A stretch of DNA of 64,000 nucleotides. It comes from Paracoccaceae bacterium (GTDB lineage: Bacteria; Pseudomonadota; Alphaproteobacteria; Rhodobacterales; Rhodobacteraceae). Position numbers and translations under genes: made by a program. Below are positions 1 through 64,000 of the stretch, piece after piece; position 1 is the first letter of the stretch; the number at the start of each line of letters is the position of its first letter. The stretch covers positions 17,979 to 81,978 of the forward strand of contig JAAEZB010000002.1 of NCBI GenBank assembly GCA_018223085.1. Reading direction: 5' to 3'. The notes below the pieces were generated by a model. It saw nothing but the letters and a program-made list of their open reading frames with translations, ran no database searches and was not told where the DNA came from.

Positions 1-62
1 ATTGCCGCCCCGATCCAACCAAGGCCAGCCACCAACGCGCCAAGTGTCACTTGTCTGAGCAT
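1..62 (-). CDS. N-terminus of a membrane/exported protein, truncated by window edge (MLRQVTLGALVAGLGWIGAA...)
   Basis: ATG on minus strand at 62-60 preceded by AGGAGGGGAGA Shine-Dalgarno-like sequence; hydrophobic N-terminus; runs off the window. Confidence 0.5.
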   Translation of the reverse strand, partial: MLRQVTLGALVAGLGWIGAA

Positions 63-183
63 TCTCCCCTCCTCTTGGGATTTTGCCCCGCCCGCACCGG
101 TTTTCCCCCTATTCGCGGGTGGAACGCAAGGATTTCGCCGCTATAGTCACGGCATAAGAGTATCGTGCAGGGCAGCATCAAAA

Positions 184-1188
184 ATGGCAAGAAAAGCGTC
201 GAAAAAGCCGGATTTCAACATCGTCATCGTCGGACAATCCGGGCGCCTCCAATATGAGGCCCTGCTCTTTGCCGCCTCCCTGCGCGCCAAATCCCCCGAT
301 TTCAAAGGCCGCCTCTTCGTCGCCGAACCCCAGCCCGGCCCGCAATGGAGCAAAGACCCCCGCATCGCCTCCGAACCGGTGCGCACGGCACTCGAAGACC
401 TTGGTGCCGAAATCCTGCCCTTCAACAACGAACATTTCGGCGAATACTACCCCTATGGCAACAAGATCGAAGCGCTTCTGGCTCTCCCCGAGGGTGAACC
501 CTTCGTCTTCTTCGACACCGACACGCTTGTGACCGGCGATCTGATGTCCGTGCCCTTCGATTTCGACCGGCCCAGCGCCTCGCGCAAGGTCGAGGGCACA
601 TGGCCCACCATCGAACTCTACGGCCCCGGCTACACACAAATCTGGAAATCGCTCTACGACAAGTTCGGCCTCGATTTCGAAAGCTCTCTGGATTTGTCAT
701 GGCCGGATGAATACTGGCGCCGCTATCTCTATTTCAACGCCGGGTTCTTCTATTACAAATGCCCCAAGCTCTTTGGCGAACGCTTCCTGCATTACGCCCG
801 CGAAATCCGCTGGAACGCGCCCGAGGAACTGGTCTGCCAATCCTTCGATCCCTGGCTTGACCAGATCGCCCTGCCCTTGGTGATCCACTCTTTCGGCGGA
901 GGACGCGATGCCCTGCCCGAGGGCTATCTCGACGGGGACGTGACCTGCCACTACCGCGTGCTACCTCTCGCCTATGCCCGCGAAAACGACCATGTCATCG
1001 ACGTACTCGAAGACATCACCGCCCCCAACAAGATCAAAAAAGTCCTCAAGCAATACGACCCGATCAAGCGCATGATCTATCAGGGCCGAGGCCAAAAGGT
1101 GCGCGCCCTCTTTGATCGCGACAACCTGCCCCGCAAGGAACAGGCCATCCGCAACACAATCAAACGCAATGGCTTCTGGATGCGCTGA
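184..1188 (+). CDS. Glycosyltransferase-like protein (GT8-like, DxD-type motif FFDTDTLVTGDL)
   Basis: 334-aa ORF; DTDT motif in a typical nucleotide-sugar binding context. Confidence 0.65.
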   Translation: MARKASKKPDFNIVIVGQSGRLQYEALLFAASLRAKSPDFKGRLFVAEPQPGPQWSKDPRIASEPVRTALEDLGAEILPFNNEHFGEYYPYGNKIEALLALPEGEPFVFFDTDTLVTGDLMSVPFDFDRPSASRKVEGTWPTIELYGPGYTQIWKSLYDKFGLDFESSLDLSWPDEYWRRYLYFNAGFFYYKCPKLFGERFLHYAREIRWNAPEELVCQSFDPWLDQIALPLVIHSFGGGRDALPEGYLDGDVTCHYRVLPLAYARENDHVIDVLEDITAPNKIKKVLKQYDPIKRMIYQGRGQKVRALFDRDNLPRKEQAIRNTIKRNGFWMR

Positions 1189-1306
1189 ACGTCCGTTCCG
1201 CATATCCCTGCCAAACCAACACAATTTCCCTGATGCGCGAAGCGCCGTTGCGTGAACCTGCAACTCTGCCTAATGATGGCTGCGACATTTTGCAGGAGGA
1301 AAACCC

Positions 1307-2599
1307 ATGTCCGACGCCCCCGCTTTTGGCTTCGACACGCTTCAGATTCACGCCGGTGCCCGCCCCGATCCCGCGACCGGCGCCCGTAACACCCCCATTT
1401 ACCAGACCACGGCCTATGTCTTCCGCGACGCTGAACACGCCGCCGCGCTCTTCAACCTTCAGGAAGTAGGCTACATCTACTCGCGCCTGACCAACCCGAC
1501 CGTTGCCGTGCTTCAGGAACGCGTCGCGACCCTCGAAGGCGGCGTGGGCGCCGTCTGCTGCTCCTCGGGTCACGCGGCCCAGATCATGGCGCTTTTCCCG
1601 CTCATGGGGCCGGGGCTCAACGTGGTCGTCTCGACCCGCCTCTATGGCGGCTCCATCACCCAGTTTAGCCAGACCATCAAACGCTTCGGTTGGTCGGCCA
1701 AATTTGTCGATTTCGACGACAGCGCCGCCATCGAGGCCGCCATCGACGACAACACCCGCGCGGTCTTCTGTGAATCCGTTGCCAACCCCGGCGGCGTGGT
1801 GACCGATCTCGACGCCGTTGCCGCCGTCGCCGACAAAGCCGGTCTGCCGCTCATCGTCGACAACACCTCGGCCACCCCCTATCTCTGCCGCCCGATCGAA
1901 CACGGCGCGACGCTGGTGGTTCACTCGATGACCAAATACCTGACGGGCAACGGCTCCGTGACCGGCGGCGTGGTGGTCGACAGCGGCAAGTTCGACTGGT
2001 CCGCCTCGGACAAGTTCCCCTCGCTCTCGCAGCCCGAGCCCGCCTATCATGGTCTCAAGTTTCACGAGACCTTCGGCCCCCTCGCCTTTACCTTCCACGG
2101 TATCGCCATCGGGTTGCGCGACCTCGGCATGACGCTGAACCCGCAAGCGGCGCATTACACGCTCATGGGCATCGAAACCCTGTCCCTGCGCATGGAGCGT
2201 CACAACCAGAACGCCGAGAAGGTCGCCGCATGGCTTGAAACCAATCCCCATGTGGACGGCGTGACCTATGCGGGCCTGCCCTCCTCGCCCTATTTTGAGC
2301 GCGCCAAGCGCATCTGCCCCAAGGGCACCGGCGGCCTCTTCACCGTGGCGCTCAAAGGCGGCTATGACGCCTGCGTCAAATTCGTCGATAGCCTCGAACT
2401 CTTCAGCCACGTCGCCAACCTTGGTGATACGCGTAGCCTGGTGATCCACTCCGCCTCCACCACCCACCGCCAGCTCACCCCCGAGCAGCAGGATGCGGCA
2501 GGCGCAGGTGCCAATGTGGTGCGCATCTCCATCGGTATTGAAGACGCCGACGACCTGATCGCCGATCTCAATCAAGCGCTGGCCAAAGCCCACGCCTGA
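1307..2599 (+). CDS. metY: O-acetylhomoserine aminocarboxypropyltransferase/cysteine synthase family protein (PLP-dependent)
   Basis: 430 aa; Cys/Met metabolism PLP enzyme signature HSMTKYLTGNGSVTGGVVVD; AGGAGG RBS upstream. Confidence 0.88.
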   Translation: MSDAPAFGFDTLQIHAGARPDPATGARNTPIYQTTAYVFRDAEHAAALFNLQEVGYIYSRLTNPTVAVLQERVATLEGGVGAVCCSSGHAAQIMALFPLMGPGLNVVVSTRLYGGSITQFSQTIKRFGWSAKFVDFDDSAAIEAAIDDNTRAVFCESVANPGGVVTDLDAVAAVADKAGLPLIVDNTSATPYLCRPIEHGATLVVHSMTKYLTGNGSVTGGVVVDSGKFDWSASDKFPSLSQPEPAYHGLKFHETFGPLAFTFHGIAIGLRDLGMTLNPQAAHYTLMGIETLSLRMERHNQNAEKVAAWLETNPHVDGVTYAGLPSSPYFERAKRICPKGTGGLFTVALKGGYDACVKFVDSLELFSHVANLGDTRSLVIHSASTTHRQLTPEQQDAAGAGANVVRISIGIEDADDLIADLNQALAKAHA

Positions 2600-2618
2600 T
2601 CGCTCTTGCAAAACATCA

Positions 2619-2648
2619 AAGGCCGCGCTTGAGATAGCGCGGCCTTTT
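2619..2648 (+). terminator. Rho-independent terminator of metY
   Basis: AAGGCCGCGC-TTGAGATA-GCGCGGCCTTTTC hairpin just after the stop codon. Confidence 0.8.
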
Positions 2649-2687
2649 CTATTTCACCTTGGCGAGAATACTCCGCGGGACAACGCC

Positions 2688-3374
2688 CTAATCTTCAATC
2701 GCAAACACCATCGTGACCGAGGCCGAGAACTCCATTTCCCCCGCAGCAACAGGCATCCCCATATCCGACGCCATTTCGGCCCGCGCCATCAACATCGGCT
2801 GCGGCGCACCCGTCCCCGCCTCCGACAGGCTCAGCACCGGCCCAAGCTCCACACCTGCCGCCTCGGCATAAAGCGCCGCCTTTGCCTTGGCATCGACCAC
2901 CGCTGCCTTGCGCGCCTCATTGCGAAGCGGTGCCGGATCCTGAACCGTGAACTGCAATCCGCCAAACCCATTCGCCCCATCGGCCACCACGGCCCCGAAG
3001 ATCTCCCGCAATAGCGCCAGATCGCGCAACCGGATCGTCACCCGCGTCGCCGCGCGATAGCCGCGAATTTTCGGCGGCGTGTCCGCATTGTATTGCCGTG
3101 TCCATAGCGGGTTGAGAGAGACCGTGCTGGTCTGCATGTCGCGCGCGGCAATCTTCATCTCTTCAAGGCGTGCAAACACCGCCCGCGCCCGCGCCGCCAC
3201 CGTATCAAGCGCCACAGCGGCCTCTTCGGCCTCCTCGCTGACTTCCAGCGTCAGAACCGCCATATCCGGCACCGCCGCGACGATCCCTTCACCCGTCACC
3301 GTAATCATGCGCGGCTCGGCATTGACCGCCCCCGCAAGACCCAAAACCCAAAAAACCAATACCATCAAACGCAT
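2688..3374 (-). CDS. SIMPL domain (DUF541) periplasmic protein
   Basis: Signal peptide MRLMVLVFWVLGLAGAVNA followed by ITVTGEGIVAAVPDMAVLTLEVSEEAE typical of SIMPL proteins. Confidence 0.8.
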   Translation of the reverse strand: MRLMVLVFWVLGLAGAVNAEPRMITVTGEGIVAAVPDMAVLTLEVSEEAEEAAVALDTVAARARAVFARLEEMKIAARDMQTSTVSLNPLWTRQYNADTPPKIRGYRAATRVTIRLRDLALLREIFGAVVADGANGFGGLQFTVQDPAPLRNEARKAAVVDAKAKAALYAEAAGVELGPVLSLSEAGTGAPQPMLMARAEMASDMGMPVAAGEMEFSASVTMVFAIED

Positions 3375-3540
3375 GGTGACATCTCCTTTTGTCCATCTTC
3401 CTGAGACTGCGCCTTTGCTGGTCTCGTGTCAAAACCTCCGGCCCCGTCTGTTTTCCTTCCCTTCGGCGAATCCCTGCGATAAAATCCAGCGAACGGAGCC
3501 GAGACTCCACAAGCCATGTCATGGGTGCTAGAGCCGCCAT

Positions 3541-5865
3541 ATGAAACCGGATTTTGCCCTTTCCCTTTCTTTTGAAGGGATCAGTCTTCTTTACCGCGTC
3601 GAAGGCGGCTGGCACCTATTGGGCGAAGCAGCTCTGACATCGGAAACGCTTGGAGCCGATCTTGAGGCCCTGCGCGCCATGGCCGAGGCCATTGGTGGCA
3701 ATACTTTCCGCACCAAACTCGTCCTGCCCAACGAACAGATCAAGTATCTGGCCCTCAGCACCGGCAAGATCCCGCGCAAAGCACGCGAAGAAGCGATTGC
3801 CCGCGAACTTGAGGCCACAACCCCCTACCAGATCACTGACCTCGCCTTTGATCTAAGCCCGACCGGAACCGAGACCCTCGCCGCCGCCGCCGCGCGCGAA
3901 ACGCTGGCCGAGGCCGAAGCCTTCGCCGCCGAACACGCCTTCAACCCGGTCTGCTTCGTCGCCATCCCGCCTGCGGGTGCCTTTTCTGGTGAGCCCTTCT
4001 TCGGGGCGACAGACGCCGCAGCCAAGCTGCTCAAGAAAGACAAGCCCGAGGCCGATGAACTGCCGATCCATGTGATCTCCTCCGGCCCGCTTCCCGAACC
4101 AGAGCCGGAACCGGCCCCTGAACCCACGCCGGAACCAACACCTGCACCCGAAATTCCCTCTGCACCTGTCGAACAGATCGCAGAGCCGGAACTCCCGCTT
4201 GCCCCGGTGCCCGCCACCGAGCCCGAGCAAGCGCCCGATCCCAAACCCGAAGCGCCCGCCGACGAGCCGCTTCCGACCTTCGGAAGCCGCCGCACCGCAA
4301 GCGCCCCGATCCGCGCCGAGCGCGGAGCCGAAACGCCCCCCCCGGCCGCCTCGACCCTGACCGCAAGCCGCGAAGACGCGGCCGCGCTGCGCTTTGATCC
4401 GGCCCGCATCGCCGCCGGCCTGCGCCCCCACGACGCCGACAAAACCGCCGCCCCAAAACCGGCACGCCCCACTCCCGCAAAGAAAAAAGCCAGGCAATTC
4501 GCCAAGGTCGCGACCGGCGTGATCGGCACCGCTGCGACAGGTGTAAACCGGGCCCTCGCCATCCTGCGTGATCGTAGCAGCGCCCGGCCCGAGCCGAAAC
4601 CAGACGCCAAAACCGCCCCCGCGACCGAACGCCAACGGATGATGATCTTCGGTGCCCGCACTGGCGAGATCGGCGGCAAGCCGCGTTTCCTCGGTCTGGC
4701 GCTTACGGTGGTGCTATTGCTGTTCCTCGCCGCCGTCGCCGCATGGGCCGCGCTGTTCCTTGAGGATGGCGTCGCGGGCCTCTTCCGCCGCGACCCGCCG
4801 CAACAAATCGCCAACACGGCCCCCGAAAGCCACCCTGTTGAGGCGCTTGAAACCGACGCCCTGCCGCCGGTGTCGCCGGGATCAATCACCGACAGCGCCG
4901 AAATCGAAGCGATGACCGACGAGGGCCACCCCTCAGCTCTCGACAGCCGCGAGGCCGAGGCCCGCTACGCGGCCACCGGCATCTGGCAACGTGCCCCCGA
5001 GCAGACGCAAGTGCCGCTTTCAGGCAGCACCGATGATCTCTACCTGACGTCGATTGACCGCGTGGTGATGGCCAAGGATGCCGTCGCCCTGCCAAATCCT
5101 GTGTCCTACCAAACCGACCGCGATATGGCGCGCCAGATGTCGCCCCTGCCGCGCGGCCTGAGCTTCGATCTCGACGAACGCGGGCTGGTTAAGGCCACGC
5201 CAAACGGCGCACTCTCGCCCGAAGGCATCATGGTCTATCTCGGGCGCCCGCCAGTCCTGCCGCGAACCTACCCCGAGCGCCAAGCCGCGCCGGGCGAAGC
5301 CCTGCCGCCTGAAACCCGCGCCCGGATTGCCGGACTACGCCCGCGCCTGCGCCCCACTGATCTGATCGAACAAAACGAACGCGCCTCCAATGGCGGGCGT
5401 TCTCTGGCCGAACTGGGCAACATGCGCCCGCGCCTGCGTCCCGAAACCGAGAAAGCCGCCGAAGAGGCCGAGGACACCACCGCCACACAATACGCCGTGG
5501 CCACCTCACTGCGCCCCAAAGCACGCCCGGCCAATTTCGAAACCATCGTCGCGCGGGTTGATCCTGCCGAACGGGCACAGCCCGCCGTCGTAAACGCCGC
5601 CGTGGCCCCCGCCATCCCAAGCAAAGCTTCCGTGGCCCGGCAGGCCACAATCCAGAACGCCATGAACCTGCGCAAGATCAACCTTGTTGGCGTCTATGGC
5701 ACCTCAAGCTCGCGCCGCGCGCTGGTGCGCCTGTCCAATGGGCGGTTCAAAAAGGTCAAGGTCGGCGACCGGATCGACGGCGGCAAAGTCGCCGCCATTG
5801 GCGATACCGAGCTGCGCTATGTGAAATCCGGCAAAAACGTGGTACTAAAACTGCCCCGAGGCTAA
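3541..5865 (+). CDS. Large membrane protein with PilM/GspL-like N-terminus, single TM and PilP/GspC-like C-terminus
   Basis: 774 aa; REEAIARELEATTPYQITDLAFDL N-terminal pattern; TM FLGLALTVVLLLFLAAVAAWAALFL; C-terminal INLVGVYGTSSSRRALVRLSNGRFKKVKVGDRIDGGKVAAIGDTELRYV; Pro/Glu-rich and RPRLRP-repeat linkers. Confidence 0.6.
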   Translation: MKPDFALSLSFEGISLLYRVEGGWHLLGEAALTSETLGADLEALRAMAEAIGGNTFRTKLVLPNEQIKYLALSTGKIPRKAREEAIARELEATTPYQITDLAFDLSPTGTETLAAAAARETLAEAEAFAAEHAFNPVCFVAIPPAGAFSGEPFFGATDAAAKLLKKDKPEADELPIHVISSGPLPEPEPEPAPEPTPEPTPAPEIPSAPVEQIAEPELPLAPVPATEPEQAPDPKPEAPADEPLPTFGSRRTASAPIRAERGAETPPPAASTLTASREDAAALRFDPARIAAGLRPHDADKTAAPKPARPTPAKKKARQFAKVATGVIGTAATGVNRALAILRDRSSARPEPKPDAKTAPATERQRMMIFGARTGEIGGKPRFLGLALTVVLLLFLAAVAAWAALFLEDGVAGLFRRDPPQQIANTAPESHPVEALETDALPPVSPGSITDSAEIEAMTDEGHPSALDSREAEARYAATGIWQRAPEQTQVPLSGSTDDLYLTSIDRVVMAKDAVALPNPVSYQTDRDMARQMSPLPRGLSFDLDERGLVKATPNGALSPEGIMVYLGRPPVLPRTYPERQAAPGEALPPETRARIAGLRPRLRPTDLIEQNERASNGGRSLAELGNMRPRLRPETEKAAEEAEDTTATQYAVATSLRPKARPANFETIVARVDPAERAQPAVVNAAVAPAIPSKASVARQATIQNAMNLRKINLVGVYGTSSSRRALVRLSNGRFKKVKVGDRIDGGKVAAIGDTELRYVKSGKNVVLKLPRG

Positions 5866-5904
5866 GCCCGCCGACACGCCCTGCCCCAAGCCAAAAGGTT
5901 CTCC

Positions 5905-6774
5905 GTGCCAGCCGCCAAAAATCCCCTCGACCAGACCCTGACAGAGCGGCTCTTCCTGCCCGAGGATGCGACGGTGCGCCTGCGCCTCATGCGCGGGCTG
6001 ATCCATATGGTCGACGGCACGAGCCGGACCCTGTTTCGCAAACCCTTTTTCGGCCTGCGCGAATGCGAGGCGCTCTGGAAAGAGCTTGATATGGCGACCG
6101 ACATGGATCTGGTCGCCGCTCTTCTGGCCCTCAAGGGCGGAACCGCGCTTGAGGCGCATGGGATCGATCATATTCCCGAAACCGGCCCCGCGCTGATCGC
6201 CTCGACCCATCCGACCGGCCCCTTCGATTTCGTCGCCCATGCCGGTGCCCTCATCAAACGCCGCCCCGACCTCAAGGTGGTCGCCAATAATGACGCCCGA
6301 ACATTCCTCGGGGCCGACCGCATCGTTTCGGTCCGGGTCAACCGCCACAACCGCGCGCTCTCGGCACGGCGCACCGTGACCGCCATGGAAACCCACCTGC
6401 GCGATGGCGGGGCGTTGCTGATCTTCGGCTCTGGCCGCGTGCCGCGCCGCGCCGGTAGCGGGCTGATCGAGCCGCACTGGCGCTCTGGTGCGACCCGTGT
6501 CTCCAAGACCTGCAACATCCCGATTATTCCCGCCAGCATCGACGTGCGCAATTCGCGTTACTACTACCGCCTGCGTCACCTCGCATGGCGCCTGAGCGGC
6601 AGCGACAACTTCGCCGTCACCGTCGGCTCGCTGCGCTACCTGATCGAAATGCTCGATCAACTCGGCGGGCGCTATGATCTGCACTACGGCGCCCCCCTCG
6701 CCGCTGGAACAGCCCCAGAGCTGATCCAGAAACAGGCCGAAAGCCTCGTGCCCGGCCTCTATTACGGCACCTGA
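5905..6774 (+). CDS. PlsC-family 1-acyl-glycerol-3-phosphate-type acyltransferase
   Basis: GTG start; ASTHPTGPFDFVAHAGALIKRRPDLKVVANND acyltransferase-like context. Confidence 0.65.
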   Translation: MPAAKNPLDQTLTERLFLPEDATVRLRLMRGLIHMVDGTSRTLFRKPFFGLRECEALWKELDMATDMDLVAALLALKGGTALEAHGIDHIPETGPALIASTHPTGPFDFVAHAGALIKRRPDLKVVANNDARTFLGADRIVSVRVNRHNRALSARRTVTAMETHLRDGGALLIFGSGRVPRRAGSGLIEPHWRSGATRVSKTCNIPIIPASIDVRNSRYYYRLRHLAWRLSGSDNFAVTVGSLRYLIEMLDQLGGRYDLHYGAPLAAGTAPELIQKQAESLVPGLYYGT

Positions 6775-6910
6775 CCGCCCCCGGCACAGCGAATATTCGA
6801 CCCACTAATCACATCACCATTCTTGCAATCCTCGCGGCATATGACGTGCATCTGTTACAATAATCGCGTATCCTGCGCGTGAAAATCAAAAACAACGCGG
6901 TTTTTTCGCA

Positions 6911-7366
6911 ATGCTGGACGAGATGGACAAGCGGCTCCTCGCCGCGCTTCAGAAAAACGCCCACCTGACGGCGCAAGAGCTGGGCGAGATGCTCAACCTC
7001 TCCCCCTCTCAGGCCGGGCGCCGCCGCCAGCGCCTCGAAGGCGAAGGCTATATCGCGTCCTATACCGCGCGCCTCGATCCGGTCCGCATCGGCCTTGACG
7101 TGCAGGCCTTTATCCAAGTGACCCTCGCCCTCCACAGCACCGAACACGGGCGCGGATTTGTCTCCATGATCTCGACCCGCCCCGAGGTCATTAGCGCCTG
7201 GACGCTCACCGGAGACGCCGATTACCTCCTGCGCGTCTATTGCGAGGATCTTTCTGCACTCAACGCCTTGATTCACGACGTCCTGTTGCCACATCCAGCC
7301 GTAGCCCGAGTCCAAAGCCAGATCGTCATGGACCAGTGCAAACACGACGCGCCCCTGCCCACCTGA
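6911..7366 (+). CDS. Lrp/AsnC family transcriptional regulator
   Basis: LDEMDKRLLAALQKNAHLTAQELGEMLNLSPSQAGRRRQRLEGEGYI HTH plus RAM domain. Confidence 0.9.
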   Translation: MLDEMDKRLLAALQKNAHLTAQELGEMLNLSPSQAGRRRQRLEGEGYIASYTARLDPVRIGLDVQAFIQVTLALHSTEHGRGFVSMISTRPEVISAWTLTGDADYLLRVYCEDLSALNALIHDVLLPHPAVARVQSQIVMDQCKHDAPLPT

Positions 7367-7381
7367 AGGACCTAACCACAC

Positions 7382-9256
7382 ATGGACGGATTCCTGCTCC
7401 AGATCACGATCTTCCTCGGCACCGCGGTCATCGCCGTGCCCATCTCGGCGCGGCTCGGCATGGGCTCTGTGCTCGGTTACCTTCTTGCCGGGGTGCTGAT
7501 CGGACCAATCCTCGGCCTCGTCGAAAGCTCGCAGGATCTCATGCATTTCGCCGAATTCGGCGTGGTGATGATGCTCTTCCTGATCGGCCTCGAACTGGAC
7601 CCGCGCGCCCTCTGGGCCATGCGGCACAAACTTCTCGGCCTCGGCGGGCTGCAAATCCTCCTGACCGGCACCACGATCACCGTCGGCGCTCTCTGGCTCG
7701 ACCATCCGCTGCAAACCTCGATCGCCCTCGGCATGATCTTTGCCCTCTCTTCAACGGCCATCGTCCTGCAAACGCTCTCTGAAAAGAACCTGATGCAGAC
7801 CGGCGGCGGGCGCTCTGCCTTTGCCGTGCTCCTGACACAAGACATCGCCGTAATCCCGATGCTAGCGATCCTGCCGCTTCTGGCCATGGATCCGGTCATG
7901 CAAATCGCCGCTGATGGTTCGATCCAATCGGTCGGTGCTGCCAAGGATGGCCACGCTGCGGAACTCTCCCTCGTCGAAGGATTGCCCGGCTGGGGCGTCA
8001 CCCTCGTCACCCTTGCCGCCGTAGGGGCCGTGGTTTTGGCCGGGCGCTACCTCGTGCGCCCCATCTTCCGCTTCATTCATGCCGCCAACCTGCGCGAGAT
8101 GTATACCGCCCTTGCCCTGCTGATCGTCATTGGCATCGCCCTGCTGATGACCATGGTGGGCCTCTCACCCGCGCTTGGCACCTTCCTCGCCGGCGTCATC
8201 CTCGCCACGAGCGAATTCCGCCACGAACTCGAAAGCGACATCCAACCCTTCAAAGGTCTCCTCCTCGGCCTCTTCTTTATCACCGTCGGCTCCCAGATCG
8301 ACTTTGCCGGGTTCTTCGCCGATCCCGTGCCGATCCTGTCACTGACCTTCGCGCTCATCTTTGCCAAGGCCGTGATCCTGTTCATCCTTGGCCGCATCTT
8401 CGGCCTGCGCGGACGCAACCAGATCCTCTTTACCCTAAGCCTCGCACAGGCCGGGGAATTCGGTTTCGTGCTGATCTCCTTCGCCCTGCAACAACATGTG
8501 CTGCCGCCAGCGCTGGCCGAGGAACTGATGCTTGTGGTGGCGCTCTCCATGCTCATCACGCCGCTTCTCTTCATCGCCTATGATCTCCTGACCCGCCGCA
8601 TGGCCGAGAGCAAGGAAACCCGCCCCGATGATGAGATCGACGAACAAGGCCCCGTCATCATCGCCGGGATTGGCCGCTTTGGTCAAATCGTCAATCGCCT
8701 CGTGCGTTCGGCCGGGTTCAAGACCGTGGTGCTTGACCATGACATGCGCACCATCGAACTCATGCGCCGTTTCGGGGTCAAAGGCTTCTTTGGCGACCCG
8801 ACCCGCCCCGAACTTCTCCACGCCGCTGGCTTGGGCGAGGCACGGGTGCTTGTCGTGGCGCTGGACGACCCCAAGAACGCGACCAAGCTTGTCGCCTTCG
8901 CCCGTCGTGATCGGCCCGACCTGCATATCATCGCCCGCGCCCATGACCGCCACCATACATTCGAACTCTTCAACGCAGGCGCCAATGACATCGTCCGCGA
9001 GATGTTCGACTCATCCCTCCGCGCCGGACGCTATGTTCTGGAGAATATCGGGCTGAGCGAATACGAAGCCGCTCAAGCCGAACAGGCCTTCTACAAGCAC
9101 GACCGTTATACGATCCGCGAATTGGCCCAGCATTGGAATCCAAAGATCCCCACCGCCGAAAACAAGGCCTACATTGCCCGCGCCAAAGAGCTTGAGAAGG
9201 AACTCGAAATGTCCCTCCTCGCGCTCCTCGAAACAGAGCGCAAAGACGCGTCCTAG
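7382..9256 (+). CDS. CPA2 family monovalent cation:proton antiporter (KefB/KefC-like) with TrkA-N domain
   Basis: Multi-TM N-terminal exchanger; [30 protein letters not shown] Rossmann TrkA-N C-terminal part. Confidence 0.9.
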
Positions 9257-10263
9257 CCGTCCGAAACGCCCGCTTCGGCAAAGGTCGCCATGCCTGAATG
9301 ACAGGCGATGGCCGATTTCAGGATATTGATCGCCAACGCCCCGCCCGACGCCTCACCAAGGCGCAGGCCAAGCGACAGCATCGGCTCCTTGCCAAGCTTG
9401 CCCAGAAGTGCTGCATGGGCGGCCTCCGCGCTCACATGCCCCGCAAGCGCATGGTCAAGCGCCCCTGCCTCTGCCGCCTCAAGCGTCGCCGCCGCCGCGC
9501 AACAGATGAACCCATCAAGAATGACCGGGATCGACAGGCTGCGCGCCCGGGCAATCGCCCCCGCCATCGCCGCCAATTCCCGTCCGCCAAGACAGCGCAG
9601 AACCTCAAGCCCGCCACGCCCCGGATTGGCCGCAAGCCCCTCGCGCACAACCCGCGCTTTGGTGGCAAGCCCGGCATCATCAACCCCCGTGCCGCGTCCG
9701 ACCCAATCTTCGGCCTCACCTCCATATAGCGCCGCCGCAAGCGCCGCTGCCGCCGTGGTGTTACCAATGCCCATCTCGCCCACCACGAGGAGATCGGTGT
9801 TCTCCGCCACCGCTTCCCAGCCCGTCGCCAGCGCCGTCACAAGTTCCGCCTCGCTCATTGCCGGGCCTTGGGTGAAATCCGCTGTCGGGCGATCAAGCTC
9901 AAGCGCATGCACCGAGAGCTTCGCCCCCGCCGTCCGCGCGAGTTGGTTGATCGCGGCCCCGCCATGCTGAAAGTTAATCACCATCTGCTCGGTGACTTCC
10001 GCCGGAAAGGCCGAAACTCCCTGCGCCGTGACGCCATGGTTGCCCGCAAAGACAATCACCTGCGGCGCTGCGATCTCGGGCCGCGCCGTCCCGCGCCAGC
10101 CCGCATACCAGATCGCCATATCCTCAAGCCGCCCAAGCGCCCCCGGCGGCTTGGTCAACTGCCCATTGCGCGCCGCCGCCCCGTCCAACGCGACCTGATC
10201 CGGCGCGACGCAATTGGCAAGCAGAGAACGAAACGCATCAAGGGTCGAAAAAGGCGCGGACAT
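9253..10263 (-). CDS. cobT: Nicotinate-nucleotide--dimethylbenzimidazole phosphoribosyltransferase
   Basis: [56 protein letters not shown] signatures; divergent from cobS. Confidence 0.95.
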
Positions 10264-10344
10264 GGGCAGGCTCCTGTTGAATTACATGCTTATGCGCTGT
10301 TTACCTGAGCCGCACAGGCCTGCAAGGCCGGAAAGAGACCACAT

Positions 10345-11100
10345 ATGGCCCAGGACGACACACGCTTTGCAATCCCCGGTGACATCGCCACCGCGCTGGC
10401 GCTTCTGACCCGCCTGCCGCTGCGGGCCGAGTTCGCGCGCGGAGCCCGCGCCGCTTGGGCCTATCCCCTCGCCGGGTTGGCCGTCGCCGCGCTCGCTGCC
10501 CTGCCCACCGGCCTCTTCTTATCGCTCGGCCTGCCCCCTCTCCTTGCCGCGCTGGTCTTTGTGGCCACCCAAGTGACCCTGACCGGTGCCATGCACGAAG
10601 ACGGCCTTGCCGATAGCGCCGACGGGCTCTGGGGCGGCTGGGACCGCGCCCGCCGCCTTGAGATCATGAAAGATAGCCATATCGGCAGTTACGGCGTCAT
10701 CGCCCTGATCCTGTCGCTCGCTGCGCGCGTCCTCGCCATCGGCCTTTTGCTCGCAAACCCCGGCTGGCTCTGGCCGCTCCTTGCCGTGTCCATGCTCTCA
10801 CGCGCGACAATGCCCGCCCTGATGGCGGCCCTGCCCCATGCCCGCGACACCGGCCTGAGCCACGCCCAAGGCCGCGCCCCACGCGACACTGCCCTCGCTG
10901 CCGCCGCACTGACCCTCCTCGCTGCCCTGCTCTTCACCGGCCTCTCCGGCCTCGGTCTTGCGCTTCTCGCGGCCCTCACCGCCCTCGCCTGCGCCGCCAT
11001 CGCCAAATCCAAAATCGGCGGCCAGACCGGCGACATCCTCGGTGCCACGCAACAGATCACCGAAATCGCCCTGCTCCTCGCCCTCACCACCCAGCCATAA
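10345..11100 (+). CDS. cobS: Adenosylcobinamide-GDP ribazoletransferase
   Basis: HEDGLADSADGLWGGWDRARRLEIMKDSHIGSYG signature. Confidence 0.95.
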   Translation: MAQDDTRFAIPGDIATALALLTRLPLRAEFARGARAAWAYPLAGLAVAALAALPTGLFLSLGLPPLLAALVFVATQVTLTGAMHEDGLADSADGLWGGWDRARRLEIMKDSHIGSYGVIALILSLAARVLAIGLLLANPGWLWPLLAVSMLSRATMPALMAALPHARDTGLSHAQGRAPRDTALAAAALTLLAALLFTGLSGLGLALLAALTALACAAIAKSKIGGQTGDILGATQQITEIALLLALTTQP

Positions 11101-11135
11101 AAAAACCGCGCCCCAATGGGACGCGGCTTTTCTAA
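11101..11135. terminator. Likely bidirectional terminator between cobS and carD
   Basis: AAAAAACCGCGCCCCAATGGGACGCGGCTTTTCT hairpin in a convergent intergenic gap. Confidence 0.6.
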
Positions 11136-11151
11136 CGGTCTGGCGCTTAAT

Positions 11152-11667
11152 TCAGGCAGCCACCGCGCGCGACGTCAGCACGTCGCCGATCTTCTTGGCC
11201 GCGGCATCCTCGTCACCGCCGCCCACGGCCGACACTTCACGGGTCAGACGCTCAAGCGCGGCTTCATAAAGCTGACGCTCGGAATAGCTCTGCTCGCGCT
11301 GATCGTCCGAACGGTGCAGATCGCGCACCACTTCGGCAATCGCGATAAGATCGCCCGAGTTGATCTTCTGTTCGTATTCCTGGGCCCGACGCGACCACAT
11401 GGCGCGCTTAACTTTGGCCTTACCCTTAAGCGTGGTCATGGCCTGATCGACCACATCGGGCGAGCTGAGGCTACGCATCCCGATCTCGGTCGCCTTGTTC
11501 GTCGGCACACGCAACGTCATCTTGTCCTTTTCGAACGAGATCACAAACAGCTCAAGCTGCATGCCTGCGACTTCCTGCTCCTCGATCGAGATGATCTGCC
11601 CAACGCCATGCGCGGGGTAGACAACATATTCATTCGGGCGGAATTCGGTCTTATTGGTCTTGCTCAT
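11152..11667 (-). CDS. carD: CarD family transcriptional regulator
   Basis: MSKTNKTEFRPNEYVVYPAHGVGQIISIEEQEVAG CarD/RID domain; start trimmed from the 11757 ORF. Confidence 0.92.
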   Translation of the reverse strand: MSKTNKTEFRPNEYVVYPAHGVGQIISIEEQEVAGMQLELFVISFEKDKMTLRVPTNKATEIGMRSLSSPDVVDQAMTTLKGKAKVKRAMWSRRAQEYEQKINSGDLIAIAEVVRDLHRSDDQREQSYSERQLYEAALERLTREVSAVGGGDEDAAAKKIGDVLTSRAVAA

Positions 11668-11754
11668 CTGAGTCCTTCCTGACGCAGGCCCATCCCACCG
11701 CGAAAAAAGATCAGGTCCGGGAAAAGGTTCCCGGCCATCGGCTTCTCTTGGGGA

Positions 11755-11788
11755 CAAAAAGCCATCCTCGTCAGCGGCGGGATGGCTC
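11755..11788 (-). terminator. Rho-independent terminator, minus strand, between fdxA and carD
   Basis: Minus strand AGCCATCC-CGCCGCTGACGA-GGATGGCTTTTTG. Confidence 0.7.
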
Positions 11789-11976
11789 TTGGGCAGTATG
11801 TCTATGTAACAGAGTTATAACATAAAAACCGCATATCTCCAAGCAGGGCCGCTGGAAACGACCTGTTTCAGAGCGATTTTCAGCGCATTCTAAGCAATTT
11901 TTCCGGTCTCGCACAGATCAAAACGCGGCAGATCAATCCGCCACATACCGACTTTCAAGCGCAAACGAATCGGGTC

Positions 11977-12315
11977 TTAGCCGCCTTCGCCCGGCGCTTC
12001 AGAGAAGTATTTATCAAGTTTGCCCTCTTCGCCATCATGCTTTTCGGCATCGGGCATGGGATCTTTCTTAGAGATGATGACCGGCCAGACTTCGGAATAT
12101 TTCCGGTTAAACTCGACCCATTTTTCCATGTCCGGCTCGGTGTCCGGGCGGATCGCATCAGCGGGGCATTCCGGCTCGCACACGCCGCAATCAATGCACT
12201 CGTCGGGATGGATCACAAGGGTGTTCTCGCCTTCATAAAAACAGTCCACGGGGCACACTTCCACGCAGTCGGTATATTTGCAGGCGATGCAGTTGTCGGT
12301 GACGACGTATGTCAT
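11977..12315 (-). CDS. fdxA: Ferredoxin FdxA (4Fe-4S/3Fe-4S)
   Basis: [54 protein letters not shown]. Confidence 0.95.
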
Positions 12316-12369
12316 ATGTCGAGTCTCATCTACACTTTTCCGATCCCCTAGCTAATCCAAGGGGCCGGA

Positions 12370-12744
12370 TCATTCAAGTTCACCACGACGTTTGAGGTCG
12401 AGTTTGCGCCGATCCCGCTTTGTGGGGCGGCCTTGTCCCTCATATCTAGGTGTCGGCGGAACGTTGTCTTTGACCTCGCTCAAATCGTCATAAAGGCTTT
12501 GCGCTTCCGTCGCGGGTCCCCGGCGCTCCCCGATGGCAACGATTCGCACCACGCGGATCGCCCGCGCCTGCGAAAAGGTCAAAACATCGCCGGGTGCAAT
12601 GGCATGACTTGCCTTGCTGGCCTTGCTCGCGTTGACCCGCACATGCCCGCCGGTCACCATCTTTGCCGCCAGCGTGCGGGTCTTGAAGAACCGCGCATGC
12701 CAGAGCCACTTATCGAGCCGTTGCTTGGGGGAAACTTCGCTCAC
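12370..12744 (-). CDS. RNA-binding S4 domain protein (HslR-like)
   Basis: RLDKWLWHARFFKTRTLAAKMVTGGHVRVN. Confidence 0.88.
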   Translation of the reverse strand: MSEVSPKQRLDKWLWHARFFKTRTLAAKMVTGGHVRVNASKASKASHAIAPGDVLTFSQARAIRVVRIVAIGERRGPATEAQSLYDDLSEVKDNVPPTPRYEGQGRPTKRDRRKLDLKRRGELE

Positions 12745-12787
12745 GCCATAAACCGTTCGGGGCCGGAAAACCCGGCCCCGCTATCTC

Positions 12788-15574
12788 TTATCCCTTGTCC
12801 TTGAGCCCCATCAGAGCGGCTGCAAAGGGGTTGTCGGGATCAATGGCTTTTTCTTTCTTCGGCGGACGGGCCTGATATTGCTTGGCCCCTTGGTCGCGGC
12901 GCGGTGCGCCCTTGCCTTTGGGCTTGCCACGCGGCTTGTCGCCCTTCGGCGCGCCCCGCTCACGGCGCGGACCGCGATTGGCCTGCCGATTGCCGCCCCA
13001 TGTGAAGGTATAGAATACCTCCATCTCCGGGCCTTCCGCCGCTTCCGGTGCAGCATCTGCCTCCGGTGCGGCCTCTGGTGCAACCTCAGCCTCAGGAGCT
13101 GCCTCCTCGGCCTCTTGCGGTGCCGCCTCAGCCGGGGTCTCCGCCTCTGCGGTCTCGGCAGGTGCTTGCGCCGGGGCCTCTGTGGCAACCGCTTTGACCT
13201 TCTCGCGTTCGCCCTTCTCGGCCTTATAGCCAAGCCCCTGCATCAGGTCGGCAAACTGCTCAAGCGTCATACCGCTGATCGAGAGCATGTCGGCCTTGGC
13301 CTCAAATCCCCCACGGCTATCTTCCGCCCGTAGCATATCGGCAAGACGCTCCAGCATATCAATGCGGATCGCCCGTTCACCGGCGGCGCGATACCCCGCC
13401 ATGCTGTGATAGCCCTGCGGCAGACCCTGCCCCGCAGGCACGGTCACAAGACCCGGCGGCGGCGCCTCAGGGAACTCGTCGAGCCCTTGGGCCAGCGACC
13501 ACAGAACCAGGCGCAGGCGCGTCGGCGCGGGCTTGAGAAGAAGCGGCATGAAAATCGTGAACTGACCAAAGCGCACGCCATGTTTGCGCAGCGCGCCACG
13601 TGCCTCCTGGTCAAGTTCCTTGACCTCGGACGCCACTTCGCCGCGCGGGATAATGCCGAGATTCTCGGCCAGACGGAAGGCAAAGCCCCGCGCCAGCCCC
13701 GTCAGCTCTTCATCCTTGGACAAGGTCATAAGCGGCTCGAACAGCGCAGCAACCTTACGGTCGATGAAATGCTGCAAGCGACGCTCGACCTTTTGGGCCA
13801 CTTCGGCACCCGCCTCGTCATCGACGAACACCTTGATACCGGGTTTGAGCACCTCCGCGCCGGGCACAAGTTTGCCCACCGCCTGATCGCCCCACATAAG
13901 ACCACCCTGTTCGGTGAAATCGATTTCCGTATCGGGCGCGTTGTAGAACCGGTCCGCCCGCAGGTGGAACTGCGGCGCCAGCGCCTGCAGGCTCGCCTGC
14001 ATGAGCGTTTTGGCCTCCTGACCGGACGCCTCCTTGTCCGCAACGAAACGGAACCCTTCAAGCCGACCGACGAATTCGCCTTCGACGGTCACCTCACCCT
14101 TATCATTCACTTCGGCCAACAGGGCCTCCTTCTGTTTGAGCCGGCGCAAAAGCACGGATGTGCGCCGGTCCACAAATCTCTGGGTCAGACGCTCGTGCAG
14201 CGCATCCGACAGGCGGTCTTCTACCGCGCGCGTCTCGCCGCGCCAATGGTTTTCGTCGTCAACCCAGCCATTTCGCTGCGCGACATATGTCCACGTGCGA
14301 ATATAAGCCAATCGTTTCGACAGCGTGTCAATGTCGCCTTCGCTCCGGTCAAGCCGTTTGACCTGCCGCGCCATCCAATCGTCGGGTACCCGCCCTTTAT
14401 CGTGCAGATAACCAAACAGCCCCTCAATAAGCGACGCATGTTCCGCATGGCTGATGCCGCGAAAATCCGGCACCCGGCAAATATCCCAAAGGAGGCGCAC
14501 CGACGCCCCGTCGCTTGCCCGCGCCATAACGTCCGCCGATTGCCGCAACGTCCGAAGCGCCATCTGGTCATCCGCCTCGCGCGCCCGCACAAGCCGCTCA
14601 TCCTGCGGCGCGACTTCAAGCGAGGCAAGAAGCGCATCGACCGTCCCAAACTCCAACCGCGCATTACGCCAGTTGAGCTTCTTCAAGGGCGTGAACCGAT
14701 GCTCCATGATCGCCTCGGCCACAGGCTCGTCCAAAGGCGGTGCCTCGCCAGTAACACCGAATGTGCCATGGCTCATCCCCCGCCCCGCGCGCCCGGCAAT
14801 CTGCGCCAGTTCATTTGGCGCAAGCGGCCGCATCCGCCGCCCGTCAAACTTCACCGTCGAGGAAAACGCCACATGGTCAATATCAAGGTTGAGCCCCATC
14901 CCGATGGCATCCGTCGCCACGAGGAAATCCACATCCCCGTTTTGATAAAGCTCGACCTGCGCGTTGCGCGTGCGCGGGCTCAACGCCCCCATGACCACCG
15001 CTGCACCGCCCTTCTGACGGCGTAGGAGTTCGGCAATCGCATAGACATTATCAACCGAGAACCCAACAATCGCCGATCGCGGCTGCATCCGGCTGATCTT
15101 GCGGCTGCCGGAATAGGATAGCGTCGACATCCGCTCGCGCCGCATGAATTCGGCCCCCGGCACCAACTCCGCAATCGCCCCCCGCATCGTGTCCGAGCCA
15201 AGGAAAAGCGTCTCATGCGTGCCCCGCGCCCGTAGCAAACGGTCGGTAAACACATGCCCGCGCTCGGGATCGGCACAAAGCTGAATCTCATCAATCGCAA
15301 GGAAATCCGTGCCCATCGCCTCGGGCATCGCCTCAACGGTGCAGACCCAATATTGCGTGCGCGGCGGCACAATCCGCTCCTCGCCGGTGACAAGCGCAAC
15401 AACCGACGGACCGCGAATGGCAACGATCCGGTCATAGACCTCGCGCGCAAGCAAACGCAGCGGCAACCCAATCACACCGCTGCGATAGCCGAGCATCCGC
15501 TCAATGGCATAATGCGTCTTGCCGGTATTGGTCGGCCCAAGCACCGCCATGATCCGCCGCTCAAGGGCCATCAT
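12788..15574 (-). CDS. SUV3-like helicase-related protein
   Basis: LGPTNTGKTHYAIERMLGYRSGVIGLPLRLLAREVYDR (Walker A), DEIQ motif; Ala/Glu-rich and basic RG-type C-terminal tail. Confidence 0.88.
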   Translation of the reverse strand: MMALERRIMAVLGPTNTGKTHYAIERMLGYRSGVIGLPLRLLAREVYDRIVAIRGPSVVALVTGEERIVPPRTQYWVCTVEAMPEAMGTDFLAIDEIQLCADPERGHVFTDRLLRARGTHETLFLGSDTMRGAIAELVPGAEFMRRERMSTLSYSGSRKISRMQPRSAIVGFSVDNVYAIAELLRRQKGGAAVVMGALSPRTRNAQVELYQNGDVDFLVATDAIGMGLNLDIDHVAFSSTVKFDGRRMRPLAPNELAQIAGRAGRGMSHGTFGVTGEAPPLDEPVAEAIMEHRFTPLKKLNWRNARLEFGTVDALLASLEVAPQDERLVRAREADDQMALRTLRQSADVMARASDGASVRLLWDICRVPDFRGISHAEHASLIEGLFGYLHDKGRVPDDWMARQVKRLDRSEGDIDTLSKRLAYIRTWTYVAQRNGWVDDENHWRGETRAVEDRLSDALHERLTQRFVDRRTSVLLRRLKQKEALLAEVNDKGEVTVEGEFVGRLEGFRFVADKEASGQEAKTLMQASLQALAPQFHLRADRFYNAPDTEIDFTEQGGLMWGDQAVGKLVPGAEVLKPGIKVFVDDEAGAEVAQKVERRLQHFIDRKVAALFEPLMTLSKDEELTGLARGFAFRLAENLGIIPRGEVASEVKELDQEARGALRKHGVRFGQFTIFMPLLLKPAPTRLRLVLWSLAQGLDEFPEAPPPGLVTVPAGQGLPQGYHSMAGYRAAGERAIRIDMLERLADMLRAEDSRGGFEAKADMLSISGMTLEQFADLMQGLGYKAEKGEREKVKAVATEAPAQAPAETAEAETPAEAAPQEAEEAAPEAEVAPEAAPEADAAPEAAEGPEMEVFYTFTWGGNRQANRGPRRERGAPKGDKPRGKPKGKGAPRRDQGAKQYQARPPKKEKAIDPDNPFAAALMGLKDKG

Positions 15575-15589
15575 ACTGTTCCGTTTATT

Positions 15590-16150
15590 CTAGAGCGCCT
15601 GCCCCTTGACCAGAGGCTCGAGTCTGTCGAGCGCCTCTGTAACCTTGGGGTGTGTCGGATGTATAGCCCTGACTAGGGTATAGGCTTCCCAGGCGTCCTC
15701 ATGCTGTTCCAGCATCTCGAAAATCGCCGCCAGCCCGAGCAATGCCCCGTAATGATCCGGGTTAAGCGCCAAGGCCTGCTCAAGATCGCTCACCGCCGGA
15801 CCATATAGCCCAGCCTCGAAATAGGCCGCTGCCCGATTGACCCAGCCTTCGGCAAAGCCCGGCGCATGATCGACAAGCGCGCTCAGATGCTCAATCGCCG
15901 CCTCAACCTCGCCCCGTTCAAGCGCCTGCCGCCCGCGCTTCAAAAGGAAATCCGCGCTCGCCGAACCGGACTTGCTCCACTCAAGCTCGATCTCGCGCTC
16001 GATCTTTGCGGCCTCTGTCGCATCCGCGTCACGTAGCTGTTGCAAAAGCGTTTCAACATCCGCAGCCCGCACAAGCGATGGTTGCAAAAATGTCATTGCG
16101 CCAAAAGTTGCCGCCACGGTAGGTTTGAGAAAGGTTTTCAGGATACCCAT
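15590..16150 (-). CDS. Tetratricopeptide-repeat protein with signal peptide
   Basis: MGILKTFLKPTVAATFGAMTFLQPSLVRAAD; TPR-like repeats; start trimmed. Confidence 0.75.
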   Translation of the reverse strand: MGILKTFLKPTVAATFGAMTFLQPSLVRAADVETLLQQLRDADATEAAKIEREIELEWSKSGSASADFLLKRGRQALERGEVEAAIEHLSALVDHAPGFAEGWVNRAAAYFEAGLYGPAVSDLEQALALNPDHYGALLGLAAIFEMLEQHEDAWEAYTLVRAIHPTHPKVTEALDRLEPLVKGQAL

Positions 16151-16221
16151 AACATTAATGATATTAGCGCGCGGACGCCGAATTTCCAGAGGCGCCGTTC
16201 TGACAAAAAGGATCAATACCC

Positions 16222-16512
16222 ATGAGCGACATCATAACCTCCGCAGTGGCAGCCCTCACCGAGAAACTTGGCGATGGCGGTTTTGACGGCTCGGCCAAAT
16301 TCGTGATCGAAGGCGAAGGCGCCGTAATGATCGATTCGGACGGCGTGCGCGCCGCCGATGACGAGGCCGAAGTGACCCTCACCGCCGACGCCGAAACCTT
16401 CCAGTCGATCCTCGAAGGCGAAACCAACCCGACCGCCGCCTTCATGTCGGGCAAACTCTCTGTCGATGGCGACATGGGTCAGGCAATGCAGCTTGGCACG
16501 GTCCTGAGCTGA
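16222..16512 (+). CDS. SCP2 sterol-binding domain protein
   Basis: VTLTADAETFQSILEGETNPTAAFMSGKLSVDGDMGQAMQLGTVL. Confidence 0.88.
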   Translation: MSDIITSAVAALTEKLGDGGFDGSAKFVIEGEGAVMIDSDGVRAADDEAEVTLTADAETFQSILEGETNPTAAFMSGKLSVDGDMGQAMQLGTVLS

Positions 16513-17456
16513 TGTTTGAAACGCACCCCGCCCCCTTTCATACCGAAGTTGCCGACGGTCCCGCGACCGGCGCCGCGCTCTGGGTGAAAACAACGGACGG
16601 GGTGCGTATTCGCGTGGCCCATTGGAACAAACCCGATGCCAAGGGCACGGTGCTGATGTTCCCGGGCCGCACGGAATATATCGAAAAATATGGCCGCACC
16701 GCGACGGCCTTTGCCGAGCGTGGCTATGCCATGGCCGCCATTGACTGGCGCGGTCAGGGGCTTGCCGACCGGCTCATCGACGACCGCGATGCGGGCTATG
16801 TCGAAGACTTCCCCGATTATCAGCTCGACGTTGCCGCCATGCTGGCCACGCTTGAGGCGCTCGATATGCCCAAACCTTGGTTCCTGCTGGGCCATTCCAT
16901 GGGCGGCTGTATCGGCCTGCGTGCTGTGATGTCCGGCCTGCCGGTCAACGCCGCCGCCTTTAGCGCGCCGATGTGGGGCATTCAGATGTCCTCGGCCATG
17001 CGCCCCGCCGCCTGGGCCCTAAGCTGGACCAGCCGACGCATCGGCGCAGGCGAGCGCCTTGCGCCGGGCACCAAATCCGAAACCTATGTCCTCGCCGAAC
17101 CGTTCGAGGGCAATACCCTGACCCACGATCCCGACATGTATGCCTACATGCAGGAACAGATGCGTCAGGTGCCCGATATGGCCCTTGGCGGCCCAAGCCT
17201 GCATTGGCTGAACGAGGCCCTGTGCGAATTGCGCAGCCTCGCCGCACGCCCCGCCCCCGACATGCCCTGCCTGACTTTCCTCGGCACCGATGAACAAATC
17301 GTCGACACCGACGCGATCAAAACCCGCATGGCCGATTGGCCGGATGGCGAACTGGTGATGATCGACGGCGGCGAACACGAGGTCCTGATGGAACTCCCCG
17401 CAATGCGCGATCAGGTCCATGACGCCTGCGCCGCCTTCTTCGACGCCCACCTCTAA
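16512..17456 (+). CDS. Alpha/beta hydrolase (monoacylglycerol lipase/lysophospholipase-like)
   Basis: GHSMGGCIG nucleophile elbow; TGATG overlap with upstream SCP2 gene. Confidence 0.85.
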   Translation: MFETHPAPFHTEVADGPATGAALWVKTTDGVRIRVAHWNKPDAKGTVLMFPGRTEYIEKYGRTATAFAERGYAMAAIDWRGQGLADRLIDDRDAGYVEDFPDYQLDVAAMLATLEALDMPKPWFLLGHSMGGCIGLRAVMSGLPVNAAAFSAPMWGIQMSSAMRPAAWALSWTSRRIGAGERLAPGTKSETYVLAEPFEGNTLTHDPDMYAYMQEQMRQVPDMALGGPSLHWLNEALCELRSLAARPAPDMPCLTFLGTDEQIVDTDAIKTRMADWPDGELVMIDGGEHEVLMELPAMRDQVHDACAAFFDAHL

Positions 17457-17477
17457 GAGACGGAAAACCGCCCGCCG

Positions 17478-18320
17478 TCACGATCTGTCGCCGGGCCGCC
17501 CCTGATCCATTGCCGCACTGAGGGCCGAACCAGCAAGCGCCTCTTCGGCATAGCTGAACGTGCCAAACGTCTGCACTTCCTCTGCCGCCCGCACCAATGC
17601 CCCAAGTGCCGCCCGTGCGAACGATCCGCCCACACTGATCCGCCGCACTCCCGCCTCGGATAGCTCCGCCACCGAATAACAAGGCCCCTGCAATCCCATC
17701 ACCACATTGACCGGTTTATCGACCGCCGCACAAACCGTGCGGATCGCCTCGATATCCGGCAACCCCGGCGCATAGAGCACATCCGCCCCAGCACGTGAAA
17801 AGGCCTGCAAACGGGCAATCGTGTCATCAAGGTCCGGCCGCTCCCAAAGATAATTCTCCGCCCGCGCCGTAAGAAGAAACGGCAGACCGCGCGCCGCCTC
17901 TGCCGCGGCCTCGATCCGCTCAACCGCCAGCGACATCTCGTAAATCGGATGCGCCGGGTCTCCCGTCGCGTCCTCAATCGACCCGCCCACAAGCCCAACC
18001 TCAGCCGCCAGCCGGATCGTCTCGGCACATGTCTCCGGTGCCGCACCAAACCCGTCTTCAAGGTCTGCACTGACCGGAAGCGCCGTCGCCGCAACAATCT
18101 CGGCGGCATTCTGAAGGATTTCCCCACGGCCCAGCGCCGCAAAAGAATCCCGCTTCCCCTTGGAAAACGCATAGCCCGCGCTCGTGGTCGCCAGCGCCTC
18201 AAACCCCAACCCGGCCAACAACCGCGCCGACCCCGCATCCCACGGGTTCGGCATAACAAAAGCCCCCGCGCCGTGATGCAGGGCTTTTAGACGGTCATAT
18301 TTTGCAATCTGATCGGGCAT
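17478..18320 (-). CDS. Isocitrate lyase/PEP mutase family protein
   Basis: FVMPNPWDAGSARLLAGLGFEALATTSAGYAFSKGKRD; SADLEDGFG; start trimmed to MPDQIAKYDRLK. Confidence 0.85.
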   Translation of the reverse strand: MPDQIAKYDRLKALHHGAGAFVMPNPWDAGSARLLAGLGFEALATTSAGYAFSKGKRDSFAALGRGEILQNAAEIVAATALPVSADLEDGFGAAPETCAETIRLAAEVGLVGGSIEDATGDPAHPIYEMSLAVERIEAAAEAARGLPFLLTARAENYLWERPDLDDTIARLQAFSRAGADVLYAPGLPDIEAIRTVCAAVDKPVNVVMGLQGPCYSVAELSEAGVRRISVGGSFARAALGALVRAAEEVQTFGTFSYAEEALAGSALSAAMDQGRPGDRS

Positions 18321-18392
18321 GGCGGCCTCATAAAGCTGGAACAAGCCCACCATACACAATCAGAACAAATGCGGAACAATTCTTTTCGCCCG

Positions 18393-19223
18393 CTAGGCGT
18401 CGCGCACAACCGGCGTCTTCTGCGTGCCAAGCCCCTCAATGCCAAGCGTCATCACGTCGCCCTCCTTGAGGTAAACCGGCGGCTTCATGCCCATGCCAAC
18501 CCCCGGAGGCGTCCCCGTTGCGATCACGTCGCCCGGTTCAAGCGTCATCATCTGGCTGAGATAGGAAATCACCTCGGCCACGGAAAACACCATCGCCCGC
18601 GAGTTCCCGGTCTGGCGCCGCTCCCCGTTCACATCAAGCCAAAGGTCAAGGTTCTGCGGATCGCCCGCCTCATCCGGCGTGACAAGCCACGGCCCCAAAG
18701 GCCCGAACGTGTCACAGCTCTTACCCTTGGTCCACTGTCCCCCACGCTCAACCTGAAACGCACGCTCGGACACATCATTGGTCACACAATAGCCCGCCAC
18801 ATGGTCAAGCGCCTCGGCCTCACTGACGTATTTCGCCCGCTTGCCGATCACCACGGCCAACTCAACTTCCCAGTCCGATTTCTCCGACCCACGCGGCAAC
18901 GACACCGTGTCATTCGGCCCGCAAATCGCGCTCGTCGCCTTCATGAAAAGGATCGGCTCTTTCGGCAGGTCCATCCCCGCCTCCGCCGCATGGTCCGAGT
19001 AATTCAACCCAATGCACATATACTTGCCCACGCGCCCCACCGGCGCACCAATACGCGGATCACCATCCACAAGCGGCAGGCTCTCGGGATCCACATCCGG
19101 CAGATCGGCCAACACATCGCCCGCCAGATCATCCATCACACCCGATAGATCGCGAATACGGCCCTCGCCGTCCAACACACCGGGCTTTTCCGCCCCCACT
19201 TCACCATAACGCAGGAATTTCAT
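18393..19223 (-). CDS. Fumarylacetoacetate hydrolase family protein
   Basis: CIGLNYSDHAAEAG, WEVELAVVIGKRAK, DVIATGTPPGVGMGMKPP. Confidence 0.92.
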   Translation of the reverse strand: MKFLRYGEVGAEKPGVLDGEGRIRDLSGVMDDLAGDVLADLPDVDPESLPLVDGDPRIGAPVGRVGKYMCIGLNYSDHAAEAGMDLPKEPILFMKATSAICGPNDTVSLPRGSEKSDWEVELAVVIGKRAKYVSEAEALDHVAGYCVTNDVSERAFQVERGGQWTKGKSCDTFGPLGPWLVTPDEAGDPQNLDLWLDVNGERRQTGNSRAMVFSVAEVISYLSQMMTLEPGDVIATGTPPGVGMGMKPPVYLKEGDVMTLGIEGLGTQKTPVVRDA

Positions 19224-19352
19224 TGTCTCTCTCCCCATTCATTCGCCCAAGGATTAGCCCAACCTCTCAAGGATTTGAAGCGGCCCCCTTGCACCTGCCC
19301 GCCCCCTCTGCCTATCTCTTTCCCAACAGCTCAGACAAACCAGAGGCCCCCC

Positions 19353-21173
19353 ATGCTCAACCTTCCCTTCCCCGTTCGCGACGCAAACGCCAGCTCCGGC
19401 ACTGACGGCCTCGGCAACCTGCCCGAATGGGACCTGAGCGATCTCTATACATCCCCCGATGCCCCCGAGCTTGAGACCGACCTCGCCTTCCTTGAAAAGG
19501 AATGCGCCGCCTTTGCCTCCGATTACGAAGGCAAGCTTGATACGCTCGACGCCGCTGGCCTCCTCGAATGTGTCCAGCGCAACGAAAAAATCTCGCAGGT
19601 CTCGGGCCGCATCATGTCCTACGCAGGCCTGCGCTATTACCAACTGACAACAGACGCCGAACGCGCACAATTCATGTCGAATTGTCAGGAAAAGCTGACG
19701 AACTTCACCACCCCGCTGGTCTTCTTCACCCTCGAACTGAACCGGCTCCCGGACGAAACGCTCGACGCCGCTTTCGCGGAAAACGCCGAACTCGCTCGCT
19801 ACAAACCGGTCTTTGACCGCATCCGCGCCATGAAGCCCTACCAACTTTCCGATGAGCTGGAGAAATTCCTCCACGATCTCGGCGTGGTCGGCGACGCATG
19901 GGAGCGCCTCTTTGATGAAACCATCGCCGGCCTGACCTTCGAGATGGAAGGCGACGACCTCAATATCGAGGCGACCCTCAACTACATGACCGACCCCGAC
20001 CGCGCCAAACGCGAGATGGCGGCGCGCGAACTGGCCCGTGTGTTCCACGAGAACATCAAAATTTTCTCCCGCGTCCACAACACCGCCGCCAAGGAAAAAG
20101 AGGTCATCGACCGCTGGCGCAACATGCCCAGCGCCCAAACCGCCCGCCACCTCTCCAACGACGTGGAACCCGAGGTGGTCGAGGCTCTGCGCAACGCCGT
20201 CGTGGCCGCCTACCCGAAACTTTCGCACCGCTATTACGAGCTCAAACGCAAATGGCTCGGCCTTGACCGGATGCAGGTCTGGGACCGCAACGCACCGCTT
20301 CCCATGGAAGAAACGCGCATTGTCGGCTGGGACGAGGCGCGCGCGTTGGTGATGGATGCCTACAACGCCTTTGATCCCCGCATGGGCGACATTGCCGACC
20401 CCTTCTTTACCAAGGGCTGGATCGACGCGGGCGTAAAACCCGGCAAAGCCCCCGGCGCCTTTGCCCATCCGACCGTCACCAACGTCCACCCCTACGTGAT
20501 GCTCAACTACCTCGGCAAACCGCGCGACGTGATGACCCTCGCCCACGAACTCGGCCACGGCGTGCATCAGGTCCTCGCCGCCGATCAGGGCGAAATGCTT
20601 TCCTCAACGCCGCTGACCCTCGCCGAAACCGCGTCCGTATTTGGCGAAATGCTCACCTTCCGCAAAATGCTCGACCGCGCCGAAACCCAGGAACAGCGCA
20701 AAATCCTCCTCGCCGGCAAGGTCGAGGACATGATCAACACCGTGGTGCGCCAGATCGCCTTCTACGATTTCGAATGCAAACTCCACGACGCGCGCCGCGC
20801 CTCCGAACTGACCCCCGAGGACATCAACGCCCTCTGGATGTCCGTGCAAGCCGAAAGCCTCGGCCCGGCGTTCGATTTCATGGAAGGCTACGAGACCTAC
20901 TGGGCCTATATCCCCCACTTCGTCCACTCGCCCTTCTACGTCTACGCCTACGCATTCGGCGACGGCCTCGTGAACGCCCTTTACGCGGTCTATGCCGAGG
21001 GCGGAGACGGCTTCGAGGACAAGTATTTCGACATGCTCAAGGCTGGCGGCTCCAAACACCACAAGGAACTCCTCGCCCCCTTCGGCCTCGACGCCTCGGA
21101 CCCCAAGTTCTGGGACAAGGGCCTGAGCATGATCTCAGACATGATCGACGAGCTGGAGGCGATGGAGGACTGA
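19353..21173 (+). CDS. pepF: M3 family oligoendopeptidase
   Basis: TLAHELGHGVHQVLA zinc metallopeptidase motif; start trimmed to MLNLPFPV. Confidence 0.92.
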   Translation: MLNLPFPVRDANASSGTDGLGNLPEWDLSDLYTSPDAPELETDLAFLEKECAAFASDYEGKLDTLDAAGLLECVQRNEKISQVSGRIMSYAGLRYYQLTTDAERAQFMSNCQEKLTNFTTPLVFFTLELNRLPDETLDAAFAENAELARYKPVFDRIRAMKPYQLSDELEKFLHDLGVVGDAWERLFDETIAGLTFEMEGDDLNIEATLNYMTDPDRAKREMAARELARVFHENIKIFSRVHNTAAKEKEVIDRWRNMPSAQTARHLSNDVEPEVVEALRNAVVAAYPKLSHRYYELKRKWLGLDRMQVWDRNAPLPMEETRIVGWDEARALVMDAYNAFDPRMGDIADPFFTKGWIDAGVKPGKAPGAFAHPTVTNVHPYVMLNYLGKPRDVMTLAHELGHGVHQVLAADQGEMLSSTPLTLAETASVFGEMLTFRKMLDRAETQEQRKILLAGKVEDMINTVVRQIAFYDFECKLHDARRASELTPEDINALWMSVQAESLGPAFDFMEGYETYWAYIPHFVHSPFYVYAYAFGDGLVNALYAVYAEGGDGFEDKYFDMLKAGGSKHHKELLAPFGLDASDPKFWDKGLSMISDMIDELEAMED

Positions 21174-21187
21174 TAGCCCTGCCGTAG

Positions 21188-21206
21188 GGTGGGTTTTCAA
21201 CCCACC
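21188..21206. repeat. GGTGGGTT-TTC-AACCCACC inverted repeat after pepF (GTAGGGTGGG-type palindrome)
   Basis: Perfect 8-bp inverted repeat with 3-nt loop, seen directly. Confidence 0.7.
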
Positions 21207-21253
21207 ACCCCAACGGATGCATTCACCGAGACTCCCCTGACAAGGAACGACCG

Positions 21254-21724
21254 ATGATTACCCTTGCCCCTCTTCCCCCCGGTCGCACGGACCTCGTAGC
21301 GGATATAAGATTGCCCGCCGAGCAACAGGTCTTTGCCGATTATCCGCCCGATGTCATGGCTTCGGCCGGGCCGGGGCGAGACGGGCATATGATCCTTGAA
21401 AATGGCACGGTCGTCGGCTTCTTCGCCATCGACCGCACCTATGCCGACGCCCATGATTTTGCCGAACCCGATACCATTGGGCTGCGCATGTTTTCGATCG
21501 ATGCCCGCGCGCAAGGGCGTGGCATCGCCACCGCCGCCTGCCGCGCCCTCGCCGACTACCTGCCGCGCCACTACCCGGATGCGTCCGCCTGCTATCTCAC
21601 CGTGAACCACCGCAACCCGCGCGCCAAAGCCGCCTATCTCAAGGGCGGCTTCACGGACACCGGCGAAGACTACCTCGGCGGCGGTGCAGGCCCGCAATAT
21701 ATCATGCGCCTCCCGCTCGCCTGA
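21254..21724 (+). CDS. GNAT family N-acetyltransferase
   Basis: SIDARAQGRGIATAACRALADYL acetyl-CoA binding motif. Confidence 0.85.
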   Translation: MITLAPLPPGRTDLVADIRLPAEQQVFADYPPDVMASAGPGRDGHMILENGTVVGFFAIDRTYADAHDFAEPDTIGLRMFSIDARAQGRGIATAACRALADYLPRHYPDASACYLTVNHRNPRAKAAYLKGGFTDTGEDYLGGGAGPQYIMRLPLA

Positions 21725-21790
21725 TACATCCCAAATGTCTCATAAATTCCGGCACGATTTCCCTTAACGAAATCGTAACCCCGCACGCTG

Positions 21791-21878
21791 CGTTAATGGT
21801 GCGATTTGCAAAGTCGATACCGACGCAATACCGACGTGATACCGACGCGTTACAACCGCCCCTTTTGCGCCGTTAACC
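21791..21878. repeat. Composite intergenic element, copy A: TTAAT ... three 11-bp-spaced (CGACGYRATAC) units ... TTAACC
   Basis: CGATAC CGACGCAATAC CGACGTGATAC CGACGCGTT at 21815-21851, TTAACC at 21873-21878; similar layout at 55121-55220. Confidence 0.75.
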
Positions 21879-21897
21879 TTTCGAGTCGCCCCGCCTC

Positions 21898-22167
21898 TTA
21901 CTTCAGCTGGCTATCCTTTGATCCGCGCCGATTGATCCCGCCACGCATCTTCTGCGCCCCATCACGTTCCTGCATACAGTCGATACAGAGCTTCACACCG
22001 GGGATCGCCTTGCGCCGCGCCTCGGGGATTTCCTCCTCGCATTCGGCGCAATGCGTAAGGCTTTCTCCCACAAGAGTTTTTCGCGCCTTCATGCGCTCCA
22101 ACTCGTCGCTGATCGTCGCCTCGATCTGCTCACTCACCGCGCCATCACGCGCCCATCCACCGGCCAT
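21898..22167 (-). CDS. DksA/TraR family C4-type zinc finger protein
   Basis: HCAECEEEIPEARRKAIPGVKLCIDCMQERD. Confidence 0.9.
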   Translation of the reverse strand: MAGGWARDGAVSEQIEATISDELERMKARKTLVGESLTHCAECEEEIPEARRKAIPGVKLCIDCMQERDGAQKMRGGINRRGSKDSQLK

Positions 22168-22265
22168 GGCAATCTCCTTTGCCCTAACCTAACTCTCCAA
22201 TCCCGCCACGTCACGCTTTGCGCGAATCCCTTCCCCACCTACCCTTATAAAAAAGGGAGGACACC

Positions 22266-23438
22266 ATGCGCACGTTCGGAAAATGGCTTGGCAGGCTTTT
22301 GCTGCTACTCATCCTGGCATTCATCGCCTTCGTCAGTTTCGCCCCCGCCTACGTGGAGACCCAACGCAACGCCGTCGCCGACCATGCCCCCTATCCCGTC
22401 TCGCCCGAGGCGCAGGCCCTGCATAACACGCTGACCATCGGCGACTGGCACGCCGATAGCCTTCTGTGGAAACGCGATCTCCTCGAACGTGGTAGCCGCG
22501 GGCAGGTCGATATTCCCCGCCTCCTTGAGGGCAATGTCGCCGTGCAAGTCTTTACCGCCGTGACAAAATCCCCGGCGGGCCAAAACTATGAACACAACCA
22601 CACCGACGCCATGGACAACATCACCCTCCTCGCCGTCGGTCAGCTCTGGCCGCTGCGCACATGGGGCTCCCTCTACGAACGCGCCCACTATCAGGCCGAG
22701 AAACTCCACGGCTTCGAGGCCGAGTCCGAAGGCCGTTTGCGCATCCTCAAATCACGCGCCGATCTCGACGCCCTCCTCGCCGCCCGCGCCGAAGGACAAG
22801 AGGTCGTCGGAGGCATCCTCGGCATCGAAGGCGCCCACCCCCTAGAGGGAAAAATCGAGAACCTTCAAGGACTTCAGGACGCAGGCTATCGCCTGATCGC
22901 GCTTCAGCATTTCTTTGACAACGCCATCGGCGGCTCGCTCCATGGGGATGGCAATCACGGGCTAACGCCCTTTGGTCGTGAACTCGTGCAGGCCGTGGTC
23001 GACCGTGGCCTGATCCTCGACATCGCCCATTCGAGCCCCCAGGTCGCCGAGGACGTGCTCGCCATGACCGATATCCCCGTCGTCGTGAGCCATACCGGCA
23101 TTCACGGCAACTGCCCCGTTAAACGCAACTACCCCGATGACCTCATGGCCCGCATTGCCGAAACCGGCGGGGTGATCGGAATCGGCTACTGGGCCGACGT
23201 AACCTGCGATGATAGCCCCGCAGGCGTCGCCAAAACCATCAAGGCCGCCATCGCCGTCGTCGGCGAAGATCACGTCTCGCTCGGCTCGGATTTCGACGGC
23301 TCTGTTGCTACTGCCTTTGATACATCCGAACTCGCCGCCCTGACCCAGGCGCTCCTGGATGCAGGGCTGACCGAGACGCAGATTCGCAAGGTCATGGGCG
23401 AAAACATGATCCGCGTACTCCGCGCCCGCCTGAACTAA
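22266..23438 (+). CDS. Membrane dipeptidase (peptidase M19)
   Basis: DWHADSLLWKRDL, VVSHTGIHG, LGSDFDGSV. Confidence 0.9.
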   Translation: MRTFGKWLGRLLLLLILAFIAFVSFAPAYVETQRNAVADHAPYPVSPEAQALHNTLTIGDWHADSLLWKRDLLERGSRGQVDIPRLLEGNVAVQVFTAVTKSPAGQNYEHNHTDAMDNITLLAVGQLWPLRTWGSLYERAHYQAEKLHGFEAESEGRLRILKSRADLDALLAARAEGQEVVGGILGIEGAHPLEGKIENLQGLQDAGYRLIALQHFFDNAIGGSLHGDGNHGLTPFGRELVQAVVDRGLILDIAHSSPQVAEDVLAMTDIPVVVSHTGIHGNCPVKRNYPDDLMARIAETGGVIGIGYWADVTCDDSPAGVAKTIKAAIAVVGEDHVSLGSDFDGSVATAFDTSELAALTQALLDAGLTETQIRKVMGENMIRVLRARLN

Positions 23439-23448
23439 GGAGGCCCAG

Positions 23449-23784
23449 ATGATTATCGCCCTCGTGCAAATCCCCCTCCCCGGCGGCAAGCGTCCCCACA
23501 CCTTGGTCACTGAACAATCTCTCGAAGCCACGAAGATTTTTCACAATGTCAAAGGCTTGCGCCGCAAATATTTCCTCAACAACGAAGACGGCGGCGGCGG
23601 GGTCTACGAATTCGACAGCCGCGAAAATGCCGAAGCTTGGTTTCATGACGGCTGGGCCGACTGGATGGAGGGCCGCTTCGGCGTGCGCCCAACCCTGACC
23701 CTCTTTGATTGCCCGGTCCTGCTCGACAACGAGACCAGCGAGGCCCGCGTCGACGGCACAGCAGTCCCGCCGCCTTGGCTCTGA
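23449..23784 (+). CDS. Small conserved hypothetical (YdhR/monooxygenase-like fold suspected)
   Basis: 111-aa ORF with good codon usage, next to the dipeptidase gene. Confidence 0.6.
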   Translation: MIIALVQIPLPGGKRPHTLVTEQSLEATKIFHNVKGLRRKYFLNNEDGGGGVYEFDSRENAEAWFHDGWADWMEGRFGVRPTLTLFDCPVLLDNETSEARVDGTAVPPPWL

Positions 23785-23794
23785 CCCCGAAGGG

Positions 23795-24172
23795 TTATTC
23801 CCTTGCAAAGGTGAAGCCACCCTTCGCCGCACCTCCCCCTAGGAACATCGTATTGCCCTTAATCCGACAGGTAGACTTGGACATGCTTCCCCGCTCAAAG
23901 CGCAATGTCGTCTTGCCGCGCTCAAGCGTATAGCTGAGCGGCATACCGGCCGCACGGGCGCAATTCCCCTTACAGCCAAGGGTCATATCTGCACGAAAGG
24001 TCCAGACCGCTCCAATCGCCTTGCCCGCATCATCAAAACGGTGCCACGTTCCGACAATCGTATCCGGCTGACATTTACGCGCCCCTGCCGCTGCGGCAGG
24101 CCCCGCCACGGAAAAACAAATCCCGGTCAGGGCAGCGCATAGCACCATTGATTTCAAAAAATGCTGGGACAT
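23795..24172 (-). CDS. Exported hypothetical protein
   Basis: Signal peptide MSQHFLKSMVLCAALTGICFSVAGPAAAAGA; paired Cys residues. Confidence 0.65.
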   Translation of the reverse strand: MSQHFLKSMVLCAALTGICFSVAGPAAAAGARKCQPDTIVGTWHRFDDAGKAIGAVWTFRADMTLGCKGNCARAAGMPLSYTLERGKTTLRFERGSMSKSTCRIKGNTMFLGGGAAKGGFTFARE

Positions 24173-24610
24173 TCATTATCTCCTGTTCTCAAATTCAGAG
24201 CCACCCTAGGCCCATGACCTGCGAATGCAACATTCCTTACCTCACCGCCTTACGAACGCCCGACAAAAATACCCAAGTATATGAATTATAACGATTTTCC
24301 TTGAACGCCTTCCGCTACCGGGCTAGAGTTATCCTAAGAATTGCAGCCAGCCCGACTCACAAGGCCGCTATAGCAAGTCATCTCGCCCCTCTGGGTCGCC
24401 AGATAGCCAGCCAAGCCACTCAAGTGATTTTAGCCAGCCCAACCATCCTTTCGGATGGGCAATTCTATATGCCAGCCTTACGCCAGCTCCGCCCGCAAGA
24501 CCGGATTCCTCAGCCACGGTCAAGCCAGCATCGGTTTTCCAAACCAAGAAGACTCCCCGGTCGCCAGCAGTCACCTCGCCAGCACCGACCGGCCCGGTCA
24601 GTCACCGCAA

Positions 24611-24650
24611 AAAACAAGGCGGCGCAAACGCGCCGCCTTTTGTCTTTTAT
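24611..24650 (-). terminator. Rho-independent terminator of rpoH
   Basis: Minus strand GGCGGCGCGTTTGCGCCGCCTTGTTTTTT. Confidence 0.85.
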
Positions 24651-24666
24651 CCAATGGTGGCCGGAT

Positions 24667-25563
24667 TTAGGCCGAGGTCAGAAGCCCCTTTTCAGCGGCC
24701 AAGTTCTGCATCCGCTTCTGCAGCTTTTCAAAGGCGCGCACTTCGATCTGGCGAATGCGCTCACGGCTGACATCATACTGACCGCTCAATTCCTCAAGGG
24801 TCACCGGCTTCTCGGCAAGACGCCGCTGCGCAAGGATGTCCTTCTCACGATCGTTGAGCACCTCCATGGCTTCGGCCAAAAGCGCACGCCGCGCCTCAAG
24901 CTCATCCTTGGCCTCGTAATCGGCCGCCTGGTCGGCGTCCTCATCCTCAAGCCAATCCTGCCACTCCATCGTGCCTTCGCCCTCGCTGCCGATCTGGGCG
25001 TTGAGCGACGCATCCCCGCCGCTCATACGGCGGTTCATCGAGATCACTTCGGTTTCGGTCACGCCAAGGTCATGCGCAATGCGCTTGACGTTCTCAGGGC
25101 GCATATCGCCCTCTTCAAGCGCACCGATCCGGGCCTTGGCCTTGCGCAGGTTGAAGAAAAGCTTCTTTTGCGCCGAAGTCGTGCCGAGCTTCACAAGGCT
25201 CCAGGAGCGCAGGATATATTCCTGAATGCTCGCCCGGATCCACCACATGGCATAGGTCGCAAGGCGAAAGCCTCTTTCGGGGTCAAAACGTTTGACCGCC
25301 TGCATGAGGCCCACATTGGCCTCCGAAATCACTTCGGCCTGCGGCAAGCCATAGCCGCGATACCCCATGGCGATTTTCGCCGCGAGACGCAGGTGACTGG
25401 TGACCATCTTATGGGCCGCTTCAGTGTCTTCCTTTTCGACCCATGCTTTGGCCAGCATGTATTCCTCTTCCGGCTCCAAGAGCGGAAATTTGCGGATTTC
25501 CTGCATATAGCGGTTCAGGCCGCCTTCCGGCGTCGGTGCCGGTAGATTTGCATAGTTACTCAT
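24667..25563 (-). CDS. rpoH: RNA polymerase sigma factor RpoH
   Basis: RFDPERGFRLATYAMWWIRASIQEYILRSWSLVKLGTTSAQKKLFFNLRK (RpoH box-like); ERIRQIEVRAFEKLQ. Confidence 0.95.
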   Translation of the reverse strand: MSNYANLPAPTPEGGLNRYMQEIRKFPLLEPEEEYMLAKAWVEKEDTEAAHKMVTSHLRLAAKIAMGYRGYGLPQAEVISEANVGLMQAVKRFDPERGFRLATYAMWWIRASIQEYILRSWSLVKLGTTSAQKKLFFNLRKAKARIGALEEGDMRPENVKRIAHDLGVTETEVISMNRRMSGGDASLNAQIGSEGEGTMEWQDWLEDEDADQAADYEAKDELEARRALLAEAMEVLNDREKDILAQRRLAEKPVTLEELSGQYDVSRERIRQIEVRAFEKLQKRMQNLAAEKGLLTSA

Positions 25564-25848
25564 ATCTGTCCCCCTCCAATGTTACAGGGCTTAACATCGA
25601 GATAGGTTGGCGCTAACGGGCTTTCAAGCGCCTGCCTCCTGATTTCTTAACGCGATATGAAAGCGATCCCGTCGCTTTGCCAGTAAATTACCACAGGCTC
25701 ACGCGGTTGTGTGCTTTATATCGGAAAAATTCGCGCATTTCCGCCCCTTGGTGCGAAATCACACAGAACTCTCTGTGAAAACTGCGGTATCGCACAATAG
25801 GCCCGCCACGCTACACTCGCCTCATCCGCGCAACAGATACTGAACGCC

Positions 25849-26481
25849 ATGCCCGACAAAGCCTTTGCTCGCCACGCCCGCCTCGCCGGGCTGCTCTATC
25901 TTGGCATTATCCTCTTCGGTCTGACCGGTGAGGTCGCCCTGCGCGGCCCCCTGATCGACTGGAGCGATGGCGCGGCCACCGCCGCCGCGCTTGGCGCAGA
26001 CAGTTTCCGGTTTCGTCTCTCTGTCGGCTTTGATCTCGTCATGGCCACGCTCGACATCGCGCTGGCCCTGACCTTCCTGCGCATGCTGCAACACGTGCAC
26101 CGCCCCGCCGCCCTCTCCGCGACCGCCCTGCGCCTCGTGCAAGCCGTGATCCTTGTCGCCAACGCGGCCCTCGTCTGGTCCGCGCCGGACGCGGCCAATC
26201 CCCTCCCGCTCCTCGCGCGCCACGCGGCGGGCTATGATCTGGGCCTGGTGTTCTTTGCCGGGAACTGCCTGCTTATGGCGTGGCTCCTACGCGCTACCGG
26301 CCGACCGCCGCGCTGGCTCCCTATCGGGATCGCGGCCTCGGGCCTTATCTACCTTAGCGGAAGCCTGACACGCTTCTTCGCTCCCGAGATCAACACACTC
26401 ATGCAACCGGCCTATCTGATCCCGGTGATCTCAGAGACCGGCCTTGCGCTTTGGCTGCTATTTGGCCGACGCGCGCGCTAG
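25849..26481 (+). CDS. DUF4386-like membrane protein
   Basis: 210 aa multi-TM; ARHARLAGLLYLGIILFGL N-terminus. Confidence 0.75.
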   Translation: MPDKAFARHARLAGLLYLGIILFGLTGEVALRGPLIDWSDGAATAAALGADSFRFRLSVGFDLVMATLDIALALTFLRMLQHVHRPAALSATALRLVQAVILVANAALVWSAPDAANPLPLLARHAAGYDLGLVFFAGNCLLMAWLLRATGRPPRWLPIGIAASGLIYLSGSLTRFFAPEINTLMQPAYLIPVISETGLALWLLFGRRAR

Positions 26482-27500
26482 CCCCGCAGGGCGGCAATCA
26501 ATCCCGCCATGTCCTCGGGCAATTCCGCCTCAAACCGCACCTTTTCGCCCGTCACCGGATGCTCAAACCCAAGCACCGCCGCATGAAGCGCCTGACGTGC
26601 AAACCCCTTCGCCGCCGCGATTCCGGCAGGTGATAGCGCCTTTTCCGAGAGCTTGCGCCGCCCGCCATAGACCGGATCGCCAATCAACCCATGCCCCGAA
26701 TGCGCCATATGCACCCGGATCTGATGCGTGCGCCCTGTTTCAAGCCAACACTCCACCAGCGCCGCCACACCGGGCGTTCCGAACGCCTCGACAATCCGCG
26801 CCCGCGTCACCGCATGCCGCCCGCCATTGAACAGAACCGCCTGTCTCTGACGGTCCGTCTTGTGCCGCGCGAGCTGCGTGGTGATCCGCATGATATTGCC
26901 GCTCTCAAAGCTGACGCCCTTCACCCCGCGCAGGCGCGGATCATTGGCATCCGGCACGCCGTAGACCACCGCCTTGTAATACCGTTCCACCGTGTGCTTC
27001 TCAAATTGCGCCGCCAATCCCTGATGGGCGCGATCCGATTTCGCCACCACGAGAAGCCCCGAAGTTTCCTTGTCGATCCGGTGCACGATGCCCGGCCGCT
27101 GTACCCCGCCAACACCCGACAGCGTATCGCCGCAATGATGCAAAAGCGCATTCACAAGCGTGCCATTGGGAGTCCCCGGTGCCGGATGCACGACCATCCC
27201 CGCAGGTTTGCTGATGACGATAAGGTCGGCATCCTCATAAACAACCTCAAGCGCGATATCCTCTGGCCCGATATGGCTCTCATCGGCGACCGGCACCGCG
27301 ATCTCGACAAGATCCTCCTCGGCGACCTTGGCCTTGGCATCCGCGACCACGCCATTAAGACGAACCGCACCGTCCGCCAACAGACGCGCCAGCCGCGTGC
27401 GCGACAGGGTCGCTTCTTCTGGCACATCGCGCGAAAGCGCCTTATCAAGACGCTTGGGCGGGTCCGCTTGGATCCGAAACGAGATGAAGGACGAGGCCAT
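26478..27500 (-). CDS. RluA/RluD family 23S rRNA pseudouridine synthase
   Basis: S4 domain; GIVHRIDKETSGLLVVAKSDRAHQGLAAQFEKHTVERYY; start trimmed to MASSFISFRIQ at CAT 27498-27500. Confidence 0.93.
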   Translation of the reverse strand: MASSFISFRIQADPPKRLDKALSRDVPEEATLSRTRLARLLADGAVRLNGVVADAKAKVAEEDLVEIAVPVADESHIGPEDIALEVVYEDADLIVISKPAGMVVHPAPGTPNGTLVNALLHHCGDTLSGVGGVQRPGIVHRIDKETSGLLVVAKSDRAHQGLAAQFEKHTVERYYKAVVYGVPDANDPRLRGVKGVSFESGNIMRITTQLARHKTDRQRQAVLFNGGRHAVTRARIVEAFGTPGVAALVECWLETGRTHQIRVHMAHSGHGLIGDPVYGGRRKLSEKALSPAGIAAAKGFARQALHAAVLGFEHPVTGEKVRFEAELPEDMAGLIAALRG

Positions 27501-27798
27501 GGACGAGACTCCCGAGCCGATCGAGCCGGCAAATTTGCGTTTCCTGCGCCTCCTGGTGACAGGGCTTACAGGGATCATGATTGTCGGCCTTCTAGTGGTT
27601 GTGGCGCTGATTGTCATCCGCCTCAATGAAACCGGCCCGACCATGCCCTCCGAAATCACCCTTCCCGAGGGCGTCAACGCCACCGCGCTGACCATCGGCG
27701 AGGGCTGGTGGGCTGTGGTCACCGACGACAACCGCATCCTGATTTTCGACCAGATGACCGGCGCACTACGCCAGAGCATCGAAATCAACCAAGACTGA
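27484..27798 (+). CDS. Small single-TM protein (DUF6476-like)
   Basis: MKDEAMDETPEPIEPANLRFLRLLVTGLTGIMIVGLLVVVALIVIRLNETGP; start at 27484 or 27499. Confidence 0.75.
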   Translation: MKDEAMDETPEPIEPANLRFLRLLVTGLTGIMIVGLLVVVALIVIRLNETGPTMPSEITLPEGVNATALTIGEGWWAVVTDDNRILIFDQMTGALRQSIEINQD

Positions 27799-27808
27799 AA
27801 GAGAAGAG

Positions 27809-27885
27809 TGGTACCACCTCCCCGGCTCGAACGGGGGACCTCCTGATCCACAATCAGGCGCTCTAACCTACTGAGCTAAGGCGGC
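27809..27885 (-). tRNA. tRNA-His (anticodon GTG), CCA encoded
   Basis: Minus strand GCCGCCTTAGCTCAGTAGGTTAGAGCGCCTGATTGTGGATCAGGAGGTCCCCCGTTCGAGCCGGGGAGGTGGTACCA folds as cloverleaf; loop TTGTGGA. Confidence 0.97.
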
Positions 27886-28035
27886 ACTGGGGGCGATTTA
27901 TCGTCAGCGCCGAATGATTGCAAGTCTGGAATCGCGATTTTTTGCCCTCGGCGCCCCACGCTCCAACTTGCCCAGCCATCTTGCCAAGCGGCGCACTACG
28001 CGCTAGGCGAAATGCCAGCCATCAGGAGAACCGCC

Positions 28036-28224
28036 ATGGGCATCAATACCGAACGCGACATCGAAGCCAACCTGCAAATCGGCCCGACCGACAAGGGGTT
28101 CGTGCGGATTTTCATCGAGGCAGACGGCCTTGAAATCCCGATGGACTTCTCCCCCGATGAGGCCGAAGAAATTGCCGAGGAAATCCGCGCAGCGGCCGCC
28201 ACTGCGGCCAAGGTCGCGGGCTAA
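28036..28224 (+). CDS. Small conserved hypothetical (DUF6324-like)
   Basis: MGINTERDIEANLQIGPTDKGFVRIFIEADGLEIPMDFSPDEAEEIAEEIRAAA; RBS-like AGGAGA upstream. Confidence 0.75.
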   Translation: MGINTERDIEANLQIGPTDKGFVRIFIEADGLEIPMDFSPDEAEEIAEEIRAAAATAAKVAG

Positions 28225-28226
28225 GC

Positions 28227-29543
28227 CTAAGCCTCTGCCGCCCGTTCCAGCGCCGGATAGCGCATCCCAAGCGTCACGGCGCGGGCCACGAATGAGATCA
28301 AAAGCGCGATCCATAGCCCGTGATTGTCCCATAGTGGGATCATCGCCAGCACCGCCACCACATAGACCAGCAGCGACAGCGCCATCATGTTGCGCATGTC
28401 TCGCGTGCGCGTCGCGCCGATGAATATCCCGTCGAGCATGAACGCCCCCACCCCGAGAAGCGGCGCCAAGGCCACCTGCGGCAGGTAACGTCGCGCCTCG
28501 ATCCGCACATCCGGCGCCGTGGCCATAAGGTCAATGAGCCAGCCCCCCGCCACCAGATAAAACACAGATATACCAATCACGATCACCGTGCTCCACAGGC
28601 TGGTGAGAACCGCGCCCCGGCGCAGCGTCGCCCGATCCCGCGCGCCAAGTGCCTGCCCGACAATCGCCTCGGCGGCAAAGGCAAACCCGTCAAGCGCATA
28701 GGCCGAGATCGCAAGGAACTGCATCAACACCTGATTGGCCGCAAGCGTCACATCGCCGAACCGCGCCCCAAGAAACAGGAAGGACATGAAGATCGCCTGA
28801 AGCATGAGCGACCGCAGCATGATATCGCCATTGACCGCCATCACCTCGCGCAGACGCACCAGATCGAAAATCCGCCCCCAATCGCGCCAGGCCGGTTGCC
28901 TGAACGCATCACGGCAGAGCCACAGCCCAAGCGCCAGCCCGCTCCACTCCGCAAGGAATGTCGCAATCGCGACCCCCTCCACGCCCCAGCCGAGGCCAAG
29001 CACGAACCACAGGTCGAGTAGGATATTAAGCCCGTTCATCCATACCTGAAGCAAGAGAACCGCCCGCGTGCGTTCAAGCGCGATAAGCCAGCCCGTCACA
29101 CCATAAAGCGCAATCGCCGCCGGGGCGCTCCAGACCCGGATCGCAAGGTAACTGCGGGCAAGGTCTTCAACCTCCCCGCTCGCAGGCGAAAGGCGAAAGC
29201 CAAGCCAAAACAGCGGCAGTTGCATCAGGACAATCGCCGCCCCCGCCGCCCATCCAATCATCAGCGCACGGGTGAGCATGGCCGAAACCTCGCCCTGCTG
29301 CCCCGCCCCATAGGCCTGCGATGTGAGCCCCGTCGTGCCCATACGCAGAAATCCAAAGATCCAGTAAATCCCGGTCAGGATCACCGCCCCGATCCCCACC
29401 GCGCCAATCGGCGCCGCCTGGCCAAGCTGGCCAACAACGCCAGTATCCACCGCGCCCAAAATCGGCACGGTGGCGTTGGAAATCACGATGGGAATGGCCG
29501 TGGCCAGAACCCGGCGATGAGTGACCGCGCTGACCTTAGCCAT
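28227..29543 (-). CDS. MATE family efflux transporter
   Basis: 12-TM; AVDTGVVGQLGQAAPIGAVGIGAVILTGIYWIFGFLRMGTTGLTSQAYGAG. Confidence 0.93.
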   Translation of the reverse strand: MAKVSAVTHRRVLATAIPIVISNATVPILGAVDTGVVGQLGQAAPIGAVGIGAVILTGIYWIFGFLRMGTTGLTSQAYGAGQQGEVSAMLTRALMIGWAAGAAIVLMQLPLFWLGFRLSPASGEVEDLARSYLAIRVWSAPAAIALYGVTGWLIALERTRAVLLLQVWMNGLNILLDLWFVLGLGWGVEGVAIATFLAEWSGLALGLWLCRDAFRQPAWRDWGRIFDLVRLREVMAVNGDIMLRSLMLQAIFMSFLFLGARFGDVTLAANQVLMQFLAISAYALDGFAFAAEAIVGQALGARDRATLRRGAVLTSLWSTVIVIGISVFYLVAGGWLIDLMATAPDVRIEARRYLPQVALAPLLGVGAFMLDGIFIGATRTRDMRNMMALSLLVYVVAVLAMIPLWDNHGLWIALLISFVARAVTLGMRYPALERAAEA

Positions 29544-30048
29544 TGCCGCGCGGCGGCATCAGGAAATGCCCCGTGGCCTGCGCAAACAGGCGCGCGCGCT
29601 GATCCTGCCAGGCTTCCACATGCACGCTCGCATAGCGCCGCCCCGAGCGGTTCACACGGGCGCGCGCATAAGAATCGCGCGGCAGGCCCGAACGCAGGTA
29701 ATCAACATTGAAATCAATCGTCTTGGGCAAACGCGGCATCTGGCCTGCGGTGATATCCTCAAGGTTCATTTCGCCATTCTCAAGCTCTTCCCAGAGCACC
29801 GACCACGCCAGCCCGATCACCGCCGTAACCTCAAGAAACCCCGCGATGGCGCCCCCGTGCAAGGCTTGCAGCATCGGGTTGCCGATAAGCCCCTCGTCAA
29901 ACGGCATCACCGCCGTCAGCTCATCACCACGCCGGTCAAATTCGATCCCAAGGAACTGCACATAAGGCACCCCATGCACCAATGCGCTGAGCGCCGCATC
30001 GCGCCGCTGTTTAACAACCTGAACCGGTTCCGGACGTTTCATCGCCAT
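29536..30048 (-). CDS. PaaI-family thioesterase (hotdog fold)
   Basis: MLQALHGGAIAGFLEVTAVIG hotdog motif; overlaps MATE start. Confidence 0.85.
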   Translation of the reverse strand: MAMKRPEPVQVVKQRRDAALSALVHGVPYVQFLGIEFDRRGDELTAVMPFDEGLIGNPMLQALHGGAIAGFLEVTAVIGLAWSVLWEELENGEMNLEDITAGQMPRLPKTIDFNVDYLRSGLPRDSYARARVNRSGRRYASVHVEAWQDQRARLFAQATGHFLMPPRGNG

Positions 30049-30470
30049 TATTTGCCCTCTACCGTAAAGGCACCCGTGGCCGTGGCCACCGGGCGGTCCT
30101 TGTCATCGTCAAACGCCGTCGCGCGCACAAAAGCAACGGAGCGCGTAATATGATAGCACTCGGCGCGCGTCGTGACGGTCTGTCCCGGCGTCGCCGCACG
30201 CATGTAATCGATTCGCAGATCAATCGTCGCCGTGCCCGCTGGCGAGGACGGATGGCTCATCGCCGCCGTGCCACAGCAGGTATCCATCAAGGCCGAAATC
30301 GCCCCCCCATGCAGCACCCCGGTCTCCGGATCGCCCACAAGCTTTGCGTCATAAGGCAGTTCCATCTCTGCCACACCATCCTCGATCAAGGTGAGCTTCA
30401 TGCCCAGCGCTTTGCAATGGGGCACGAGGCTGATGAACTGTTCCGCCATCTTGATCTTTGCCGAGTCCAT
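30048..30470 (-). CDS. PaaI-family thioesterase (hotdog fold)
   Basis: GVLHGGAISALMDTCCGTAAMSH; TAATG overlap with the next gene. Confidence 0.88.
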   Translation of the reverse strand: MDSAKIKMAEQFISLVPHCKALGMKLTLIEDGVAEMELPYDAKLVGDPETGVLHGGAISALMDTCCGTAAMSHPSSPAGTATIDLRIDYMRAATPGQTVTTRAECYHITRSVAFVRATAFDDDKDRPVATATGAFTVEGK

Positions 30471-30585
30471 TTTTCGCTCCTTGTCGTCTGCCTTAGACTA
30501 TGATCCCTATTTTGCACGCGCGGCAAGGGGGCGGTTGCACCTTCTCACGCAGCGTCCTAAATTCCCGGCGGAGGAGAAACGCGAA

Positions 30586-30960
30586 ATGTCCGAGACCCGG
30601 CTCAGTTTCAAGGAAATGTGTGCACGCTTCGACGTGACGCCGCGCACCTTGCGCTATTACGAATATATCGAACTCTTGCAGCCCGAACGCGCAGGTCGTT
30701 CGCGCTATTTTGGTCCACGCGAAATCGCTCGTATGACCCTGATTATGCGCGGTCGCAGATTCGGCATCAAGCTGGAGGACATCCGCCAGTGGCTCCTCAT
30801 CTACGAACAGGACGGCACCGAAGCCCAGATGCGCGCCTTTATCGAGATGGCCGACCGCCAATATGGCGAATTGCAGGAACAAAAGGCCCAGCTCGACGAA
30901 GCCATGCACGAGTTGAAGTCCCTGCGCGACAAGACTGTCAACCTTTTGAAATCCGCCTGA
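30586..30960 (+). CDS. MerR family transcriptional regulator
   Basis: [46 protein letters not shown]. Confidence 0.9.
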   Translation: MSETRLSFKEMCARFDVTPRTLRYYEYIELLQPERAGRSRYFGPREIARMTLIMRGRRFGIKLEDIRQWLLIYEQDGTEAQMRAFIEMADRQYGELQEQKAQLDEAMHELKSLRDKTVNLLKSA

Positions 30961-30985
30961 CACCTGCCTAAAAATCGTTCAGATC

Positions 30986-31018
30986 AAGCCCCGCCGCCCT
31001 GCGACCGGGGCTTTTTTC
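30986..31018 (+). terminator. Rho-independent terminator
   Basis: AAGCCCCGCCGCCCTGCGACCGGGGCTTTTTTC. Confidence 0.85.
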
Positions 31019-31114
31019 ATGACAATCCGGCAGAGTTTTTTCCCCGTTTTTCCATTTTTGTCACTTTACCTTCACAGACGCTACGTCAACTTTATAAGTG
31101 ACGCGGCGTTACGG

Positions 31115-31129
31115 TTACGTTAACGTCAA
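31115..31129. promoter_or_regulatory. Candidate MerR-family (LiuR-like) operator TTACGTTAACGTCAA
   Basis: Perfect ACGTTAACGT palindrome at 31117-31126, upstream of the MerR/acyl-CoA dehydrogenase genes; further ACGTCAA at 31083-31089. Confidence 0.55.
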
Positions 31130-31194
31130 GCATCATTGTAACCCGGCGCTCGAACACCAAATCCATGACGAACGCCAAGCTTAGGGTATCCGCC

Positions 31195-31596
31195 ATGCAA
31201 GATACGACGATGACCATTCGCGAGATGTGTGACGCCTATGACGTGACGCCGCGCACCTTGCGTTTTTACGAAGCCAAGGAGCTTCTGTTCCCGATCCGTG
31301 AAGGACAGAAACGCCTGTTTACCAAGCGCGACCGCGGTCGCCTCAAGCTGATCCTGCGCGGCAAGCGCTTTGGTTTCTCGCTTGAGGAAATCCGCCAACT
31401 GCTCGACCTCTACGATATGGACGACCAGCAGGCGACCCAGCTCCAGCGCACCTATGAAGTCGCCCAAGCGCGACTTCAGGACATGGAAGAACAGCGCGAC
31501 GAGCTGAACGAGGCCATCGACGACCTCAAAGAACAGTTGAAATGGGGCGAAAAAGTCATCGCCTCCTTCAATGCCACCAAGAAAGCAGCAGAGTAA
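31195..31596 (+). CDS. MerR family transcriptional regulator (candidate controller of the beta-oxidation operon)
   Basis: [35 protein letters not shown]; immediately upstream of acyl-CoA dehydrogenase. Confidence 0.9.
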
Positions 31597-31612
31597 CAAG
31601 GGAAGAGACCTG

Positions 31613-33388
31613 ATGCCGACCTATACCGCCCCCGTAAAAGACATGCAGTTCGTTCTGCACGATGTGCTGAACGTTTCCGGCTCCGACATCCCCGGCTATG
31701 CCGAGCTGGAACCGGACTTCACCAATGCCGTGCTCGAAGAAGCCGGCAAACTGACCTCCGAAGTGCTCGCACCGCTGAACGTGGTTGGCGATACCGAGGG
31801 CTGCCGGCTTGAGAACGGCATCGTCTATACCCCGACCGGTTTCAAAGAAGCCTTTGAGCAGGTCAAGGAAGGCGGCTGGACCGGCCTCGACATGCCCGAG
31901 GAATATGGCGGCCAGAACATGCCCTACGTGCTCGGCACTGCCGTGGGCGAAATGTTCTCGGGCTCCAACCAGGCCTTTACCATGTATCAGGGCCTGACCC
32001 ACGGTGCCGCCTCGGCGATCCTCGCCCATGGCACCGAAGAGCAGAAAAACAAATGGCTGCCCAAGATGGTCTCCTGCGAATGGACCGGCACCATGAACCT
32101 GACCGAACCCCATTGCGGCACCGACCTCGGCCTCATGCGCACCAAGGCCGAACCGCAGGGCGATGGCAGCTATAAAGTGTCCGGCCAGAAGATCTTTATC
32201 TCTGCCGGTGACCACGACATGGCCGACAACGTCGTCCACCTCGTCCTCGCCAAAATCCCCGGCGGCCCCGAAGGCATCAAAGGTGTCTCGCTCTTCATCG
32301 TACCCAAGTTCAAGGTCGATGACGAAGGCAATATTGGTGCCCGCAACGGCGTCTCCGTTGGCAACATCGAGAAAAAGATGGGCATCCACGGCAACTCGAC
32401 CTGCGTGCTGAACTATGACGAGGCCGAAGGCTATCTCCTCGGCGAAGAGCACAAAGGCATGCGCGCCATGTTCACCATGATGAACGAAGCCCGCATCGGC
32501 GTCGGCATGCAGGGCCTCGCCCAAGCCGAAGCCGCCTACCAGAACGCCGTGGAATACGCCAAGGACCGCCTTCAGGGCCGTGACGTAACCGGCACCAAGA
32601 ACCCGGACGGCCCGGCCGATCCGCTGATCGTGCACCCCGATATCCGCCGCTCGCTGATGGATCAGAAGAGCTTTGTCGAAGGGGCCCGCGCCTTCATCCT
32701 CTGGGGCGCAAGCCTGATCGACGCCGCCCACCGCAACGAAGACAAGGCTGCCGATGGTCTCGTGTCGCTGATGACCCCTGTCATCAAGGGCTTCCTGACC
32801 GACCAAGGCTATGACATGACCGTGCTGGCGCAGCAGGTCTATGGCGGCCACGGCTATATCGAAGAACATGGCATGTCGCAGTTCACCCGCGACGCCCGTA
32901 TCGCCATGATCTATGAAGGCGCCAACGGCGTGCAGGCGCTCGACCTCGTTGGCCGCAAGCTCGGTCAGGACGGCGGCAAACACGTCATGGCCTTCTTCGA
33001 TCTGGTCAAGAATTTCTGCAAGGACAACAGCGACGACGAAGCCCTCAAGGACTTCATCGAACCGCTCAAAGCCGCGTCCAAAGATCTTCAGGCTGCCGGC
33101 ATGTATTTCATGCAGAACGGCATGAAGAACCCCAACAACGCGCTTTCCGGGTCTTATGACTTCATGCACCTCTTCGGCCACGTCTGCCTCGGCCTGATGT
33201 GGGCCCGCATGGCCAAAGCGGCCAATGCAGCCCTCGCAGCAGGCGCAGGCGACGCAGCGTTCTACGAGACGAAGCTCACCACCGGGCGCTATTACATGGT
33301 CCGTCGCCTGCCCGCGACCGCGATGCATCTCGCACGCATCCAGTCCGGCGCCGACACCGTCATGGCGCTCGACGCCGAAGCGTTCTGA
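31613..33388 (+). CDS. Acyl-CoA dehydrogenase (long, C-terminal-domain type)
   Basis: [60 protein letters not shown]. Confidence 0.95.
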
Positions 33389-33407
33389 ATACAATACGAA
33401 CTGGCAC

Positions 33408-33427
33408 GGGCGGGGATATCCCCGCCC
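33408..33427. repeat. Perfect 20-bp palindrome GGGCGGGGATATCCCCGCCC
   Basis: Read directly; follows the acyl-CoA dehydrogenase stop. Confidence 0.8.
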
Positions 33428-33504
33428 TCGCCTTTGGACCGAAAGAAGGAGAGAGACCCGTCCAATCTGACAGCCACGGCGTTTGCGGCAAGGATGGGAG
33501 TTTT

Positions 33505-33525
33505 GAGTATTTTTCCAGAGAAGAA
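33505..33525 (+). repeat. GAGTATTTTTCCAGAGAAGAA, arm 1 of dispersed inverted repeat
   Basis: 19/21 match to the reverse complement of 33682-33702. Confidence 0.75.
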
Positions 33526-33681
33526 GACAGGGGAGGTCCACTCCGTCATCCGGCCGCAGTCTGTCTTGGACGCACCCGGGCGGGACGACGGAGCTTCTCC
33601 TCTGGCGGCCATCGGCTCTCCAGCCTGTTCCGCATCATAGAGAATGGCGCGTTAACCTTAATGCCCGGTAAACCGCCTCCC

Positions 33682-33702
33682 TTCTTCTCTGTAAAAATAC
33701 TC
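33682..33702 (-). repeat. TTCTTCTCTGTAAAAATACTC, arm 2 of dispersed inverted repeat
   Basis: Reverse complement GAGTATTTTTACAGAGAAGAA; followed by CGGGGGTGCGGGGGTGTGAAACCCCCG hairpin. Confidence 0.75.
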
Positions 33703-33775
33703 CACGGGGGTGCGGGGGTGTGAAACCCCCGCTCCGTTGCGGAATATATGCGGCAAGGACGACTGGGAGGACGCC

Positions 33776-34411
33776 ATGACCATCAAACTTCACTGCTTCG
33801 GCGAAAGCGGCAATGCCTATAAGGCGGCGCTGGCGCTGGAACTTTCCGGCCTCGATTGGGAGCCGGTCTTTGTCGATTTCTTTTCCGGCATCAATCGCAG
33901 CCCGGAATTCCTTGAGAAAAACGTCATGGGCGAGGCCCCCTTCCTTGAAGATGGCGACCTGACCCTGACCCAATCCGGCGTGATCCAGGATTACGTGAGC
34001 GAAAAGTCCGGCAAATTCGGCGGCAAAACCCCCGAAGAGCGCCGCGAAGTGTTGCGCTGGGTGCTCTGGGACAACCACAAGCTCTCATCCCAGGCCGGGA
34101 TGACCCGCTTCCTGATGAACTTCCTGCCCGAGGACAAACGCCCCGCCGAAGTCATCGGCTTCATGCAGGGCCGCCTCAAGGCCGCCTACAAAACACTGAA
34201 CACCCATCTTGAGGGCCGCGACTGGATCGTCGGCGACGGTATGACCAATGCCGACCTCTCCTGCTGCGGCTACCTGTTTTACCCCGAACCCTTCGGGTTC
34301 GACCGCACCCAGTGGCCCAATATCGACCGCTGGCTGACAAATATTGAACAAACGCCGGGGTGGAAACACCCCTACGACCTGATGCCCGGCTCCCCCGCGG
34401 ACCGTGCCTGA
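33776..34411 (+). CDS. Glutathione S-transferase family protein
   Basis: MTIKLHCFGESGNAYKAALALELSGLDWEPVFVDFF; GDGMTNADLSCCGYLF. Confidence 0.88.
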   Translation: MTIKLHCFGESGNAYKAALALELSGLDWEPVFVDFFSGINRSPEFLEKNVMGEAPFLEDGDLTLTQSGVIQDYVSEKSGKFGGKTPEERREVLRWVLWDNHKLSSQAGMTRFLMNFLPEDKRPAEVIGFMQGRLKAAYKTLNTHLEGRDWIVGDGMTNADLSCCGYLFYPEPFGFDRTQWPNIDRWLTNIEQTPGWKHPYDLMPGSPADRA

Positions 34412-34425
34412 TAAAGGAGATCATG

Positions 34426-35637
34426 ATGACCGAAGCCTATATCTATGACACCGTGCGTACCCCGCGCGGCAAGGGCCGTAAGGACGGCAGCCTGCACGAG
34501 GTGACCTCCGTGCGTCTCTCCGCCAGCGTGCTGAACGCCCTCAAAGAGCGCAACAACCTCGAAGGTCACGCCGTCGAAGATGTGATCTGGGGCAACGTCA
34601 CCCAGGTCAAAGAACAGGGCGGCTGCCTCGCGCGTACCGCCGTGCTTGCTTCCGATCTTGACGAGCGTATCCCCGGCCTCGCCATCAACCGCTTCTGCGC
34701 TTCGGGCATGGAAGCCGTGAACATCGCCGCCAACCAAGTCAAAGGCGGCGCGGGCAATGCCTATATCGCCGGTGGTGTGGAAATGATGGGCCGCGTGCCC
34801 ATGGGCTCGGATGGTGCTGCCATCGCCGTGGACCCCTCGGTCGCCATGGAGATGTATTTCGTCCCGCAAGGCATCTCCGCCGACATCATCGCGACGGAAT
34901 ACGGCTTCAGCCGCGAACAGGCCGACGCGCTGGCCGTGGAATCCCAACGCCGCGCCGCAAAAGCCTGGGAAGAGAACCGCTTTGAGAAGTCGATCATCGC
35001 CGTCAAAGACATCAACGGCCTGACCATTCTCGACCGCGACGAATATCTGCGCCCCGGCACCGACATGACCTCGCTTGGCGGTCTCAAGCCTGCCTTCAAG
35101 GAACAGGGCGAAGTGATGCCCGGTTTCGACAAGCTCGCGCTGATGAAATACCCGCACCTCGACGCGATCAACCACATCCACCATGCCGGGAACTCCTCGG
35201 GTATCGTGGACGGCGCCGCAGGCGTCCTGATCGGCAACAAGGAATTCGGCGAGGAATACGGCCTCAAGCCCCGCGCCCGCATCAAGGCCACCGCTAAGAT
35301 CGGCCTCGATCCGACCATCATGCTCACCGGCCCGGTCCCCGCGACCCAGAAAATCCTCGCCGATAGCGGCATGGCGATCTCCGACATCGATCTCTTTGAG
35401 GTCAACGAGGCCTTCGCTTCGGTCGTTCTGCGCTTCCAGCAGGCCTTCGACGTCGATCCCTCAATCGTCAACGTCAATGGCGGCTCCATCGCCATGGGCC
35501 ACCCGCTCGGCGCCACCGGCGCCATCATCATCGGCACGCTTCTCGACGAGCTTGAGCGCTCGGACAAGGAAACCGGCCTCGCAACCCTCTGCATCGCGTC
35601 CGGCATGGGCGCAGCTACCATCATCGAACGCGTGTAA
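34426..35637 (+). CDS. Acetyl-CoA C-acetyltransferase (thiolase)
   Basis: INRFCASGMEAVNIAANQV; NVNGGSIAMGHPLGATGAII; CIASGMGAATIIER. Confidence 0.95.
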   Translation: MTEAYIYDTVRTPRGKGRKDGSLHEVTSVRLSASVLNALKERNNLEGHAVEDVIWGNVTQVKEQGGCLARTAVLASDLDERIPGLAINRFCASGMEAVNIAANQVKGGAGNAYIAGGVEMMGRVPMGSDGAAIAVDPSVAMEMYFVPQGISADIIATEYGFSREQADALAVESQRRAAKAWEENRFEKSIIAVKDINGLTILDRDEYLRPGTDMTSLGGLKPAFKEQGEVMPGFDKLALMKYPHLDAINHIHHAGNSSGIVDGAAGVLIGNKEFGEEYGLKPRARIKATAKIGLDPTIMLTGPVPATQKILADSGMAISDIDLFEVNEAFASVVLRFQQAFDVDPSIVNVNGGSIAMGHPLGATGAIIIGTLLDELERSDKETGLATLCIASGMGAATIIERV

Positions 35638-35648
35638 GGAGAGACAAG

Positions 35649-37841
35649 ATGACCGAATTCCACTACGCGACCGACGCCGAAGGCATCGCCACCATCACTT
35701 GGGACGTGCCCGGCAAATCCATGAACGTCATGTCCTTTACCGGCCTCGAAGAGCTCGAAGCCTGCTTTGACAAGGCCATGGCCGACGACGCCGTCAAAGG
35801 CATCATCATCACCTCGGGCAAAGAAGGCTCCTTTGCGGGCGGCATGGACCTCAACCTCCTTGCCGTGATGAAGGAACAGGCGGGTGACAACCCGGCCAAG
35901 GGTCTCTTTGATGGCATCATGCAGATGCACGCCCTGCTGCGCAAAATCGAACGCGCTGGCATGGACCCCAAGACCAACAAGGGCGGCAAACCCGTCGCTT
36001 GCGTCCTGCCCGGCACCGCCGCAGGCATCGGCCTTGAACTGCCCCTCGCCTGCCACCGCACCTTTGCGGCCGACAACCCCAAGGCCCGTATCGGCCTTCC
36101 GGAAATCCTCGTCGGGATTTTCCCCGGCGCAGGCGGCACCACGCGTTTCGTGCGCAAAATGGGCGCCATGGCCGCCTCGCCCTTCCTGCTTCAGGGCAAG
36201 ATGGTCGACCCCAAGAAAGCCAAAGGCGCAGGCATCATCGACGAGGTGAGCGAAGACCCGATGGCCGATGCACGCGCATGGGTTCTGTCCGAGCCGAAAA
36301 TCGTCAAGCCTTGGGACGAGAAGGGCTACAAAATGCCCGGCGGCGATCCCTACCACCCGGCTGGCTTCATGACCTTCGTTGGCGCCTCTGCCATGGTCAA
36401 CGGCAACACCTGGGGCGTCTATCCGGCGGCCAAGGCGATGCTCTCGGCGATCTACGAAGGCGCGCAGGTGCCCTTTGACACCGCCCTCAAGATCGAAGCC
36501 CGCTGGTTTACCAATGTCCTGATGAATCCGTCCTCCTCGGCCATGATCCGGTCGCTCTTCCTCAACAAGGAAGCGCTCGAAAAAGGCGCCAACCGCCCTG
36601 ACGTTCCCGATCAGCGCGTCAAAAAAGTCGGCGTCCTTGGCGCGGGCATGATGGGCGCCGGTATCGCGCTCGTTTCGGCCAGGGCTGGCATGGACGTGGT
36701 CCTCATCGACCAGAACCAGGAAGCCGCCGACCGCGGCAAGGCCTATTCGGAAAGCTTCATGGACAAAGGCATCGCCCGCAAGAAAGCGACGCCCGAGAAG
36801 AAAGAAGCCCTTCTGGCCAAGATCAACGCAACGACCGATCTTGAGGCCCTCAAAGACGTGGACCTCATCATCGAGGCCGTCTTCGAAGATCCGGGCGTCA
36901 AGGCCGAGATGACCAAGAAGGTCGAAGCGATCATCCCAGAGGATGCGATCTTTGCCTCCAATACCTCGACCCTGCCGATCACCGGTCTGGCCAAAGCCTC
37001 CGTGCGCCCGGAACAGTTCATCGGCATCCACTTCTTCTCGCCGGTCGAGAAAATGGCCCTTGTCGAGATCATCAAGGGCAAGGAAACCGGTCCGCGCGCC
37101 GTGGCCAAGGCCCTCGACTATGTGCGCCAGATCCGCAAGACGCCGATCGTCGTCAACGATGACCGCTTCTTCTATGCCAACCGCTGCATCATTCCTTACA
37201 TCAACGAAGGCGTGATGATGGCTGGCGAAGGCGTGACCCGTCCGCTGATCGATCACGCGGCCCAGCTTCTGGGCTTCCCCGTTGGCCCGATCCAGCTTGT
37301 GGATGAAACCTCGCTCGACCTCGGCGCCAAGATCGCCAAGGCGACCATGGAAGCGATGGGCGATGCCTATCCCAAGTCGATTGCCGATGACGTGACCTTC
37401 TGGATGGTCGACGAAGGCCGTCTTGGCCGCAAAGCCAAAGCCGGGTTCTTCGATTACGACGAAAAGGGCAAACGCCTTGGCTACTGGGAAGGTTTCAACG
37501 ACAAGTTCCCGCTTGCCGATGATCAGCCCGAAGTGACCGAAGTTCAGCACCGCCTGATCTTTGCTCAGGTCCTCGAAGCCGTCCGCGCGCTTGAGGCCGG
37601 TGTGCTTGAAGACATCCGCGAAGGCGACGTCGGCGCGATCCTCGGCTGGGGCTTCATGCCGTGGTCCGGTGGTCCGTTCTCCTGGCTCGACATCGTTGGC
37701 ACGCCCTGGGCCGCCGCGAAATGCGACGAGCTGACCGAGAAGTTCGGCGACCGCTTTGCCTGCCCGCCGCTCCTGCGCGAAATGGCTGACAAGGGCCAGA
37801 GCTTCTATGGCCGCTTCGGCCCCGAAGCTTCCGCCGCCTGA
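35649..37841 (+). CDS. 3-hydroxyacyl-CoA dehydrogenase / enoyl-CoA hydratase bifunctional protein (FadB/FadJ-like)
   Basis: Crotonase N-terminus; VGVLGAGMMGAGIALVSARAGMDVVLID NAD-binding motif. Confidence 0.95.
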   Translation: MTEFHYATDAEGIATITWDVPGKSMNVMSFTGLEELEACFDKAMADDAVKGIIITSGKEGSFAGGMDLNLLAVMKEQAGDNPAKGLFDGIMQMHALLRKIERAGMDPKTNKGGKPVACVLPGTAAGIGLELPLACHRTFAADNPKARIGLPEILVGIFPGAGGTTRFVRKMGAMAASPFLLQGKMVDPKKAKGAGIIDEVSEDPMADARAWVLSEPKIVKPWDEKGYKMPGGDPYHPAGFMTFVGASAMVNGNTWGVYPAAKAMLSAIYEGAQVPFDTALKIEARWFTNVLMNPSSSAMIRSLFLNKEALEKGANRPDVPDQRVKKVGVLGAGMMGAGIALVSARAGMDVVLIDQNQEAADRGKAYSESFMDKGIARKKATPEKKEALLAKINATTDLEALKDVDLIIEAVFEDPGVKAEMTKKVEAIIPEDAIFASNTSTLPITGLAKASVRPEQFIGIHFFSPVEKMALVEIIKGKETGPRAVAKALDYVRQIRKTPIVVNDDRFFYANRCIIPYINEGVMMAGEGVTRPLIDHAAQLLGFPVGPIQLVDETSLDLGAKIAKATMEAMGDAYPKSIADDVTFWMVDEGRLGRKAKAGFFDYDEKGKRLGYWEGFNDKFPLADDQPEVTEVQHRLIFAQVLEAVRALEAGVLEDIREGDVGAILGWGFMPWSGGPFSWLDIVGTPWAAAKCDELTEKFGDRFACPPLLREMADKGQSFYGRFGPEASAA

Positions 37842-37867
37842 GCCTGACTGCTTTCAGAAAACACGAA

Positions 37868-37900
37868 ACGCCCGGTCCTTACGACCGGGCGCTTTCATTT
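37868..37900 (+). terminator. Rho-independent terminator of the beta-oxidation cluster
   Basis: ACGCCCGGTC-CTTAC-GACCGGGCGCTTTCATTTTC. Confidence 0.75.
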
Positions 37901-37921
37901 TCAGGCCTTTCAATTCAAAAA

Positions 37922-38575
37922 TCAGGCCATGCCGTAATCGATATTATCCGGCATATAGGTCTCTTCAAGAAGCCGCGCCGCAACCGGAAGCGGCAGCATA
38001 TTGTAATTCTGTGCCGCACCATGTTTGGGGACATAGCCGACGCTCACCCCCCAATGCGCCTGACAAAAAGCAAGAGCCCCCTGATCGACGAAAATCATCT
38101 GGTCCTCTTCAAAAATCGGCAGCACAACCTCGACCGTGCCATAGGGTTCTTCGCGCTCGACCCCGTCAAGCAACGCAAGCGCCGCCCCCGGCACGACTGC
38201 AAAAGGATCGCCCCATTGGTCGGCAATATCATCGGACTCGATGAGCACGCCCTGATGCGGCATGACAAGCATCTCTTCGCAATTTCCGATCACCCCTTCC
38301 GGCACGAAAAGCGGCCAAAGCTCTTCCGGGCAGGGCCCGATTCCGCCCCATATCTGATCCCGGATCACCCCGATCACCTTTTGCGCGCCCCCATCAAAGG
38401 TCAGCACGCTTTCGCCCTTGCGTAGCGTTTCAACCGCGCGCCAGCCATCCTGCGTCGCCACGGTCGTCCCTTCAATGAGTCCACACCCGGCCCCGTTCAG
38501 GACCGGATCCTCATATCGTGTCTTCTCACGCGCGGGCCGCACAAGATCCGGCCCCGAGGTCACCCATCCAAACAT
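37922..38575 (-). CDS. Hint (Hedgehog/intein) domain protein
   Basis: GAGCGLIEGTTVATQDGWRAVETLRKGESVLTFDGGAQKVIGVIRDQIW; VMPHQGVLIESDDIADQWG. Confidence 0.85.
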   Translation of the reverse strand: MFGWVTSGPDLVRPAREKTRYEDPVLNGAGCGLIEGTTVATQDGWRAVETLRKGESVLTFDGGAQKVIGVIRDQIWGGIGPCPEELWPLFVPEGVIGNCEEMLVMPHQGVLIESDDIADQWGDPFAVVPGAALALLDGVEREEPYGTVEVVLPIFEEDQMIFVDQGALAFCQAHWGVSVGYVPKHGAAQNYNMLPLPVAARLLEETYMPDNIDYGMA

Positions 38576-38745
38576 GTCATCCCCTCTGTTTGGTCATCAG
38601 AGTTTTCATCAGGAGGATTTGTCTTAATTTGTAAGGAATCCTGAGGGTCGAAAAGCGGTCCTTTTGGGGCATTGTTTCCCAAACGGGGCCAGTCCACGGG
38701 AAAACACCATGTATTGCACCTGAAACAGGGGGATTTCGCCCGGCC

Positions 38746-39669
38746 CTAATCGCGCCCCTCACGCGATCGCAGCGCAATGATAAGGCCCGCCGCGACGATC
38801 AGAGCGATTCCAAATCCTTGCCAAGCTCCAAGCCCCTGCCCCCACAAAAGCCAGGCAAAAACCGGCCCGAACCCCATCACGGCATATTCGAACACCGCAA
38901 CATTGGTCGGAATATCCATCTGGTAGGCGCGAATGATAAGGAACACCGCCCCAAGCGAACACACCGCCTGCAACGCGATCCATGGCAAGGCCGGACCAAA
39001 CGCCCCGGTCCATCCGCGTAAAAGAAACCCCGTCTCATCCCCGCCCCACGCCGCAAACGCAAGCGACACCACAAGACCGATCCCCCCCAGCATCGCCATA
39101 TTCACCCCAAGAAGCGACACCGCGCTTTCGCCCTCGCACCAACTGCGCGTGGCAATCGCCGACACCGCATAAAAGAACCCCGCCGCCACCGGCATCAACA
39201 TAACCGGGCCAAACCCCTCGCCCCCCGGCTGCAAGACAAGCAAAATCCCCACGAACCCAAGAACAACCGCGCCCCCGCGCCAGACCCCGATCCGCTGTCC
39301 CATCACCACAACATTGATAAGCAACACAAAAAGCGGCGAGGTGAACATCCCCGCCAACGCCTGCGCCACCGGCATCAGGCCCAGCGCCCCGAAATAGAGC
39401 ATCATCGACAGAGAAAGCACCCCTGAGCGCGCCAAAACCCGGCCCCACCGGTTCGGCCAAAGGCTCCCAAGCCCAAGCATCGGCATCATCGCCAGAAGTG
39501 GTAGCATCAAGGCGCTGCGCATGGCGTGAAACTGCCAAAGGCCCACCGTCTCGGCGATCAACCCGATGAACGTATCGACAAAGCCGATCACCGCCATCGC
39601 CACCACCATCGCCAGCGCCGCCGCCAATGGCCTGTTGCCTGCCTCGTTCACCTGTGCATTCTCCCCCAA
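38746..39669 (-). CDS. DMT/EamA family transporter
   Basis: 10-TM organization; ANQ-independent EamA-like halves. Confidence 0.85.
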   Translation of the reverse strand: MGENAQVNEAGNRPLAAALAMVVAMAVIGFVDTFIGLIAETVGLWQFHAMRSALMLPLLAMMPMLGLGSLWPNRWGRVLARSGVLSLSMMLYFGALGLMPVAQALAGMFTSPLFVLLINVVVMGQRIGVWRGGAVVLGFVGILLVLQPGGEGFGPVMLMPVAAGFFYAVSAIATRSWCEGESAVSLLGVNMAMLGGIGLVVSLAFAAWGGDETGFLLRGWTGAFGPALPWIALQAVCSLGAVFLIIRAYQMDIPTNVAVFEYAVMGFGPVFAWLLWGQGLGAWQGFGIALIVAAGLIIALRSREGRD

Positions 39670-39761
39670 AGACGCGCCTACGTAGCACTACGCACTACCA
39701 TCGTCGCGCGCTTCTGTCGTAAAACCGACAAACCACCGAGGAATCAAGGGAGGAGGCTCCG

Positions 39762-41387
39762 ATGGGATGGATGGCCGATGAAACCGGGCTCGAAAAATGC
39801 GCCGCAAACTATGCGCCGCTGACACCACTGGCGCATCTCAAACGCGCGCGTGATGTCTGGCCGGATCACCTTGCCGTGGTCTATGGCAAACACCGCACCA
39901 CCTATGCCCAACACTATGAGCGCTGCACCCGCCTTGCCTCGGCCCTCGTCAAACTTGGGATTACCCCCGGCGATGTGGTGGCCACGATCCTTCCCAACCT
40001 CCCCGCCCATGTCGAGGCCCATTTCGGCGTGCCCGCCTGCGGCGGCGTTCTGAATGCCATCAACATCCGCCTCGATGTCGATACCATCGCCTATATCTTC
40101 GAACATGGCGGTGCCAAGGTCGTCCTTGTCGACCCGCAATTCCTTGATGTGACCGAAGCCGCGATTGCCAAGATGGACGGCCCCGGCCCCAAAATCATCG
40201 AAGTTGCCGATGATTTCGACGGCTGGCACGCCTCGGGCAAACACATGACCTACGAGGATCTCCTCGCCTCCGGTGATCCCGATTTCGACTGGATCATGCC
40301 CGAAGACGAATGGGAAAGCCTCGCCCTCAACTACACCTCCGGCACCACAGGCCGCCCCAAAGGCGTCGTCTATCACCACCGCGGCGCTTACCTGAACACC
40401 ATGGCACAGGTCGTGAGCTGGCGCATGACGCTCCACCCGACCTACCTGACCATCGTGCCCCTGTTTCATTGCAACGGCTGGTGCCATAGCTGGATGATGC
40501 CCCTCCTCGGCGGCACGATTGTCTGCTGCCGCGACATCACCGCTCAGGCGATCTACAACGCGATCCACTACGAAGGTGTGACCCATTTCGGCGGCGCCCC
40601 CATCGTTCTCAACATGATCGTCAACGCTCTGGATGAGGAACGCCGCACTTTCGACCATACCGTCGAAGTCTTCACCGCCGGCGCGCCGCCCGCCCCCGCG
40701 ACCCTCAAGGCGATTGAGAATTTTGGCTTCAACATCACCCATGTCTATGGCCTGACCGAAGTCTACGGCCCCGCCACCGAATGCACATGGCAGGCCAAAT
40801 GGGATCATCTCGAAGGCGACGACCGCGCCGCCGTCAAGGCGCGTCAGGGCGTGCCCATGCCCTGTATCGAAGAACTGCGCGTCACCGATTCCAAACTCAA
40901 CGACATCCCCCGTGATGGCGTGGCTCAGGGCGAAATCATGTTCCGCGGCAATGGCGTGATGAAAGGCTATTACAAAAACCCCGAAGCCACCGCCGAAGCC
41001 TTTGAAGGGGGCGTCTTCCATTCCGGCGACATCGCCGTGCACCACCCCGACACCTATGTTCAGATCGCCGACCGCGCCAAGGACGTGATTATCTCGGGCG
41101 GTGAAAACATCTCCTCGGTCGAGGTCGAAGGCGTCCTGATGGCGCATGAGGCGATTTCCCTCGCCGCTGTGGTCGCCAAACCGGACGAAAAATGGGGCGA
41201 AGTCCCCTGCGCCTTCGTCGAACTTCTCCCCGGCAAGGAGGCCACCGAAGAAGAGGTGATCAAATTCGCCCGCGCCACGCTGGCCGGGTTCAAAACCCCG
41301 AAAAAAGTCGTGTTTCAGGAACTCCCCAAAACCTCGACCGGCAAGATTCAGAAATTCGAACTGCGCGAGCAGGCGAAAACCCTCTGA
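39762..41387 (+). CDS. Acyl-CoA synthetase (AMP-binding)
   Basis: LNYTSGTTGRPKGVVYHHRGAYLN; GLTEVYGPATEC; STGKIQKFELRE. Confidence 0.95.
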   Translation: MGWMADETGLEKCAANYAPLTPLAHLKRARDVWPDHLAVVYGKHRTTYAQHYERCTRLASALVKLGITPGDVVATILPNLPAHVEAHFGVPACGGVLNAINIRLDVDTIAYIFEHGGAKVVLVDPQFLDVTEAAIAKMDGPGPKIIEVADDFDGWHASGKHMTYEDLLASGDPDFDWIMPEDEWESLALNYTSGTTGRPKGVVYHHRGAYLNTMAQVVSWRMTLHPTYLTIVPLFHCNGWCHSWMMPLLGGTIVCCRDITAQAIYNAIHYEGVTHFGGAPIVLNMIVNALDEERRTFDHTVEVFTAGAPPAPATLKAIENFGFNITHVYGLTEVYGPATECTWQAKWDHLEGDDRAAVKARQGVPMPCIEELRVTDSKLNDIPRDGVAQGEIMFRGNGVMKGYYKNPEATAEAFEGGVFHSGDIAVHHPDTYVQIADRAKDVIISGGENISSVEVEGVLMAHEAISLAAVVAKPDEKWGEVPCAFVELLPGKEATEEEVIKFARATLAGFKTPKKVVFQELPKTSTGKIQKFELREQAKTL

Positions 41388-41435
41388 TCCTCACCCGCCC
41401 AAGGGCCCTCAGGGGCGCTTGGGCAAGGAGCCCCG

Positions 41436-41975
41436 ATGCAGGTGACCCAAACGCACGAAACCCGCCATGGCGAAATCTCGGCTCTCTTCAAGGCCACCTT
41501 CACCGCCTCTGAAGGTGCCGAAGAAGGCGCTCTGATTGGCAACCTCGCAGGGGCGCTCCTTTCCGAAACGCCCGACGACGACCTCCGCGTTTTTCTTGCC
41601 GAAGAGAACGGCGCGCTGATCGGCACCGCGATCTTTACCCGCCTGCGTTTTGCAGGCGACGACCGCACCGCCTTTCTCCTCTCGCCCATGGCCGTTGCCA
41701 CGGATCATCAGGGCACAGGCGTCGGACAGACCCTCCTGACCGCTGCCCTCACCACCCTGCGCACCGAAGGCATCGACCTCGCCGTGACCTATGGCGACCC
41801 CGCCTTCTATGGCAAGGTTGGCTTCTTGCCAGTCAATACCGACACCGTCCCCGCGCCCCAACCGCTGAGCCAACCCGAAGGCTGGATCGCACAAAGCCTG
41901 ACCGACGCACCGCTCCGCCCCCTGCAAGGCCCCGCAACCTGCGCCAACGCGCTGGACAATCCCGATTACTGGTGA
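41436..41975 (+). CDS. GNAT family N-acetyltransferase
   Basis: LLSPMAVATDHQGTGVGQTLLTAAL. Confidence 0.88.
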   Translation: MQVTQTHETRHGEISALFKATFTASEGAEEGALIGNLAGALLSETPDDDLRVFLAEENGALIGTAIFTRLRFAGDDRTAFLLSPMAVATDHQGTGVGQTLLTAALTTLRTEGIDLAVTYGDPAFYGKVGFLPVNTDTVPAPQPLSQPEGWIAQSLTDAPLRPLQGPATCANALDNPDYW

Positions 41976-42469
41976 TCCCCTCCCCCATACCGCCAGATCG
42001 TGAAGTCTTCTTCCGGTTCGGGCGGCTCGAAATAGCTTGAGATCATACGAAACTGCGCGTCCGTGGCCGCGAAATCGTGCCCGCCCTCGGCGTTCCGCGC
42101 CCTGAGCCGCGCAAGGCAAACCTCGTCCGGCACATCAAGAACATGCAGCACATGCGCCGCGCCGCTTTCCTCAAGGATGCCCCGCATCCAATCCCGCACC
42201 ATCCGCGTATTGCCCGGATAATCGAGGACGACCGACACCCCAGTCCCCAAAAGCGCCGCCACATGCGGCCCCATCGCATCGCGCAACCGCGCGCTATAGC
42301 GCACATAGTCCTGCACGCTTGCCATATCCTCGCCAAACAGCGCGGCAAGCCATGCATCCTCAGAAATAAGAACATGCCCCGGCGCACGCGCCAACTCGGC
42401 GCAAAGCGTAGATTTCCCGGCGGCGATCTTCCCGCACATCATGTGCAGGGTGGGTTGATTTTTAGACAT
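41966..42469 (-). CDS. P-loop ATP-binding kinase-like protein
   Basis: MMCGKIAAGKSTLCAELA Walker A; SEDAWLAALFGEDM; convergent 10-bp overlap with GNAT gene. Confidence 0.8.
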   Translation of the reverse strand: MSKNQPTLHMMCGKIAAGKSTLCAELARAPGHVLISEDAWLAALFGEDMASVQDYVRYSARLRDAMGPHVAALLGTGVSVVLDYPGNTRMVRDWMRGILEESGAAHVLHVLDVPDEVCLARLRARNAEGGHDFAATDAQFRMISSYFEPPEPEEDFTIWRYGGGDHQ

Positions 42470-42532
42470 TGAAAAACCTCTGATCCGTGCAAAGCACGTG
42501 AAAATTGCAGACGAATACCCCGGCCCGGCGGT

Positions 42533-42595
42533 TCAGGCCGGGACCGTAATTCGCGCTCCAGGGCGCGCGCGCATCATCAAAACAAAGGCTCTCAT
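42533..42595 (-). CDS. Candidate 20-aa leader peptide MRAFVLMMRARPGARITVPA
   Basis: ATG at 42595, TGA at 42533, followed by CCCGGCC...GGCCGGG stem, upstream of the P-loop kinase gene. Confidence 0.4.
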   Translation of the reverse strand: MRAFVLMMRARPGARITVPA

Positions 42596-42715
42596 GGCCT
42601 AAACATACCACCCTCGCCGCCCCTTGCCCATCCCGGCGATGCTGCGTTGCCGCCGCCCCCTGCGCCGTGCTATCCTAAGCCCCCAAGAGGCAGAGCAGCC
42701 CGCGCGACATCATCC

Positions 42716-43732
42716 ATGACCAAGACAGCCCTGACAAAATTCGAACGGCTTGAGGCTTCCGGCCTCTGGCGCCCCGCGCCCGACGCCCAGCGCCGCGACG
42801 TGATTGTCTCGATTGGCGAAGCGACCCTGACCATTTCCGACATGCAGGATCGCCCCCTCGCCCATTGGTCCCTGCCCGCCGTGGCCCGCCTCAACAAGGG
42901 TAAACGCCCCGCGATCTACGCCCCGGATGGCGATCCCGGCGAAACCCTCGAACTCGCCGAGAGCGAAGCCCACATGATCGAAGCCATCGAGAGCCTGCGC
43001 GCCGCCATTGACCGTCGCCGCCCTCGCCCTGGCCGGTTGCGCCTCGTGACCCTGACCGCCTCCATTGCCTCTGTCGCCGCGCTCACCGTGTTCTGGCTGC
43101 CCGGTGCACTTCTGGACCATACCCTGAGCGTCGTCCCCCAAGCCAAACGCATCGAGATCGGCCAACAGCTTGAGAACGAACTCACCCGCCTTACCGGCGA
43201 ACCCTGCCATAGCATGCTCGCCACGCCCGCCCTCACCCGTCTGGCCGAACGGCTCGAAGTGCCGCGCCTCGTGGTGCTGCGCGGCGGGGTGCAGGACACA
43301 CTCGCCCTGCCCGGCGGTGCCGTGCTGCTCAACCGCGCCATTGTCGAAGATTTCGAAGACCCCGATGTCGCCGCGGGCTACGTGCTCGCCGCCAAGGCCG
43401 ACGCCGTCGAGCGCGATCCCCTGCAAGTCCTTCTTGAAGCTCAAGGCACGCTGACAACGCTGCGCCTGCTGACCACGGGCGCCCTGCCCGAAGACACGTT
43501 GCGCACCCATGCCGAGGCCCTCGTCGTCGAACCCCGCCCCGAGGCCGACCCCGAGATCCTGCTCGGCCTCTTTACCTATTATGAAGTGAAATCAACGCCC
43601 TACGCCTATGCGCTTGATCCCTCGGGCGAAAATACCCTGTCCCTGATCGAGGCCGATCCCTTCGAGACCTCGCCCCGTCCGGTGCTGTCAGATGGCGATT
43701 GGGTCGCGCTTCAGGGGATTTGTGGAGGCTGA
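42716..43732 (+). CDS. Membrane-anchored protein with degenerate M48-metallopeptidase-like region
   Basis: TM VTLTASIASVAALTVFWLPGALL; LALPGGAVLLNRAIVEDFEDPDVAAGYVLAAKADAVERDPL resembles M48 but lacks HExxH. Confidence 0.6.
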   Translation: MTKTALTKFERLEASGLWRPAPDAQRRDVIVSIGEATLTISDMQDRPLAHWSLPAVARLNKGKRPAIYAPDGDPGETLELAESEAHMIEAIESLRAAIDRRRPRPGRLRLVTLTASIASVAALTVFWLPGALLDHTLSVVPQAKRIEIGQQLENELTRLTGEPCHSMLATPALTRLAERLEVPRLVVLRGGVQDTLALPGGAVLLNRAIVEDFEDPDVAAGYVLAAKADAVERDPLQVLLEAQGTLTTLRLLTTGALPEDTLRTHAEALVVEPRPEADPEILLGLFTYYEVKSTPYAYALDPSGENTLSLIEADPFETSPRPVLSDGDWVALQGICGG

Positions 43733-43760
43733 TCGGCCCGTCCCCGGACCGATCCCATCC

Positions 43761-45026
43761 TTATTTGCGCAACCGCGCGCCAGAGAACCCGGCTCCGCGC
43801 GCCTTGGCCAATGCCCCTTGCGCCGCATCCGCATTGCCAAACGGCCCCGCGAGAACCATGCGCCGGGTCACGCCCTGACGCTCATAAGTGCCGATCCGCA
43901 CCGGCAGGCCCAGCGCCTGAACCTGACGCGCCGCACTCTGCGCCGCGTCGTAATCACTATAGCTCGCGACCTGTACATAGCCCTGACCGCCCACGCGCAG
44001 CGCCTTTTTCGCAGGCGCGCTCTTGGTCGACACGACCGCCGTGCCTTGCGTTGACACCATAGCCATCGTCTCGGCATTGCCCCGGCGTAGCTTATGCGGC
44101 ACGCCCAAATTCCAGACCCGCTCCATAGCGGCCTTGCCGCCAAAGGTTTGCTCACCACGATAGGGGTTGAGACGCCCATCCTCGAATACCCGCTGATAGC
44201 CCTCGGGCGGCTCGACATGCACCATGGCAAACTGACGTTTTTCATAGATATGGCGCGGCACCACGCGCACATTCGGGCCAACCTGCCCCTCTCGCACGAT
44301 CCGGCCTTGCGGCGCGCCCATATAAGGCGCGCCCATATAAGACGATCCCTGACGCTCGATGTTGATGATAGGCGCGGGGGCCGTCGGTCGGCCGCTGCCC
44401 GGTGTATAGGGCAGTTCCGCCTGCGGACCACAGCGCACCGCGAGCCCCTTATGGGTCGCCCCGCCGCCTCGGCATGGCGCCGAAAGGCCCGAACGACGCG
44501 GCACCTGTTCAAGGCTCCGGCGCGGTTGTTTCGATGGCGCTGCGACGGTCACTTTCGGCTTGGCCACAGGCTTGGGCTTGGGTCTGCTCAAAGGGGCCGG
44601 CGCGGCGGTGATAACGCGCGGCTTTGGCTTGGCCGCCGGTTTCGCAACGGGCTTGGCCATGGCGGGTTTCGCCTGGGCTGTCGCCTTGGGCGCGCCCTGC
44701 TCGGGCTGGGCCGCCTTGAGCACCGTCACGTTCTTGCCCAGCGTCGGCGCGACCTGTTGCTTGGTCGCCCCTGCAACCTGCGTCGGCTTGAAACCGCACA
44801 GAACCTTGCGGTCCCGGCTCATCCGCGGCACCCAGGTGACGCTGCCATCAACCCCGGCGCGGATATAGACACAGCCCTTGCTGTCCACATACTGGCGCCC
44901 CTTGTAGGACGCGGGCGGAAATTCGTTCGGCTGATCGACGTTCTTGAGGGATTGGGCCTCAACGGCTGCGCCGACACCCATAGATCCCGCAATGACGGCA
45001 ATCGCGATTACTCGTATTAGTTTCAT
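43761..45026 (-). CDS. SPOR domain-containing exported protein
   Basis: Signal peptide MKLIRVIAIAVIAGSMGVGAAVEA; C-terminal GYVQVASYSDYDAAQSAARQVQALGLPVRIGTYERQGVTRRMVLAGPF. Confidence 0.88.
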   Translation of the reverse strand: MKLIRVIAIAVIAGSMGVGAAVEAQSLKNVDQPNEFPPASYKGRQYVDSKGCVYIRAGVDGSVTWVPRMSRDRKVLCGFKPTQVAGATKQQVAPTLGKNVTVLKAAQPEQGAPKATAQAKPAMAKPVAKPAAKPKPRVITAAPAPLSRPKPKPVAKPKVTVAAPSKQPRRSLEQVPRRSGLSAPCRGGGATHKGLAVRCGPQAELPYTPGSGRPTAPAPIINIERQGSSYMGAPYMGAPQGRIVREGQVGPNVRVVPRHIYEKRQFAMVHVEPPEGYQRVFEDGRLNPYRGEQTFGGKAAMERVWNLGVPHKLRRGNAETMAMVSTQGTAVVSTKSAPAKKALRVGGQGYVQVASYSDYDAAQSAARQVQALGLPVRIGTYERQGVTRRMVLAGPFGNADAAQGALAKARGAGFSGARLRK

Positions 45027-45028
45027 TG

Positions 45029-45051
45029 TGCCCCCACAATATCTGGGGGCA
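45029..45051 (-). promoter_or_regulatory. Hairpin abutting the SPOR gene start codon
   Basis: TGCCCCC-9 nt-GGGGGCA inverted repeat ending 2 nt before the ATG on minus strand. Confidence 0.55.
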
Positions 45052-45064
45052 GCATAACCGCAAA

Positions 45065-45099
45065 ACTCAATATGAGTAAACCACCCATAGAGGTGGTTT
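45065..45099 (-). terminator. Tandem hairpins after upp, likely operon terminator
   Basis: Minus strand AAACCACC-TCTATG-GGTGGTTT then ACTCA-TAT-TGAGTTTTG. Confidence 0.6.
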
Positions 45100-45105
45100 G
45101 CGCGC

Positions 45106-45735
45106 TTATTTGGTGCCGAACATCCGGTCTCCGGCATCGCCAAGACCCGGCAGGATATAGCCCTTCTCGTTCAGACGCTCATCGAGCGCGGCCGTCACGA
45201 TCGGCACATCCGGGTGTGCTTCCTTCATCCGCGCGACGCCCTCGGGCGCTGCCAACAGGCACAGGAACCGGATATCCTTGGCCCCGGCTTCTTTCAGAAG
45301 ATCAATCGCCGCAACCGAGGAATTCCCCGTCGCCAGCATCGGGTCAACTGCAATCACAAGGCGCTCATCCAACTCGCTTGGCACCTTGAAATAATACTGC
45401 ACCGGCTCAAGGGTCTCTTCGTCGCGATAAAGACCAACAAACCCAACCCGCGCCGACGGGATCAATTCAAGCATCCCATCCAAAAGACCATTGCCCGCCC
45501 GCAGGATCGACACCAGCGCGAGCTTGCGCCCCGCCAAAACCGGCGCGTCCATCTCCTGCATCGGCGTATCGATCCGCTTCGTCGTCATCGGCAACTCGCG
45601 TGTCACCTCATAGGCCAAAAGCTGGCTGATCTCGCGCAGCAAACGGCGGAACTCGCCGGTCGAAACGTCCTTCTGACGCATGATGGTGAGTTTATGCTGC
45701 ACAAGCGGGTGATCGACGACGGTCAGGTGATCCAT
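45106..45735 (-). CDS. upp: Uracil phosphoribosyltransferase
   Basis: [59 protein letters not shown]. Confidence 0.97.
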
Positions 45736-46716
45736 CTATTCTGTCTCCAGTTTCTTCATGATCCGCGCGCGCGTCTCGGTATCGCAAAAGGCGGCTTCGG
45801 CGGCAGTTTGGTTGAGAGCGCGGAAATCGGATTCGTCCCAGCCGAAGCTTTCCGCCAACATGTCATATTCCCGGGGGAGATTGGTATGGAAAAACGGCGG
45901 ATCATCCGTCGAAACCGTGATTTTGACCCCGGCATCGCGCAGCCGCGCAATCGGATGGGCCGCAAAATCCTTATAAAGGCCCAGCGCCACATTCGATCCC
46001 GGACAAACCTCAAGCGTGATCTGACGCGCCGCCAGCTCCTCGACAAGGCGCGCATCCTCAATCGCCCGTACCCCGTGACCAATCCGCTCTACATGCAAAT
46101 CCCGGATCGCCTCCCAAACGCTTTCCGGCCCGCCAAACTCCCCCGCATGGGTCGTAAGGCGCAATCCCGCCTCCCGCGCCTGATCGAAGGCATAGGCGAA
46201 ATCTCCCTGTTTGCCTTTGGTCTCATCCCCGCCCATGCCAAAGCCGGTGATCCAGTCGCCCGCCGTCTCCGCCGCGCACAGGCTCGTGCGCTTGGCCTGT
46301 TCCGGCCCAAAATGGCGCACCGCCGTCACCACCCCGCGCCAGAGTATCCCATGCGCCGCCTCGGCCTGTTTCGCCGCCTCGACAATGGCCGCCAAATAGT
46401 CGCGCCACGCCGCCACATCACCACCACCACAGAAATCCGGGCTGAGAAACGTCTCGCAATAGATCACCCCATCTTCGGCGCGATCCTCAAGCACCGCCTT
46501 AGTCAGGCGCGCATAATCCTCTGGCGTCCTAAGCACACTCGTCGCCGCCTCATAGACCTGAAGGAAATGCTGAAACCCCTCAAAGGCATAGCCCCCCTCC
46601 GCGTCAAACGCGCGGGAAATATCCACCTTCCGCTCATACGCCAATTGACGGATGAACGCGGGCGGCGCTGCGCCCTCATGATGCAGGTGCAACTCGACCT
46701 TCGGCAGTGCCTTCAA
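45736..46716 (-). CDS. add: Adenosine deaminase
   Basis: LPKVELHLHHEGA; HAGEFGGPESVWEAIRDLHVERIGHGVRA; STDDPPFF. Confidence 0.95.
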   Translation of the reverse strand: MKALPKVELHLHHEGAAPPAFIRQLAYERKVDISRAFDAEGGYAFEGFQHFLQVYEAATSVLRTPEDYARLTKAVLEDRAEDGVIYCETFLSPDFCGGGDVAAWRDYLAAIVEAAKQAEAAHGILWRGVVTAVRHFGPEQAKRTSLCAAETAGDWITGFGMGGDETKGKQGDFAYAFDQAREAGLRLTTHAGEFGGPESVWEAIRDLHVERIGHGVRAIEDARLVEELAARQITLEVCPGSNVALGLYKDFAAHPIARLRDAGVKITVSTDDPPFFHTNLPREYDMLAESFGWDESDFRALNQTAAEAAFCDTETRARIMKKLETE

Positions 46717-47912
46717 AGAAACGATCTCCCCTCGCCGCGCTCTTCAATACCAAGATGCGCCGCCACGCTCGCCGCCATATCGGCAAAATCCACATGCCCA
46801 AGGCACCCCGCCCCGACACCGGCACAAAGCACCGGCACCCGCTCGCGCGTATGTTCGGTTCCCGCCCATGTGGGATCATTGCCGTGATCCGCCGTGAGGA
46901 TCAAAAGGTCGCCCTCGCGCAGACCCGCAATCACCTTGCCAATCGCCCCGTCAAACCACTCAAGCGCCGCCGCATAACCCGCCGGATTGCGTCGATGGCC
47001 ATAAAGACTGTCAAATTCAACGAAATTCGCAAAGGTAAGGCTGAAATCCTCCGCCCCCTCGACCTTTTCCTGCAAAGCCTGCATCAGATCCGCATCGCTC
47101 CCCTTGGCGCAATCCGCAATCCCCCGCATCGAGAAAATATCCCCGATCTTGCCAATCCCATGCACCACGCCCCCCGCCGCCGCGATCCAATCCGGCAAAA
47201 CCGGCGCGGGCGGCACCATGGCATAATCCTTACGGTTCGTGGTCCGCGTAAACCCTTCTTCGACGCTGCCAACGAAAGGCCGGGCAATCACACGCCCCAC
47301 CCGCCGCTCATGCAGCATCGGCGCGATCTCTTCGCAGAGCCCAAGCAACCGCTCCAGCCCGAACACCTCTTCATGCGCCGCGATCTGAAACACGCTGTCC
47401 GCGCTGGTATAACAAATCGGCAACCCCGTGCGCAGATGCTCTTCCCCCAACCGCGCAATGATCTCCGTCCCTGAGGCATGACAATTGCCAAGAACCCCCT
47501 CAACCCCGGCCGCCTTACAAACCGCCGCGATAATATCTTCCGGAAAACACGGCACTGTCTCGGGGAAATAGGTCCATTCAAACGGCACCATATGCCCCGC
47601 CATTTCCCAATGCCCCGAGGGCGTATCCTTGCCCGGCCCCTTTTCCGTCGCCGCGCCCCAAAGCCCCTCAGGCTCGGCGCTCAATCCCGGAGCCTCCATC
47701 CCGCTGGCAAGCCGCACCGCCGCCCCAAGGCCGAGCCGATCCAACACCGGGAGACGCAACGCCCCCTCGGGCCGCTCCCGCGCGCACCATTCGGCGATAT
47801 GCCCAACCGTGTTCGCGCCCGTATCCGGCACACCGCCGCTTGAAAAATCCGCCGCATCCGGCGCGCCGCCAATGCCGACGCTATCCATCACCACAAGAAA
47901 GGCCCGCGCCAT
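46713..47912 (-). CDS. deoB: Phosphopentomutase
   Basis: VMDSVGIGGAPDAADF; GHWEMAGHMVPFEWTYFPETVPCFP; ILTADHGNDPTWAGTEHTRERVPVL. Confidence 0.97.
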   Translation of the reverse strand: MARAFLVVMDSVGIGGAPDAADFSSGGVPDTGANTVGHIAEWCARERPEGALRLPVLDRLGLGAAVRLASGMEAPGLSAEPEGLWGAATEKGPGKDTPSGHWEMAGHMVPFEWTYFPETVPCFPEDIIAAVCKAAGVEGVLGNCHASGTEIIARLGEEHLRTGLPICYTSADSVFQIAAHEEVFGLERLLGLCEEIAPMLHERRVGRVIARPFVGSVEEGFTRTTNRKDYAMVPPAPVLPDWIAAAGGVVHGIGKIGDIFSMRGIADCAKGSDADLMQALQEKVEGAEDFSLTFANFVEFDSLYGHRRNPAGYAAALEWFDGAIGKVIAGLREGDLLILTADHGNDPTWAGTEHTRERVPVLCAGVGAGCLGHVDFADMAASVAAHLGIEERGEGRSFL

Positions 47913-49216
47913 TACCCGATCCTCTCATGGATCAGCCCCGGCACCTCTGGCGCTTCCGGCCCGATCTCGACCGCCTGCAATACCGCCGCCTCGGCGGCCT
48001 TCGCGGCCCCTTCCCGCGACGCATGCACCCGGCAAAGCGGCGCGCCCTTCTCGACCCATGCCCCAAGTCGGACCATATCCGAAAGCCCCACCGCCGGATC
48101 AACCACGTCGCTCTCGACCTGCCGTCCCCCGCCGAGCGCAACAACGGCGAGGCCAAGACGTTCGCCCTCCATCGCCGTGACATAGCCCGCTTTGGGCGCG
48201 GCCACCTCGCGAATGACCGTCGCCTCGGGCAAGAACCGCCGCCAATCCTCGGCAAAGCGCAGAGGCCCGCCCATAAGCGCAACCATCTGGCCAAATCGTT
48301 CCGCCGCCGCGCCACTGCTGAGCGCGCGATCAATCTCTGCCGCGCCTTCCTCGGCATCCTTGGCCAATCCGCCGCCCTCAAGCAGCATCCCGCCCAGCGC
48401 CACAGTCAGATCCCGCAAAGGCCCTCCGGCCCCATCGCATAGAACCTCCATGCTCTCGGCAACCTCAAGCGCATTCCCAAGGCTGGCCGCAAGCGGTTGG
48501 TTCATATCGGAAATCACGGCCCGCGTCGCACATCCCGCGCCATTGGCCGTCGCCACAAGCGCCTGCGCCAAGGCCCGCGCTTCGTCCGGCGTTTTCATAA
48601 ACGCGCCCGAACCGCATTTCACATCAAGAACAAGCCCCTCAAGCCCCGCCGCCAATTTCTTCGACAGGATCGACGCCGTAATAAGATCAATACTTTCGAC
48701 CGTCGCCGTCACATCCCGGATCGCATAAAGCCGCTTATCCGCCGGGGCCAAATTCGCGCTCGCGCTCACAATGGCGCATCCCACCTCGCCCACAATGGCG
48801 CGAAACCGCTCTTCGCTAACCCCGGTGGCAAGCCCCGGAATGGCCTCCATCTTATCAAGCGTGCCGCCCGTATGCCCAAGGCCCCGCCCCGAAATCATCG
48901 GTACATAAGCCCCGCACGCCGCCAACGCTGGCGCAAGAACAAGGCTCACGCAATCGCCCACGCCCCCTGTCGAATGTTTGTCGAGAACCGGACCCGGCAT
49001 ATCCCAAGCCATCCGCGTGCCACTATCGCGCATCGCTTCGGTCAGCGCGACGCGCTCGCCCTCGCTAAGGCCCCGCAGGCAAACCCCCATGGCAAAGGCC
49101 CCGGCCTGTGCATCACTGACCGTGCCATCGGCCAACCCTTGCGCAAACCACCGCAGCGCCGCTTCGCCCGACGCCTCATCCCGGCGCAGCCGGGCAATAA
49201 CTTCGCGCGCATCCAT
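47912..49216 (-). CDS. deoA: Thymidine phosphorylase
   Basis: DKHSTGGVGDCVSLVLAPALAACGAYVPMISGRGLGHTGGTLDKMEAIPG. Confidence 0.97.
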   Translation of the reverse strand: MDAREVIARLRRDEASGEAALRWFAQGLADGTVSDAQAGAFAMGVCLRGLSEGERVALTEAMRDSGTRMAWDMPGPVLDKHSTGGVGDCVSLVLAPALAACGAYVPMISGRGLGHTGGTLDKMEAIPGLATGVSEERFRAIVGEVGCAIVSASANLAPADKRLYAIRDVTATVESIDLITASILSKKLAAGLEGLVLDVKCGSGAFMKTPDEARALAQALVATANGAGCATRAVISDMNQPLAASLGNALEVAESMEVLCDGAGGPLRDLTVALGGMLLEGGGLAKDAEEGAAEIDRALSSGAAAERFGQMVALMGGPLRFAEDWRRFLPEATVIREVAAPKAGYVTAMEGERLGLAVVALGGGRQVESDVVDPAVGLSDMVRLGAWVEKGAPLCRVHASREGAAKAAEAAVLQAVEIGPEAPEVPGLIHERIG

Positions 49217-49221
49217 CTCGC

Positions 49222-49620
49222 TTACCCGTGCCCTTCGCCCAGATGATGCCGCCCAAACGCCCCCGGCAAAAGCTCCGCAAGGGTCATCGCCTCCGTCATC
49301 CCGTCAAGCGTCGCCATTGTCACCACGACATCGCCGGTGCCGAACTCCGCCAATTTCTGACGGCACCCGCCACAGGGCGTAACCGGATGCGGACTATCGG
49401 CAATGACATAGACCTCCGTAAGACGTGTCTCGCCCGCCGCGACCATCGCTGCGATTGCTCCGGCTTCGGCGCAGGTGCCTTCCGGGTAGGCCACATTTTC
49501 CACGTTACAGCCGGTATAGACCGCGCCGCTTTCGCCCCGAATTGCCGCGCCAACGCGGAATTCCGAATAGGGCGCATAGGCATTGTCCCGCACATCCCGT
49601 GCCGCTTTCTCAAGGCTCAT
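49222..49620 (-). CDS. cdd: Cytidine deaminase
   Basis: YTGCNVENVAYPEGTCAEAGAIAAMV; TPCGGCRQKLAEFG. Confidence 0.95.
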   Translation of the reverse strand: MSLEKAARDVRDNAYAPYSEFRVGAAIRGESGAVYTGCNVENVAYPEGTCAEAGAIAAMVAAGETRLTEVYVIADSPHPVTPCGGCRQKLAEFGTGDVVVTMATLDGMTEAMTLAELLPGAFGRHHLGEGHG

Positions 49621-49729
49621 CGCACCTACTCCCCGTGACGATTACGAACTGCCCCGAAGAGTGGGACGGCACGCGGGAATTTGCAAGACCGCGCCGCCTA
49701 CGCATTCTGCCCATTTTATCTCCTGAAAA

Positions 49730-49751
49730 TATAGTTTAAGGCTAAACTATA
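49730..49751. promoter_or_regulatory. Candidate operator TATAGTTTA-AGGC-TAAACTATA
   Basis: Perfect 9-bp inverted repeat 20 bp before the maeB start. Confidence 0.55.
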
Positions 49752-49771
49752 GCGAGTCAGGAGGCGGAGAC

Positions 49772-52051
49772 ATGTCGGACACATCCAAGGAGAGCCTGCG
49801 TCAGGCAGCCCTTTTTTATCATGAACACCCCAAGCCGGGGAAACTTGAGATCCGCGCCACCAAGCCGCTCGCCAATGGCCGTGATCTCTCGCGCGCCTAT
49901 TCTCCCGGCGTCGCCGAAGCCTGCCTCGAAATCAAGGACGATGCCGCCAACGCCTCGCGCTATACCGCGCGCGGCAATCTCGTCGCCGTGGTCACCAATG
50001 GCACCGCCGTGCTTGGCCTTGGCAATATCGGCGCGCTGGCCTCCAAGCCGGTGATGGAGGGTAAGGCCGTCCTGTTCAAGAAATTCGCCAATATAGACTG
50101 TTTCGATATCGAGGTCGATGAGAGCGACCCCGAGAAACTCGCCGATATCGTCTGTGCCCTCGGCCCAACCTTTGGTGCCATCAACCTCGAAGACATCAAG
50201 GCCCCCGACTGTTTCATCGTCGAGCAAATCTGCCGCGAACGCATGAATATCCCCGTCTTCCACGACGATCAGCACGGCACCGCCATCGTCGTCGGCGCCG
50301 CCGCAACCAATGCGCTCGAAGTTGCCGGGAAATCCTTTGAGGACATCAAGATCGTCTCGACGGGCGGCGGCGCGGCGGGCATCGCCTGCCTCAACATGCT
50401 TTTGAAACTCGGCGTGAAACGCGAAAATGTCTGGCTCTGCGATATTCACGGCCTCGTCTATGAGGGCCGTACCGAAGACATGACCCCGCAAAAAGCCGCC
50501 TTCGCGCAAAAGACCGACCTGCGCACGCTGGACGACGTGATCGACGGCGCGGACCTCTTTCTCGGCCTCTCCGGCCCCGGTGTCCTCACGCCCGATCACG
50601 TCGCCAAAATGTCCAAACGCCCAATCATCTTTGCGCTGGCCAATCCTACGCCGGAAATCATGCCCGACGCCGTCCGCTCGGTCGCCCCCGACGCGATCAT
50701 CGCCACAGGCCGAAGCGATTTCCCCAATCAGGTCAATAACGTCCTCTGCTTCCCCTTCATCTTCCGCGGCGCGCTCGACGTGGGCGCGACCGAGATCAAT
50801 GACGACATGTCCCTCGCCTGCGTTGCCGGGATCGCCGAACTCGCCCGCGCCACAACCTCCGCCGAGGCCGCCGCCGCCTACAAGGGCGAAGACCTGACCT
50901 TCGGTGCCGATTACCTGATCCCGAAACCCTTTGACCCCCGCCTCGTCGGCGTTGTGTCCGCCGCCGTCGCCAAGGCCGCCATGGAAAGCGGCGTCGCCAC
51001 CCGCCCCATCGACGATCTCGAAGCCTACAAGGCCCGCCTCGATCAATCGGTGTTCAAATCCGCCCTACTCATGCGCCCGGTTTTCCATTCCGCCCGCGCC
51101 GCCTCGCGCCGCATCATCTTTGCCGAGGGCGAGGATGAACGCGTCTTGCGCGCCGCCCAAGCCGTGCTTGAGGAAACCACAGAAACCCCGATCCTCATCG
51201 GCCGCCCCGAGGTGATCGAGGCGCGCTGCGAAAAGCTCGGCCTCGATATCCGCCCCGGCCGCGACATCCAGCTCGTGAACCCCGAGAACGATCCGCGCTA
51301 CTACGATTTCTGGAACACCTACCACGACATCATGCAGCGTCGCGGCGTGACCCCGGACCTCGCCAAGGCGATCCTGCGCACCAACAACACCGCCATCGCC
51401 GCCGTCGCCGTGCAACGCGGCGAGGCCGACAGCATGATCTGCGGAACTTTTGGCGAATACCGCTGGCATCTCAACTACGTCAATCAGGTCCTCGGCACCC
51501 AAGACCTGCGGCCCCACGGCGCCCTGTCGCTAATGATCCTCGAAGACGGGCCCCTCTTCATCGCCGACACCCACGTGCACCAACTCCCGACCCCGGAACA
51601 GCTCGCCGAGATCATTCTCGGCGCCGCCCGCCACGTGCGCCGCTTCGGCATCGAGCCCAAGATCGCGCTCTGCTCGCAATCGCAATTCGGCAATCAAGCC
51701 GAAGGCTCCGGCAAACGCCTGCGCGAAGCCATGGCGATCCTCGACACCGCCCCGCGCGATTTCACCTATGAGGGCGAGATGCCCGTCGATGTCGCCCTCG
51801 ACCCCGAGCTGCGCGCCCGCATCCTCCCCGCCTCCCGCCTTGAGGGCGAGGCCAACGTCCTCGTCTTCGCCCATGCCGACGCGGCCTCAGGCGTGCGCAA
51901 CATCCTCAAGATGCGCTCTGGCGGGCTCGAAGTCGGACCGGTCCTCATGGGCATGGGCAACCGCGCCCATGTGGTGACCCCCGGCATCACGGCGCGCGGC
52001 CTCCTCAACATGGCCGCCATCGCCGGAACACCGGTTGCCCATTACGGCTAG
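49772..52051 (+). CDS. maeB: NADP-dependent malic enzyme with C-terminal phosphotransacetylase-like domain
   Basis: [32 protein letters not shown]-terminal [22 protein letters not shown]. Confidence 0.93.
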
Positions 52052-52054
52052 ACT

Positions 52055-52080
52055 GCGGGGGGCTCCCCCGCGATATTTTC
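52055..52080 (+). terminator. Hairpin terminator-like structure after maeB
   Basis: GCGGGGG-GCT-CCCCCGCGATATTTTC. Confidence 0.6.
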
Positions 52081-52085
52081 AAAAA

Positions 52086-52224
52086 ATGCAAAGGAGGCGC
52101 CGCACCGCCCCTTTGCAGCTCAAAACTTTGCAGATTTGCAAAGGATCGCAAATTTTCAACCAAACCCCACTCAACAAAGCGAGTTTGCAAAATTTGCAGT
52201 GCGCATTTTCGCAAGACTGCAAAA
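52086..52224. promoter_or_regulatory. Cluster of about 9 TTTGCAAA-like sites upstream of prpE (candidate ScfR/PccR-type operator region)
   Basis: ATGCAAA 52086, CTTTGCAG 52111, TTTGCAGA/TTTGCAAA 52127-52142, TCGCAAA 52146, TTTGCAAA 52184-52191, TTTGCAG 52193, TTTCGCAAG 52207, CTGCAAAA 52217. Confidence 0.65.
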
Positions 52225-52319
52225 TATTCGCGATAATCTGACGCTACGTCCCGAAAGTGTCTTGCCGCAAACCATGCCCCTCCCGTAACACCCTAGCATT
52301 GAATTTGGAGGAGAATACC

Positions 52320-54212
52320 ATGGCCTATAAAGACGTTTACACAGCCTGGAAGAATGACCCCGAAGGGTTCTGGATGGACGCGGCCCAGTCGATTGACTGG
52401 GACGAGGCACCCTCAAAGGCCCTCTTCGACAAGGGCGATCACCTCTATGAATGGTTCGCCGACGCCAAGGTCAACACCTGCTGGAACGCCGTCGACCGTC
52501 ATGTCGAAAATGGCCGTGGCGAACAGACCGCCATCATCTACGATAGCCCCATTACCCATACCAAACGCGAAATCTCCTATGTCGAGCTGCGCAACCGCGT
52601 CGCCATGCTCGCCGGGGCCCTGCGCGCCAAAGGCGTTGAGAAGGGCGACCGCGTCATCATCTACATGCCAATGGTCCCCGAGGCGCTTGAGGCCATGCTC
52701 GCCTGCGCCCGCCTTGGTGCCGTGCACTCTGTGGTCTTCGGCGGCTTTGCCGCGCATGAGCTTGCCGTGCGCATCGACGACGCCAAACCCAAGGCCATCA
52801 TCGCCGCCTCCTGCGGTGTCGAGCCGGGCCGCGTCGTGCATTACAAACCGCTCCTCGACGACGCCATCGAGCAATCGACCCACAAGCCCGATTTCTGCGT
52901 CATCTTCCAGCGTGAGCAGGAAGTCGCCGAACTGATCCCGGGCCGCGACTACAACTGGCACGGTTTCCAATACGGGGTTGAGCCCGCCGAATGTGTGCCG
53001 GTCGAGGGCAATCACCCGGCCTATATCCTCTACACCTCCGGCACCACCGGCCAGCCCAAAGGCGTCATCCGCCATACCGCGGGTCAGCTCGTGGCGCTGA
53101 ACTGGACCATGAAGAACCTCTACAACGTGGAACCGGGCGATGTGTTCTGGGCCGCCTCGGACGTGGGTTGGGTCGTGGGCCACTCCTATATCTGCTACGG
53201 CCCCCTGATCCACGGCAACACCACCATTGTGTTCGAGGGCAAACCCGTCGGCACCCCGGATGCGGGCACCTTCTGGCGCGTGATCTCCGAACATAAGGTC
53301 AAGAGCTTCTTCACCGCTCCCACCGCCTTCCGCGCCGTGAAACGCGAAGACCCCAAGGGCGAGTTCGTCAAAAAATACGACCTCTCCTGCCTCAAACAGG
53401 TCTACCTCGCCGGAGAGCGCGCCGACCCCGACACCATCGTCTGGGCCCAGGATCAGCTTCAGGTGCCCGTGGTCGATCACTGGTGGCAGACTGAAACCGG
53501 CTGGGCCATCGCCGCGAACCCGGTCGGGATCGAAGAACTGCCGATCAAGCTCGGCTCGCCCACCGTGCCGATGCCCGGCTACGAGGTCGAAATCCTCGAC
53601 GAAGGCGGGCATCCGATGAAACCGGGAGAGCTTGGCGCCATCGCAATCAAACTGCCGCTACCGCCGGGCACCCTGCCCAACCTGTGGAACGCCGAGGATC
53701 GGTTCAAGAAATCCTATCTGTCGCACTTCCCCGGTTATTACGAGACCGGCGATGCAGGCATGATCGACGAAGACGGCTATGTCTACATCATGGCCCGCAC
53801 CGATGACGTCATCAACGTCGCCGGACACCGCCTGTCGACCGGGGCCATGGAAGAGGTGCTCGCCGCCCATCCCGACGTCGCCGAATGCGCCGTGATCGGC
53901 GTCAGCGATAGCCTCAAAGGTCAGATGCCCGTGGGCTTCCTCTGCCTCAACGCTGGCGCCGACAAGGCCCACGCTGATGTGGTCAAAGAGGTGGTCAAAA
54001 TGGTGCGCGATCAGATCGGCCCGGTGGCCGCCTTCAAACTCGCCGTTGTGGTCGACCGCCTGCCCAAAACCCGCTCGGGCAAAATCCTGCGCGGCACCAT
54101 GGTCAACATCGCCGACAACACCCCCTACAAGATGCCCGCGACGATCGACGATCCGGCAATCCTCGACGAGATCAAGGACGCGCTTCAAACCCTCGGTTAT
54201 GCCAAGGGCTGA
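52320..54212 (+). CDS. prpE: Propionate--CoA ligase (propionyl-CoA synthetase)
   Basis: ILYTSGTTGQPKGVIRHTAGQLVALNWTM; ASDVGWVVGHSYICYGPLIHGNTTIVFEGKPVGTPDAGTFWRVI; IKLPLPPGTLPNLWNAEDRF; start trimmed to MAYKDVYTAW. Confidence 0.88.
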   Translation: MAYKDVYTAWKNDPEGFWMDAAQSIDWDEAPSKALFDKGDHLYEWFADAKVNTCWNAVDRHVENGRGEQTAIIYDSPITHTKREISYVELRNRVAMLAGALRAKGVEKGDRVIIYMPMVPEALEAMLACARLGAVHSVVFGGFAAHELAVRIDDAKPKAIIAASCGVEPGRVVHYKPLLDDAIEQSTHKPDFCVIFQREQEVAELIPGRDYNWHGFQYGVEPAECVPVEGNHPAYILYTSGTTGQPKGVIRHTAGQLVALNWTMKNLYNVEPGDVFWAASDVGWVVGHSYICYGPLIHGNTTIVFEGKPVGTPDAGTFWRVISEHKVKSFFTAPTAFRAVKREDPKGEFVKKYDLSCLKQVYLAGERADPDTIVWAQDQLQVPVVDHWWQTETGWAIAANPVGIEELPIKLGSPTVPMPGYEVEILDEGGHPMKPGELGAIAIKLPLPPGTLPNLWNAEDRFKKSYLSHFPGYYETGDAGMIDEDGYVYIMARTDDVINVAGHRLSTGAMEEVLAAHPDVAECAVIGVSDSLKGQMPVGFLCLNAGADKAHADVVKEVVKMVRDQIGPVAAFKLAVVVDRLPKTRSGKILRGTMVNIADNTPYKMPATIDDPAILDEIKDALQTLGYAKG

Positions 54213-54225
54213 ACCATCGCCAATA

Positions 54226-54267
54226 CAAAAATACGGCCCCGCATCCTGCGGGGCCGTATTTTTTTGT
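54226..54267 (+). terminator. Rho-independent terminator of prpE
   Basis: AAAAATACGGCCCCGCATCCTGCGGGGCCGTATTTTTTTG. Confidence 0.92.
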
Positions 54268-54318
54268 GCTCAAGCTTGGTCCCAAAACAACACCACTATC
54301 CAAAACCCCGACGCAGCC

Positions 54319-54951
54319 CTATTTGCAAAAAACCATATGCACCGGAAGCTGCGCCGCTTCGAACTGGCTCAACTCAACCGTCTTACCCTTGTACGGCAGG
54401 CGCACGCCTCCCCCCGCCCCATATACGGCCGTGCTGTCGGCGCGGTAGATATAGTATTGGATAATCCGGTTCTTGGTCTTGGCATCCCATGCCGGATAGG
54501 TCTTTCCATCCCCCGGAATCAGAAAAGGCTTCCCTTGGGTCCATGTCCCCGCAAGAGATTTGTAATAGATAAACCCGGAAATCGCGTGGGCGCACTTATT
54601 GGTAATATTGATCTTCTGCCCGCGCGGCTTGGCGGCCGCTTTCTTACTCGTCCCCTCACAGGCCTTTCGGGACGGCCAAAGCTGGTGACTTTCTACCCAG
54701 CGCTCACGCCCCCGACTGATCATGCTGCTGCCAGACATGAGACAGCTCTTCCGATGCGCAAGCACCTTATAGCTGCCCCCAGCTTTCTGAAGGATACGCA
54801 CCGGACAGGCCGTCCAACTGTCCTCGCCGACGACCCACATAAATTTCTGGTTCTTGGAACACACATACGCGGTATCTCCGCGTTCGTAAGCCATAGCCGC
54901 CCCTGCAATAACCACGAGAAAGAGGCTCAATGCCGCCAAAAAGTTCTTCAT
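54319..54951 (-). CDS. Exported hypothetical protein, Cys-rich
   Basis: Signal peptide MKNFLAALSLFLVVIAGAAMA; INITNKCAHAISGFIYY C-terminal domain. Confidence 0.7.
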   Translation of the reverse strand: MKNFLAALSLFLVVIAGAAMAYERGDTAYVCSKNQKFMWVVGEDSWTACPVRILQKAGGSYKVLAHRKSCLMSGSSMISRGRERWVESHQLWPSRKACEGTSKKAAAKPRGQKINITNKCAHAISGFIYYKSLAGTWTQGKPFLIPGDGKTYPAWDAKTKNRIIQYYIYRADSTAVYGAGGGVRLPYKGKTVELSQFEAAQLPVHMVFCK

Positions 54952-55120
54952 AAAATCTGTCCTGACACCGTAGAGGTCGAAATACTAAGACGCGTGACAC
55001 AATTCTAACCCGCCCCCCCTCGACCTCACAAGGTCATTGCTGCCCGGTGTAGGATTTTGCCCCACACGCCACCCAATGGCACAATGTTCCTGTTTACTAT
55101 TCGGTAACCGCGCGCGCCCC

Positions 55121-55220
55121 GTTAATCCCGCTTTTCGCCCAACTCCCACCACCGCGATGCAGACGTAATACCGACGTAATACCGACATGCGTTTTCGCCG
55201 CCCCAAGGCGCATTAACCTC
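55121..55220. repeat. Composite intergenic element, copy B: GTTAAT ... (CGACGTAATAC) units ... TTAACC
   Basis: AGACGTAATAC CGACGTAATAC CGACATGCGTT at 55161-55193; TTAACC at 55213-55218; matches layout of 21791-21878. Confidence 0.75.
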
Positions 55221-55256
55221 TTTCTCTTGCGATAAATATCCCCGCCGGAGGCATAA

Positions 55257-55297
55257 GCGTTTCGCGATGATTTGCTCAGCAAATTGTCGCGAAACGC
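55257..55297. repeat. 41-nt near-perfect hairpin
   Basis: GCGTTTCGCGA-TG-ATTTGCT-C-AGCAAAT-TG-TCGCGAAACGC. Confidence 0.85.
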
Positions 55298-55389
55298 CCG
55301 CAACGATCGAACAAGTCGCGCGCTGAACAAAGAGCGCTCGGGGCGAGCGAGAGTGCAGCATTTTCCCCGAGGAAACGGCCCAAAGGGCC

Positions 55390-55410
55390 GTTGACGAGAC
55401 ATCCTGCGCG
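55390..55410. terminator. AACGGCCC-AAA-GGGCCGTT-type hairpin near the nadK 3' end (approximate coordinates)
   Basis: CGGCCCAAAGGGCCGTTG inverted repeat downstream of nadK on minus strand; no strong T-run. Confidence 0.35.
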
Positions 55411-55429
55411 CCGCCCTAGCGGCGCTCCT

Positions 55430-56191
55430 TTAGACGAATTGTTCGCGGATCAGGCGCTCTTCCAACCCATGCCCCGGATCAAACAACAACCGGTGCCGCA
55501 CGCTCGGCTCGGAGTGGATTTCCACCGACACCACATCCTCAACAGACCGGCTATCGGCATCCGCCATCACCGGGCGCTTGGCCGCGTCCAACACATCGAA
55601 CCGCACCTTGGCGGTCTTGGGTAACAACGCCCCACGCCACCGCCTTGGTCGAAACGGCGCAATCGCCGTCAGAGCCAACACATCCGACCCGATCGGCAGG
55701 ATCGGCCCATGGGCGGAATAGTTGTAAGCCGTTGATCCTGCAGGCGTTGCCAGAAGCGCGCCATCACAAACAAGCGCCTCCATCCGAAGCCGCCCATCTA
55801 CCGTGATCCGTAGTTTCGCCGCCTGTGGCCCGGCCCGCAAAAGGGAAACCTCGTTGATTGCCAATTCCTCATGCACCGATCCATCGGCGCAGGTCGCCCG
55901 CATCCTGAGCGGGTTGATAACCTCTTCTTCCGCCGCCTCCAGCCGCTCAAGAAGATCCGTCTCGCTATATTCATTCATCAGGAACCCGACCGTGCCCCGG
56001 TTCATCCCGTAAACCGGCCGGTCCATCCCATGCGAGCCATGCAAGGTCTGGAGCATGAACCCATCCCCGCCAAGCGCCACGATCACTTCTGCCTCATCCG
56101 GCGTGTAATCGCCATAGCGCGCCACCAAAGCCGCCCGCGCCACCTGCGCCACCGGCGCCTCACTCGCCACAAAGGCAATCGCCTTGGACAT
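55430..56191 (-). CDS. nadK: NAD kinase
   Basis: [49 protein letters not shown]; start trimmed to [10 protein letters not shown]. Confidence 0.95.
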
Positions 56192-56234
56192 GGTTCCGAT
56201 CCCTGTTTCCGATCCCCTGCATCCTGTTTCCGAT
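56192..56234. repeat. 21-bp-period direct repeat CCTGTTTCCGAT in the nadK 5' region
   Basis: GGTTCCGAT, CCTGTTTCCGAT at 56202-56213, CCTGTTTCCGAT at 56223-56234. Confidence 0.6.
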
Positions 56235-56368
56235 GCAATCACATCTCCACCCCCTGCACCAGCCCCGTCGCACAGACAAGCCCACAAGTCGCTTAAGGGC
56301 CTTTTATCCAAAGGGTGTTTCCTTTAGATACGCCGCATCCAACTTTCTCTGATCTGGAGCACTGCCAA

Positions 56369-57661
56369 ATGACCGCGACTCGCGACCCCGGCTTTTTTAC
56401 TGAATCCCTCGCCACGCGCGACCCCGAACTCTTCGGCTCGATCACCGATGAACTCGGTCGTCAACGCGACGAGATCGAGCTGATCGCCTCAGAAAACATC
56501 GTCTCTGCCGCCGTCATGGAAGCGCAGGGTTCGGTCATGACCAACAAATATGCCGAAGGCTATCCGGGCCGTCGCTACTATGGCGGCTGCCAATATGTCG
56601 ACGTGGCCGAGAACCTCGCCATCGAGCGTGCCAAGGAACTCTTCGGCTGTGAATTCGCCAACGTACAGCCCAACTCCGGCTCGCAGGCCAATCAGGGCGT
56701 CTTTACCGCCCTCCTGCAGCCCGGCGACACCATCCTCGGCATGTCCCTCGACGCAGGCGGCCACCTGACCCACGGCGCCAAGCCAAACCAGTCGGGCAAG
56801 TGGTTCAACGCGATCCAATACGGCGTGCGCAAACAGGATAGCCTGCTTGACTACGATCAGGTGCAGGAACTCGCGACCGAGCATAAACCCAAGCTCATCA
56901 TCGCCGGTGGCTCGGCCATCCCGCGCCAGATCGACTTTGCCAAGTTCCGTGAAATCGCGGACTCGGTCGGCGCCTACCTGATGGTCGACATGGCCCACTT
57001 CGCTGGCCTCGTGGCCGCGGGCGAACATCCCTCGCCCTTCCCCTATGCCGACGTGGCCACCACCACCACCCACAAGACCCTGCGCGGCCCGCGCGGCGGC
57101 ATGATCGTGACCAATGACGAGGCCATCGCCAAAAAGGTCAACTCGGCGATCTTCCCCGGCATTCAGGGCGGCCCGCTCATGCACGTGATCGCCGCCAAGG
57201 CCGTGGCCTTCGGTGAAGCCCTGCGCCCCGAGTTCAAAGCCTACCAGAAACAGGTTCGCGCCAATGCCGTGGCCCTCGCCGATCAGCTCATGAAAGGCGG
57301 CCTCGACATGGTCACCGGCGGCACCGACACCCACGTCATGCTCGTCGACCTGCGCCCCAAAGGCGTCAAGGGCAACGCCACCGAAAAAGCCCTCGGTCGC
57401 GCCCACATCACCTGCAACAAGAACGGCATCCCGTTTGACCCGGAAAAGCCGATGGTCACCTCCGGTATCCGCCTCGGCACCCCGGCCGGCACGACCCGCG
57501 GTTTTGGTGAGGAAGAATTCCGCCTGATCGCAGACATGATCGTCGAAGTCGTGGACGGCCTCGCCGCAAATGGCGAAGACGGAAACGGTGCCGTCGAAGA
57601 GGCCGTAAAGGCCAAAGTCGCCGAACTCTGCGCCAAATTCCCGCTCTATCCGAACCTCTGA
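56369..57661 (+). CDS. glyA: Serine hydroxymethyltransferase
   Basis: [51 protein letters not shown]. Confidence 0.97.
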
Positions 57662-57704
57662 TATCGGGGCCGCGCGCCTCTCGCGCGCGCATTTAACACT
57701 TTTG

Positions 57705-57741
57705 CAACCGCCGTCTGAGATATTGACGGCGGTTGTTTTTT
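57705..57741 (+). terminator. Rho-independent terminator of glyA
   Basis: CAACCGCCGTC-TGAGATATT-GACGGCGGTTGTTTTTT. Confidence 0.9.
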
Positions 57742-57766
57742 GAACCGAATCCAATCCGCATGAGAA

Positions 57767-58687
57767 GTGCTGGACATTTCCGCCGCGCCCGGCTTCTGTT
57801 CCATGATGGATATTAAGTCATTACCGATTGAGCGCACGCTGGGCGACTGGATGCGCGCACGTTTACCCTTCGCCATCGCCGAACTATTCATGTTCGTTTT
57901 GAAGCAAGGATGGGCCGCCTTATTCGGTGGCCTTCTACTCATCGCAATGCTCATCACCGGGCGCATCTGGGACGCCGATTGGCCTATTGCCCGCTACGAC
58001 GCGCTCTTGCTCTACGCCCTGACACTCCAAATCCTCTTTCTCGCCCTTCGCCTTGAATCCTGGGCCGAAGCACGGGTGATCCTGCTATTCCACATCACTG
58101 GCACCGCCATGGAAATCTTCAAGGTCAATGCCGGGAGTTGGGCCTACCCCGGCGATGGACTGTTCAAGCTTTGGGGCGTGCCGCTCTTTTCGGGCTTCAT
58201 GTATGCCTCTGTCGGCTCGTTCATGGCGCGGGTGATCCGGCTCTTTGACATGCGTTTCGCACCCTACCCGCCCTTTGCCGCCACGGTCGCACTTGCGGTC
58301 GCGATCTACGTGAATTTCTTCGCCCACCATTACCTGCCGGATATCCGGCTTGCCCTGTTCGCAGCAACCGTTCTTCTCTATGCCCGCACCCGCATCTGGT
58401 TCCATATCGGCCAAAGCAGGTACTGGATGCCCCTGCCTCTCGCGGCCTTTCTTTCGAGCTTCTTTCTATGGCTGGCCGAGAACATCGGCACCATGACCCG
58501 GATCTGGCTCTACACGGGCCAAAACGCGGGCGATATGGTCAGCTTTGCCAAAATGGGATCATGGTATCTACTGCTCTACGTGAGCTTCGTCACCGTGACC
58601 TTGGTCCTCAGAGATGCGCTCTCCCCGGCGCCCTATGTGCCCTCTGGCTCACAGGAATCCGCGCCAAACCAGGACAACGATCAATAG
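57767..58687 (+). CDS. DUF817 family membrane protein
   Basis: Multi-TM; FHITGTAMEIFKVNAGSWAYPGDGLFKLWGVPLFSGFMYASVGSF. Confidence 0.88.
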   Translation: MLDISAAPGFCSMMDIKSLPIERTLGDWMRARLPFAIAELFMFVLKQGWAALFGGLLLIAMLITGRIWDADWPIARYDALLLYALTLQILFLALRLESWAEARVILLFHITGTAMEIFKVNAGSWAYPGDGLFKLWGVPLFSGFMYASVGSFMARVIRLFDMRFAPYPPFAATVALAVAIYVNFFAHHYLPDIRLALFAATVLLYARTRIWFHIGQSRYWMPLPLAAFLSSFFLWLAENIGTMTRIWLYTGQNAGDMVSFAKMGSWYLLLYVSFVTVTLVLRDALSPAPYVPSGSQESAPNQDNDQ

Positions 58688-59023
58688 GGTAAAAACTGCA
58701 ATCACATGGAAGGAGACCATCCCAAGTGTCGACAGGATGAGCCCCTTGCGCATGTCGCCCGGATCGACCGCCTCAAGCGCGGCGTGCAACTCCTCATAGG
58801 CCTTCTCGATAGGCTCAGCCTTGAGCTGCATACGGATTTTCGGGTGCCCGGCCTTTTGTTCCGCGTCGAGCAACTGGTGTGCATGCGCATGCATCCTCGA
58901 CGGCAAACGCCGCCCAACCTTGCGCATGGCATGGCCCAACCCCTTGGGTTCAAATGAGAACCTCTTCCCTGCCAGCTTAGCAAGGGATGCATTCTTACGC
59001 TGGATTTCGGCCGGATCAATCAC
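58649..59023 (-). CDS. Small C-terminally anchored hypothetical protein (GTG start)
   Basis: VIDPAEIQRKNASLAKLAGKRFSFEPKGLGHAMRKVGRRLPSRMH ... C-terminal TM; overlaps DUF817 3' end. Confidence 0.65.
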   Translation of the reverse strand: MIDPAEIQRKNASLAKLAGKRFSFEPKGLGHAMRKVGRRLPSRMHAHAHQLLDAEQKAGHPKIRMQLKAEPIEKAYEELHAALEAVDPGDMRKGLILSTLGMVSFHVIAVFTLLIVVLVWRGFL

Positions 59024-59112
59024 GCCAACTCCTCCTGCCCCGACCCTAGCCCAGCCCCGCGCGCCTCTCAACAGGGCTGGTGCCTCGGGTGGCGACTTGC
59101 TATCGAAAGACC

Positions 59113-59871
59113 ATGCTGAACACGCTCGAATATGGCACCCGCACCGCCCTGCCCGACCTCTTGATTGTCCATGGCCTCTATGGCTCTGGCCGTAACTGGG
59201 GGGCCATCGCCAAGCGCATGGCCCAGACCCGCCGCGTGATCTCTGTCGATCAACGCAACCACGGCACAAGCCCTTGGTTCGACACCCATTCCTATGAGGA
59301 CATGGCCGCTGATCTGGCAGAGGTGATCGAAGCGCAAGGCGTCCCGATGGATGTCATGGGCCATTCGATGGGCGGCAAAGCCGCGATGGTCCTCGCCCTG
59401 AAGCGCCCCGATCTCGTCAACCGCCTGATCGTCGCCGATATAGCCCCCGTCGCCTATACCCACGATCAAAGCCAACACATCGCCGCCATGCGCGCGGTGG
59501 ACCTCTCAAAGGTCGAAAAACGTTCTGATGCCATGATCGCGCTTGAGCCACTGGTGGACGACCCCGCCCTGCGCAGCTTCTTCACGCAATCGCTTGATAT
59601 TGAGAATAAAAAATGGCGGCTAAATCTTGATGTGCTTGAGCGTGACATGCCCAAGATCATCGGTTGGCCGGACGTTTCAGGGGCATATGAAGGCCCCACA
59701 CTCTTCCTGAGCGGGGCCGCGTCAGACTATGTCAAACCCGAGGACCGCACAACGATCCGGGCTCTGTTCCCCAAAGCGCGCTTTGCCAAAATCAATGGTG
59801 CGGGGCATTGGCTCCACGCCGAAAAGCCCCGCGAATTCATTCAGACCCTTCAGGCCTGGCTTGGCACGTAG
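59113..59871 (+). CDS. Alpha/beta hydrolase (YbfF-like esterase)
   Basis: LLIVHGLYGSGRNWGAIAKRMAQTRRVISVDQRNHGTSPW; MGHSMGGKAAM. Confidence 0.9.
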   Translation: MLNTLEYGTRTALPDLLIVHGLYGSGRNWGAIAKRMAQTRRVISVDQRNHGTSPWFDTHSYEDMAADLAEVIEAQGVPMDVMGHSMGGKAAMVLALKRPDLVNRLIVADIAPVAYTHDQSQHIAAMRAVDLSKVEKRSDAMIALEPLVDDPALRSFFTQSLDIENKKWRLNLDVLERDMPKIIGWPDVSGAYEGPTLFLSGAASDYVKPEDRTTIRALFPKARFAKINGAGHWLHAEKPREFIQTLQAWLGT

Positions 59872-59877
59872 CGTGCC

Positions 59878-60066
59878 TTAAGCCCCGGATTCGTAGAGTT
59901 TTTTCGCAATCAGATAGGACAGCGGGAAAGACACTACAAACCCGATAAGCGCAGACCACATGACCGGCGTCATCGTGTCGTAGCCCATGGTCAGGACGGC
60001 GATCATCGCACTACCGGCAATGGTCGAACCAATGAAAAGGTGTAGAATAAGAGATAGGCGAAACAT
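59878..60066 (-). CDS. Small two-TM membrane protein
   Basis: 62 aa MFRLSLILHLFIGSTIAGSAMIAVLTMGYDTMTPVMWSALIGFVVSFPLSYLIAKKLYE. Confidence 0.7.
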   Translation of the reverse strand: MFRLSLILHLFIGSTIAGSAMIAVLTMGYDTMTPVMWSALIGFVVSFPLSYLIAKKLYESGA

Positions 60067-60187
60067 GATCCGGGCCTTTTGCTAGGGCGCTTCCGAAGAC
60101 CAGTGATATCGCTCTCATACTTGCGCGCCTTGATCTACGTCAGAAAGGCATGTCATGCATGTGTCTTTTGTCGATTTTCAGAGCACT

Positions 60188-60565
60188 TTACAGGTGTTTC
60201 CGGATCGACCCCGCCTTGGGCGAAAGCCCCGCATCAATATCGCGCATCTCCAGAGATAACGCCAAGGACCGTTGCGCCATAAGGGCGGCTAAAAAGGTCT
60301 CAGCCGCTGCGAAAATTCTCGCTACTGCCGCCTCTTTGACCTCCTGTGGCCGCCCCTCCCGCAGGCGGATCGACATGTCTATAAAGGCGTGCTTTGGATC
60401 CCCATCCGCAATTGCATAATGCTCGGCCCGAAAAGCCCGCACCCGAATTCCCGCCATTGGAAACGTCTCAATCTCTGCCGCAACAGCCCGGATCGTTTCG
60501 CAAAAGGCGCGCATATCCAGCTCCCCTTCGAGATTGGCCGAATACTCGATACTGAAATGCGGCAT
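60188..60565 (-). CDS. hpaF: 5-carboxymethyl-2-hydroxymuconate isomerase
   Basis: MPHFSIEYSANLEGELDMRAFCETIRA with N-terminal Pro; DMSIRLREGRPQEVKEA. Confidence 0.85.
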   Translation of the reverse strand: MPHFSIEYSANLEGELDMRAFCETIRAVAAEIETFPMAGIRVRAFRAEHYAIADGDPKHAFIDMSIRLREGRPQEVKEAAVARIFAAAETFLAALMAQRSLALSLEMRDIDAGLSPKAGSIRKHL

Positions 60566-60636
60566 AACACCCTCCTCTTTAGCGACCAGATAGAGACTGC
60601 CCCCCGGCCTTGTCAAACATGAGCAATGCAAGGCAG

Positions 60637-60665
60637 TTGACAGCAATCTCAAATTTAACTTAACA
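60637..60665 (+). promoter_or_regulatory. Candidate sigma70-type promoter for hpaE
   Basis: TTGACA at 60637-60642, 17-18 nt spacer, TTAACAT; AT-rich stretch with TTAAC repeats. Confidence 0.4.
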
Positions 60666-60700
60666 TATTAACTAATTTATGGAAGGCATTGGGAGCACAC

Positions 60701-62209
60701 ATGTCGAGCCTTGAAAACAATCTCTCTAAACTGAGTGATCTGCTGAACCGCTTCCGTGCGACAGGCATTGCAAACCGGATCGCTGGTCAGGACCATCCCG
60801 GTTCGGCCGGGAGCTTTGAGACGATTTCACCAGTCGACAAAAGCGTGATCTGCTCTGTGGCCCAAGGCAATGCTGCCGATATTGACCGCGCGGCCCAAGC
60901 CGCCAAAGACGCCTTCCCAGCCTGGCGCGACATGCCCGCGCTTGAGCGCAAGAAAATCCTTCTCAACATCGCAGATGCGATTGAGGCACGGGCCGAAGAG
61001 ATCGCCCTATGTGAATGCTGGGACACCGGTCAGGCGCTACGTTTCATGTCCAAGGCTGCGATCCGAGGCGCAGAAAACTTCCGCTTCTTTGCCGATAAGG
61101 TCACCTCGGCACGCGACGGACAAACCCTGCAGTCGCCGACATTGATGAACGTCACAACCAGGACCCCGATCGGCCCCGCCGGCGTTATCACGCCCTGGAA
61201 CACACCCTTCATGCTCTCGACATGGAAGATCGCTCCGGCACTCGCCGCCGGCTGCACCGTGGTGCACAAGCCGGCAGAATTGTCACCACTCTCGGCTCGG
61301 CTCCTTGTCGAAATCGCCGAGGAAGCGGGCCTACCCCCCGGTGTCTGGAACACAGTGAACGGCTTTGGCGAAGACGCAGGCAAAGCGCTTTGCGAACACC
61401 CGGCGATCCGCGCCATCGCTTTTGTCGGCGAGAGTCGGACCGGGAGCCTAATTCAGAAACAGGGTGCCGATACACTCAAACGTGTGCATCTGGAACTTGG
61501 CGGAAAGAACCCGGTCATTGTCTTTGATGACGCCGATCTTGATCGCGCCCTCGATGCGGTGATCTTCATGATCTATTCGATCAATGGCGAACGCTGCACC
61601 TCCTCTTCGCGCCTTCTTATCCAGGAAAACATCCGCGAAGACTTCGAAGCTCGCCTGATCGAGCGCGTGAACCAGATAAAGGTCGGCCACCCGCTTGATC
61701 CCGACACGGTCATTGGCCCGCTGATCGGCGAGGAGCACTTTAAAAAAGTCACCTCCTATTTCGACATCGCCAAAGAAGATGGGGCAACGATTGCCGCAGG
61801 TGGCGAAACGCTCGGCAACGAAGGGTATTTCGTCCGCCCGACCCTGTTCACCGACGCCAATAACGACATGCGTATCGCGCGCGAGGAAATCTTTGGCCCG
61901 GTCCTGACCTCGATCTCATTCAAGGATGAGGTTGAAGCCCTCGCCATCGCCAATGATACGCCCTATGGGCTCACGGGCTACCTTTGGACCAATGACCTTA
62001 CACGCGCCCTACGCTTCACGGATAAGCTCGAAGCGGGCATGATCTGGGTGAACTCTGAAAACGTGCGTCACCTGCCGACACCCTTTGGCGGCGTCAAGGC
62101 AAGCGGTATTGGCCGCGATGGCGGCGACTGGTCGTTCGAATTCTACATGGAGCAAAAGCACATTGGATTTGCCATGGGGGACCACCACATTTCACAGCTT
62201 GGCGCATAA
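60701..62209 (+). CDS. hpaE: 5-carboxymethyl-2-hydroxymuconate semialdehyde dehydrogenase
   Basis: ALDH family: VITPWNTPFMLSTWKIAPALAAGCTVVHKPAE, LELGGKNPVIVFDDADLDRAL, INGERCTSSSRLL; neighbours hpaF/G/H. Confidence 0.88.
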   Translation: MSSLENNLSKLSDLLNRFRATGIANRIAGQDHPGSAGSFETISPVDKSVICSVAQGNAADIDRAAQAAKDAFPAWRDMPALERKKILLNIADAIEARAEEIALCECWDTGQALRFMSKAAIRGAENFRFFADKVTSARDGQTLQSPTLMNVTTRTPIGPAGVITPWNTPFMLSTWKIAPALAAGCTVVHKPAELSPLSARLLVEIAEEAGLPPGVWNTVNGFGEDAGKALCEHPAIRAIAFVGESRTGSLIQKQGADTLKRVHLELGGKNPVIVFDDADLDRALDAVIFMIYSINGERCTSSSRLLIQENIREDFEARLIERVNQIKVGHPLDPDTVIGPLIGEEHFKKVTSYFDIAKEDGATIAAGGETLGNEGYFVRPTLFTDANNDMRIAREEIFGPVLTSISFKDEVEALAIANDTPYGLTGYLWTNDLTRALRFTDKLEAGMIWVNSENVRHLPTPFGGVKASGIGRDGGDWSFEFYMEQKHIGFAMGDHHISQLGA

Positions 62210-62220
62210 AGACGGAGGAG

Positions 62221-63084
62221 GTGAAAATGAAACTCGCGACAGTGATCACACAAGGTCAGCACCTTTATGGTGTCATCAAAGACGACGGTTTTTGCGCACT
62301 GACACCCCTCTTCCCAGACTGGCCGACCTTGTTAGACGTGATCGAAGCACACGGTCTTCCGGTGCTGTTGAGCGCGGCAAAGGAGGCCCTTATCAGCCAC
62401 CCGCCCGGCGCCTTTTCCTACGATCTTCCTCTGCCCAATGCCCGCCGTATCCTCTGTGTTGGCGTCAACTTCCCCAACCGCAATGCCGAATACAAAGATG
62501 GCAGCGCACAACCCAAATACATGTCCCTTTTTCCTCGTTTCATCAGCGGCTTTGTTGGTCATGAGCAAGATCTTGTCCGCCCGCCGGAAAACCATACGCT
62601 TGATTACGAAGGTGAAGTGGCCATCGTGATTGGCAAAAGCGGGCGCCGCATCAATGCTGAAGACGCTTATGATCATATTGCGGCTCTGACACTCTGTAAC
62701 GAAGGGACAATCCGCGATTGGGTGCGCCATGCGAAATTCAACGTCACGCAAGGCAAGAACTGGGATCGCTCTGGTGCAATGGGGCCCTGGCTGGTCCCGT
62801 TTACCGACCCGGCTCAACTCGACGAGGCCCGGATACAAACGCGCGTCAATGGAGAGCTGCGCCAAGATGACTGGCTTGCCAACATGATGTTCCCGATCCG
62901 CGAAGAGATTGCCTATATTTCGACTTTCATGACACTTCAGCCAGGCGATATCATCGTCACGGGCACGCCTACAGGGGCCGGCGCGCGGTTCGATCCGCCC
63001 CGCTACCTCTCCCCCGGCGACGTGGTTGAGATCGAGGTCGAAGGGATCGGCCTCCTGCGCAACGGTGTGGAGGATGAGGCATGA
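62221..63084 (+). CDS. hpaG: 2-hydroxyhepta-2,4-diene-1,7-dioate isomerase/decarboxylase-type FAH family protein
   Basis: CVGVNFPNRNAEY; YEGEVAIVIGKSGRRI; DIIVTGTPTGAGARFDPP; position in hpa cluster. Confidence 0.8.
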   Translation: MKMKLATVITQGQHLYGVIKDDGFCALTPLFPDWPTLLDVIEAHGLPVLLSAAKEALISHPPGAFSYDLPLPNARRILCVGVNFPNRNAEYKDGSAQPKYMSLFPRFISGFVGHEQDLVRPPENHTLDYEGEVAIVIGKSGRRINAEDAYDHIAALTLCNEGTIRDWVRHAKFNVTQGKNWDRSGAMGPWLVPFTDPAQLDEARIQTRVNGELRQDDWLANMMFPIREEIAYISTFMTLQPGDIIVTGTPTGAGARFDPPRYLSPGDVVEIEVEGIGLLRNGVEDEA

Positions 63085-63881
63085 CGCCTGAAGAGCACAC
63101 TCAGGCAGCAAAGGCCCTGTTACAGGCCGAAGAAACGGGTCAGCAGATAGACCTGCTATCGCTACAATATCCCGACATGACCATGCATGACGCTTATGCC
63201 ATCCAAAACGCGATTTACGTGCAAAAACGTGCTATGGGACGCAAGGTGATCGGCTGGAAGATCGGCCTAACGTCACGGGCCATGCAAAACGCGCTTGGCA
63301 TCAACATTCCCGATAGCGGCATCCTCTTCGATGACATGAATTTTAGCACTGGATCGAATGTGCCTAAGTATCGCTTCATCCAGCCCCGGATTGAAGCAGA
63401 GATCGCATTTTTCATGAAAGCCCCCCTTTCAGGCGATGCGATTACGCGCGAAGACGTGCTCTCTGCCACCGAATACGTCACGCCTGCTCTTGAGATTCTG
63501 GACACACGCATCCGGCGCAAAGATCCTGTGTCTGGTCAGGCCCGCTCGGTTCTCGACACAATCAGCGACAATGCCGCCAATGCCGGAATTATCCTGGGCC
63601 GCGAGCGTTTTTCCCCTGAACAGACCGACTTACGCTGGGTTGGAGCGATTGTTAGCCGCGATGGAGAAGTCGAGGAAACCGGGGTTGGCGCCGGAGTTTT
63701 GAATGATCCGGTGGAAAGTGTTGTCTGGCTGGCTCGCCGCATGGCGCAATACGGCCAGAGGATCGAAGTCGGTCAGGTAATCCTCTCGGGCAGCTTTATT
63801 CGCCCTATCGAATGCCCCCCCGGCACCGCGATTTCAGCCGATTTCGGGGCTTTCGGGGCTGTCGAGATTGCTTTTGATTAA
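63081..63881 (+). CDS. hpaH: 2-oxo-hept-3-ene-1,7-dioate hydratase
   Basis: MTMHDAYAIQNAIYVQKRAMGRKVIGWKIGLTSRAMQNALGI; RIEAEIAFFM; 4-bp overlap with hpaG. Confidence 0.9.
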   Translation: MTPEEHTQAAKALLQAEETGQQIDLLSLQYPDMTMHDAYAIQNAIYVQKRAMGRKVIGWKIGLTSRAMQNALGINIPDSGILFDDMNFSTGSNVPKYRFIQPRIEAEIAFFMKAPLSGDAITREDVLSATEYVTPALEILDTRIRRKDPVSGQARSVLDTISDNAANAGIILGRERFSPEQTDLRWVGAIVSRDGEVEETGVGAGVLNDPVESVVWLARRMAQYGQRIEVGQVILSGSFIRPIECPPGTAISADFGAFGAVEIAFD

Positions 63882-64000
63882 GCGATAGGGCTTTTCAAAT
63901 CCCCTGAAATGCAAAAAGCGCCCCGTTAAGGAGCGCTTGAAACATGTTTTTTATCGTTAGAGAGATATGATATATTTGGTTCTTACTAGGTTTGGCGGTG

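Follow-up and report, generated by a model that had tools for sequence, protein, structure and literature searches.

The window, the 64,000-nucleotide stretch of Paracoccaceae DNA analyzed here as a whole, belongs to a 3.0 Mb draft genome that is ~89% complete. Within it, prpE lies 3′ of a maeB-type malic enzyme gene across an intergenic gap of 268 bp (52052–52319), and the terminator-like hairpin that follows maeB implies that prpE probably has its own promoter. The best NCBIfam matches of the 630-residue PrpE are propionate–CoA ligases, with scores (720 and 690 bits) that fall short of the curated cut-offs (955 and 827, respectively). The ATG at 52320 was taken as the prpE start, and the GTG at 52257 proposed by the ORF caller was not adopted. 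A 210-residue reading frame 3′ of prpE, on the minus strand (54319–54951), has no Pfam match at E 1e-5. The features of the locus are as follows.

49772–52051, plus strand: maeB-type NADP malic enzyme with a phosphotransacetylase-like C-terminus, upstream neighbour of prpE
52054–52072, plus strand: terminator-like hairpin and T-rich tail 3′ of maeB, by consensus match only
52112–52118, plus strand: element A, TTTGCAG, found in many genomes of the genus and weakly kept across the family
52127–52133, plus strand: element B1, TTTGCAG, 8 bp before B2, partly kept (mean pairwise identity 0.62)
52135–52142, plus strand: element B2, TTTGCAAA (mean pairwise identity 0.97)
52184–52191, plus strand: element C1, TTTGCAAA, kept in relatives
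52193–52199, plus strand: element C2, TTTGCAG, 1 bp after C1 in this genome
52218–52223, plus strand: element D, TGCAAA, kept in relatives
52230–52242, plus strand: block GCGATAATCTGAC directly following D, whose conservation alongside the array is moderate (identity 0.64)
52261–52266, plus strand: predicted −35 element CTTGCC
52285–52290, plus strand: predicted −10 element GTAACA
52307–52313, plus strand: ribosome binding site GGAGGAG, from sequence reading
52320–54212, plus strand: prpE, propionate–CoA ligase, 630 residues, from the best NCBIfam matches

The original prediction described about nine full or partial sites in front of prpE, including two closely spaced pairs, which direct reading of the sequence locates as claimed (TTTGCAGATTTGCAAA at 52127–52142 and TTTGCAAAATTTGCAG at 52184–52199). 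Between 52088 and 52223, five TTTGC and five GCAAA half-sites form eight elements, starting at 52088, 52112, 52127, 52135, 52148, 52184, 52193, and 52219; an imperfect second half-site, TTCGC, follows D at 52227–52231. The maeB-prpE gap holds 11 half-sites, against a mean of 2.7 and a maximum of 10 in 20,000 dinucleotide-preserving shuffles of 52052–52319, none of which reached 11; for the 6-mers TTTGCA/TGCAAA the count is 9, against a shuffle mean of 0.76, and again no shuffle of the 20,000 reached it. No 170 bp stretch of the window clear of the cluster contains more than five half-sites. These results confirm the motif cluster as genuine, but its elements are of unequal weight: B2, C1/C2, and D are kept in relatives and the others less so, the element at 52088 being without a regular counterpart in the listed relatives and that at 52148 not being kept.

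Conservation of the cluster upstream of prpE orthologues had been named beforehand as a test that could refute the prediction, and such conservation was found. We compared prpE upstream regions from 80 Rhodobacteraceae genomes, 73 of which encode a PccR orthologue (at least 62% identity). An array, defined as five or more half-sites in the 300 bp upstream of prpE, is present in 52 of the 73 genomes with PccR and in none of the 7 without it (Fisher 4e-4, relatedness not corrected), although its absence from the latter could instead reflect ancestry or genome reduction. With 21 of the 73 PccR-bearing genomes lacking an array, the link between PccR and array is not obligatory. Mapping onto a PrpE tree of 75 proteins gives ~10 changes of array state (7 forced by well-supported branches), implying that the array was repeatedly lost or gained. 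In L078, L081, L083, L086–L088, L090, L091, L093, and L095 only 0–2 half-sites precede prpE despite a PccR orthologue; here prpE seems to have departed from the regulon, or never to have joined it.

The array geometry was examined in 42 genomes chosen by the C pair, a choice that itself accounts for part of the conservation seen at C; B2, D, and the −35 element played no part in the selection, and each was sought at its expected distance with a tolerance of a few bp to 16 bp. A TTTGC-type box lies 48–50 bp before C1 in all 42 genomes, and the D half-site GCAAA starts 25–27 bp after the C2 start in 41. The C1-C2 gap is 2 bp in 38/42 genomes and 1 bp in 4/42, this genome included. The distance from C2 to the CTTGC −35 element is 67–69 bp in all 36 genomes where that element was found, and it stays constant even in genomes where the start codon is displaced by 10–30 bp. 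The family layout reads B2 TTTGCAAA, 48–50 bp, C TTTGCAAA-N2-TTTGCa, 25–27 bp, D TGCAAA, and this geometry is kept across Rhodobacteraceae while the linkers are saturated: pairwise identity is 0.90–0.97 for B2, C1, C2, and D versus 0.29–0.37 for the longer linkers. Independently of selection by the C pair, exact TTTGCAAA copies in the whole family set lie at a distance of 48–50 bp from one another in 39 of 53 cases. Two same-genus genomes (L016 and L017) carry a rearranged version of the array without the standard C pair.

The presence of an ScfR homologue, the other refuting computational test named beforehand, was borne out by one full PccR-like protein (G000:C93, 8948–10378), the only clear PccR/RamB-type ScfR protein in the draft genome. 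Its HTH_3 (44 bits), Peptidase_M78 (69 bits), and ScfRs (233 bits) domains all score above cut-off, and it aligns with the solved M. tuberculosis PrpR (MtPrpR) over most of its length (283 bits). The Fe-S CxxCx4C cysteines and a further cysteine are present as in MtPrpR (CRICERTHC; GGACPLW). A tryptophan of the PccR-like protein aligns with a PrpR phenylalanine (PSPWDEVRDFF versus PMPFEEVRDFF), which should be the ligand-gating Phe155; R. sphaeroides PccR likewise has a tryptophan at the position of Phe155 (PMC6765138). The gene has the neighbourhood characteristic of the PccR subgroup, close to the propionyl-CoA carboxylase genes: the start of pccB (L003:5935–7470) is ~1.5 kb away from pccR, the two being separated by a single MFS transporter gene, and a pccA-like gene (L003:1576–3621) lies beyond pccB.

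Genome-wide pattern searches with reversed-pattern controls agreed with the ScfR reading. When TTTGCAAA was required to have another TTTGC half-site, in either orientation, no more than 22 bp away, prpE, pccB, and pccR gave the only matches outside genes, two further matches lay in nusA and an xdhC-like gene, and the reversed control gave none; the same three promoters are matched in four same-genus genomes (G022, G006, G001, and G013). Looser or simpler patterns discriminate less: GCAAA-N0-6-TTTGC occurs at 26 places versus 16 in the control, and TTTGCAAA alone, at 34 versus 16 (~2-fold), is insufficiently specific. The strict form, TTTGCAAA-N0-8-TTTGCAAA, is absent from the genome, since in every pair one member is imperfect. 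The match at pccB is TTTGCAAATTTGC, and pccB carries two GCAAATTTGC sites with no internal gap, 40 bp apart in this genome; two further exact GCAAATTTGC copies lie inside reading frames (window 27529 and G000:C91). The pccR site is TTTGCAAAGCTATATTTGC, and a version with a 6 bp gap precedes pccR in 26 loci of the PccR set. Site spacing is thus particular to each of the three promoters. At pccR, TTTGCAAA-N6-TTTGC (L003:8930–8951) spans the predicted promoter CTGACG-N17-TATATT, a position that would suit self-repression.

The prpE upstream region is built like an ScfR operator, with boxes resembling TTTGCAAA arranged in pairs ahead of a short-chain acyl-CoA gene. We propose, with a probability of about 0.8, that the cluster is the prpE operator for the PccR-type regulator encoded at G000:C93, which would activate prpE with propionyl-CoA. 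PccR, a putative propionyl-CoA sensor, would bind pairs B, C, and D, with box centres at about −157 (B2), −108/−98 (C), and about −75 (D) relative to a predicted start near 52297, and would activate a core promoter TTGCCG (52262)-N17-GTAACA (52285–52290); the −35 and −10 elements of this promoter are also found in many genomes without the array. PccR would also control pccB, acting at the two GCAAATTTGC sites, and its own gene, acting at TTTGCAAA-N6-TTTGC. Together with propionyl-CoA it would activate prpE and pccB jointly, tying substrate activation to carboxylation; since propionyl-CoA is the product of PrpE, the loop would keep reinforcing itself until the inducer is consumed by propionyl-CoA carboxylase. 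Binding by PccR, its ligand, the direction of control, and cooperativity are what we infer: the ligand is probably propionyl-CoA by analogy with published work on PrpR and PccR, and activation from upstream sites is likeliest given that PccR and RamB are described as activators (PMC10370305). The fixed inter-site distances fit the cooperative or graded control originally suggested, without demonstrating it. The strongest prpE sites lie at −98 or farther from the predicted start and the pccB and pccR sites close to their genes; it is not obvious how the prpE sites, D perhaps excepted, would bring PccR into direct contact with RNA polymerase. A more speculative extension, possible but on balance doubtful, is that B, C, and D, phased to the −35 element, form a rigid three-part assembly site holding a higher-order PccR complex, perhaps on looped or wrapped DNA, which might make prpE respond in a switch-like manner to the product of its own enzyme.

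It is also conceivable, although rather unlikely, that PccR binds but mainly represses prpE until propionyl-CoA is present, or acts on a possible second promoter with D in its spacer. The candidate promoter-like pair, TTCGCA (52208) and GATAAT (52232–52237), separated by N18, is the sole sigma-70 consensus match in the region and includes part of the GCGATAATCTGAC block, whose family-wide form is roughly TGCGnnnnTCTGnC; the TTTGCAAA site at pccR, which appears to overlap its promoter, likewise has a repressor-like position. GATAAT, however, is kept in the closest relatives only, whereas CTTGC-N-TA is present with and without the array, at its constant distance from C2; most boxes lie upstream of either promoter, and the PccR and RamB proteins of related bacteria are reported to be activators (PMC10370305). 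Less probable still is that the main binder is another ScfR-type protein, either the G000:C49 protein or an MccR missing from the draft. A second ScfRs-domain protein does exist, MccR-like proteins (35–42% identity) occur beside PccR in some relatives, and the genome is 89% complete. That second protein (L004:6351–7667, G000:C49), encoded upstream of a sodium-solute-symporter/histidine kinase fusion, combines an HTH with a weak ScfRs match (37 bits), and no TTTGCAAA was seen in its own upstream region. The near-complete same-genus genomes G022 and G006 encode one PccR/MccR-type protein only and still have the array, and the motif is common to pccB, which is near pccR.

A very improbable explanation is that the boxes are sites for PhaR, the polyhydroxybutyrate regulator whose targets are TGC/GCA repeats. 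PhaR sites too contain TGC and GCA, and TGCAGTGCG at 52195–52203 matches the looser S. meliloti motif YGCRNYGCR, but the spacing of the Rhodobacter PhaR site, CTGCNNNGCAG (PMC12542648), is absent from the array, the near match is not kept in relatives (it is TTTGCAAGGCAG in L007), and the conserved letters of the array are TTTGC/GCAAA. Chance accumulation of simple repeats can practically be dismissed: the AT content is high by the standards of this genome (GC 0.485), but the composition-matched shuffles do not reproduce the counts, and the retention of the boxes amid saturated linkers refutes it. PhaR, a missing MccR, and chance were considered and rejected as explanations.

An operator for PccR, the preferred reading, can be set against the most similar systems described. 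In Rhodobacter (Cereibacter) sphaeroides, PccR is an ScfR-family regulator of pccB (Carter and Alber 2015, as cited in PMC10370305 and PMC12632250). The system described here resembles it in regulator type, pccB neighbourhood, TTTGCAAA-type sites, and propionyl-CoA metabolism. The R. sphaeroides pccB site is reportedly one pair with a 4 bp gap. Unlike that site, prpE here has three pairs with other gaps. The MtPrpR site, TTTGCAAA-N1-TTTGCgAA, is a 17 bp double site of the same kind as element C, bound by a homologous protein with Fe-S cysteines, but it controls the methylcitrate cycle as a single double site and not as a spaced array (PMC6765138). RamB of Paracoccus denitrificans is an ScfR activator that similarly requires two boxes upstream of its operon; these are 18 bp apart, the target is the glyoxylate cycle, and the ligands are ethylmalonyl-CoA pathway intermediates (PMC10370305). 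The ScfR assignment is supported by the homologue, the conserved array, and the motif at pccB and pccR, while the accompanying view that a 0–1 bp gap between units is unusual does not hold, given the 1 bp gap of MtPrpR (PMC6765138), the two gapless sites at pccB, and the 2 bp gap in most C pairs. Less ordinary about the prpE array are the number of pairs and the fixed distances.

The regulator is almost certainly PccR, a known type, for which prpE is a newly predicted target with an unusually rich and fixed site layout; the array adds one predicted target and no new type of control. A description of prpE as a PccR target was not found in the literature searched, which covered few subscription journals. 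PrpE of marine roseobacters is the proposed first enzyme of a PrpE-AcuI route that leads from acrylate, a product of cleavage of the algal compound DMSP, to propionyl-CoA and the methylmalonyl-CoA pathway (PMC5651017). In this marine bacterium PrpE activates propionate and probably acrylate too. If the higher-order three-part assembly is real, it would set prpE apart from the ScfR promoters reported to date, which have two boxes. If PccR controls prpE and pccB jointly, one acyl-CoA sensor would set both entry to and exit from the propionyl-CoA pool, and the fixed array, repeatedly lost or gained in the family, offers a natural series for testing how the number and spacing of boxes affect recognition by ScfR proteins.
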